Shown in pieces: positions 1 to 37,262 of a stretch of 37,262 nt of DNA (its first letter is position 1; each line of letters starts with the position of its first letter). Location of the stretch: the NCBI GenBank assembly GCA_027071075.1, contig JALSUU010000072.1:1-37262 (forward strand). Reading direction: 5' to 3'. Under the pieces are notes generated by a model that was given only the letters and a program-made list of their open reading frames with translations, was not told where the DNA came from and ran no database searches. The DNA is from Sulfurimonas sp. (GTDB taxonomy: Bacteria; Campylobacterota; Campylobacteria; Campylobacterales; Sulfurimonadaceae). The translations under genes and the position numbers were made by a program.

Positions 1-1
1 A

Positions 2-568
2 TCGTTAGGTGATGATGCAAGAGCAATTACACTGAGTGCTATTGGAGTTGGAAAAACATTTAATATGGCTGGTTTTGCTATGAGTAGTGTGGCTGTGAGT
101 GATGTGAATTTAAGAGAAAAATTTAGAGTAGCCTATGATAGAGTACACTTTGCAGAGGGAAATGTACTTTCCCATGTGGCGTTTGAGAGTGCTTATAGAA
201 ATGGAAAAGAGTGGTTAGCGGAGTTAAAGCTTCATCTCCATAAAAACTATACACTTTTAGCGAACTTATGTGGGAAGTATGATTCGTTTATAAAAATAAC
301 GCCTATAGAGGGAACTTATTTAGCGTGGCTTGATTGTCGTGGGATGGGCTTACGCGATAAACTGCTGAGAGATTTTTTTATAAGAGAAGCAAGACTAGGC
401 TTAAATGCAGGAATTAGTTTTGGGAGAGAGGGCTCTGGTTTTATGCGTTTAAATTTTGCAATCTCTGAGATTAAAATGTTAGAGGTAATTAAAAGACTTG
501 ATGGAGCTTTAGAAAGAAGGAGTCAAACTGACTCCTTTCTTGCCGATAGGCAAAGCTTTAGTGACTGA
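2..568 (+). CDS. MalY/PatB-type aminotransferase (C-S lyase), 3' part only
   Basis: This is the C-terminal 188 residues of a fold-type I PLP enzyme; the 5' part lies outside the window. The visible protein opens with SLGDDARAITLSAIGVGKTF, and the lysine of GVGKTFNMAGF matches the PLP Schiff-base lysine of the MalY/PatB cystathionine beta-lyase group. The later GTYLAWLDCRG, LNAGISFGREGSGFMRLNFA block is the family's substrate-carboxylate region with its arginine. By family knowledge these enzymes cleave cystathionine or cysteine to pyruvate, ammonia and a thiol; the exact substrate cannot be read from the sequence. Family members normally end near the residues RLDGALERR. Here about 15 further residues are encoded by a stretch made of hairpins, suggesting the tail is not part of the fold. 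The frame is open to the left edge. Confidence 0.85.
   Translation, partial: SLGDDARAITLSAIGVGKTFNMAGFAMSSVAVSDVNLREKFRVAYDRVHFAEGNVLSHVAFESAYRNGKEWLAELKLHLHKNYTLLANLCGKYDSFIKITPIEGTYLAWLDCRGMGLRDKLLRDFFIREARLGLNAGISFGREGSGFMRLNFAISEIKMLEVIKRLDGALERRSQTDSFLADRQSFSD
517..537 (+). terminator. Hairpin inside the 3' end of the aminotransferase gene
   Basis: AAGGAGTCA (517-525) and TGACTCCTT (529-537) form a perfect 9-bp stem with a 3-nt loop, followed by TCTT. The form is that of a short intrinsic terminator, but it sits before the stop codon at 566-568. A second small stem TTGCC-GATA-GGCAA follows at 540-553. Confidence 0.45.
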
Positions 569-596
569 GTATAATTTGGACTTCTTCAAATTATAC
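569..596. repeat. 10-bp inverted repeat directly after the stop codon
   Basis: GTATAATTTG (569-578) and CAAATTATAC (587-596) are perfect reverse complements separated by 8 nt, starting on the base after the stop codon. The stem is AT-rich and has no T tail, so it fits an operator or an mRNA end or processing structure better than a classical terminator. The left arm also contains a TATAAT, which could serve as a -10 box for the next gene (start 617). Confidence 0.5.
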
Positions 597-616
597 GAGA
601 TTTAATAGGAGAGATG

Positions 617-838
617 ATGTTAAAAATTGATTGGATTGAGTTTAAAGAGTATAAACAGCATAGCGTGAGAAATGATAACTTTGAGACACTTTTAGATTTT
701 ATAAAGAGTTACTACCATATGGTACTCCCACAAGATATATATGATATGCTTAAAGCTGATGATACTGCAGAGTTGATGCTTAACAAACGCTCCATAAATG
801 ATGCAGTAGATTTAGAAAACTTTCTTTATAAACTCTAA
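617..838 (+). CDS. Small conserved-looking protein of unknown function (73 aa)
   Basis: I do not recognise this protein. It is small, mostly alpha-helical by composition, acidic in the centre (DMLKADDTAELM) and has no cysteines, signal peptide or membrane segment, so it is probably cytoplasmic. Two ATGs are adjacent (614 and 617). AGGAG at 607-611 lies only 2 nt before the first but 5 nt before the second, so 617 is the better start. Its TAA (836-838) directly abuts the ATG of the FMN-binding protein at 839, which implies co-translation and a possible functional link, but no function can be assigned. Confidence 0.6.
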   Translation: MLKIDWIEFKEYKQHSVRNDNFETLLDFIKSYYHMVLPQDIYDMLKADDTAELMLNKRSINDAVDLENFLYKL

Positions 839-1261
839 ATGAATGATTTAGAAAAAATAACCTCTTTTATAGAGGAGCATCATGTGATGAGTCTTGCTAC
901 ATCGGATGGAGATGCCTTGAGTGTATGTTCTCTCTTTTATGTTTATGATGCAAAGAGTCTCTCTTTTGTGGTTGCAAGTAGTGAAGATACGAATCATATA
1001 AATCATATTCAAAAAGATGCACATATTGCTGGAAATATTTTACTTGAGACAGATAGAGTCGGGGAGATAAAAGGTCTGCAGTTTCAAGGGGAGTTCTTAG
1101 AGCTCAAAGAGAAATCTTTCAAACTACTCTACTATAAGAAATTCCCCTATGCCTTAGCAATGTCCCCAAAACTCTGGCAGATAAAAGTAAACTATTTTAA
1201 AATGACCGATAATGCTTTGGGCTTTGGAAAGAAGATTACTTGGAAGGAGTTTTCGGAGTAA
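839..1261 (+). CDS. YhbP/UPF0306-type FMN-binding split-barrel protein
   Basis: A 140-aa protein of the pyridoxamine 5'-phosphate oxidase-like split beta-barrel fold. It has the N-terminal pattern HHVMSLATSDGDALSVCSLFYVYD, the strand SLSFVVASSEDTNHINHI and the C-terminal signature MTDNALGFGKKITW, which closely resembles the end of E. coli YhbP-like proteins. Such proteins bind flavin or a related cofactor; the physiological substrate of the YhbP group is not established. The gene starts immediately after the stop of the 73-aa gene and probably depends on translational coupling, since no good ribosome site other than upstream coding sequence is visible. Its last 26 bases overlap the 3' end of the minus-strand 57-aa gene (1236-1409). 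Confidence 0.82.
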   Translation: MNDLEKITSFIEEHHVMSLATSDGDALSVCSLFYVYDAKSLSFVVASSEDTNHINHIQKDAHIAGNILLETDRVGEIKGLQFQGEFLELKEKSFKLLYYKKFPYALAMSPKLWQIKVNYFKMTDNALGFGKKITWKEFSE

Positions 1262-1409
1262 ACATCGAACACTCGGAGCCACTACTTTGAAAAACGACCA
1301 TAGATGGAAGTTGTTGGGATTTGAAACCATAAGCCTTACATCCATGGGGTTGTCCTGCCTGCCAAGTAACAAAATAGTATTGACATCTTCTACAGTTGAT
1401 TCTTTTCAT
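1236..1409 (-). CDS. Small four-cysteine protein (57 aa), probable zinc-binding
   Basis: On the minus strand an ATG at 1409-1407 opens a 57-codon frame ending in TAA at 1238-1236. The protein begins MKRINCRRCQYYFVTWQAGQ, continues PHGCKAYGFKSQQLPSMVVF and ends with SSGSECSMFTPK. Cysteines 6, 9, 24 and 47 (CxxC, C, C) make a zinc-ribbon-like set. The overall pattern CxxCxYYxVTW...P.GCKAYGFKS..PS..V..SSG..C..F matches a small family I remember from Campylobacterota and other bacteria, often with no function or misannotated. A purine-rich GAGAGGG lies 5 nt upstream of the ATG. It converges with and overlaps the FMN protein gene and diverges from dut. Function unknown; the coding call is firm because motif, start and ribosome site agree. 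Confidence 0.85.
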   Translation of the reverse strand: MKRINCRRCQYYFVTWQAGQPHGCKAYGFKSQQLPSMVVFQSSGSECSMFTPKTPSK

Positions 1410-1439
1410 AAATCCCTCTCTTTTAAGTGAGAAATTTTA

Positions 1440-1459
1440 GCATATTAGGTAAAATATGC
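1440..1459. promoter_or_regulatory. Inverted repeat and divergent promoter between the 57-aa gene and dut
   Basis: GCATATT (1440-1446) and AATATGC (1453-1459) are an inverted repeat with a 6-nt spacer. On the plus strand TAAAAT (1450-1455) is a candidate -10 for dut (start 1484); on the minus strand AT-rich TAATAT-like boxes occupy the same bases. The element may carry two back-to-back promoters or an operator shared by both genes. Confidence 0.35.
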
Positions 1460-1483
1460 AAAATAAATTTTAAAGAGAATTAT

Positions 1484-2176
1484 ATGGATAAAATATTACT
1501 AATGCTACAACTTCAAAACCAACTCAATGATGCAACGAATGGTGAAGATTGGACGAAGGGTGTCACAAAAAATGGAAAAACTATAAACTGGAAGCGTTGT
1601 ATCTATATGGAGTGTGCAGAGATGGTTGATAGCTTCTCTTGGAAACATTGGAAAGCTATAGATAAAGAGCCTGATTGGGATAACCACCAGATTGAAGTGA
1701 TTGATGTTTGGCACTTTATTATGAGTTTAGCTATTGAAGATTATTCTCAAAATTTAAAGGGTGGTATTGAAGATATCGCTATAAATATTTCACAACTTCC
1801 ATCTTTTGACACGATAAAGGTATCTCATAAAAATTTCGTTGCCCAAAATGATGTTATTGCAAAAGTAGAAAAGATTATGCGCTTAACACTCTCAGAAGAT
1901 GTACTAGATATAGATACTTTAATAAATGAGTTTTTTGACTTAGTCTCTATGAGTGGATTGAATTTAGATACACTCTATCGTTTGTATGTTGGAAAAAATA
2001 TCTTAAACCAATTTCGTCAAGATCATGGGTATAAAGATGGCTCTTACATCAAAGAGTGGAATGGTGAAGAGGATAATGTTGTAATGAAAAGAGTGTGGGA
2101 AGCGAATGCTGACATCACTCCAGATATACTCTATAAAGAGTTAGTAAAACTCTACAGTGCACTGACAAAGAGTTAG
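1484..2176 (+). CDS. dut: Dimeric all-alpha dUTPase (dUTP diphosphatase)
   Basis: This enzyme hydrolyses dUTP (and dUDP) to dUMP and keeps uracil out of DNA. The 230-aa protein has the all-alpha NTP-pyrophosphatase metal-binding motifs: E43-CA-E46 in YMECAEMVDSFSWKHWK and E71-VI-D74 in IEVIDVWHF. It matches the Campylobacter dimeric dUTPase in length (about 229 aa) and in the MLQLQNQLND start. An in-frame ATG exists at 1427, but the residues it adds are not family-like and the AAAGAGAA before 1484 is a better ribosome site, so 1484 was chosen. The ABC ATPase gene follows after 3 nt. It is unrelated to the trimeric beta-barrel Dut of E. coli. Confidence 0.93.
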   Translation: MDKILLMLQLQNQLNDATNGEDWTKGVTKNGKTINWKRCIYMECAEMVDSFSWKHWKAIDKEPDWDNHQIEVIDVWHFIMSLAIEDYSQNLKGGIEDIAINISQLPSFDTIKVSHKNFVAQNDVIAKVEKIMRLTLSEDVLDIDTLINEFFDLVSMSGLNLDTLYRLYVGKNILNQFRQDHGYKDGSYIKEWNGEEDNVVMKRVWEANADITPDILYKELVKLYSALTKS

Positions 2177-2179
2177 TTC

Positions 2180-2749
2180 TTGCCAAAACTCTTAGAGATT
2201 CAAAATCTATCTTTTGGATATAGTAAAGATAAACTTCTGTTTGATGATTTGTCTCTTACTTTAGAAAAAGGGGAACTCAAAGCTATAGTAGGGGAGAGTG
2301 GAGCAGGAAAGAGTACTCTTTTTGAGTTGATTTTGCAAAATTTGAAACCTTTAAAGGGGTCGATACAAAGTGCAAAATGTGCACAGGTTTTTCAAGACCC
2401 TTATAGCTCTTTTCATCCTAGTTACACACTTTTAAATCAGATAAAAGATGTAGCACCCATAGATGAGTTACAGAAGTACTTAAAACTGATAAATCTTGAG
2501 TATGCTCTTTTACTCAAACTCCCTCATGAACTCTCAGGGGGACAACTCCAACGCGCATCCATTCTTCGTGCTATTCTTATGAAACCTGATATTTTACTTT
2601 TGGATGAACCTACCTCTGCTCTTGATAATGTGATACAACTAGAGGTAATGCAGATGCTTATGAAGCACTTAGACTCTATGGCAATGTTACTAATAACGCA
2701 TGATATAGAGCTGGCAGAATGGTCTGCGGATGAGGTTATTACTATTTAA
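2180..2749 (+). CDS. ABC transporter ATP-binding protein, peptide/nickel type
   Basis: A 189-aa nucleotide-binding domain starting at TTG 2180. All core motifs are present: Walker A GESGAGKST (38-46), Q-loop VFQDPYSSFHP (70-80), signature LSGGQLQR (118-125), Walker B ILLLDEPTSALD (138-149) and switch histidine in LITHD (174). The FQDPYSSFHP Q-loop is typical of the Dpp/Opp/Nik importer group. It is short for that group, ending right after the H-loop and lacking the usual C-terminal extension, so it probably works as one half of an ATPase pair. No permease or binding protein is adjacent; a matching DppC/NikC-type permease lies far away at 32109-32906. Substrate unknown. Confidence 0.85.
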   Translation: MPKLLEIQNLSFGYSKDKLLFDDLSLTLEKGELKAIVGESGAGKSTLFELILQNLKPLKGSIQSAKCAQVFQDPYSSFHPSYTLLNQIKDVAPIDELQKYLKLINLEYALLLKLPHELSGGQLQRASILRAILMKPDILLLDEPTSALDNVIQLEVMQMLMKHLDSMAMLLITHDIELAEWSADEVITI

Positions 2750-2758
2750 GGTATAGTT

Positions 2759-3148
2759 TTAGGATTTGAAAAAGTTCTGAATTAAATAGTAACCAGATCC
2801 AGCCATTAAAACTGTTCCAAAAAGGTTAAGTGACATATTTAAAAAAGCGAGAAAAAAGCTTCCTCCCTCTAAGAGTAAAAAACTTTCGATAGCAAAAGTT
2901 GAGTAGGTGGTAAGTGCACCAAGCATACCAGTCGTTAAAAAAGATTTCGCATGAACTGAGAATATAGTAGAGTGCATAAAGTAGGCTACTAAACACCCCA
3001 TAATGAAACTACCAATAAGGTTTACTCCAAGTGTTCCAAACGGTAAATCATGAGGCAACTTATGCGAAATAACACCATTAAGATATGCTCGTAACACTGC
3101 ACCAATAAAACCACCACTACCTATGGCTAGGATTGTTTGCCAACTCAT
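2759..3148 (-). CDS. crcB: Fluoride channel FluC/CrcB
   Basis: This small four-helix membrane protein forms a dual-topology dimeric channel that exports fluoride and protects the cell from it. Family motifs are visible: GSGGFIGAVLRAYL near the N-terminus, FGTLGVNLIGSFIMG, and GMLGALTTYSTFAIES, which holds the threonine/serine and phenylalanine track and the sodium-site region. Three ATGs are in tandem at 3154, 3151 and 3148. With AGGTG just upstream, the third (MSWQTIL) has the best spacing of 7 nt, so 3148 is used. It overlaps the 3' end of plsC by about 30 nt and is the last gene of the minus-strand run. No fluoride riboswitch is visible before it. Confidence 0.92.
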   Translation of the reverse strand: MSWQTILAIGSGGFIGAVLRAYLNGVISHKLPHDLPFGTLGVNLIGSFIMGCLVAYFMHSTIFSVHAKSFLTTGMLGALTTYSTFAIESFLLLEGGSFFLAFLNMSLNLFGTVLMAGSGYYLIQNFFKS

Positions 3149-3815
3149 CATCATACACCTTTTGCATTTTTTCTCTTAACTCTTTGAGCCAGTTCTCATC
3201 ATTTGGATCTGCTATGAATGAATCCATAAAGACAACATCAACTGTACCAGGGGAGTAGAAGAATTTTTTTATATTGTAGTACTTTGCTGTTTGTATAAGT
3301 ACTATGGGTTGTACTTTTAAAAGATACTTATCTGCCACTACTTTTGCACCATTTTTAAAAGGTAACATCTTTCCATTTGAAGAACGCGTACCCTCAGGAA
3401 ACATTGTAATAACGCGCCCTTTGTTAAGTCTATCTTTTGCATTTTTGAGTAGTCTTAAAAGAGAAGTTTTGCTCTGTCTCTCTATGGGAATATCTTCAGG
3501 AAGACTCATAGCAAGACCAAAAAATGGCACATCAAAAAGCTCTTTTTTTGCAACCCAAGAGAGATCTTTTTTAGAGATAGTCTCAAGGATTCCTATATCT
3601 AAATCACTTTGATGATTAATGAGATACATTTGTGCTGCAGGATCCTCTTTCCCTTTAATGTTTGTAGAGAAAAATAGTGTTATTCTTACAAACCAAGCAG
3701 AAAATTTACGAGCATAAGGGCGTGGTAAGATAGGGTAAAGCACTATCATTATCACTAAGGATGTAAATATTAGTAGGGTGGCAAAAAACCAGTTAATATG
3801 AGCAAGTATCTTCAT
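3117..3815 (-). CDS. plsC: 1-acyl-sn-glycerol-3-phosphate acyltransferase (PlsC family)
   Basis: This enzyme transfers a second acyl chain to lysophosphatidic acid, making phosphatidic acid for membrane lipids. The 232-aa protein has an N-terminal hydrophobic anchor (residues 10-30), the catalytic HX4D box in NHQSDLD (H68, D73), the acyl-acceptor loop around VPFFGLAM, and the glycerophosphate-binding FPEGTRS (139-145). Length and motif order are normal for PlsC. Its start overlaps the end of the upstream BatD/SH3-like gene by 23 nt and its end overlaps crcB, so the three genes are translated from one message. Confidence 0.92.
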   Translation of the reverse strand: MKILAHINWFFATLLIFTSLVIMIVLYPILPRPYARKFSAWFVRITLFFSTNIKGKEDPAAQMYLINHQSDLDIGILETISKKDLSWVAKKELFDVPFFGLAMSLPEDIPIERQSKTSLLRLLKNAKDRLNKGRVITMFPEGTRSSNGKMLPFKNGAKVVADKYLLKVQPIVLIQTAKYYNIKKFFYSPGTVDVVFMDSFIADPNDENWLKELREKMQKVYDDELANNPSHR

Positions 3816-4839
3816 TTTTCACCCATCCTATTTTTTCATTTTTCAGTTGTACTTTTATAAAGTTTTTTACACTTCCCTCTTTTAAAAAGAGTGCTTGTGC
3901 ATCGGTAGTTTCAAAAATAGTCCCGTTTTCAACAGGAAGCAGTCTAATCTTACTCCCTGCCTTGATACATATCTCCTCTTCAGGAATAGATAAATAGCCT
4001 ATATAAATAAGTGGAATAAGTGTCAGAAAAAGATAGATATACTTTTTTCTCCAGATGATAAATAGAAGACCGATAAAGGTAATAACTCCAGCAATAGCCA
4101 TCTTAATACGCTCTTTGGACTGATCTTTTGGTTTGAGGTCCGTTTGTGTAGTAACACTATCTTCATTTACAATAATAGGAATAGTAAGTGTTTTAAAGTG
4201 GTTTTTTAGGAGATTAAAGTAAGAGAAAGTGAAGTTCTCTAGTTGTTTATCTATCACTAAAAAGTAAGTAACTCGTGAGTTAAGATGGGACTCACTTATA
4301 GACTCTATTCCCTGTTTATAGACATTGTTAAATTTTAGGGCTGAGATATCACTATTTGTGGCAGTTGCAACAAAAACGATGATATTATGCTTGTTATCAT
4401 AGCTTGTTGTTTTATACTCTACTAACTCAAAATTATTAGCAATAATATTAGAGAAGTTCTTTTTTGGGTTGAGGGTGATGACATTGAGTCTATCACCACT
4501 TATAAAGGTAGAGTTATACTCCCTTGAAGCGATTAGGCTTGCATTTACATCGGGAAGTTTTGTCCATTTACTTGTTGCTTTGACATAAAAGGTATCGTAA
4601 AGATATTTCCCCTTTTGAATACGCTCGGGAAAATCTGTTAAGATTTTGAGTCCACTATGGTTTGAAAACTCATAACTTATATCATCAAAATCTCTCACTG
4701 TAGAGAGGGCTTTGAGGGTTATTGGAAAGATTTCACCTTTTATTACTCTTTGTGGAATTTCATCATAACTGAGATAAATCACCTTATTTGCATAGAGTGA
4801 AGTGATGAAAAGAAGAGTAAGTAAAAGGTATCTTATCAC
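3793..4839 (-). CDS. Exported membrane protein with BatD-like N-domain and SH3-like C-domain
   Basis: The 348-aa protein starts with a signal peptide (MIRYLLLTLLFITSLYA, cut near 17). A long beta-rich periplasmic part up to about residue 240 begins with GEIFPITLKAL, similar in style to the Ig-like repeats of BatD. Two membrane helices follow (about 246-262 and 267-285), then a 55-residue C-terminal module resembling a bacterial SH3 domain (IRLLPVENGTIF to KIGWVKNED). The SH3 module after a membrane helix recalls BatE. I do not know its function; a cell-envelope scaffold role is an inference. It shares an ATGA overlap with purQ upstream and overlaps plsC downstream, so it is co-transcribed with purine genes although the relation is not obvious. 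Confidence 0.6.
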   Translation of the reverse strand: MIRYLLLTLLFITSLYANKVIYLSYDEIPQRVIKGEIFPITLKALSTVRDFDDISYEFSNHSGLKILTDFPERIQKGKYLYDTFYVKATSKWTKLPDVNASLIASREYNSTFISGDRLNVITLNPKKNFSNIIANNFELVEYKTTSYDNKHNIIVFVATATNSDISALKFNNVYKQGIESISESHLNSRVTYFLVIDKQLENFTFSYFNLLKNHFKTLTIPIIVNEDSVTTQTDLKPKDQSKERIKMAIAGVITFIGLLFIIWRKKYIYLFLTLIPLIYIGYLSIPEEEICIKAGSKIRLLPVENGTIFETTDAQALFLKEGSVKNFIKVQLKNEKIGWVKNEDTCSY

Positions 4840-5510
4840 GACGCTAGAAAACCTTTAAGCATTTTTACACCATCATCAGAACCTAAAATAGACTCCATTG
4901 CCCGTTCAGGATGCGGCATAAGACCAAAAACATTTTTCTCTTTGTTACATACTCCAGCGATAGAGTCAACACTGCCGTTAGGATTTTGTACATTCCCCTC
5001 TGCATCACTATATGTTAAAAGGATTTGATTATTTGCTTTTAATTTTGCTAAACCTGCATCATCAATAAAATAGTTTCCATCATGATGTGCGATAGGAATA
5101 TTTACTACATCCCCATTGTGTAAGTTTTCTAAAAAGATATTGTCACTGTTTTCAACCTTAAGTGTATGGTGTTTAGAGATGAAGTGCAGAGACTCATTTC
5201 TTTTTAAAGCTCCAGGAAGCATACCTGCTTCTGTAAGCACTTGAAAACCATTACAGATACCAAGAACTTTTCCACCTCTGTCAGCGTAATCTTTTACAGC
5301 TTTCATAACAGGAGAGAACTGAGCGATAGCACCACTTCGTAAGTAGTCACCATAAGAGAAACCACCAGCAACTACAAGCAAGCTTGTATCACTCGGAATA
5401 CTCTCCGACTTATGCCAGATGATTTCTGTAGATGCACCAAGTGCTTCAAAGGCATGTTGTGTGTCATATTCACAGTTTGTGCCAGGAAATTGTAAGATTG
5501 ATACTTTCAT
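4836..5510 (-). CDS. purQ: Phosphoribosylformylglycinamidine synthase, glutaminase subunit PurQ
   Basis: PurQ hydrolyses glutamine and feeds ammonia to PurL for the FGAR to FGAM step of purine synthesis. The 224-aa class I amidotransferase has the nucleophile C86 in VLGICNGFQVL and the H200/E202 dyad in LMPHPER. The N-terminal FPGTNCEYDT and AGGFSYGDYLRSGA are PurQ signatures. Its ATG overlaps the purS stop by one base (TAATG), and its stop overlaps the next gene's ATG, giving coupled translation. The presence of PurQ and PurS as separate genes implies a small-type PurL elsewhere in the genome; it is not in this window. Confidence 0.97.
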   Translation of the reverse strand: MKVSILQFPGTNCEYDTQHAFEALGASTEIIWHKSESIPSDTSLLVVAGGFSYGDYLRSGAIAQFSPVMKAVKDYADRGGKVLGICNGFQVLTEAGMLPGALKRNESLHFISKHHTLKVENSDNIFLENLHNGDVVNIPIAHHDGNYFIDDAGLAKLKANNQILLTYSDAEGNVQNPNGSVDSIAGVCNKEKNVFGLMPHPERAMESILGSDDGVKMLKGFLAS

Positions 5511-5752
5511 TATATAAGCTCTATTGCATAATCTTCGATGACAGTATTTGCAAGAATTTCTTCACACATTTTTTCTACTTCAGCCATAGCTTCCGTTTTA
5601 TCATCACTCTCTATTTTTAAAACAATCTGCTTTCCAATACGAACATCATTTACACTTTTAAAGTGCAGAGAATCAAGTGCGTGATGCACAGCCTTTCCTT
5701 GAGAGTCTAAAACACCTGCTTTGAGAGATACATTTACTATTGCTGTTATCAT
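5510..5752 (-). CDS. purS: Phosphoribosylformylglycinamidine synthase subunit PurS
   Basis: PurS is the small bridging subunit that joins PurQ and PurL in the split FGAM synthetase. The 80-aa protein has the characteristic pattern KAGVLDSQGKAVHHALDSLHF, followed by VRIGKQIVLKIE and the C-terminal CEEILANTVIEDYAIEL. It sits between purC and purQ, the usual arrangement. AGGAAAA upstream of the ATG at 5752 is the ribosome site. Confidence 0.95.
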   Translation of the reverse strand: MITAIVNVSLKAGVLDSQGKAVHHALDSLHFKSVNDVRIGKQIVLKIESDDKTEAMAEVEKMCEEILANTVIEDYAIELI

Positions 5753-5769
5753 TATTGTTTTCCTATTTA

Positions 5770-6483
5770 TTATTTAGAGAGAATACGCTTAAGAACTTGT
5801 TCGTATGCTACTGTTAATCCACCAAGACCTTGACGGAATCTATCTTTATCCATTTTTTCACCACTTTCTATGTCCCAAAAGCGACAGTTATCAGGAGAAA
5901 TTTCATCTACTAAAATGATATTACCATTTGAATCTTTTCCAAACTCTAGCTTGAAGTCAACAAGGTTAAGACCTTTTTTCTCAAAGTATGGTTTTAAGAT
6001 ATCATTTACTTGGCGAGCCATACGACGCAGTTTATCAAGCTCATCTTGGTAATCAACAAGTCCAAGTATCAGTGCATGTTGGTCGTTGAGTTTAGGATCT
6101 CCTAAATCATCATCTTTGTAGTCAAACTCTACTAAAGTAAAAGGAAGTACCTTCCCATCTTCTATACCAAGGTTACGGGAGAGTGAACCAGTTGCAATGT
6201 TACGAACGATAACTTCTATGAGAATTACATCTACTTTTTTATGAAGCATATGGTTATCATCAAGCATCTCTACAAAGTGAGTTTGAATTCCATTTGCTTC
6301 AAGAAGTTTAAAAAGCTCTGTGCTTATTTTATTATTAAGTGCACCTTTTCCAACTTCACTTGATTTCTTTTCACCATTAAAAGCAGTTAAATCATCTTTA
6401 AACTCTGATATAACTAAGTCTGCATCATCAGTAAGATACAATCTTTTTGCTTTCCCTTCGTAAAGTAATTCTCTTTTTTCCAT
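5770..6483 (-). CDS. purC: SAICAR synthetase PurC
   Basis: PurC joins CAIR and aspartate with ATP to make SAICAR in purine biosynthesis. The 237-aa protein is of the normal bacterial length. It shows the N-terminal ATP-binding [13 protein letters not shown], the [20 protein letters not shown] segment, the [14 protein letters not shown] block and [14 protein letters not shown], all PurC hallmarks. It lies 6 nt after ctpA's stop and 17 nt before purS, inside the same minus-strand operon. No purine riboswitch or PurR-like site is visible immediately before it, so it probably depends on the promoter upstream of ctpA. Confidence 0.97.
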
Positions 6484-6489
6484 CTCTAC

Positions 6490-7800
6490 CTATCCTTTTA
6501 TAATTGCTAAAGCTTTAATGACATCTACCGCTTCTTTGAGTTGAATATCTTTATTTAGCATTTCTGGCGTAATTATATCTTTATTTGCTTTTTTATCTTC
6601 TTTAATTGCATCTTTTTTTCCATCAACTTTCTCTAACTCTTTTTCTAGATGTTGTTTGAGGTCTGCCTCTTTGATAGAAAATTCGTTTTTATGTGTTTTT
6701 ACTTCACCTGGAGCTACTTCAATATCTGGTTTTACACCAACGGCTTGAATAGTTCTTCCACTTGGAAGATAATATCTAGCAATTGTAAGTTTAATAGCTT
6801 CTGTTTTAGTGATAGGAAGCACAACTTGTACACTCCCTTTTCCAAAAGTATTTTCGCCGATTAAGACAGCTCGTTTATGATCTTGAAGTGCTCCACTAAC
6901 GATTTCACTCGCACTTGCACTTCCTCCATTTACTAGCACTACAAGAGGAACCTTTGTAATAGTTGCACTTCTTGATGCAGAGTAAGTTTTGTCATCACTC
7001 TTCTCTCGTCCTTTTTGAGAAACAATTTTCCCCTCATCTACAAACAAATCAACTAAATCAACTGCTTGGTCTAAAAGTCCTCCAGGATTATTTCTTAAGT
7101 CTAAAATAATTCCCTTTGTTACAGATTTTCTTTTTTCTATCTCTTTGGCTACATCTCGTGCAACTTTCTTATCAAAACTTGCTACACGAATATAAAGCGT
7201 ATCTTTATTGATAACTTTAGCACGCACTGATTCTATGGTAATGATTCCACGCACAATATGAACAGGTAGAGGCTTCAGCTCCCCTTTTCTTACAATAGTT
7301 ACATCAATAGGATCTCCCACTTTTCCACGCATAAGTGAAACTGCTTCATCAATTGTCATTCCAAGTGTAGATTTTTCATCAATCTTTAAAATGATATCAC
7401 CTGACTTGAGTCCAGCTTTATCAGCGGGTGTTCCATCAATAGGCGCAATGACTGTAAGTGCTCCATCTTTCATACCTACAGTGATACCAAGACCACCGAA
7501 CTCTCCACTTGTCTGTACTTTGAGGCGTTTATAATCTTTTTGAGTAAGATAATTAGAGTGTGCATCAAGGTTTTTCATCATTCCATCGAGTGCCTTGTCA
7601 ATCAACTCCTCTATGGTTGTTTTATCTACATAATATTTCTCAGCGATACTGATAACTTTAGTAAATTTAGCAAGAGATTGAAGTCTTGAAGTTTCACTAG
7701 TCTTTGTTTCATTTTCAGCGGCTAGTGGTGATGTAAAGAGGAAACTCATAGAGAGTGCTACAGAGGCAAACCCAAGTGTAATCATTTTTTTGTTTTTCAT
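6490..7800 (-). CDS. ctpA: C-terminal processing peptidase (CtpA/Prc, S41 family)
   Basis: A 436-aa serine protease that trims or degrades envelope proteins from their C-termini. The signal peptide is MKNKKMITLGFASVALSMSF plus about 8 residues. A helical N-domain (35-90) is followed by a PDZ domain with GGLGITVGM (102-110) and the S41 catalytic core. By alignment to E. coli Tsp, S296 in GGSASASEI is the nucleophile and K321 in ENTFGKGSVQ the general base. The tail after about 375 is charged, lysine- and glutamate-rich, and unlike the core. It is the first gene of the run that continues into purC; a TATAAT on the minus strand (7835-7830) is a likely -10. Confidence 0.95.
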   Translation of the reverse strand: MKNKKMITLGFASVALSMSFLFTSPLAAENETKTSETSRLQSLAKFTKVISIAEKYYVDKTTIEELIDKALDGMMKNLDAHSNYLTQKDYKRLKVQTSGEFGGLGITVGMKDGALTVIAPIDGTPADKAGLKSGDIILKIDEKSTLGMTIDEAVSLMRGKVGDPIDVTIVRKGELKPLPVHIVRGIITIESVRAKVINKDTLYIRVASFDKKVARDVAKEIEKRKSVTKGIILDLRNNPGGLLDQAVDLVDLFVDEGKIVSQKGREKSDDKTYSASRSATITKVPLVVLVNGGSASASEIVSGALQDHKRAVLIGENTFGKGSVQVVLPITKTEAIKLTIARYYLPSGRTIQAVGVKPDIEVAPGEVKTHKNEFSIKEADLKQHLEKELEKVDGKKDAIKEDKKANKDIITPEMLNKDIQLKEAVDVIKALAIIKG

Positions 7801-7935
7801 AAGAGACCTTGGTTTATTTAAGTGAGAGAATTATACCTACTCTTGTTAAATGAGTAGATAAAGAGTGAGCTTAAATTATAAATTAGACTTCTTTCTATAT
7901 AATACTGAAAATAATTTAGATAATAGGGTAGAAGA
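7801..7935. promoter_or_regulatory. Divergent promoter region, ctpA and hemerythrin gene
   Basis: Minus-strand TATAAT at 7835-7830 is placed for transcription of ctpA. Plus-strand TATAAT at 7899-7904, embedded in CTATATAATACTG, is placed for the hemerythrin gene. Just upstream of the ctpA -10 lies an inverted repeat CTACTC (7837-7842) / GAGTAG (7852-7857), a possible operator. No clear -35 boxes are seen, as is usual in Campylobacterota. Confidence 0.5.
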
Positions 7936-8376
7936 GTGAGCACAATAAAAGAGTATTTAACAAACGATCATAGAAAATGTGATGAGATTTTTGCTGCGAT
8001 GGAAGATAAAGCTAGTGAGTCACTTGAGAGTGCAAAAGAGATAACTGCAGAGTTTGTAGCTGATATGGAGCATCACTTTCAGATGGAAGAGCGTGTAATG
8101 TTCTTAGAATTTGAGCAAAAAACAGGAATGACACAAGGTCCTACAGAGATGATGCGTCAAGAACATGCTCAGATGAGAGCCTTGATGCAACAACTTTCTG
8201 AAGCGATTGATGCAAATAATAAAGATAAATTTTTTGGATTGACTGAAACGCTTATGATTTTACTTCAACAGCATAATATGAAAGAGGAACAAATGCTTTA
8301 TAATATGGCACAACAGCACCTTAATGCTGAGTCTGATCGTATCGTTGATATGATGGACTCCTTAATTGTAGAGTAG
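7936..8376 (+). CDS. Bacteriohemerythrin / hemerythrin HHE domain protein
   Basis: The 146-aa four-helix protein carries a non-haem diiron site that reversibly binds O2 and may react with NO. Candidate iron ligands are H12 (NDHRKC), H47 and E51 (HHFQMEE, an HxxxE motif), H77 (QEHAQM) and H113 with E117 (QHNMKEEQ, a second HxxxE). The start is GTG at 7936 with AGGGTAGA upstream. No signal peptide, so cytoplasmic. The next gene, a 12-TM probable haem protein, starts 8 nt after its stop, so the two are very likely co-expressed. The pair suggests O2 or NO handling; that is inference. Confidence 0.88.
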   Translation: MSTIKEYLTNDHRKCDEIFAAMEDKASESLESAKEITAEFVADMEHHFQMEERVMFLEFEQKTGMTQGPTEMMRQEHAQMRALMQQLSEAIDANNKDKFFGLTETLMILLQQHNMKEEQMLYNMAQQHLNAESDRIVDMMDSLIVE

Positions 8377-8384
8377 GAAAACTC

Positions 8385-9668
8385 TTGGAACTCACTGGAT
8401 TATCAGTAGATCAAGCACCTCCTATATCTGCACCTTTACGCTTTTTCTTAACAGCGCCTCTCTTTGGTGTTTTGGCTGGTATCTTGATTCTACTTAGTGA
8501 CACAACGATTCTTATTAGTCGTTATAGTACAGATTCCATAGTGATAACTCACGCCATAACAATAGGATTTTTTGCTTTTATAATGCTTGGCTCTTTAACC
8601 CAGATGTTACCGGTATTAGCGAGTGCAAAGATACAAAATGTAAAAAATATAACACTTATTTCCTATTTTTTACTTACTCTGGGTTTATTGAGTATGATAT
8701 TTGGTTTGAAGTTAGATATTAAACTGCTTATATCACTTTCTTATATGATGTTAGGTATTGGTTTTCTGATTATGATACTCTCTATTTTGTATGCTATTAA
8801 GGGTGTGAAACATTTTACAGCTACTATAAAAGGTATGCTTGCGAGTCTTATTTTTGCATTTATGATTGTTCTTATGGGAATGCTTCTTTTATCCGAATAT
8901 GCAAATAACTCAATATCTCAGTATCATTATATTTTAGCCAATGTACATAGTGTTTGGGCTATATTTGGTTTTAGTGGTTTACTTATAATCGGCGTGGCTT
9001 TTCAAGTTCTGCCTATGTTCTATGTTGCTCCAAAATTTAAGCAGTTTTGTAAAAAAAGAGTGGTAATACTTATAAGTATAGGTTTATTTATATGGCTTGC
9101 GTTAAATATTTTTGCAGAAAATTATGCGCTCTATGCAAAACTTTGGATAGCGACATTTTTTTGGGCATTTGCAACAACTGTATGGTTAAAGTTTAACAGA
9201 CGAAAAAGAGCTGTAAGTGATGTGACAGTTCTGTACTGGAGGGCTGCAAGTATATTTTTAACTTTAGGCTCTTTTCTTTGGATATTTGATGAGTTTTTTA
9301 AACATGAGTATATAGTAATGGTAGCTATACTTATAGGGGGAGGGTTTATTCTCTCTATTATGATAGGAATGATTTATAAAATTGTGCCATTTTTGGTCTG
9401 GTTTCATCTTAATGCCATGGGTTATATGAGTATACCAACTATAAATGAAATGATAGATAAAGATTTAGCTAAAATTCAATTTACAATAATGATGCTCTCT
9501 TTAATAGGTTTTATTTTTGCTTTTTATATGCCAAAATTATTAATGCCATCAGCAGTTTACTTTATAATAAGTATGTTGATTTTAGAGTACAATATTTTAG
9601 CGCCAGTGTTTATCTACAGAAGAACAAAAAAAACAGAGCCTGATTTTGATATGAGTGCGTTTAAATAA
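8385..9668 (+). CDS. 12-TM membrane protein, NnrS / haem-copper oxidase I-like
   Basis: A 427-aa polytopic protein starting at TTG 8385 behind TAGGAAAA. About twelve hydrophobic segments can be drawn. Histidines at the ends of helices are notable: H56 (ITHAITIGFFAF), H181 and H188 (HYILANVHSVWAIFGF) and H341 (VWFHLNAMG). The layout RFFLTAPLFGVLAGI followed by HAITIGFFAFIMLGSLTQMLP recalls NnrS, a haem- and copper-containing membrane protein linked to NO stress, and more distantly haem-copper oxidase subunit I, but the oxidase CuB histidine set is not present. A haem-binding role in NO or O2 response is therefore inference, supported by the hemerythrin gene 8 nt upstream. I know of no firm name for it. 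Confidence 0.6.
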   Translation: MELTGLSVDQAPPISAPLRFFLTAPLFGVLAGILILLSDTTILISRYSTDSIVITHAITIGFFAFIMLGSLTQMLPVLASAKIQNVKNITLISYFLLTLGLLSMIFGLKLDIKLLISLSYMMLGIGFLIMILSILYAIKGVKHFTATIKGMLASLIFAFMIVLMGMLLLSEYANNSISQYHYILANVHSVWAIFGFSGLLIIGVAFQVLPMFYVAPKFKQFCKKRVVILISIGLFIWLALNIFAENYALYAKLWIATFFWAFATTVWLKFNRRKRAVSDVTVLYWRAASIFLTLGSFLWIFDEFFKHEYIVMVAILIGGGFILSIMIGMIYKIVPFLVWFHLNAMGYMSIPTINEMIDKDLAKIQFTIMMLSLIGFIFAFYMPKLLMPSAVYFIISMLILEYNILAPVFIYRRTKKTEPDFDMSAFK

Positions 9669-9674
9669 GGAGAC

Positions 9675-10196
9675 ATGGTGAATGATAATATTATTGTAAT
9701 TGGATTTATGGGTGTTGGTAAGGGGAGTGTAGCGAGAGAAGTCATAAAAAACTCAAACTATATTGCCATAGATACGGATGATCTTATAGAGAGTATGGAA
9801 AACAAAAAAATAAAGTCAATTTTTGAAGAGAGTGGCGAAGAGTACTTTAGAAAACTTGAAAAAAGAGTTGCAAAATGGCTTGAAAAAAGTGTTCAAAACA
9901 GCCTTGTTTCTACAGGTGGAGGCTTTTATAAACAAAAAAACCTCAAAAAAATAGGTATAATAGTGCTTCTTGATTCTCCTTTTGAAGCAATTATAAAGAG
10001 AATAAAAGAGCATCCAAATGCAGAGAAAAAGTTAAAAAAGAGACCACTTTTGAGTGATCTCAAGGCAGCAAAGAGACTCTATAATGAGAGACGACCAGAG
10101 TATCTCAAACTTGCTGATATCGTAATAAATGTCACAGATAAGAGTGCATTTGATTGCTCAAAAGAATTACTTAAAAAGGTAGAAAAATATGCGTAA
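9675..10196 (+). CDS. aroK: Shikimate kinase AroK
   Basis: AroK phosphorylates shikimate at the 3-hydroxyl in the chorismate pathway. The 173-aa protein shows the shikimate-binding DTDDLIE (D34 region), FRKLEKRV with its arginine, STGGGFY for substrate and the lid arginines in KKRPLL. The P-loop reads GFMGVGKGSVAR: the residue after the invariant lysine is glycine instead of Ser/Thr, with serine one place later. The rest of the active site is intact, so this is more likely a lineage variant than a dead enzyme. Start ATG 9675 has AAGGAG only 2 nt away; GTG 9678 is an alternative with better spacing. It overlaps the next gene by 8 nt. Confidence 0.93.
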   Translation: MVNDNIIVIGFMGVGKGSVAREVIKNSNYIAIDTDDLIESMENKKIKSIFEESGEEYFRKLEKRVAKWLEKSVQNSLVSTGGGFYKQKNLKKIGIIVLLDSPFEAIIKRIKEHPNAEKKLKKRPLLSDLKAAKRLYNERRPEYLKLADIVINVTDKSAFDCSKELLKKVEKYA

Positions 10197-10689
10197 AATA
10201 GTATTATATATAGCGTTGTTATTTACAACATCACTCATGGCAAATGAAGCGGTTAAATTTGGCTTAAACCCTTCAATAAAAACCCAAACAAAGAATGAAA
10301 TTCACTGGGCAAAAGATTTTCAAAGTGGAATTTCTCAAGCTACTATGGCAAATAAGCCAGTGTTATTTGTATTTTCTCGTCACACTTGTAAATACTGTGT
10401 GATTTTAGAAAAGACAACTTTTTCAGATAAAAGAGTTATTAAAGCACTCAACAAGGATTTTATACCTATTATCTCATATTCAGATGAAAATGATTATACT
10501 CCAAGAGAGTTATGGAGACCAGGTACCCCTACTATTTGGTTTTTACTTCCAAACGGACAACCTATGTTTCAACCACTTATGGGTGCGGTTGGAGAAGAGG
10601 GCTTCTTAGAAGCTTTAGCAATTGTAAAAAAAGAGTTTGATAAAAGAGTAAAAGAAGCAGAAGCGAAGAGCAAGGGAGCAAAAAAATAA
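10189..10689 (+). CDS. Periplasmic thioredoxin-fold protein
   Basis: A 166-aa exported protein with signal peptide (cut after about residue 18, SLMA|NE) and a thioredoxin fold of the DUF255/SoxW-like type. The redox motif is C67-KY-C70 in VFSRHTCKYCVILEKTTFSD, and GTPTIWFLLPNG holds the cis-proline (P114). The CKYC dipeptide and the KTTFSD sequence after it resemble periplasmic thiol-disulfide proteins that reduce or repair other envelope proteins; partner unknown. The C-terminus is lysine and alanine rich. It overlaps aroK by 8 nt and its TAA shares a base with the hisD ATG, so it sits in an amino-acid biosynthesis operon with no obvious link. Confidence 0.85.
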   Translation: MRKIVLYIALLFTTSLMANEAVKFGLNPSIKTQTKNEIHWAKDFQSGISQATMANKPVLFVFSRHTCKYCVILEKTTFSDKRVIKALNKDFIPIISYSDENDYTPRELWRPGTPTIWFLLPNGQPMFQPLMGAVGEEGFLEALAIVKKEFDKRVKEAEAKSKGAKK

Positions 10690-11981
10690 TGATGTTTATT
10701 AACTCAAGTGATGCAGAGTTTTCAAAAAACTTTGATGAGTTACTTAATCGTGGAAAGATGGATATTGCTCATGTGAGTACTATAGTTGGTGGTATTATCT
10801 CTGAGATTCAAGAGAGAAAAAATAGTGCCCTTAAAGAGCATATAGCAAAGTTTGACAACTGGACACCAAAAAGTGATGCAGACTTAAAAATAGATACAAA
10901 CTCTATGAGTGAAGCTTATAGAAATTTAGATGTAAAGTTAAAATCTGCTCTGCATTTAGCATATGACAGAATTAAAGCCTATCATGAAAAACAAAAACCG
11001 AAATCTTGGTTTGATACAGAGGCAAATGGAACTATTTTAGGACAGAAAGTGACTGCTGTTGATAGTGCGGGGCTCTATATTCCTGGTGGGAAAGCTGCCT
11101 ATCCCTCTTCACTGCTTATGAATGTAATTCCAGCACAAGTTGCAGGAGTTGAAAATATCGTAGTGTGTACACCAACACCAGATAATGAGCCAAATGAGCT
11201 TCTTTTAGCTGCATGTCATTTATGTGGTGTGAGTGAAGTCTATAAGGTTGGTGGTGCATCAGCAATCGCTGCCATGGCGTATGGAACGGAGACTGTTCCT
11301 AAGGTAGATGTTATTACAGGACCGGGAAATATCTTTGTTGCAACTGCAAAAAAGATGGTTTTTGGGGATGTTCATATTGATATGATTGCAGGGCCGAGTG
11401 AGATTGGTGTTTTAGCTGATGATAGTGCAAATGCTAATCACTTAGCAATAGACTTACTCTCTCAAGCAGAGCATGATGAGATGGCGAGCTCTATTCTTAT
11501 CACTCCATCACAGAACTTAGCTAATGCAGTAAAAGAAGAGATAGCGAACTGGTTAGTCAAACTTCCTCGCCAAGAGATAGCAAGAAAGTCCATAGAAGAG
11601 CGAGGTGCTATTATTGTAACTGAGACTATGGATGAAGCGATAAAGCTTATGAATGAGATTGCTCCTGAGCATTTAGAAGTGGCTACTATGAGTCCTTTTG
11701 AACTTTTGCCTTTTATAAAACATGCAGGTGCTATCTTCTTGGGGCATAATACTCCTGAAGCTATAGGTGATTATGTAGCAGGACCAAACCATACACTTCC
11801 AACAGGTGGAACTGCTAAGTTTTACTCTCCTCTTGGAGTTGAAAACTTTATGAAAAAAAGTTCTATTATTTCATTTAGTAACAAGGCTATAAATGAAATA
11901 GGGGAAGAGTGTGCGCTCATTGCAAACACGGAAGGTTTAACTGCGCATGAACAATCTGTAAGAGTCAGATTAAACTCTTAA
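10689..11981 (+). CDS. hisD: Histidinol dehydrogenase
   Basis: HisD catalyses the last two oxidations of histidine synthesis, histidinol to histidine, with NAD and a zinc ion. The 430-aa protein is of standard length. Signatures include AGLYIPGGKAAYPSSLLMNV, VYKVGGASAIAAMAYGT, VDVITGPGNIFVATAKK, MIAGPSEIGVLAD, the zinc-site LLSQAEHDEMAS (Q and H ligands), IAPEHLEV and the terminal LTAHEQSVRVR. Start ATG 10689 overlaps the previous stop (TAATG); ATG 10692 is possible. It is the last gene of the hemerythrin run, followed by a strong stem-loop. Confidence 0.97.
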   Translation: MMFINSSDAEFSKNFDELLNRGKMDIAHVSTIVGGIISEIQERKNSALKEHIAKFDNWTPKSDADLKIDTNSMSEAYRNLDVKLKSALHLAYDRIKAYHEKQKPKSWFDTEANGTILGQKVTAVDSAGLYIPGGKAAYPSSLLMNVIPAQVAGVENIVVCTPTPDNEPNELLLAACHLCGVSEVYKVGGASAIAAMAYGTETVPKVDVITGPGNIFVATAKKMVFGDVHIDMIAGPSEIGVLADDSANANHLAIDLLSQAEHDEMASSILITPSQNLANAVKEEIANWLVKLPRQEIARKSIEERGAIIVTETMDEAIKLMNEIAPEHLEVATMSPFELLPFIKHAGAIFLGHNTPEAIGDYVAGPNHTLPTGGTAKFYSPLGVENFMKKSSIISFSNKAINEIGEECALIANTEGLTAHEQSVRVRLNS

Positions 11982-11987
11982 ACTTAA

Positions 11988-12023
11988 AAATAAGCGATAC
12001 AATTATATTAGTATCGCTTATTT
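11988..12023 (+). terminator. Strong stem-loop terminator after hisD
   Basis: AAATAAGCGATAC (11988-12000) and GTATCGCTTATTT (12011-12023) form a perfect 13-bp stem with a 10-nt AT loop, 7 nt after the hisD stop. The stem ends in TTATTT, giving a T-rich 3' side as expected for an intrinsic terminator; the sequence is nearly symmetric and could also act on the other strand. Confidence 0.8.
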
Positions 12024-12201
12024 ACCCATCTTCTAAAAAATCATATAATTTCATCACAATTTTATAACTCTTTTAAGCTTACTTAGCTAATATTGTAGCA
12101 GTTAAAAAAGCCTTTGTCATCATGTATAAGGGTTTCTTTTAAAATAAATTAGTCGTAGTTATAAATCTTAAATAAGCCCCAAAAGGGCCAAAGGAGAATA
12201 T
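12024..12201 (+). promoter_or_regulatory. Upstream region of the molybdoenzyme operon
   Basis: This AT-rich stretch separates the hisD terminator from the operon. TATAAA (12160-12165) is a candidate -10. A small stem GCCC-CAAAA-GGGC lies just before the ribosome site AAGGAG (12191-12196). A weak terminator-like run AAAAAAGCCTT ... AAGGGTTTCTTTT is at about 12104-12140. No sensor site can be named with confidence. Confidence 0.3.
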
Positions 12202-12840
12202 ATGCAATTAGGTTTCCTAGTTGATTTACACCTGTGTATGGGTTGTAAAGGTTGTGAGATCGCATGTAAGGTGGAGAATGAAGTTCCACTTAGTACATGG
12301 AGATTACGTGTTAAGTATGTAGATGTGGGTACTTTCCCAGAAACGAAGAGAACTTTCACACCTCTAAGATGTAATCATTGTGAAAATGCACCTTGTGAGA
12401 GAATTTGTCCAGTATCTGCGCTCCATTATATTGAAAATGGAATTGTAAATATTGATAAAGAGAGATGTATCGGTTGTGCTGGTTGTGTTATGGCCTGTCC
12501 TTATGGAGCGATTTATATTGACCCTGAAACGCAAACAGCTGATAAGTGTACTTACTGTGCACACCGTATTGCATCATCAATGATGCCGGCGTGTGTTGTA
12601 GCTTGTCCAGTTGAAGCAAATATCTTCGGAGATTTAGACGATCCTAAGTCAAATATCTCAAAATATATGCAAGATCATAGAGATGTACAGGTTCGTAAAC
12701 CTGAGAAGGGCACAAATCCTCATCACTTCTATGTTGGAGCAAGTCAAGTTAATCTTAATCCTCTTGCATCAAGAAGAGAAGAAGGGTATAACTTATTTAA
12801 CAAAATTACAAAACTTCCATTAGGAGGGCATCACGAATGA
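12202..12840 (+). CDS. Electron-transfer subunit with four [4Fe-4S] clusters (PsrB/TtrB/DmsB type)
   Basis: The 212-aa ferredoxin-like subunit passes electrons between the catalytic subunit and the membrane quinol subunit. Four complete cysteine sets are visible: C12-C15-C18-C22 (CMGCKGCEIAC), C57-C60-C65-C69, C89-C92-C95-C99 (CIGCAGCVMAC) and C116-C119-C131-C135. No signal peptide is present; in this family the subunit is carried across the membrane with the Tat-bearing catalytic subunit. The start is supported by AAGGAG 5 nt upstream. The stop overlaps the next gene's ATG (ATGA, 12837-12840). It is the first gene of the operon; the order B-C-A differs from the usual A-B-C of psr and phs operons. 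Confidence 0.9.
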   Translation: MQLGFLVDLHLCMGCKGCEIACKVENEVPLSTWRLRVKYVDVGTFPETKRTFTPLRCNHCENAPCERICPVSALHYIENGIVNIDKERCIGCAGCVMACPYGAIYIDPETQTADKCTYCAHRIASSMMPACVVACPVEANIFGDLDDPKSNISKYMQDHRDVQVRKPEKGTNPHHFYVGASQVNLNPLASRREEGYNLFNKITKLPLGGHHE

Positions 12841-13760
12841 TACATGAAACTTTAGCAGCAACAAATGCTGTAGTAACTTTGGACGTACCATTACCAGACG
12901 TATTTTGGGGCTGGTTTGTTACTATGAATATGTGGGCGAAAAGTATAGGTACAGGTCTTGTCTTTATGCTTTTCTTATTACTTAGAAAAAATTCTAGTGA
13001 AATGAGTGGACTTAGAACTCCTGCAATAATCGTTTCATTTATTATGATGAATGTTTTCTTACTTTTCACACTGGCTGATTTACATCAACCATTTAGAATG
13101 TGGCATATCTTTTTCTATCCTCATTGGACTTCAGCAATTACTGTTGGTGCATGGATGGCAACTATCTTTGTTGGTCTTGAGTTTGTAATGGCAGCGATGA
13201 TGATTAGAAAAGATAAATGTTTATTAACAAAAAATGCAACAGAATCTTTTGATAAATTACTTTTCTGGGTAACGCTTTTAGCGATTCCTGTTACTCTTTA
13301 TACTGCGGGTATTATGGCAGAAGCAACAGCTCGTGAACTATGGCAAATGCCAACTGAATCTGTACAGATGATTTTAGCAGCTACACTAAGTGGTTCTGCA
13401 GCTATTATCTTACTTGGTGGTTCTAAGCTTAGTGACGAGACAAAAAACTTCTTTGCTTCAATATTAGGTCTAAGTGCACTTCTTGCGTTTATCATCTATA
13501 TGTCAGAGTATATTTTCGGTTCAATGAAAGCAGAAGAAGTTACAGCAATTTTAGCTTATGTGAAAGGTGATGGCGAATACGCAACTATGTTCTGGATAGG
13601 ACAATGGGTAGCTTATATTTTACCAATGGCTCTTGTCGGACTTTACAGAGTAAGTAAAAGTAACAGTATTTTAACACTTGCAGCTATTTTAGCAATCGCA
13701 GGTCTATGGGTAGTTAAACATGTTTGGCTAGTTATCCCACAATTATTACCGTTGAGTTAA
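12837..13760 (+). CDS. NrfD/PsrC-type membrane quinol-binding subunit
   Basis: A 307-aa integral membrane protein with about eight helices, fitting the NrfD/PsrC family that exchanges electrons with menaquinol on the periplasmic side and needs no haem. Typical features are the early WGWFVTMNMWAKSIGTGLVF helix, LADLHQPFRMWHIFFYPHWTSAITVGAW (histidine, arginine and tryptophan block conserved in PsrC-like proteins), and LYTAGIMAEATARELWQ. The acidic and basic residues in the last block line the quinone/proton region of the family. It overlaps the ferredoxin subunit by 4 nt and is followed by the catalytic subunit after 13 nt with AAGGAG as ribosome site. Confidence 0.9.
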   Translation: MIHETLAATNAVVTLDVPLPDVFWGWFVTMNMWAKSIGTGLVFMLFLLLRKNSSEMSGLRTPAIIVSFIMMNVFLLFTLADLHQPFRMWHIFFYPHWTSAITVGAWMATIFVGLEFVMAAMMIRKDKCLLTKNATESFDKLLFWVTLLAIPVTLYTAGIMAEATARELWQMPTESVQMILAATLSGSAAIILLGGSKLSDETKNFFASILGLSALLAFIIYMSEYIFGSMKAEEVTAILAYVKGDGEYATMFWIGQWVAYILPMALVGLYRVSKSNSILTLAAILAIAGLWVVKHVWLVIPQLLPLS

Positions 13761-13773
13761 GGAGAATATATAA

Positions 13774-16700
13774 ATGTATTTACAAAGTAGAAGAACATTT
13801 TTAAAAGGTGCTGCATTCAGTGTTGCTGGTGTAGCTATTGCTAAGGGAGTTTTTGCAACAGATGCTGTCGCAAAGTCTGTTAGTGAAAGTAAGTTTACTA
13901 ATACTCCTGATACAATTTCATTTTATCCAGATGTAAAAGAGTGGAATAGTTTTAAAGAGTTAGATGGTACTGACTGGAAGCGTGGTGGTATTGAACGCCA
14001 TGGTGTTCGTAGTGAATCTAATCCTGATGGTATCCAAGTAAATGACTATACAATCGTTCCTACAGTTTGTTCAAACTGTGAAGCTGGTTGTGGTCTTACT
14101 GCATGGGTTAATACAAATGAGTTTGAAAAAGGTATATTAACAGTTCGTAAATATATGGGTAACCCACTTCATACGGGTTCTCGTGGTAGAAACTGTGCAA
14201 AAGGGTATGCTGTAACTTCTCAAATGTACGATCCAGATCGTATTCCATTCCCAATCAAGCGTGCACCAGGTTCTAAGCGTGGTGAAGGTAAGTGGGTTCG
14301 TGTTACTTGGGATGAGGCTATGGCTGCAATCGGTAAGAAAATGCACGACACACTTGCAAAAGGTGATGAAGTTTCTAAAAAGTCTATCATGTACCATGTT
14401 GGTCGTCCAAATGAAAATGGTTTTGGTCCTCGTGTACCACAATCATTAGGTATTGATGGGTATAACTCACACACAAACATCTGTTCAGCAGGTGCTCGTG
14501 AAGGTACTATACAGTGGGCAAATGATGATAGAAACTCTCCAGATTGGGGAAATGCAGATTTAATCTTCTTACAATCATCTCATGCAGCAGATGCAGGTCA
14601 CTACTTCCAACAATCAGCTGGTTTAATCGCTGATTCTAGAAAGCGTGGTGCAAAAATGGTTGTTATTGACCCTCGTATGTCTAACTCTGCAGGTATGGCT
14701 GACTTATGGATTCCTGCATGGCCAGGAACCGAAGCGGCACTTTACCTTTATTTAGCAAACCGTATCTTCCATGAAAAGAAAAAAGATGGTTCAGATATAG
14801 TAGACCATGAATATGTAAAAGAGTGGATGAACTGGGATAGATTGATGGCAAATAAAGCTTATCTTAAAAAGATGGTTGGATATGGCTATATTTCTAAAAT
14901 GCCAAGAGATGATTCTTATGAGTCATTTATTGAGTTAGCACAAGAGCTCTATTCCCCATATACTAAAGAGTTTGTAGTTAAAGAGTGTAAGCTTGAAGGG
15001 ATGGAGTATAAATTAGATGAGTTATGGGAACTTTTTGTTCCTGCTGGTGCTAAGATAGCATCTTATCTATGGCGTGCCGGAGCAATTGGTCACCGTGGTG
15101 GTTGGATGAATACTCGTGCTGGTTTCTTACCTCTTGCTCTTGTTGGAGCTATGCGTGGTGATATCGGTGGTGTTGGTATGCACCACTGGCATGAGATTTC
15201 AGTTGCTGGTAAAGGTGATAAAGCTACTGTAGCTGGGGAGCACCCTGCCAAAACTGATGCATGGAATGAAATTGCTTGGCCACCTGAGTATCCAATAGCA
15301 ACTTATGAGATGGGCTTTATGATGCCTCAACTTATGATGGATGATGAGTGGCATGCAAAATGGACAAAGCGTGGTCTTAAGATTCCTAAATCTATGGCTG
15401 TATATGTTCCAAGAATGCACAATCCACTTTGGATTAATCCAGATGGATTTAGATGGATGGAAGCTCTTAAACGCGAAGACAAATTTGAATTAACATTCAA
15501 TTTATCTCCAACTTGGTCTGAGACTAACTGGTACTGTGATTATGTACTTCCTGTTGGACTTGCTGGTGAGAGAAATGATCAACAATCAACTCCATCTAAA
15601 CCAGAGCAAAGAATTGAGTTCCGTCAAGCGGTTCTTCGTGTAGCAGCTGAAAAGATGGGCTGGAAAGCAAAAGATCCAACTCGTGCTACTCTTGAAGCAC
15701 ATATGAAGTTTGGTCTTGGTGAAGTATGGGAAGAGTCAGAGTTCTGGCCTAACCTTATCATGCACCATGTAGATGCAGATGGTAGCCTTGGTGTTGCAAA
15801 ATACTGGGCAAGTAAAAAAGACCCATCTCGTTGTGTTACTGTTCCTGAATGGTTTGACACAGCTATGAGTCTTTTACCAAAACTGAATGATGCAGCACAT
15901 AAGATGTATCCAGAAGAAGAGTATCCAGTATATAGCTATATGAGAGATCATGGTGCTTGGACTGAGAAAACTGATGTTTATAAACCTCAAGAAGAGGAAC
16001 TTAAAGTTGATAGAGAGTATGTATATGCTCATGGACACAAGTTTCCAAGACATGAAGTTGAAAAAGATGAGTTTGGTGCATTATGGGTTCAAGAGGGAGA
16101 TTTCAAAAAATCTATTGGTATCATAAAAGATAATAAAGTACTTGCTGGTTTCCATACTTTAAGTAAAAAACTTGAGTTCTTCTCTGAGTGGTTAGCTGAT
16201 GAGTGGAAATGGCCTGAGTATGCTATTCCTATCTATCCAAGAACTGATGCTGAAAATGATAAGATGGTACATCTAGTAACACAGGTACACCATAAACATA
16301 TGCATGCAGAAAATGAATTTGCACTGAACACTATTTATCGTTTACCATACAATATTCATACGCGTTCTGTAAACTCTAAACACCTTATGGAGATTTCACA
16401 AAACCATAATCCTGTTTGGATTTACACAAAAGATGCTGAAAAACTTGGTATTAAGCGTGGTGATGCAATAAAAGTACAAATTCAAGATACTTTAACGGGT
16501 ATTAAGAGTGGTTACTTTATCGCTATGGCTGTACCAACTGAAGCAACTCGCCCAGGTGTTTTAGCGTGTTCACACCATGCTGGTCGTTGGAAACTTAAAG
16601 ATGCTGTTAATATTCCAGGATTTGAACACCCACTTGGTATTATGAGTCTTGGTTCACCTAAAGTGGATATGACAAATGATGGTAAAGTTGGAACTATGAC

Positions 16701-17064
16701 AACTACTGAGGGAATTAAGCCTCACGAAGCATGGCAGTTTAAAGAGTACAATAAAGATTTAGATGATATCTGGTGGAATGGTTTAAGTGGTGCATGGCAA
16801 AATGCTGTTGCTCCTTGTCACCCAGATCCAATTGCGGGTAACCACGGTTGGCATCAAAAAGTTATTATCACTAAAGCAGGTGCTGATGATAAGATTGGTG
16901 ATATTAGTGTAAACTATGAAAACAACTTCAAAGTTTATCAAGGATGGAGAGATCAGTTGACTCGTCCACTGAACGCATCTGATAAACTTCGTCGTCCGTA
17001 CCATATTAAACGCCCAGTTAAACCAAGCCAAAAAGCTTATAGAGTTAACATAAAAGACGTTTAG
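13774..17064 (+). CDS. Tat-exported molybdopterin oxidoreductase catalytic subunit (Psr/Soe/Ttr class)
   Basis: The 1096-aa protein is a DMSO-reductase family enzyme. A Tat signal SRRTFLKG (5-12) with a short hydrophobic stretch directs it to the periplasm. The N-terminal [4Fe-4S] site is C99-C102-C106-C141 (CSNCEAGC ... NCAKG). In YNSHTNICSAGAREGT, C237 occupies the position of the molybdenum-ligating cysteine, as in polysulfide, thiosulfate and tetrathionate reductases. The central MPT domains and C-terminal dinucleotide-binding domain (from about 860) are complete. It is far longer than Wolinella PsrA (about 765 aa); a C-terminal block with PCHPDPIAGNHGWHQKV and VYQGWRDQLTRP resembles what I recall of SoeA-type sulfite dehydrogenases and long Psr-like proteins. 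So polysulfide, tetrathionate or sulfite are candidate substrates; direction is unresolved. Confidence 0.88.
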   Translation: MYLQSRRTFLKGAAFSVAGVAIAKGVFATDAVAKSVSESKFTNTPDTISFYPDVKEWNSFKELDGTDWKRGGIERHGVRSESNPDGIQVNDYTIVPTVCSNCEAGCGLTAWVNTNEFEKGILTVRKYMGNPLHTGSRGRNCAKGYAVTSQMYDPDRIPFPIKRAPGSKRGEGKWVRVTWDEAMAAIGKKMHDTLAKGDEVSKKSIMYHVGRPNENGFGPRVPQSLGIDGYNSHTNICSAGAREGTIQWANDDRNSPDWGNADLIFLQSSHAADAGHYFQQSAGLIADSRKRGAKMVVIDPRMSNSAGMADLWIPAWPGTEAALYLYLANRIFHEKKKDGSDIVDHEYVKEWMNWDRLMANKAYLKKMVGYGYISKMPRDDSYESFIELAQELYSPYTKEFVVKECKLEGMEYKLDELWELFVPAGAKIASYLWRAGAIGHRGGWMNTRAGFLPLALVGAMRGDIGGVGMHHWHEISVAGKGDKATVAGEHPAKTDAWNEIAWPPEYPIATYEMGFMMPQLMMDDEWHAKWTKRGLKIPKSMAVYVPRMHNPLWINPDGFRWMEALKREDKFELTFNLSPTWSETNWYCDYVLPVGLAGERNDQQSTPSKPEQRIEFRQAVLRVAAEKMGWKAKDPTRATLEAHMKFGLGEVWEESEFWPNLIMHHVDADGSLGVAKYWASKKDPSRCVTVPEWFDTAMSLLPKLNDAAHKMYPEEEYPVYSYMRDHGAWTEKTDVYKPQEEELKVDREYVYAHGHKFPRHEVEKDEFGALWVQEGDFKKSIGIIKDNKVLAGFHTLSKKLEFFSEWLADEWKWPEYAIPIYPRTDAENDKMVHLVTQVHHKHMHAENEFALNTIYRLPYNIHTRSVNSKHLMEISQNHNPVWIYTKDAEKLGIKRGDAIKVQIQDTLTGIKSGYFIAMAVPTEATRPGVLACSHHAGRWKLKDAVNIPGFEHPLGIMSLGSPKVDMTNDGKVGTMTTTEGIKPHEAWQFKEYNKDLDDIWWNGLSGAWQNAVAPCHPDPIAGNHGWHQKVIITKAGADDKIGDISVNYENNFKVYQGWRDQLTRPLNASDKLRRPYHIKRPVKPSQKAYRVNIKDV

Positions 17065-17071
17065 TCTAAAA

Positions 17072-17101
17072 AGTAAAGCACACTTAAAGTGCTGCTTTAC
17101 T
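17072..17101 (+). terminator. Stem-loop inside the operon, after the catalytic subunit gene
   Basis: AGTAAAGC (17072-17079) and GCTTTACT (17094-17101) pair over 8 bp, with an inner CACT/AGTG pairing, followed by ATATTTCT. It starts 7 nt after the catalytic subunit's stop, and the next gene starts at 17148. It is probably an attenuating terminator or mRNA-stabilising structure that lowers expression of the maturation genes relative to the structural genes. Confidence 0.6.
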
Positions 17102-17147
17102 ATATTTCTACATACAAAATATTTTCCATAATTAAGGTATACAATTA

Positions 17148-17798
17148 ATGAATAATGATTTAAAACAAGAACAGATTGCGCGTATCAATTTTTATGCACT
17201 ACTTTCAAGATTAGTGATGAGTGAAGTAGACGAAGGGCTATTAAAATCAATAGAAGAAGATGAGAATATGCTTTCATTTTTTCCAACTTACAAAGATTGG
17301 GATAGAAGAGCTAATATGAATAGAGAAGATTTAATTCAAAAATATCTTAATGTTGATTTTACTAACCTTTTTTTACTCCACCTAGTTCCTTATGAATCAT
17401 TTTATATGAGAGAAGATCAAATGATGGAAACAGGTGGTGATAATCCAGTACAACAAATTTTTTCTGAGCTAGATTTTAGGGTTGAACTTGATAAAGCACG
17501 CGTTATGAGTGCTGATCACATTGGTATTGAGTTAGAGTTTATGTATATGCTATGCGATTCCGAATTGAAAGCACTCGAAGATGGAGATCTTGAAGCAGCA
17601 GAAAATATAGCAAGAATTCAGTATGGATTTTTAAATGAGCATATTATGCAGTGGGCGCCTATGTATCTATTGAATGTAAAAAGTGAAGCTGGAACAGCAT
17701 TTTATTATGATGTTGCAGATTTAGCATTGGAGTTTATTATGAGCGATTATGAGTATGCTACGCAACTAAAAAATAGTGGATACAAATACGAAATATGA
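17148..17798 (+). CDS. TorD/DmsD-family chaperone for the molybdoenzyme
   Basis: A 216-aa all-helical cytoplasmic protein. The hallmarks of the TorD family are visible: an N-terminal RINFYALLSRLVMSEVD, the middle VPYESFYMRED and the DHIGIELEFMYMLC helix (approximately residues 121-135). Such proteins bind the Tat signal of a particular molybdoenzyme, hold it for cofactor loading and release it to the Tat translocon. The neighbouring Tat-signalled catalytic subunit is its obvious client. No membrane segment or cysteine cluster is present. An ATGA overlap joins it to the polyferredoxin gene. The 83-nt gap before it contains a stem-loop. Confidence 0.88.
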   Translation: MNNDLKQEQIARINFYALLSRLVMSEVDEGLLKSIEEDENMLSFFPTYKDWDRRANMNREDLIQKYLNVDFTNLFLLHLVPYESFYMREDQMMETGGDNPVQQIFSELDFRVELDKARVMSADHIGIELEFMYMLCDSELKALEDGDLEAAENIARIQYGFLNEHIMQWAPMYLLNVKSEAGTAFYYDVADLALEFIMSDYEYATQLKNSGYKYEI

Positions 17799-18895
17799 GT
17801 CTTTTAACGCTAGATATTTCAAAATGTGTACATACCTCTAATAAATTTGCTATCTGCGATAAGTGTGTAGATGTTTGTCCTGTAGAAACAATCAAACTAC
17901 AAGATTCACAAATATCTTTTACTCCTAGTGAGTGTGTAGGTTGTGGTGGATGTGGTGCAGCTTGTCCAACTGCTGCTTATTCACTAGATACTTTTAAACC
18001 TATTAACTATATTTTTCAGTTTTTAGAATTTGATAATGAAGTCTTAACCTGTAAAGATGAAGAGTTACCCTGTATTGCATCATTGAGTGTTGAAGAGCTT
18101 TTATCTATGGCACTGATTTCGCAAAAAAAGATAGTACTTGATATTGGTCCATGTGCTGAGTGCCCAATAGCATCTACAAATTTAGCAATCATAAAAGAGA
18201 GAGCCGAAGAGGTTAACTTTTTATTAGAAGCGATGATGCAAGAAAAAGTGTTAAAGGTAGAGACGCTTAATCATATCCTTAAGAGTGAAAAAGCAGGACT
18301 TAGTCGTCGAAAATTACTCTCTAAAGAGGGTGTAAAATCTGCTTTAAGCATAAAAGAGCAGTTGCAAAATGAAGTAAAAGCAAGTGATACTACTACAAAA
18401 GAGCATCATGTAAGTGCTCAAGATATAGCGAAAATAAAAGAGAAAAAGCTTCCAGATAGAAGAAGTCTTCTTTTAATGGCGATGAAGCGTGCTTCAGTTC
18501 CAGAACAGTTTCACACTATTGATATAGAGGATATATCATTTATCTCTCAAAAAAATCTTGATGAAGAGACATGTACAAATTGTCAAATGTGTTATAGAAT
18601 TTGTCCGACAGGAGCACTCAGCTCTGATAGTCGGGCGAGTATGATTAACTTTAATCCATTGGCATGTGTTCAGTGTCATAGCTGTCATGATGTTTGTGAA
18701 CCTGATGCATTAACCTTGAGAAAAACATTTTCATTAAGTAACTTTTTTGATCCAAAAATAGAGACTTTAGTAAGGTTTACTATTAAGCGATGTGATGAGT
18801 GTGGAAACTTTTTCACCTATCGTGGTGGGGAGATGATGTGTGATCGTTGTAGAGTTGAAGAGGAAGAAGCAAAAGAGTTATGGGGGATTTCATGA
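17795..18895 (+). CDS. Polyferredoxin with four or five Fe-S sites and a C-terminal zinc ribbon
   Basis: A 366-aa protein without signal peptide. N-terminal cysteines make two ferredoxin sites: C11/C21-C24-C28 and C47-C50-C53-C57. A central set C86, C93, C120, C123 (ELPCIAS ... DIGPCAECP) could hold another cluster. The C-terminal pair is C260-C263-C266-C270 and C291-C294-C297-C301. A zinc-ribbon-like C333-C336 / C349-C352 ends the protein. Between the halves, LSRRKLLSKEG (169-179) resembles a Tat twin-arginine box although it is internal. It is related to NapF-like accessory ferredoxins and likely feeds electrons to, or matures, the molybdoenzyme in the cytoplasm; the exact role is not known. 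It overlaps both neighbours by 4 nt. Confidence 0.82.
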   Translation: MSLLTLDISKCVHTSNKFAICDKCVDVCPVETIKLQDSQISFTPSECVGCGGCGAACPTAAYSLDTFKPINYIFQFLEFDNEVLTCKDEELPCIASLSVEELLSMALISQKKIVLDIGPCAECPIASTNLAIIKERAEEVNFLLEAMMQEKVLKVETLNHILKSEKAGLSRRKLLSKEGVKSALSIKEQLQNEVKASDTTTKEHHVSAQDIAKIKEKKLPDRRSLLLMAMKRASVPEQFHTIDIEDISFISQKNLDEETCTNCQMCYRICPTGALSSDSRASMINFNPLACVQCHSCHDVCEPDALTLRKTFSLSNFFDPKIETLVRFTIKRCDECGNFFTYRGGEMMCDRCRVEEEEAKELWGIS

Positions 18896-19326
18896 GTGAG
18901 CAAAGAGATGATATAGAGACAATGAATGCAGATGATTCTATACACAACAAAACAAAATTATTTGGTTTAATAGCGGAACATGCAAGTCCAAATAGACTTT
19001 TTGTTATGTTAAACAAAGAGATTAAACTGCATAATGCAGATGCAATGATGATACCCATGAATATACGAGAGGATGATTTTTTCTTTACACTTTCAAATAT
19101 GAAAAAATCACATGTGAATGGAGCATATATAGCACAAGAGTATCAAGAGCGTGCTGTTGAACTTTTAGATGAAGCAGATGAGTTTGTCCAAGTTTACAAT
19201 AAATGTGATTTTGTTATTCGCCTAGGTGAAAAACTTATAGGAACTTATTTAGGAAAAAATGGTGTGTTAGAGGGTGAATCTTTAGCAGAAGAAATATTTA
19301 AAAATTATATACAAGAGAGAAATTAA
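18892..19326 (+). CDS. Small protein resembling a shikimate dehydrogenase N-domain without catalytic residues
   Basis: The 144-aa cytoplasmic protein has an order of elements that parallels the substrate-binding domain of AroE. TKLFGLIAEHASPNRLF fits the first strand and helix; NADAMMIPMNIREDDFFFTL fits the second strand with the EDL helix; SHVNGAYIAQEYQERAVELLDEAD fits the G-x-NVTxPxK segment; and LGEKLIGTYLG fits G-x-L-x-G-x-N-T-D-G. The key residues are altered: no SxSP serine pair, no catalytic lysine and no NTD aspartate, and no NADP domain follows. The match is my own pattern reading. The start ATG 18892 overlaps the previous stop (ATGA) with GGGGGA upstream; ATG 18880 is less likely. 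It may bind a small ligand or assist maturation; unknown. Confidence 0.7.
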   Translation: MSEQRDDIETMNADDSIHNKTKLFGLIAEHASPNRLFVMLNKEIKLHNADAMMIPMNIREDDFFFTLSNMKKSHVNGAYIAQEYQERAVELLDEADEFVQVYNKCDFVIRLGEKLIGTYLGKNGVLEGESLAEEIFKNYIQERN

Positions 19327-19327
19327 G

Positions 19328-19789
19328 ATGGATATGAAAGACTTAAACGAATTTAGAAATGAATTTGAAGCAATGCAACAACAGGCTATGCAAGGTGCAT
19401 GTGCTGATGGAAGTTGTATAGAAGATGATGACTATGAAGATTATCCTGACTATTTACGCGCTATATATTCAGAAATTATGCCCCCATTTAAATCAGGTAT
19501 TACAATTTCGCGTTGGGACCTAAAGAGAATGGCAGCACAACTTGATGAGTCGTTTGCACTTGATGTACGAGAGAGAATGTTCAAAAACTTTATGCAGTGG
19601 GTAGCTACACCTGCAGATATGCAAGCTGTAATTGGTGAGTTTAAAAATCTTATGGATATGAAATGTGATATTTATCGTGAATACTCAGAACGATATCCAT
19701 CAACAAAAGAGATTTTTGATACTAAAATCGAAAAAGCAGATAAAGCAAAAAAATATCTTGATAAAGTATATGTAGAGTTTTTTACTTAA
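19328..19789 (+). CDS. Acidic helical protein of unknown function, last gene of the molybdoenzyme operon
   Basis: A 153-aa protein beginning one nucleotide after the previous stop. It is acidic and predicted to be mostly alpha-helical. A short stretch MQGACADGSCIEDDDYEDYP holds its only N-terminal cysteine pair, C25 and C30, followed by an aspartate and tyrosine rich patch. There are no membrane segments and no signal peptide. I do not recognise it. The position after a chaperone, a ferredoxin and the AroE-like protein suggests a role in assembly or regulation of the enzyme; that is inference from context only. Its 3' end overlaps batD on the other strand by 8 nt. Confidence 0.65.
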   Translation: MDMKDLNEFRNEFEAMQQQAMQGACADGSCIEDDDYEDYPDYLRAIYSEIMPPFKSGITISRWDLKRMAAQLDESFALDVRERMFKNFMQWVATPADMQAVIGEFKNLMDMKCDIYREYSERYPSTKEIFDTKIEKADKAKKYLDKVYVEFFT

Positions 19790-20927
19790 ACTTTTTGATT
19801 ATCTCAGCCTTAATCTCTTTAAGGCTAGTAGATGTTTTTTTATATTCCATTTGTTCTAAAGTATCAATAAATTCTTTGATATCTTGAGTACTATACTTAT
19901 GGAGTAGTAGAAGTGTTAGTGCTTGTACTGATTCTGCATTTTGTATATCTTCAAACTTTTTTCTTCTCTTTTTAAATGAAAAATTACTGCTTACTTTTGC
20001 AGTTAAAAAACCTGCAAAAAATATGATAGAAGCGATAAAAATGTTTTTATAAAGTGTGAAATCTATAGACTTCTCTTGTGGAAATTCTTCTGTATCTACA
20101 AGCGTACTGATATCTACTTTTGTAACTTTAATATTTCTTGCTGGCTCTTGGAGTGTATAGTAGATTTTTTTACTAGGAGAGTAGGCTTTTAGCTTCACAG
20201 CAGGAATAGTAAAGTTATCTTTTGCTGTAAAAGCATAAGTGTACTCTTTTTTGATTATATAGCCTTCTTGTGTTATTTTTTTCATTGCATCATGAATGTT
20301 AGTAAAAAGAGAAATATTTTGAGATGTTTTTTGAAACAGACTAGAATTGTTGACATCATATCCTTTACCAACAAGTAAATAATGCACATTTATATCCTCA
20401 AATTCTGAAATAGTTGTTTTGTCTATTGTCGAAGTTAATCGAAAGTCACCTACTAAATCTACTTGATGTGCTAGACTCTTTACCTCTATGTTCAAAGGTT
20501 TTAGCATTATTTTTGTATCGTAAGTACTTATTGCTACACTATTGTCATGATCATCAACATAACTCTGTTTTATAGCCTGATCGCTAGCCGTTTTTATAAT
20601 AAAATCAAAATTAATATGTAAGTTTTTGGCTTGAAGAGGAAAAAGTAGATAGGTAAATGTAACGGAAGAATCATGGTACTTACTATCATTTATCTTTTTT
20701 TGCAATAGTGTAATAGTATACTCTTTACTTTTATGCGGTGTGAGAGAAAAAAACATATGGTCAGTGTGATCTTTTTGATGTGCCACAAAGGTAATAACTA
20801 TTGGCTCCTTTACAAAGGCTACTGTTTTGTTTGTTTTAAGCGCATAGGATGCGAGAGAACTTTGTGCATAGCTAGAGGCAGATAAAAGTAGTAGAGTAAA
20901 GAGTATTTTACCAAGGGTGGATTTCAT
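19782..20927 (-). CDS. batD: BatD-like envelope protein
   Basis: The 381-aa protein has a signal peptide (cut near residue 21, SSYA|QS) and a large beta-rich periplasmic part with Ig-like repeats (FVKEPIVITFVAHQKD; ISEFEDINVHYLLVGKGYDV). One membrane helix lies at about 294-312 (NIFIASIIFFAGFLTAKV), and a helical cytoplasmic tail follows. That layout matches BatD of Bat (aerotolerance) operons. Its function in the Bat complex is not defined; a scaffold for the VWA proteins in the inner membrane is the usual proposal. It overlaps the upstream BatB-BatC gene by 20 nt and is the last gene of the minus-strand operon. Confidence 0.75.
   Translation of the reverse strand: MKSTLGKILFTLLLLSASSYAQSSLASYALKTNKTVAFVKEPIVITFVAHQKDHTDHMFFSLTPHKSKEYTITLLQKKINDSKYHDSSVTFTYLLFPLQAKNLHINFDFIIKTASDQAIKQSYVDDHDNSVAISTYDTKIMLKPLNIEVKSLAHQVDLVGDFRLTSTIDKTTISEFEDINVHYLLVGKGYDVNNSSLFQKTSQNISLFTNIHDAMKKITQEGYIIKKEYTYAFTAKDNFTIPAVKLKAYSPSKKIYYTLQEPARNIKVTKVDISTLVDTEEFPQEKSIDFTLYKNIFIASIIFFAGFLTAKVSSNFSFKKRRKKFEDIQNAESVQALTLLLLHKYSTQDIKEFIDTLEQMEYKKTSTSLKEIKAEIIKKFK
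19806..19826 (+). terminator. Stem-loop at the convergent end of the molybdoenzyme and bat operons
   Basis: AGCCTTAA (19806-19813) and TTAAGGCT (19819-19826) form an 8-bp stem with a 5-nt loop, 17 nt past the plus-strand stop and inside the last codons of batD. On the plus strand a T run (GTTTTTTT) follows 8 nt later. It may terminate the plus-strand operon while being coding on the minus strand. Confidence 0.45.
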
Positions 20928-22482
20928 TTGTATATCCTTTATTTATGAGTTCATAAGCTTTATAGCCTAGTTTATATTTTGACTTGTTCTCTTTTTTTGT
21001 TAGTTTAAGACTCTCTTGTAGTTTTTTGTTTTTCTTTTTATTAGCTCCTGAACCTGCACTTTTTTGTGAAGCTAGTTGATTTGCTTTAGAGTTTGATGCA
21101 CTACTTTTTTTTGATTTAGAAGATTTTTTTTGAGCATCTTGATGCTTCTTTTTAGCACTGTTTTCTTTTTTTGGGAGCATTTTAGAAAGATTTTTTTGCT
21201 CTTTTAATGAGAGTGCATAGAGTAGTTTAAGATTAAAGAGTGCATCCTTCTCTTCTCCTAAAATAAGGGATTTTTGGTAATACCTTTTTGCAAGAGAGTA
21301 TCTTTTTAGTTGTACGGCACAATTTCCCATGTTGTAAAAAAGATTTTGTTTGAGTTTTTTATCTCTTGTTTTTATTTGAGAAAAAAGTCTCATTGAACTT
21401 TTATATGCACCTGCTTTGTAGTATGCGATGGCACTGTTGTAATAACTTGCAACAGAAGGATGCATCGCTTGAAAAAGTTTTGCACTCTGTAGAAAATTCT
21501 TTTTTTCATAGGCTGATACAGCTTTGTCATTTTTATAAAAATCAAATAGCCCAGAGGCCTCACTTGGGTGAGGAAGAAGTAAAAGAGGTATAAAAACATA
21601 AAGTTGATGGAGTTTTGTAACAGAGAGAAAAAAACTGATAAGTGCCAGTATAAGAGGAAAATAAAAGAGTTCTTTATAACTGAGTACTTTTGTTGTTACC
21701 TTGCTACTTTCACTTCTGTTTTGTAAATCATGAATGATCTTTTGAGATATATCCTTACTTGAATTGAGCTGATAGTATTTTCCATTACACTCTTTTGCTA
21801 AAGGAGAAAGAAGAGGATTTATTCTTGAAATTACAAGATTTTTTTTCGCATCAAGTATAGGTTCATTCTCTTTTTTAAGTGTTGCTCCATTACTAGAAGC
21901 TGTTGCAATGATATAAGGAATAATATTACTTTTTTTACAGATGGAAACTAACTTTACTAAGTTTGTATCTTCTCCCCCATCACTAAAGATTAGAAGTTCT
22001 TTACTGCGGTAAGAACTTTTAGCGATGGTTTGAAAAAGAGCAAGAAGAGAAGTCCCTTTTGTTAATATATATTTTGGTTCAAGGGCATTGAGTGCTTGAA
22101 GACTTATGCTTGTATCTGTAGTAGGAGGGGAGAGTAGCATAGCATTTGTAGTAAATGCAAATATACTAAACCTATCCTTGTTAAGTGTATGTACAATCTG
22201 GGAAATATTTTCTTTTGCAACATCATAACGCGATGGTTGTAAATCATCAGCCTGCATCGAAAATGAAGCATCAAGGGCTATTATATAATCTTTTGCATCA
22301 AACTTTTGCTCTTGAAGTGTGTTTGTAATCACAGGACGAGAAAGCGCTAGAAGTGTTAATAAAACACTAAGATAGAGTAGACTCTTTTGTCGTTTTTTTT
22401 GTTTGTCTTTGATACTATTTTGCGTATATAAAAAATAGAGGGGTATAAGAAAGAAAAGAGCCCATGGATAAAGAAGTGTCAT
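20908..22482 (-). CDS. BatB-BatC fusion: VWA domain plus TPR region
   Basis: A 524-aa membrane protein. Two hydrophobic segments at the N-terminus precede a von Willebrand A domain. Its MIDAS is D71-ASFS (YIIALDASFSMQADD), with the threonine in TKGTSLLAL and the aspartate in IFSDGGED. A third membrane region at about 285-320 leads to a periplasmic TPR-like part (SAKLFQAMHPSVASYYNSAIAYYKAG; FYNMGNCAVQLKRYSLAKRY), typical of BatC. The C-terminus after about 435 is low-complexity lysine, serine and asparagine. In many genomes BatB and BatC are separate; here they are one chain. Metal-dependent protein binding at the membrane is expected. It overlaps batA by 4 nt. Confidence 0.85.
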   Translation of the reverse strand: MTLLYPWALFFLIPLYFLYTQNSIKDKQKKRQKSLLYLSVLLTLLALSRPVITNTLQEQKFDAKDYIIALDASFSMQADDLQPSRYDVAKENISQIVHTLNKDRFSIFAFTTNAMLLSPPTTDTSISLQALNALEPKYILTKGTSLLALFQTIAKSSYRSKELLIFSDGGEDTNLVKLVSICKKSNIIPYIIATASSNGATLKKENEPILDAKKNLVISRINPLLSPLAKECNGKYYQLNSSKDISQKIIHDLQNRSESSKVTTKVLSYKELFYFPLILALISFFLSVTKLHQLYVFIPLLLLPHPSEASGLFDFYKNDKAVSAYEKKNFLQSAKLFQAMHPSVASYYNSAIAYYKAGAYKSSMRLFSQIKTRDKKLKQNLFYNMGNCAVQLKRYSLAKRYYQKSLILGEEKDALFNLKLLYALSLKEQKNLSKMLPKKENSAKKKHQDAQKKSSKSKKSSASNSKANQLASQKSAGSGANKKKNKKLQESLKLTKKENKSKYKLGYKAYELINKGYTNEIHPW

Positions 22483-23390
22483 GCTTGTATCTCTCTTTGT
22501 TTGAGTAAAATATAGCTTAAAAGTAGGAGTGCTAAAGAGAGGGGAAATATAAAAAGCTCATGTTTATTGAGATAATGCTGTGAACGAATAGCACTTGGTT
22601 CAAGTCTGTTTAACTCTTTATAAACATTTGCTAAGTCTTCTATATTTTGTGCTTGGAACATTTTAGCTTTTGTGTTTTTAGCAATAAGAGAGAGAAGATT
22701 TTTATCATAAGCACTACTCTTTCCAAGACCAATAGGATAGATTTTTACACCCATCTTTTGTGCTTTTTCTACAGCTTGTTTGACAGAGATAGTTCCACTG
22801 TTCTGGTAACCGTCTGTGATGAGAATAATGACCTTTTCTTTTGCTTTTCCAACTTTTAAAATTTTTAGAGCACTTACAAGACCCTCTCCAATAGCAGTAC
22901 TATCTCCCGCTATACCTACATCAAAAAAGTTGAGTAAAAAAGTAAGGCTTTGCATATCATAGCTTAAGGGGATTGCTCCATAGGCAAAGGTTCCAAAGAG
23001 ACTTACTCCTACATTGTCATCGTAACGATGCAGAACAAAAGATTTGAGGAGCTCTTTAAGCAGAGTAAATTTTTTCTCCTGTGGATTGAGTGAGTCAAAG
23101 CCACTCTCTGCCATAGAGCCACTTGTATCTAGTGCAAAAACAAGATCTCGACCCTTGCGTTTTGAACTCTCTTTTTGGTCATATGTTATTGGTGATGCAA
23201 GAGCCATAACAAGCAGAGTGAAGATTAAAGAGTAGAGAAGTTTCTCTTTATGAAGTGTGTAAGTTTTTTTACTAAAAAAGTGAATGTGTGGGAATATAAT
23301 TCTCTTAATCGTTGCAGGACACTTGTATATACAAAAAATTAACAATAATAAAATAAAAACAAAAGGATATTCAAATTCAAAATTATTCAA
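22479..23390 (-). CDS. batA: BatA-like VWA-domain membrane protein
   Basis: The protein has the aerotolerance-type architecture: two N-terminal membrane helices (near FVFILLLLIFC and LLYSLIFTLLVMALASPIT), a VWA domain with intact MIDAS DTSGSM, and a C-terminal membrane helix (LFIFPLSLALLLLSYILL). Later MIDAS elements include GDSTAIGEGL and LITDGYQNSG. Two TTG starts are possible. TTG 23423 would put coding sequence across the palindromic -10 TATAATTATA; TTG 23390 gives MNNFEFEYPFVF, a start typical of BatA, and lies about 16 nt after the expected transcription start. I prefer 23390, with moderate certainty. MoxR and DUF58 genes that often precede it are absent here. Confidence 0.85.
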   Translation of the reverse strand: MNNFEFEYPFVFILLLLIFCIYKCPATIKRIIFPHIHFFSKKTYTLHKEKLLYSLIFTLLVMALASPITYDQKESSKRKGRDLVFALDTSGSMAESGFDSLNPQEKKFTLLKELLKSFVLHRYDDNVGVSLFGTFAYGAIPLSYDMQSLTFLLNFFDVGIAGDSTAIGEGLVSALKILKVGKAKEKVIILITDGYQNSGTISVKQAVEKAQKMGVKIYPIGLGKSSAYDKNLLSLIAKNTKAKMFQAQNIEDLANVYKELNRLEPSAIRSQHYLNKHELFIFPLSLALLLLSYILLKQREIQA

Positions 23391-23408
23391 TACTAGGCTA
23401 CTTTTTAG

Positions 23409-23418
23409 TATAATTATA
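23409..23418. promoter_or_regulatory. Palindromic divergent -10 element between batA and the cytochrome c gene
   Basis: TATAATTATA is its own reverse complement, so one 10-bp block supplies a TATAAT box on each strand: plus 23409-23414 for the cytochrome (start 23436) and minus 23418-23413 for batA. The two operons would therefore compete for, or share, one polymerase site. Confidence 0.55.
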
Positions 23419-23435
23419 GCCAATAGGAGATAAAT

Positions 23436-23792
23436 ATGAGATTTATTGTATTAGTAAGTGTTATGATGAGCTTTTTAGTGGCGAGTGAAGCCTCTTACAA
23501 TAGGGGTGAAACACTTTTTTTCTCACATGCTTGTTCTAGTTGTCATGGACCAGCAGCAGAGGGAAGTACTTCATATCCAAAACTTGCAAATAAAAAGAGT
23601 GCGTACTTACGAAAAAAATTAACAGATTTTAGAGCAGGAAAAGCAAGCAGTGTTTCTCAACAGATGATGTCACAATTTGCTGAGAAATTGAGCGATAAAA
23701 ATATAGATGACTTAGTGAATTTTCTTGCAAATCATAAGCAAGTTAAAATAAAAGATATGGATGATGCATATTTAGGGGGAGTGGGCTCATAA
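23436..23792 (+). CDS. Small monohaem cytochrome c (class I)
   Basis: A 118-aa exported protein with signal peptide (cut near residue 17, LVA|SE) and one haem-binding CSSCH (C33, C36, H37) in FFSHACSSCHGPAAEG. An axial methionine is expected from SVSQQMMSQFAEKLSD. The size and GxxLFxxxCxxCHG...YPKLA...YLxxQLxDFRxG pattern match cytochrome c553/c4-type electron carriers that reduce terminal oxidases. AGGAG lies upstream of the ATG. It diverges from the bat operon and converges with the TlpA-like gene, overlapping it by 6 nt. Confidence 0.92.
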   Translation: MRFIVLVSVMMSFLVASEASYNRGETLFFSHACSSCHGPAAEGSTSYPKLANKKSAYLRKKLTDFRAGKASSVSQQMMSQFAEKLSDKNIDDLVNFLANHKQVKIKDMDDAYLGGVGS

Positions 23793-23802
23793 ACTAGCCC
23801 AC
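23781..23802. terminator. Bidirectional stem-loop in the cytochrome/TlpA convergent overlap
   Basis: GTGGGCT (23781-23787) and AGCCCAC (23796-23802) form a 7-bp GC-rich stem with an 8-nt loop, spanning both stop codons. Being symmetric it could end transcription from both sides; no long T tract follows on either strand. Confidence 0.5.
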
Positions 23803-24284
23803 CACATTCTAAGATATAATCCTAAAGTACTTGTATAGCCCACTTCTGAAAAAACAAGTTTTCTATCTTTGTCATAGATAAAAGTGGTTGGATACCCTGA
23901 AATTTTAAAATCTTGTGCATAGAGAGACTCTTTATCATTGACCACATGAAAAGTTAAATCTCTCTCTTTAAGATAGTTTGCTATTTCTTCATTAGTTCCT
24001 GAATTTACTGCAAAGGTGACTACCTGAAAATCTTGAGAAATTTTTTGAATATTTGGAGCTTCAAGTTTACATGTAGGACACCATGTAGCCCATAAGTGAA
24101 TAAGTATAGGCTCACCCTCTTTAAACTTATAGAGAGAATTGTCTATAAGTTTGACAGAGTCTAGAGTCATCGGTGCAGAGTTTAAACTTTGACTTTTATA
24201 GAGACTCAAAAGATTTGCGAAGATCGTCATAACTACTACAAAAAGTAGTATCTCTTTTATATAATGTTTTATTTTAGCTTTCAT
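23787..24284 (-). CDS. TlpA/ResA-like membrane-anchored thioredoxin
   Basis: The 165-aa protein has an uncleaved-looking N-terminal membrane anchor (about residues 11-28) and a periplasmic thioredoxin domain with C69-PT-C72 in LIHLWATWCPTCKLEAPNI and the cis-proline in SGYPTTFIYD. Proteins of this kind reduce disulfides in apocytochromes before haem attachment or protect against oxidants; the neighbouring cytochrome c gene makes a role in cytochrome maturation attractive but unproven. It diverges from the HD-GYP regulator across a 47-nt gap. Confidence 0.88.
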   Translation of the reverse strand: MKAKIKHYIKEILLFVVVMTIFANLLSLYKSQSLNSAPMTLDSVKLIDNSLYKFKEGEPILIHLWATWCPTCKLEAPNIQKISQDFQVVTFAVNSGTNEEIANYLKERDLTFHVVNDKESLYAQDFKISGYPTTFIYDKDRKLVFSEVGYTSTLGLYLRMWWASL

Positions 24285-24298
24285 AAGAAGAGATTAAC

Positions 24299-24312
24299 AT
24301 TATTATAATAAT
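24299..24312. promoter_or_regulatory. 14-bp palindromic divergent -10 element
   Basis: ATTATTATAATAAT is a perfect palindrome in the 47-nt gap between the TlpA-like gene (minus) and the HD-GYP regulator (plus). It contains TATAAT on the plus strand (24304-24309) and on the minus strand (24307-24302). The plus-strand start would lie near 24316, well placed for the ATG at 24332. Confidence 0.5.
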
Positions 24313-24331
24313 ATCTGGCTAAAATACTCCT

Positions 24332-25429
24332 ATGATTTCAAATAATAAGTATAAAATATTAGTTGTTGATGATGTTGAAGATAATTTACTCATAGTAACA
24401 AAAATACTCAAAGTGAGTGCTTATAACACTGTTGTTGCGAGAGATGGACTTGCCGCTCTAAGGCTTGTTAAAGAAGAGAATATAGATCTTATTTTACTTG
24501 ATATAATGATGCCTGTAATGAGTGGACTAGAGACATGTCGCTTTTTAAAAGTTGATTCTGATACGGCGGATATTCCTGTCATATTTTTAACGGCAAATGC
24601 TGATAGAGAGACTATACAAAAAGCTTTTGCAGTGGGTGGTAGTGATTATATAAAAAAGCCATTTTTTAAAGAAGAATTATTAGCACGGGTTGAATCGAAA
24701 CTTAAACTCCGAGATTATGAAAAAAACCTAGAATTAAAAGTACAACAAAGAACACAAGAGATGGAAGATACTCAAGTGAAACTTATGCATGTTTTAGGTG
24801 GTATTGCAGAGGGGCATTCAGAAGAGACACATCATCATGTAGATAGAGTCTCAGAATTTAGTTATACGCTTGCAGTTTTGGCAAAACTACCAGAAAATGA
24901 AGCAAAGCTACTAAAAGATGCATCAGCACTGCATGATATAGGAAAGTTAGCAATTCCAGATGATATACTGCATAAGCATGGTGCATTAAGTACTAGAGAG
25001 TATAAAACTATAAAAACACATGCAACTTTAGGTGCAGATATGTTACGAAAGTCTGAATTACCTCTTTTTAAAACTGCTTCGATTGTAGCAAAACAGCATC
25101 ATGAAAAATGGGATGGAACAGGGTATCCAAGTGGGATTAAAGGGAATCATATTCATATTTATGGTCGGATAGTCGCAATTGCAGATGTATTTGATGCTCT
25201 TCTTTTTAAGCGTTCCTATAAAAAGAGATGGAGTGTAGAAGAGGTTATTGTTTATATAAAAGATATGAAAGGGAAACAATTTGATCCAAGGCTTGTAGAT
25301 ATATTTTTTGAAAATCTAGATACATTTTTGGATATTTACCATTTACATGTGAAAAAACAGGATTTACAAAAGCATTTAAATCAGAAAAAAGAGAGAAGTA
25401 TAATTGATTGGTTAATGAAGCGACGATAA
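24332..25429 (+). CDS. Response regulator with HD-GYP cyclic-di-GMP phosphodiesterase domain
   Basis: A 365-aa two-domain regulator. The N-terminal receiver has acidic D13/D14, phosphoacceptor D57 (LILLDIMMPVMSG), T87 and K109 before P110-F. A coiled linker (about 125-150) leads to an HD-GYP domain with HDIGK (201-205) and HHEKWDGTGYP (256-266), all metal and signature residues present, so hydrolysis of c-di-GMP is likely. The layout resembles RpfG-type regulators. No sensor kinase is adjacent. AT-rich promoter palindrome lies upstream. Flagellar genes follow some 3 kb downstream, consistent with but not proof of motility control. Confidence 0.93.
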   Translation: MISNNKYKILVVDDVEDNLLIVTKILKVSAYNTVVARDGLAALRLVKEENIDLILLDIMMPVMSGLETCRFLKVDSDTADIPVIFLTANADRETIQKAFAVGGSDYIKKPFFKEELLARVESKLKLRDYEKNLELKVQQRTQEMEDTQVKLMHVLGGIAEGHSEETHHHVDRVSEFSYTLAVLAKLPENEAKLLKDASALHDIGKLAIPDDILHKHGALSTREYKTIKTHATLGADMLRKSELPLFKTASIVAKQHHEKWDGTGYPSGIKGNHIHIYGRIVAIADVFDALLFKRSYKKRWSVEEVIVYIKDMKGKQFDPRLVDIFFENLDTFLDIYHLHVKKQDLQKHLNQKKERSIIDWLMKRR

Positions 25430-25477
25430 GTTGTGATTATTTTGATATACTTTTATATTAAAAGATAAAGGTAGCTT

Positions 25478-25909
25478 ATGAGTTCAGCTTTAGATAGATT
25501 AAAAAATTTAACGAATAAAATATCAAGTTATGAGTTAGCAAGAAAACAGAATCTTAAAGAGTTAAAAATTCTTTATAGTGAGATAGGGATAGACAAAAAG
25601 ATTCAGGAGTTTGAAGATATTTTTTTGTTTAAGGCCATTAACCTTTCAGGGGCTTCTTTACTTGATGAGAGTTTGGGTGAGATAAAAGAGGGAAAGTATC
25701 TTCAGATTTTAGCTATTAGTTATGATAAAACAGCGAAGGTAAAGAGTAAAAATAGCTCTTTAGCCTATTTTGGGCGTGTTGAAAATGTGGATACTGATTT
25801 GAAAGATAGAGTAGTGGAGTTCATTATTCGTTATCGCTTTGAGAAGAGTTTTATGACTTTAGAACACTACTATGATATGCTTGAAGGATTTGGGAAAGAA
25901 GTTGAGTAA
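25478..25909 (+). CDS. Conserved hypothetical cytoplasmic protein (143 aa)
   Basis: I do not recognise this protein. It begins with a helical, possibly coiled-coil segment (LDRLKNLTNKISSYELARKQ), then a beta-containing part with LSGASLLDESLGEIKEGKYLQ and SSLAYFGRVENVD, and ends acidic. No signal peptide, membrane helix or cysteine motif. The ribosome site AAAGGTAG is 6 nt before the ATG. Its 3' end overlaps the start of the next gene, so the two are probably co-translated. Confidence 0.65.
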   Translation: MSSALDRLKNLTNKISSYELARKQNLKELKILYSEIGIDKKIQEFEDIFLFKAINLSGASLLDESLGEIKEGKYLQILAISYDKTAKVKSKNSSLAYFGRVENVDTDLKDRVVEFIIRYRFEKSFMTLEHYYDMLEGFGKEVE

Positions 25910-26450
25910 ATTTTATTTTTTCCTTTGGCTTCGCTGGGCTATTCGATTAACACTCTCTAGTTTGCTTTTTACACTTCTACTTGCATCGTTTATAACTGCG
26001 ATTATATATGTAAAGCAGGGTTTTATTCCTTTAGATGATGCAGTTATTGTTGCGCTCAAAGAACTCTTTTTGTTTTGGTTTGGCATTACTTGGAACTTAA
26101 GTCTGCTGCTTTTTTTATTTAGAGGTTTAAAATATATTTTCAATTATTGTAGTGGTGGCTATAGTTTAGAGTTATTGACATGTCCAAAAGAGAAGCGTGT
26201 AGAGAAAATTGATATCGTTGGATATGGAGACTTGGTAAAAATTTGGCGAAAGTGGCTGATGCTACTTATATGGCTTGTTGGGGCTCAGATGATTTTTGCA
26301 GTTATTTTGAGCAGAGTGTTTGGAGAAAATAATGCCCTTTTTTCTTGGTTTAACATATATATGCTCTATGCTTTTATTGTGGTGGCAGGATATTTCTCTT
26401 TGATTGTTTTAAGTGCAAAATGTAAACGAATTAGGATTGTAAAGTGTTGA
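25872..26450 (+). CDS. Four-helix membrane protein of unknown function
   Basis: A 192-aa membrane protein with about four hydrophobic segments (near residues 18-46, 62-88, 130-150 and 160-183) and a cytoplasmic loop with LTCPKEKRVEKIDIVGYGDLVKIW. I do not recognise a family. The start is uncertain: ATG 25872 overlaps the previous gene by 38 nt, while TTG 25902 (SKFYFFLW) overlaps by 8 nt and begins just before the first helix, more typical of this genome. The stop TGA (26448-26450) overlaps the GTG start of the exonuclease gene. Confidence 0.6.
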   Translation: MICLKDLGKKLSKFYFFLWLRWAIRLTLSSLLFTLLLASFITAIIYVKQGFIPLDDAVIVALKELFLFWFGITWNLSLLLFLFRGLKYIFNYCSGGYSLELLTCPKEKRVEKIDIVGYGDLVKIWRKWLMLLIWLVGAQMIFAVILSRVFGENNALFSWFNIYMLYAFIVVAGYFSLIVLSAKCKRIRIVKC

Positions 26451-27142
26451 TATTTTTAGATTTAGAGACGACAGGATTAGAAGCGGAGGATAAGATATGC
26501 TCTATCGCTGTTTTATATGATACAGAGTATCAGTATGCTCTTATAAATGAGGGAAAAAAGATTCCACCGCAAGCTTCAGCCATACACCATCTGACAAATG
26601 AAGATATCGTAGGTAAAGAGGCTTTTCGTGAGAGTGCTATTTTTGCATTTTTAGAGGAGCATAACAGTTTAGAAAATACTTTAGTAGCACATAATATACA
26701 ATTTGACTTAGAAAAACTTGCTTCTCATGGTCTCTTATGGAGGGGTGCAATCATTGACAGTTTAAAGGTAACGAAGCATCTTATTCCTGAGTGTGAACTC
26801 TTCTCTTTGCAATTTTTACGCTATGAATTACTTCTTTATAGGCAAGAAGTAGAGATAAAAGAGCGGTATGGAATTAAAGATGCTTTACTTGCGCATAATG
26901 CCTTAGGTGATGCTCTTGTTCTGAAGCTTCTTTTTGAGTATTTAGAAGAGTTAAGCTCTGTAGAGATGATGCAGGAGTTAAGCTTTAAAAATGTACTTTT
27001 AGAGAAGTTTAGTTTCGGAAAGTACAAGGGCAGATATATAGAAGAGATCTGTTTTAATGATAGGTCCTATGTTGAGTGGATGCTTGGCAGTGATATAGAT
27101 GAAGATATGAAGTATAGTATAAACCACTATCTACAAGGATAA
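26444..27142 (+). CDS. DnaQ-family 3'-5' exonuclease with ExoX-like C-terminal module
   Basis: A 232-aa DEDDh exonuclease. ExoI D6/E8 (FLDLETTG), ExoII D88 (AHNIQFDLE) and ExoIII H151/D156 (HNALGDALV) are all present, so it should be catalytically competent. The C-terminal FSFGKYKGRYIEEICFNDRSYVEWML is the small module found at the end of exodeoxyribonuclease X-like proteins. The role may be proofreading, repair or nucleic-acid turnover; it is too short and isolated to call the Pol III epsilon subunit. The start is GTG at 26444 with AGGA upstream, overlapping the membrane protein's stop. Confidence 0.88.
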   Translation: MLIFLDLETTGLEAEDKICSIAVLYDTEYQYALINEGKKIPPQASAIHHLTNEDIVGKEAFRESAIFAFLEEHNSLENTLVAHNIQFDLEKLASHGLLWRGAIIDSLKVTKHLIPECELFSLQFLRYELLLYRQEVEIKERYGIKDALLAHNALGDALVLKLLFEYLEELSSVEMMQELSFKNVLLEKFSFGKYKGRYIEEICFNDRSYVEWMLGSDIDEDMKYSINHYLQG

Positions 27143-27144
27143 GT

Positions 27145-27516
27145 ATGAAAGTTTCCGTTGCATGTAAATCCCCTCTGTTACAGAAGTCCTTAGAACTTTT
27201 TTTAGATAAGTACCTAAGTATAGAGAGCCGTAGTGACATCATCATAAGAGATGAAGAGTGTTTGAACAATTCTAAATGTTTTTATATTAGTAGTGATGCT
27301 AATGCAGACTTAGTAAAACCATTTTCAAAATCACAACTTATTTTGGCTTTAGAGAAAAAGTATGATGATTTAGGTTTAAGTAAAGAGAAACACCAAGGTT
27401 TTCAAACTCAAGGGGAGAGTTTAGACTTTAGTATCTTAGAAAAACGCATAGAGTATCTAACGCAAGAGTATCAATCAAATATAATAAGAGCGGTAAAAGC
27501 ATTTTATGAAAAATAA
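27145..27516 (+). CDS. Degenerate receiver-like protein of unknown function
   Basis: A 123-aa protein. MKVSVACKSPLLQKSLELFLDKY looks like the first strand and helix of a response-regulator receiver, and ISSDANADLVKPFSKSQLILAL resembles its end, with the K-P-F of the signalling lysine loop. The acidic pair after strand 1 and the phosphoacceptor aspartate loop (DxxxP) are missing, and the domain is shortened to about 75 residues. The C-terminal 45 residues are a charged helix (LEKRIEYLTQEYQ) that may dimerise. It would be a phosphorylation-independent pseudo-receiver; the assignment is my own reading. It overlaps rsmD by 11 nt. Confidence 0.6.
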   Translation: MKVSVACKSPLLQKSLELFLDKYLSIESRSDIIIRDEECLNNSKCFYISSDANADLVKPFSKSQLILALEKKYDDLGLSKEKHQGFQTQGESLDFSILEKRIEYLTQEYQSNIIRAVKAFYEK

Positions 27517-28102
27517 TAACAAAAAATTTGTAAAAAAAATCATCAGTGGTGAGTTTAAGGGTAAGGTACTTAAACTTCCAAGTAAAACAACGACACGAAG
27601 TTCAAAAAGTATAGTTTTAGAATCTTTTTTTAATACCCTACAGTTTGATATAGTAGAAGCAAATTTCGTTGAGGTCTTTTCTGGAAGTGGTTCTATTGGG
27701 CTTGAAGCACTAAGTCGTGGAGCGCAGAAAGTATTTTTTATGGAAAAAGATAGAGAGGCGCTCAAAGTTTTAAAATCAAATATCGCACAAACAGATCCAA
27801 GTAGGTGTGAAGTCTATGCTGGAAATAGTTTTGAAAATATAAAAAGTGTAGTTTCCAAACTCAAAAAAAGTAATGAAGAGGCATACTTTTATGTAGACCC
27901 TCCTTTTAGTATACGCGAAGGGATGGAAGATATTTATGATAAGACTATGGAATTAATTGCATCACTGCCTGCTCAAAATGTCAAAATGATTATTGTTGAA
28001 CATATGACAGGATTAGAGATTCCTGAGCGTTTAGGTGCTTTTCATGTATCTAAGTATAAGAAATTTGGAAATACCTCTTTAACTTATTTACTAAGTGAAT
28101 AA
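27506..28102 (+). CDS. rsmD: 16S rRNA (guanine966-N2)-methyltransferase RsmD
   Basis: RsmD methylates G966 of 16S rRNA with S-adenosylmethionine during 30S assembly. The 198-aa protein starts with the family's ISGEFKGKVLKLP and TTRSSKSIVLESFFNTL (the RPT/VRE region). The SAM-binding motif is VEVFSGSGSIGLEALSRGA (55-73), with acidic MEKD after it, and the catalytic DPPF lies at 131-134. Length is normal. It overlaps the receiver-like gene, suggesting co-translation, and is followed by a sigma-54-type promoter for flgI. Confidence 0.93.
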   Translation: MKNNNKKFVKKIISGEFKGKVLKLPSKTTTRSSKSIVLESFFNTLQFDIVEANFVEVFSGSGSIGLEALSRGAQKVFFMEKDREALKVLKSNIAQTDPSRCEVYAGNSFENIKSVVSKLKKSNEEAYFYVDPPFSIREGMEDIYDKTMELIASLPAQNVKMIIVEHMTGLEIPERLGAFHVSKYKKFGNTSLTYLLSE

Positions 28103-28104
28103 AG

Positions 28105-28120
28105 TGGAATAAAACTTGCT
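28105..28120 (+). promoter_or_regulatory. Sigma-54 (RpoN) promoter upstream of flgI
   Basis: TGGAATAAAACTTGCT has GG (28106-28107) and GC (28118-28119) separated by exactly 10 nt, with the TTGCT form of the -12 element. Transcription would begin near 28131 and flgI starts at 28148. In Campylobacterota the basal body, rod and hook class is RpoN/FlgR dependent, which fits. Confidence 0.82.
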
Positions 28121-28147
28121 ATTTCTTGAGTAATTCAAGGATAACAG

Positions 28148-29191
28148 ATGAAATATTTATTACTTTTTTTACTACTTTTATCATCACTTTATGCAACAAA
28201 AATCAATGATGTATCAAACATCGTTGGTGTTCGGGAGAATCAGATTATTGGTTACTCTCTTGTCGTTGGTTTACAAAAAACAGGTGATGGGACAACTTCA
28301 AAATTTACACTCCAATCAATTTCAAACATGTTAAAAGCTATGAATATAGATATGCGACCTATCGATATCAAGTCAAAAAATGTTGCGGCAGTTGTTGTGA
28401 CAGCTACTATGAAACCCTTTGCAAGACAGGGTGATAAGTTTGACATTGTGGTTTCTTCTATTGGTGATGCAAAATCTTTAGAGGGTGGAACACTTTTGAT
28501 GACTCCTCTCAAAGGGGTTGATGGGAAGATTTATGCGCTTGCACAAGGTTCTGTAAGTATTGGTGGTAGAAACTCTCGTGGAGGTGCAGCTTCGCATCCA
28601 ACTACTGGTATGGTTTTTAACGGTGGATTTATAGAACGAGAGATAAATATTGACCTTTATCATCAAGAGTATGCAACACTTTCACTCAAAGATGCAGACT
28701 TTAAAAATGCAATATCTGTGCAAAAAGCTATAAACAGTTTCTATAACACACAGGTAGCAGTTGCAACGGACTCAAGAAGTGTGAAACTAAAATGTCCTAA
28801 AAATCGTTCTATGATTGAGTTCTTAGCTGAGGTTCAAGATATAGATATGAACTATAGACCTAAAAATAAGATAATAATCAATGAGAGAACAGGGACTATT
28901 GTTGCGGGTGTAGATATTGAACTTAAGCCAATTATTTTGACGCAGGGTGATATTACTGTGAAAATTGTAGCCCAAGACAATGTCTCTACTCCAGAGGGTT
29001 CTATGGCAGTAGATAAAAATTTGGTGATTGGTCTCAATGAAAATGAGATTTATACAAAAAAAGGGACAACGACAGTTGCAAACCTTGTTCGCTCTCTTCA
29101 AAAAATGGGTGCAACACCAAAAGATGTTATCTCGATACTTGAAGCTATGAAGAGTGCTGGAAGTATTTCAGCTGATTTGGAGGTTATCTAA
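28148..29191 (+). CDS. flgI: Flagellar P-ring protein FlgI
   Basis: FlgI forms the periplasmic P ring around the flagellar rod. The 347-aa protein has a signal peptide (LYA|TK at about 16) and the family signatures VGVRENQIIGYSLVVGL, KTGDGT, NVAAVVVTATMKPFARQGDKFDIVVSS, GGTLLMTPLKGVDGKIYALAQG and the C-terminal TVANLVRSLQKMGATPKDVI. Length is normal. The TAA overlaps the ATG of the rod-binding gene by one base. A sigma-54 motif lies 28 nt upstream of the start. Confidence 0.97.
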   Translation: MKYLLLFLLLLSSLYATKINDVSNIVGVRENQIIGYSLVVGLQKTGDGTTSKFTLQSISNMLKAMNIDMRPIDIKSKNVAAVVVTATMKPFARQGDKFDIVVSSIGDAKSLEGGTLLMTPLKGVDGKIYALAQGSVSIGGRNSRGGAASHPTTGMVFNGGFIEREINIDLYHQEYATLSLKDADFKNAISVQKAINSFYNTQVAVATDSRSVKLKCPKNRSMIEFLAEVQDIDMNYRPKNKIIINERTGTIVAGVDIELKPIILTQGDITVKIVAQDNVSTPEGSMAVDKNLVIGLNENEIYTKKGTTTVANLVRSLQKMGATPKDVISILEAMKSAGSISADLEVI

Positions 29192-29496
29192 TGGGTTATG
29201 GTATGAATGCAATCAATGCTAAAGCACAACTTCTTACTCAAAATAGTGCTATTCCAAAGATAGACACGCATGCTGAAGATAAGGCATTACGAGAGCAGAC
29301 AGATGCCTTTGAAGCAGTTATCCTTAAAATGCTTATGGATAATGCTGCAAAAAATGATAAAGATATGTTCTCTTCTCAAAAAGATCCAGGGGACAAAATC
29401 TATAAATCTATGTATAGGGATGAACTCTCCAAAGCAAGTGCAGGAGGCTTTGGTTTCTCCCAAATGCTCTATGACTATTTAAGTCAAAAAAAGTGA
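29191..29496 (+). CDS. flgJ: Flagellar rod-binding protein (FlgJ N-domain-like)
   Basis: A 101-aa protein corresponding to the N-terminal rod-binding half of FlgJ. The signature ALREQTDAFEAVILKMLMDNAAKN and YKSMYRDELSKASAGGFGFSQMLYDYL match the rod-cap domain. The muramidase domain of enteric FlgJ is absent, as in other Campylobacterota, where another enzyme provides wall cleavage. The start ATG shares a base with the flgI stop, so translation is coupled. The stop lies 19 nt before the sigma-28 promoter of flgM. Confidence 0.88.
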   Translation: MGYGMNAINAKAQLLTQNSAIPKIDTHAEDKALREQTDAFEAVILKMLMDNAAKNDKDMFSSQKDPGDKIYKSMYRDELSKASAGGFGFSQMLYDYLSQKK

Positions 29497-29515
29497 AATT
29501 TTTTAGTATAATTGT

Positions 29516-29542
29516 TAAAGATTATTCGCAATTTGTCGATAT
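29516..29542 (+). promoter_or_regulatory. Sigma-28 (FliA) promoter upstream of flgM
   Basis: TAAA (29516-29519), then exactly 15 nt, then GTCGATAT (29535-29542), close to the flagellar consensus TAAA-N15-GCCGATAA. The predicted start is about 12-15 nt before the flgM ribosome site. This makes flgM, the flgN-like gene and flgK a FliA-class unit separate from flgI. Confidence 0.8.
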
Positions 29543-29562
29543 AGTTGCATAAAGGATTTATT

Positions 29563-29772
29563 ATGATTTCACAAACAAGCAGTTCGGCTATAAGCAACGC
29601 TTATCAGTCACAAACAAAACTAAATGATACAAAAGCAACAAAACAAAACTCTGATACTGCTAAAACCAGTGATACTAGCAGAGTAGACCAACTCAAAGAA
29701 GCTATAAGCTCTGGCGAGTATAAAGTAGATTTAGACGCACTTTCTGAAAAAATTGCGGAGTCTTTACTTTAA
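29563..29772 (+). CDS. flgM: Anti-sigma-28 factor FlgM
   Basis: FlgM binds FliA until export through the completed hook frees the sigma factor. The 69-aa protein is serine, threonine and lysine rich and probably disordered at the N-terminus (TSSSAISNAYQSQTKLND). The C-terminal sigma-binding helix region is RVDQLKEAISSGEYKVDLDALSEKIAESLL, a canonical FlgM ending. ATG 29563 has AAAGGA 6 nt upstream; an in-frame ATG at 29545 has no ribosome site. A sigma-28 promoter immediately upstream implies negative feedback on FliA. Confidence 0.92.
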   Translation: MISQTSSSAISNAYQSQTKLNDTKATKQNSDTAKTSDTSRVDQLKEAISSGEYKVDLDALSEKIAESLL

Positions 29773-29798
29773 AAACTAAGTAAAAACAGGAGCTAGAT

Positions 29799-30227
29799 AT
29801 GTTATCACATCATCTACAAAATGCCTTAAATGATTTAAGAGACATTATAAAAATTACAGAGTCTGATATAGCAGATATCAAAAATGCACAACATGATGCA
29901 CAGTTTGATAGACTCTCCCTTAAAGATGAAAAACTAAAAAGCTTCGAGGCAAAAAAAGCCATTATAGACCATGAAATCGCTTCTTTAATGACTGCCCACC
30001 CTGATAAACAACTCCCAGAACTTTTAAATGAAGAACAACATCAACTTCTTGACGAACTCAAAGTAGAACTTAACAACCTTAAAGATGTAAATAAACATTA
30101 TGCTAAACTAGTTTTAGTTGTTAGTAATTTATATAATAATTTTTTAGAAAGATTGATACCAACGGAGATGCAAGGTTATGAAAAAGTAGCCTCTAAAAAT
30201 CCATCAATCTTGGAAGTGAGAGTGTAA
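29799..30227 (+). CDS. flgN: FlgN-like flagellar export chaperone
   Basis: A 142-aa helical protein with long charged helices (LNDLRDIIKITESDIADI; LDELKVELNNLKDVNKHYAKLV) and no membrane segment. The position between flgM and flgK and the LxxxLxDL...E.DI...K helical layout fit FlgN, which holds FlgK and FlgL for export. Sequence conservation in FlgN is weak, so the identification rests partly on gene order. AGGAG is 8 nt before the ATG; the stop is 1 nt before the flgK ATG. Confidence 0.75.
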   Translation: MLSHHLQNALNDLRDIIKITESDIADIKNAQHDAQFDRLSLKDEKLKSFEAKKAIIDHEIASLMTAHPDKQLPELLNEEQHQLLDELKVELNNLKDVNKHYAKLVLVVSNLYNNFLERLIPTEMQGYEKVASKNPSILEVRV

Positions 30228-30228
30228 G

Positions 30229-32103
30229 ATGAGCTCGATTTTTAATACTCTTCACATCGGATATAGTGGGCTTAGTGCTGCTCAAGTAGGTATAAATACT
30301 ACAGGTAATAACCTCTCAAATGCTGAAACTGAAGGCTATACACGCCAAAGAGTTGTACAATCTGCTCAGACTCCACTCTTCTCTAGTGATGGAAATGTTG
30401 GGAATGGTGTAGTTGTTACAGATATAGCAAGAGTTTTTGATAACTTTGTTTTTGATAGATATACATCTGTCTCTGCCGATAAAGATTATGCTGATTTTAC
30501 GGAAAAAACATTAACAGAACTCTCTTCCTATTTTCCTGAAATTGATGGAGTGGGTATTAAAGCTGATTTAGCTAATTACTACAATATGTGGCAAACATTT
30601 GCAGATAATCCTGATACGGATGCTATTAAAGTTGCTTTAGTAAAGCAGACTGAAACATTAACCCAACATATAAATCAAACACAACTGCAGGTGACTTCAC
30701 TACAGTCACAACTTAACGACCAACTTGCAACAGATGTAAAACAAGTAAACTCTTTAGCCAAGGAGTTAGCTGGCGTTAATAAGTCTATTGATGCAGCAGA
30801 AGCAGGAGATGTTTATACTGCAAGTGATTTACGAGATAGACGAAATGTTTTAGAGAGAAGTCTCGCTCGTCTTATAGGCTCGAAAGTCAATCAGGGACAA
30901 CTAGAAGCAAATATACAGATAGACAGCAACTCTAACACAAGAACAGGAAGTTATACTCTAAGTGTAAATGGATTTAATATAGTTGATGGATCTACATATC
31001 ATCCTTTAAAATTAAAGAATGATGAGAATAATAAAGGTTATTATTCTGTCTCTTTTGAAAGACAAGATGGCGCACTCATTCCTATGGAAGAAAATATCTC
31101 TGGTGGTAAAGTAGGTGCTATCTTTGATTTGCGTGGAGGAACACTTGATACGACAACAGGTGATCCTACTGATGGAGTGGTACAAACTGTTGTATCACAA
31201 CTAGACTCTTTTGCAAAAGGTCTCATAGAGGCAACAAATAATCTCTACTCCGCAAGTACAACAACAAAAATGCAGTCAAATTTACTGAAAACTCCGGATT
31301 CTACAGCTTTAGTGAGTTCAGACTTAAACATTAGAGAGGGTGCATTTGATATTGTTGTTTTTGATATTGATGGAAATGAAGTAGCTCGAAGAGATATTGG
31401 TATAGATTCTGCAACAGCTATGGCTGGATCTACTAACTCAATTGAAAGTAAGATTGCTGCAGTAGTTGATGATAACAACGATGGAAATGCGAATAATAAT
31501 ATCAATAATTTTATTAATTTTAACTACCAAACTGCATCAGATGGTACAAAAAGACTTGAACTAGGGCTTTTTTCACTAGCAGAGTCTCAAGGATATACTT
31601 TTTCTATTCAAGACCAACTTCCCTCTGGTGATTTTTCATCTGGGACTAATTTCTCTGGCGCAACTGGAGTTGGAGGATTTTTTGATGGAGATAGTGCGAG
31701 TAATATTCGTATTCATGAAGCATTTAAAAATAATCCAACGCTAGTAACAGCAGGAGAATCTGGAACCGCGGGAGATAATAGAGTTGCTTTAAACATTGTT
31801 CAGCAACAGTTTGAAAAATATAATTTTAAAGTTGATAATAATAGTTATGACACAACTACTTATGGAATGTTTGATGTAATATCAACCAATGTTGGTATCT
31901 CAACTAATACAGCTAAATCAAGAAATGAAACGGTTTCTACCCAGTTTAATGCAACGGAGTTAGAGTACTTTTCAACATCGAAAGTAGGTGTTGATGAAGA
32001 GTTAACAAATCTTATAAAATACCAAACATCATATGGAGCAGCTGCGAAACTTATCACAACTATAGATCAAATGATGCAGACACTTTTAGGCATGAAACAG
32101 TAA
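30229..32103 (+). CDS. flgK: Flagellar hook-associated protein FlgK
   Basis: FlgK is the first hook-filament junction protein. The 624-aa protein starts with the rod/hook N-terminal motif IFNTLHIGYSGLSAAQVGIN and TTGNNLSNAETEGYTRQRVV. The C-terminus is ELTNLIKYQTSYGAAAKLIT followed by MMQTLLGMKQ, the paired helical zipper region. Between them lies a variable central domain (about 200-560) with many glycine, asparagine and serine residues. The length is within the FlgK range. It is the last gene of the flgM unit and is followed after 5 nt by an ABC permease gene, which is probably co-transcribed. Confidence 0.96.
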   Translation: MSSIFNTLHIGYSGLSAAQVGINTTGNNLSNAETEGYTRQRVVQSAQTPLFSSDGNVGNGVVVTDIARVFDNFVFDRYTSVSADKDYADFTEKTLTELSSYFPEIDGVGIKADLANYYNMWQTFADNPDTDAIKVALVKQTETLTQHINQTQLQVTSLQSQLNDQLATDVKQVNSLAKELAGVNKSIDAAEAGDVYTASDLRDRRNVLERSLARLIGSKVNQGQLEANIQIDSNSNTRTGSYTLSVNGFNIVDGSTYHPLKLKNDENNKGYYSVSFERQDGALIPMEENISGGKVGAIFDLRGGTLDTTTGDPTDGVVQTVVSQLDSFAKGLIEATNNLYSASTTTKMQSNLLKTPDSTALVSSDLNIREGAFDIVVFDIDGNEVARRDIGIDSATAMAGSTNSIESKIAAVVDDNNDGNANNNINNFINFNYQTASDGTKRLELGLFSLAESQGYTFSIQDQLPSGDFSSGTNFSGATGVGGFFDGDSASNIRIHEAFKNNPTLVTAGESGTAGDNRVALNIVQQQFEKYNFKVDNNSYDTTTYGMFDVISTNVGISTNTAKSRNETVSTQFNATELEYFSTSKVGVDEELTNLIKYQTSYGAAAKLITTIDQMMQTLLGMKQ

Positions 32104-32108
32104 TTAAA

Positions 32109-32906
32109 ATGCCTAAATTTAGCATATTTATACTTCTCTTTGTATTCTTTTTCTCATTTTTTGGAAACTATTTTTATGCTCTTGATGCCTATACTCTTCA
32201 TGCCGATTCTATTTTAGTAGCACCCTCTTTTGATAATTTTTTAGGTACAGACCGTTTAGGAAGAGATATCTTAGCAAGATTAATGGAGGGTGGAAAAGTA
32301 TCACTTATAATTGGAGTAGGGAGTGCCTTTATTGCATCATTTATAGGTCTAATTTTTGGCTCTATGGCGGGCTACTTTCGTGGAACTGTTGATAAGGCTT
32401 TTATTGTTATTGTAGATCTTTTTTTAACTTTTCCTACTTTTTTTCTTCTCTTAGCCCTTGTAAGTTATGTCAATGCATCATCTATAGTGCTTATTATAAT
32501 CATCTCCATTACAGGTTGGATGACAACAGCAAGATTGATTCGTTCTGAGAGTTTTAAGATAACTTCACAACCTTATATTAAAATACTTAACATTGCAAAG
32601 GTCAGTAAAATAAAAATTCTTTTTAAATACTATGCACCTATATTAGCACCTATCTATTTTGTAAGTTTTACTTTTGGAGTAGGTGGGGCTATCTTAGCAG
32701 AATCAGGGTTAAGCTTTTTAGGCTTAGGTATAGTTGCCCCACAGATGAGTTGGGGAACAATCCTTAGTAGTGGAAAAGATGTAGTTGAGATAGCTTGGTG
32801 GGTAAGCTTTTTTCCTGGTCTTATGATATTTTTAGTAACATTTTCACTTATAAATATCTCAAATTATTTGCAACAATTGACAAATCAAAAGCAGATTCAA
32901 AATTAA
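32109..32906 (+). CDS. ABC transporter permease, DppC/OppC/NikC type
   Basis: A 265-aa inner-membrane permease with six predicted helices. GTDRLGRDILARLMEGGKVSLIIGV is the strongly conserved first-loop motif of DppC/NikC proteins, and the cytoplasmic EAA-like loop is ILNIAKVSKIKILFKYYAPIL, with LAESGLSFLGLGIVAPQMSWGTIL near the end. The substrate is probably a peptide or metal chelate. No DppB partner, binding protein or ATPase lies next to it; the orphan ATPase at 2180 is of the same class and could be its partner. It begins 5 nt after flgK's stop with no own promoter visible. Confidence 0.9.
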   Translation: MPKFSIFILLFVFFFSFFGNYFYALDAYTLHADSILVAPSFDNFLGTDRLGRDILARLMEGGKVSLIIGVGSAFIASFIGLIFGSMAGYFRGTVDKAFIVIVDLFLTFPTFFLLLALVSYVNASSIVLIIIISITGWMTTARLIRSESFKITSQPYIKILNIAKVSKIKILFKYYAPILAPIYFVSFTFGVGGAILAESGLSFLGLGIVAPQMSWGTILSSGKDVVEIAWWVSFFPGLMIFLVTFSLINISNYLQQLTNQKQIQN

Positions 32907-32918
32907 AAGGAGATAATC

Positions 32919-33950
32919 GTGAAAGAAAATAAAGTAGGATACTTTTTTATGGTTATGGCGAGTGTTGTGATTGTTCTTGCTGGGGTGAAGAGTGCATCAG
33001 CTATCATCATTCCTATATTACTTTCTCTCTTTATTGCGATTATTCTTTCTCCCTCTTATAACTTTTTTCGCAAAAAAAGAGTTCCAGATATATTATCAAT
33101 CCTTATTGTTATCCTATTTTTTATAATTTTTATAATCTTGATAGTCAAACTTATTGGTACATCTGTGACAGATTTTAGTGCAAACATTGATGGATATTCA
33201 GATAAATTATCACTCTATTATTCAAGCCTTGTTCATGATGGAGAAATTTTTGGTTTTACACTTCCTATAGACACTTTCTCCACAATTATTGATTCTAAGC
33301 GAATTATGCTTTTTGCGACTAGTATCATGAAAAGTATGAGTTCTATGTTAACTAATGGATTTGTCATCTTGTTAACAGTTGTTTTTATGCTACTTGAATC
33401 TACACATTTCGCTCAGAAGATAGAGTTTGCAGATAAATCAAAAGATACAATGAAGCAAATAAATGAAATTTTTGCAAAAATACAAAATTACATGGTACTA
33501 AAGTCTTTGATATCATTATTGACAGGATTTATAATATGGATAGCACTCTCTCTTATTGGGACTGATTATGCTTTTCTTTGGGCAGTTTTGGCATTTATGC
33601 TCAACTTTATCCCAAATATAGGCTCAATAATAGCCGCAGTTCCCGCAGTGCTTATTACCTTAGTACAGTATGGTTTCGTAAGTGCATTTTTAGTTGTTGG
33701 GGTCTATTTTGGTGTTAATATTATTATTGGTTCCATATTAGAACCAAAAATTATGGGAAAAGGTTTAGGACTCTCAACATTAGTAGTATTTTTATCACTA
33801 CTTTTTTGGGGATGGCTTCTAGGAATAGTAGGAATGCTTTTATCTATCCCTCTAACTATTATGGCAAAAATAACATTTGATGCAAATAAAAACACTCAAT
33901 GGATATCTATTTTACTCGGTAGTGGAGAATATTTGAATAAGGGTAAATAA
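32919..33950 (+). CDS. AI-2E family transporter (PerM/TqsA-like)
   Basis: A 343-aa polytopic protein with about eight helices. The N-terminal pair of helices, a charged soluble loop (about 70-125) and the C-terminal LWAVLAFMLNFIPNIGSIIAAVPAV with FGVNIIIGSILEPKIMGKGLGLS and LLFWGWLLGIVGMLLSIPLT are classical for this family. Substrates vary (autoinducer-2 export, sodium/proton exchange), so no specific function is given. Start GTG 32919 follows AAGGAG at 5 nt or so; the gene lies 12 nt after the permease and is likely in the same unit. Confidence 0.9.
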   Translation: MKENKVGYFFMVMASVVIVLAGVKSASAIIIPILLSLFIAIILSPSYNFFRKKRVPDILSILIVILFFIIFIILIVKLIGTSVTDFSANIDGYSDKLSLYYSSLVHDGEIFGFTLPIDTFSTIIDSKRIMLFATSIMKSMSSMLTNGFVILLTVVFMLLESTHFAQKIEFADKSKDTMKQINEIFAKIQNYMVLKSLISLLTGFIIWIALSLIGTDYAFLWAVLAFMLNFIPNIGSIIAAVPAVLITLVQYGFVSAFLVVGVYFGVNIIIGSILEPKIMGKGLGLSTLVVFLSLLFWGWLLGIVGMLLSIPLTIMAKITFDANKNTQWISILLGSGEYLNKGK

Positions 33951-33969
33951 AAGCTAGAATTTATTTTGA

Positions 33970-34032
33970 TATAATTTCTTTATAAATAGACTTCTTCCCT
34001 CTGGGATTATATCTAGCTTATGAAAGAAGTCT
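33970..34032 (+). promoter_or_regulatory. Promoter and structured leader of the pabA/trpG gene
   Basis: TATAAT at 33970-33975 is a good -10. The predicted transcript contains AGACTTCTT (33988-33996) pairing with AAGAAGTCT (34024-34032), 9 bp, around an inner CCC-TCT-GGG stem (33997-34005). A second, longer pairing is possible between the DNA segment 33951-33958 (AAGCTAGA) and TCTAGCTT at 34012-34019. The stem ends about 8 nt before the GGGG of the ribosome site at 34043-34046, suggesting control of translation or transcription. Confidence 0.45.
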
Positions 34033-34055
34033 AATGATTAAAGGGGTATCACAAT

Positions 34056-34625
34056 ATGGTATTGATGATAGATAATTACGATAGTTTTACATATAATATT
34101 GTGCAATACTGTAGAGAATTAGGTGCTAATTTGAAAATAATTAGAAATGATGAGATGAATATAGAAGAGATATCAGCGCTCTCTCCTGAAAAAATCATTA
34201 TCTCTCCTGGGCCTTCATCACCAGATAAAGCAGGTATTACACTTGAAGTGATAGAATACTTTTCAGATAAGTTACCAATTTTGGGGATATGTTTAGGACA
34301 TCAGAGTATTGCGCAAGTTTTTGGTGGAGATGTTGTCCGTGCCAAAAATATGATGCATGGAAAAACATCGACTATGAGACAGTCAGCTACTTGTGAAATA
34401 TTTAAAGATTTACCACAAGAGTTTTGTGCAACACGCTACCACTCTTTAATAGTAGATAAAAGTACTTTGCCCGAAATAATTGAAGCAACAGCATATAGCA
34501 CTGATGATGAAGAGATAATGGCACTCAAAATAAAAGACAAAGAGATTTATGGAGTGCAATTTCATCCAGAATCTATTATGAGTGAATATGGACATGAAAT
34601 AATTGGAAACTTTTTAAAACTATGA
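34056..34625 (+). CDS. pabA: Glutamine amidotransferase of anthranilate/aminodeoxychorismate synthase (TrpG/PabA)
   Basis: The protein supplies ammonia from glutamine to TrpE or PabB for anthranilate or 4-amino-4-deoxychorismate. The 189-aa class I amidotransferase has C79 in GICLGHQSIAQVFGG and the H170/E172 pair in GVQFHPES. The N-terminal MIDNYDSFTYNIVQY and SPGPSSPDKAG are characteristic. TrpG and PabA cannot be told apart by motif; absence of trpE and trpD nearby favours a stand-alone PabA, possibly serving both. Start ATG 34056 has AAGGGG 9 nt upstream. It shares an ATGA overlap with the next gene. Confidence 0.88.
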   Translation: MVLMIDNYDSFTYNIVQYCRELGANLKIIRNDEMNIEEISALSPEKIIISPGPSSPDKAGITLEVIEYFSDKLPILGICLGHQSIAQVFGGDVVRAKNMMHGKTSTMRQSATCEIFKDLPQEFCATRYHSLIVDKSTLPEIIEATAYSTDDEEIMALKIKDKEIYGVQFHPESIMSEYGHEIIGNFLKL

Positions 34626-35815
34626 GTTCAAGACAGGTCTTACTACTTATTTTAGTAGTAGATGCTTTTATACTATTCTTTCAAACATCCCAAATATCGA
34701 TATCTTATAAAGAGGCTTCCCTTCTTTATGATAGTTCCTCATTTCTTTCTATTTTAATAAATACCTCTTTAAAATTATTTGGTGAAAATGATTTTGCTTT
34801 ACGAATAGTTATGATTGTATTTCATCTGTTAAGTGCAATTTTAATGTACTTACTATCTAAAAAATATATTACACAAGATCGTAATAGGGTATGGCTAGTA
34901 TTAGTATTTATACTACTTCCTGGAAATGTAAGTGCTGCCATTGTTGTTAATAATGCTGGTTTAGTGATTTTTGGACTTTTACTTTTTGCATATTTAAGTG
35001 ATAAGATTCCCGAAATTATGTTAAATATATTACTCTTTTTCTACTCTATCATTGATATTAGTTTCGCATATCTGTTCCTTGGTTTAGCTCTTTATTATAT
35101 TCATGAGAAAAAGTTGTATAGTTTTCTCTATATGATAGGACTCTATTTGTTAACAAGTTATCTTTATGGATTTAAAATAGCAGGAGTCCCTACAGGACAT
35201 TTTCTTGATGCGATAGGTGTTTATAGTGCAATATTTACTCCAATAATCTTTATCTATTTAGTGTATGCACTTTACAGAAGATACTTAACTTCAAAAGTTG
35301 ATATCTTATGGTATATCTCCACAACAGCGTTACTTTTATCTTTAGCCTTATCGTTTAGACAAAGAGTAGCCTTAGAGTATTTTGCTCCCTACTTAATGCT
35401 TGCATTTCCATTAGTCGCACAATCTTTTATTAGTTCTTATCGAGTACGATTGAGAATGTTTAGAACAAGCTATAGATTGGCTTTTATATTTTCTTTTATA
35501 CTTTTAGTCTTAAACACTTTAGTTGTGTTTTTTAATAAAGAGCTGTATATAGTGTTAGAAAACCCCAAAAGACATTTCGCGTATGATATGCATGTAGCTA
35601 AAGAATTATCTGATATATTAAAAGCGAGAGGTATAGAGTGTGTCTCAACTGATAAAGAGATGCAGAAGCGATTACGCTTTTACCATATACAGCAATGTAG
35701 AGAATATAGACTAGAATCATTGGACTTAAATACAAAAGAGCCCACTAATGTTACAGTAAGTTACAAGAAACACTTAGTATATAAGGCTAATGTTACTAAA
35801 ATAAACACTATATAA
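34622..35815 (+). CDS. Polytopic membrane protein, possible glycosyltransferase (GT39/ArnT-like)
   Basis: A 397-aa membrane protein with about ten helices. The N-terminal loop ISYKEASLLYDSSSFLSILINTSLKLFGENDFALRIVMIVFHLLS resembles the first periplasmic loop of lipid-linked sugar transferases of the PMT/ArnT type, where an acidic residue (E in SYKEA) stands for the catalytic D/E. The DxD-like motifs of other families are absent. The C-terminal 80 residues are soluble. Function is not proven; a similar gene with the same neighbour may be common in Campylobacterota, but I cannot check. It is co-translated with pabA. Confidence 0.6.
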   Translation: MSSRQVLLLILVVDAFILFFQTSQISISYKEASLLYDSSSFLSILINTSLKLFGENDFALRIVMIVFHLLSAILMYLLSKKYITQDRNRVWLVLVFILLPGNVSAAIVVNNAGLVIFGLLLFAYLSDKIPEIMLNILLFFYSIIDISFAYLFLGLALYYIHEKKLYSFLYMIGLYLLTSYLYGFKIAGVPTGHFLDAIGVYSAIFTPIIFIYLVYALYRRYLTSKVDILWYISTTALLLSLALSFRQRVALEYFAPYLMLAFPLVAQSFISSYRVRLRMFRTSYRLAFIFSFILLVLNTLVVFFNKELYIVLENPKRHFAYDMHVAKELSDILKARGIECVSTDKEMQKRLRFYHIQQCREYRLESLDLNTKEPTNVTVSYKKHLVYKANVTKINTI

Positions 35816-35867
35816 ACCATTTTAATAGTTAGTATAAATAGAAAATATTAATTAAATAAGATTATGG

Positions 35868-35873
35868 TAAAAT
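35868..35873 (+). promoter_or_regulatory. Candidate extended -10 promoter of aclBA
   Basis: TGGTAAAAT contains TAAAAT at 35868-35873 preceded by a TGn, an extended -10 form. Transcription would start near 35880; the ribosome site AGGGAG lies 7 nt before the aclB ATG. The surrounding 88 nt are strongly AT-rich and hold no gene. Confidence 0.5.
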
Positions 35874-35903
35874 TACTATCAAATACAAAAATAGGGAGTT
35901 TCT

Positions 35904-37235
35904 ATGGCTCAAAAAGCGATACGCGAATACGACGGTAAAGCACTTTTTTCTAAACAATGGGAAAATTATTTTAGTGGATTCCATTATGGATTTAAATCTG
36001 TTCTAGTGACAAGTGGGGCAGAACTTTTAGCAAAAGCTGAAGAACATGGCTTTGAGTGGCTAAAACAAGAGGCATTAGTTGCAAAACCAGATATGTTATT
36101 TGGTAAGCGTGGTAAAAATGATTTAGTACTATTTAAAACAAATAAACCAGGTGATGTTACTTTAGCTGATGCAGCCAAGTGGATTGATGAAAAAATTTCT
36201 CATACTACTACCCTTTTAACTGGTCAGCATGGTACATTAAGTCACTTTATTATTGAGCCATTTACTCCTCACTCTCAAGAACAAGAATATTACATCTCTG
36301 CAACTTGTGTAGGCGAAGATGATGTTCTTTATATGTCTGCTGAAGGTGGAATGGAAGTTGAAGAGGGTTGGGATGAAAAGGTTAATGAAGTAGTTGTTCC
36401 TATTGATATGTCTGATGCAGATATGGAACATGCAATTAATGCTAATATTCCTGCTGATATCCCTGTAAAAGATAGAGCTAAATTTGAATCATTTGCTGTA
36501 GCGTTTTTTAAATTTTATAGAGATATGAACTTTGCATACCTAGAAATCAATCCTATTGTTATGTTAGACAATAACGAAATGGCTATTTTAGACCTTGTTG
36601 CGCGTCTTGATGACACAGCAGGTTTCTTAATGAAAGATACTTGGGGAGATATTGAGTATCCAACTGCTTTTGGTATGGAAGATCAGTCTCCTGAAGAAAA
36701 AGCAATCGCAGAAGCAGATAGTAAATCAGGTGCTTCACTCAAACTTACTATTCTTAGCCCAATGGGTAGAGTTTGGACTATGGTTGCTGGTGGTGGTGCT
36801 TCTGTTGTTTATGCAGACACTATTGCTGATTTTGCTGAGGCAAATGGTGGTTCAATCGCTGATCTTGCTAACTATGGTGAGTATTCTGGTGGTCCAACTA
36901 CAAGTGAAACAAAATTTTATGCAGATACTATAATAGACTTAATGACTCGTCATAAAGATCCTAAAGGTCTTGACAAGATTATGATTATTGGTGGAGCTAT
37001 TGCAAACTTTACAGATGTTGCAAAAACATTCACGGGTATTATACAGTCATTTGAAGAGAATGCTGAAAAGATGAAAGAGCATAACACTAAGATTTATGTT
37101 CGCCGTGGTGGACCAAACTATGAAAAAGGTTTAAAAGATATTAAAGAAGCTGCTGATAGACTCGGTCTTTCTATCGAAGTTTATGGACCTGAGACGCATG
37201 TTACTGACATCGTTCGTATGGCATTAGAGAAGTAA
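35904..37235 (+). CDS. aclB: ATP-citrate lyase beta subunit AclB
   Basis: AclB and AclA split citrate to acetyl-CoA and oxaloacetate with ATP, the key step of the reductive TCA cycle in autotrophic Campylobacterota. The 443-aa protein is related to succinyl-CoA synthetase beta, with an N-terminal ATP-grasp-like part (KAIREYDGKALFSKQW; FGKRGKNDLVL) and the ending NTKIYVRRGGPNYEKGLKDIK. FAYLEINPIVMLDNNEMAILDLVARLDDTA matches the family's magnesium- and nucleotide-binding segment. The aclA gene starts 9 nt later, the usual order in this group. This gene is one of the best indicators of the organism's carbon fixation route. Confidence 0.96.
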   Translation: MAQKAIREYDGKALFSKQWENYFSGFHYGFKSVLVTSGAELLAKAEEHGFEWLKQEALVAKPDMLFGKRGKNDLVLFKTNKPGDVTLADAAKWIDEKISHTTTLLTGQHGTLSHFIIEPFTPHSQEQEYYISATCVGEDDVLYMSAEGGMEVEEGWDEKVNEVVVPIDMSDADMEHAINANIPADIPVKDRAKFESFAVAFFKFYRDMNFAYLEINPIVMLDNNEMAILDLVARLDDTAGFLMKDTWGDIEYPTAFGMEDQSPEEKAIAEADSKSGASLKLTILSPMGRVWTMVAGGGASVVYADTIADFAEANGGSIADLANYGEYSGGPTTSETKFYADTIIDLMTRHKDPKGLDKIMIIGGAIANFTDVAKTFTGIIQSFEENAEKMKEHNTKIYVRRGGPNYEKGLKDIKEAADRLGLSIEVYGPETHVTDIVRMALEK

Positions 37236-37244
37236 GGGAAGAAA

Positions 37245-37262
37245 ATGGAAAAATTATATACT
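37245..37262 (+). CDS. aclA: ATP-citrate lyase alpha subunit AclA, first codons only
   Basis: Only MEKLYT is visible before the window ends. AGGGAAG ends 4 nt before the ATG at 37245. The identification rests on its position directly after aclB, where aclA is expected, and on the short N-terminus being compatible with AclA; it cannot be proven from 18 bases. Confidence 0.6.

Follow-up and report, generated by a model that had tools for sequence, protein, structure and literature searches.

A shortened AroE-derived pseudoenzyme accompanies a PsrA/TtrA-type molybdoenzyme in Campylobacterota and is probably a maturation factor

To our knowledge, the proteins known to mature molybdoenzymes use few folds (TorD/NarJ, NapD, and FdhD/FdhE), and we know of no AroE-family paralogue, including HI0607, YdiB, and 5-ketofructose reductase, that serves as a molybdoenzyme accessory. 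For the Tat-exported nitrate reductase, a maturation role of small cytoplasmic proteins together with a cytoplasmic ferredoxin (NapD/NapF) is experimentally supported (PMC10609526), and the word "shikimate" is absent from that review of nitrate reductase accessory proteins. PMC10045233 describes a group I PsrA (PsrA1B1C1) that every Sulfurovum carries and whose active-site cysteine is at position 257 in NBC37-1; in S. indicum PsrA1, the same paper numbers this cysteine 171 and reports no Tat motif. Term searches of that paper found no AroE-like neighbor, and literature searches on an AroE-like, molybdoenzyme-linked protein likewise returned nothing.

The stretch of DNA analyzed here (the window; 37,262 nucleotides of a Sulfurimonas sp. 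contig) carries an operon for a molybdoenzyme (Table 1). The solved structure nearest to its catalytic subunit is PsrA (2vpw, E 1.8e-32), and the enzyme is probably the group I PsrA reported from Sulfurovum, a likeness that rests on occurrence and on the position of the active-site cysteine, which is residue 251 in genome family f4 (codes of the form f1, f4, f8, f11, and f13 denote genome families). The f4 catalytic subunits (loci L119 and L121) bear an RRxFLK Tat leader as well as Cys 251, and a truncated gene start may be the cause of the discrepancy in S. indicum PsrA1. The gene order FeS subunit, NrfD-like subunit, molybdoenzyme, TorD, polyferredoxin, AroE-like protein, ORF153 is kept in f1, f4, f8, and f11, and f13 retains TorD-polyferredoxin-AroE-like. 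Shikimate kinase-like (aroK), thioredoxin-like, and hisD genes occupy 9675 to 11981, before the operon, as they do in many related loci. Promoter and terminator scans gave no signal clearly above shuffled sequences.

Table 1. Coordinates of the molybdoenzyme operon and of the parts of the AroE-like gene in the window
Feature	Position	Strand	Size or residues	Basis
4Fe-4S electron-transfer subunit, TtrB/PsrB-like	12202..12840	+		NCBIfam TtrB E 7e-61, below cut-off; operon conservation
NrfD-like membrane subunit (TtrC-like)	12837..13760	+		NCBIfam TtrC E 3e-9, below cut-off
Tat-exported molybdopterin catalytic subunit, PsrA/PhsA/TtrA type	13774..17064	+	1096 aa	RRTFLK leader; Pfam Molybdopterin and Fe4S4
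TorD-family chaperone	17148..17798	+		PF02613 E 1.7e-16; TorD model E 4.8e-16
Cytoplasmic polyferredoxin, C-terminal CxxC...CxxC tail	17795..18895	+	366 aa	Fer4 domains, alignment
AroE-derived pseudoenzyme gene, short form	18892..19326	+	144 aa	ORF; AroE profile and fold
AroE substrate-binding-domain fold	18952..19245	+	residues 25-122 (numbering from 18880)	AlphaFold model, VIA-align to 2hk9
Most conserved block, DAMMIPMNIREDDFFFTLSNMKKSHVNGAYIAQEY	19039..19143	+	residues 54-88	family alignments
C-terminal helix, kept after Rossmann-domain loss	19276..19311	+	residues 133-144	H133-144 in model
ORF153, accessory protein without a named family	19328..19789	+		conserved in module

Two neighbors of the AroE-like gene deserve comment. 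No Pfam family scores over its cut-off against ORF153 of the window, and NCBIfam yields nothing at E ≤ 0.001; weak RhoGEF hits among the Pfam models were set aside as helical-composition noise, and comparison with TorD and AroE profiles gave no relation. It is present in 55 of 296 genomes, in some via a paralogue, and is tied to the module as closely as the AroE-like gene. In the polyferredoxin of one f4 subgroup (g49; L118, L119, L121), several cysteines of the N-terminal clusters are lost (for instance, CVGCGGC is replaced by GVEAAAC), and judging by these residues it probably holds fewer clusters.

The AroE-like ORF lies between the polyferredoxin gene and ORF153 and was found at the position that the earlier note had given (plus strand, 144 residues); the four AroE-like motifs picked out there (FGLIAEHASP, IPMNIREDD, VNGAYIAQEY, and LGEKLIGTYLG) are all present. 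Its ATG overlaps the polyferredoxin stop codon as ATGA (18892 to 18895). Another in-frame ATG upstream, at 18880, would yield 148 residues; 18892 is the likelier start, because several close relatives start at the second methionine. Residues 42 to 101 match positions 13 to 72 of the Shikimate_dh_N profile (PF08501) at E 0.001 and 19.7 bits, below the Pfam curated cut-off of 27, and seven NCBIfam AroE models give weak, in-order matches of up to E 1.4e-4. A phmmer search of the PDB with the window protein alone gave no match, AroE being reached by family profiles only: the profile of the long-form relatives finds Aquifex AroE (2hk9) at E 3e-8. Shikimate_dh_N is matched individually by 15 of 28 diverse family members (best E 2.2e-7), and the Rossmann-domain model Shikimate_DH by 3 of these 28. 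In profile-profile comparison with 21 Campylobacterota AroEs, the long forms score 98.4% over 228 columns and the short forms 93.5%; the short forms of f8, a second genome family, give no significant match to the AroE profile by themselves (1.3%), and only their gene position and their match to the short forms of f1 (97.7%) tie them to the family.

The predicted structure agrees with these matches. In the AlphaFold model of the window protein (pLDDT 83.7), residues 1 to 21 are disordered, and the substrate-domain elements, from strand 26-32 to strand 118-122, mostly exceed a pLDDT of 90. Foldseek places the model in the shikimate dehydrogenase family throughout the matches listed (E 3.6e-8), VIA-align superposes 128 residues on 2hk9 (Z 17.4, rmsd 2.1), and among the matches listed by both programs the folds are AroE-family only. 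Model residues 20 to 147 span AroE residues 1 to 254 with only these 128 residues aligned; the protein has thus retained the substrate domain and the C-terminal helix of AroE and lacks what lies between them. Neither outcome that the earlier note named as refuting, a predicted structure unlike the AroE N domain or the lack of any profile hit, was observed. The window protein family and AroE share common ancestry; chance resemblance was rejected because fold (Z 17.4) and profile (15 of 28 members) agree.

The AroE active site is lost. In the window protein, according to an alignment with the AroE of the same genome (L001), the positions of S14, S16, T61, K65, N86, and D102 are occupied by N, L, A, Q, D, and G, respectively, which bears out the previously claimed absence of the serine pair, the catalytic lysine, and the N-terminal-domain aspartate. 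K65 is missing from all aligned family members except L123, which itself lacks most other catalytic residues. The family alignments reveal other residues retained almost throughout (N61, I62, S77, and E87), and conservation is strongest from IPMNIRxDD to E-[YF], a block near-invariant across long and short forms that, by alignment, falls at the sheet edge used by AroE for shikimate binding. The dN/dS of the AroE-like gene has a median of 0.099 and a maximum of 0.20 (131 pairs with usable dS), so the short form is maintained by purifying selection. A truncated or broken aroE was likewise rejected, given a dN/dS of about 0.1, the occurrence in many species, and the genuine aroE located elsewhere in the window genome.

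The window protein has no C-terminal NADP-binding Rossmann domain and in this respect is the standalone N domain that the earlier note described, but this state is derived. Most relatives are full-length AroE-like pseudoenzymes of about 250 to 290 residues, and many of the 80 fetched from Campylobacterota contigs have this length and align along the whole of AroE; their Rossmann domain persists in degenerate form, with a degenerate glycine loop in most, and the substrate-domain catalytic residues are already gone. The model of a long form (pLDDT 92.6) matches full-length 2hk9 by Foldseek at E 6.7e-16 with a TM score of 0.71. On the gene tree of the neighboring polyferredoxin, at least five long/short switches are found, with four loci (L058, L059, L069, and L077) scored as "none" by the tree script although the AroE-like gene is present there. 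The tree itself gives no direction; the switches are read as Rossmann losses because AroE itself is long. The f4 short proteins also retain a C-terminal stretch resembling the last helices of AroE. The short form is therefore a derived one from which the Rossmann domain was excised and in which the C-terminal helix was retained.

The gene accompanies the molybdoenzyme, as had been suggested from the single locus: it occurs in 48 of the 52 Campylobacterota genomes that have the Mo-enzyme and in 1 of the 244 that lack it, these 296 genomes being related and hence not independent trials. Family hits (E ≤ 3e-21) are separated by a clear gap from hits to true AroE (E ≥ 7e-14); the family-profile searches also bring weaker second matches, and all 20 of those fetched carry the true-AroE motif N[VI]TxPxK. 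A plasmid search with the family gave annotated shikimate dehydrogenases only, among the annotated matches listed. The sole genome with the gene and no Mo-subunit (G199) is a fragmented assembly, and in one genome with the reverse pattern (G047) the operon is interrupted by a contig end. The other three (G139, G250, and G251; loci L132, L133, and L134) belong to one genus and have an operon that is intact minus the AroE-like gene, with the polyferredoxin followed by ORF153. This genus represents a natural deletion, which indicates that the protein is not universally needed and offers a useful in vivo control.

In most Sulfurimonas, TorD-polyferredoxin-AroE-like-ORF153 forms a separate locus, and one copy of the Mo-subunit lies elsewhere in the genome; the AroE-like gene thus travels with the maturation genes. 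Some loci (L140 to L145, L147, L148, L150, and L151) carry a second module with TorD, a paralogous polyferredoxin, an ORF153-like gene, another Mo-enzyme of about 966 residues, and a beta subunit. This second module has no AroE-like gene, indicating that the association is with one enzyme.

Taken together, we consider the AroE-like protein to be, with fair probability, a repurposed AroE paralogue that acts as a dedicated maturation factor of the PsrA/TtrA-type molybdoenzyme. Most likely it serves as a scaffold or docking protein while the Mo-subunit receives its cofactor or is proofread, as the analogy with known accessory sets suggests. An ancestor within the Campylobacterales would have recruited an AroE paralogue to serve, in the cytoplasm, a single periplasmic molybdoenzyme (PsrABC/TtrABC type) as its dedicated accessory, with catalysis lost early and the Rossmann cofactor domain lost later, several times independently. 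The face from IPMNIRxDD to E-[YF] of the remodeled substrate domain, at the former shikimate pocket, would serve as the docking or scaffold surface, and the protein, the translationally coupled polyferredoxin, and TorD may act together on the apo-catalytic subunit before Tat export, in a step comprising Fe-S and Moco loading and proofreading. The cytoplasmic site, the binding of partners, and the maturation step are what we infer for this protein. For the wider proposition, that a metabolic dehydrogenase became an assembly factor and obligate partner of a molybdoenzyme, its cofactor domain excised at least five times and its dead substrate domain kept, we see an even chance.

The earlier note had offered two guesses at the role, maturation factor and ligand sensor, and the former is favored because the gene stays with TorD and polyferredoxin at the split loci. 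As a ligand sensor, the remodeled pocket would bind a small molecule (e.g., a sulfur compound or a cofactor precursor) and thereby gate maturation or expression. What the conserved face binds could indeed be a ligand and not a protein, as N61-I62, E87, and the aspartate at the former N86 fall, by alignment, at the AroE shikimate site; however, the loop after strand 1, the site of the serine pair, is not conserved, the protein has no DNA-binding or signaling domain, and at split loci its gene accompanies assembly genes and no regulator, which makes this reading unlikely. A little less probable still is a structural scaffold through which the protein and the polyferredoxin form a stable electron-transfer complex in the cytoplasm, one that feeds electrons to the pathway during turnover and has no maturation role. 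The two genes adjoin at nearly all complete loci, besides their overlap in the window, as such a complex would suggest, but the Tat leader of the catalytic subunit presumably takes it to the periplasm, no membrane link for a cytoplasmic complex is seen, and the presence of TorD within the set points to assembly.

An enzyme, whether residual or new, or an unusual part of the shikimate pathway would make sense of the aroK-thioredoxin-like-hisD cluster in the window and in many relatives, with a shikimate kinase 2 kb upstream of the operon. We regard this as very improbable: the catalytic residues are gone throughout, the cofactor domain is repeatedly lost, and the genome has its genuine aroE. 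In the fetched stretches of f4, f8, and f11, several of which reach only about 1 to 2 kb past the operon, aroK and hisD are absent, and a pathway role argued from the nearby aroK was rejected because aroK is not seen beside the operon in these other families. Lastly, a vestigial gene kept by operon inertia, as might be suggested by the genus that lacks it and by the recurrent loss of the Rossmann domain, is scarcely credible against a dN/dS of about 0.1 and a block that is near-invariant in long and short forms.

If the maturation role is correct, an AroE-derived factor would add a new fold to those of the molybdoenzyme maturation proteins, and it would point to a protein required when an abundant enzyme of the sulfur-respiration type from deep-sea Campylobacterota is to be produced in another host. 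The family is also a clear example, within one bacterial order, of an enzyme repurposed step by step, from full enzyme to two-domain pseudoenzyme, to single-domain accessory protein, and to loss, and would thereby document how a pseudoenzyme evolves in natural stages.

Compared with AroE (PF08501 plus PF01488), the family has the same fold, the same element order, and detectable sequence similarity, with long forms matching over the full length; it differs in that the Ser, Thr, Lys, Asn, and Asp residues are replaced, new conserved residues have appeared, the Rossmann domain is degenerate or missing, and the gene is molybdoenzyme linked and stands alongside a true aroE. HI0607, YdiB, and 5-ketofructose reductase are divergent AroE paralogues of the same fold, found among the structure matches, but unlike the window protein they keep the full two-domain dehydrogenase architecture. 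The accessory set of the periplasmic nitrate reductase, NapD/NapF, parallels the set of TorD and cytoplasmic ferredoxin encoded here, whereas NapD itself has a ferredoxin-type fold.
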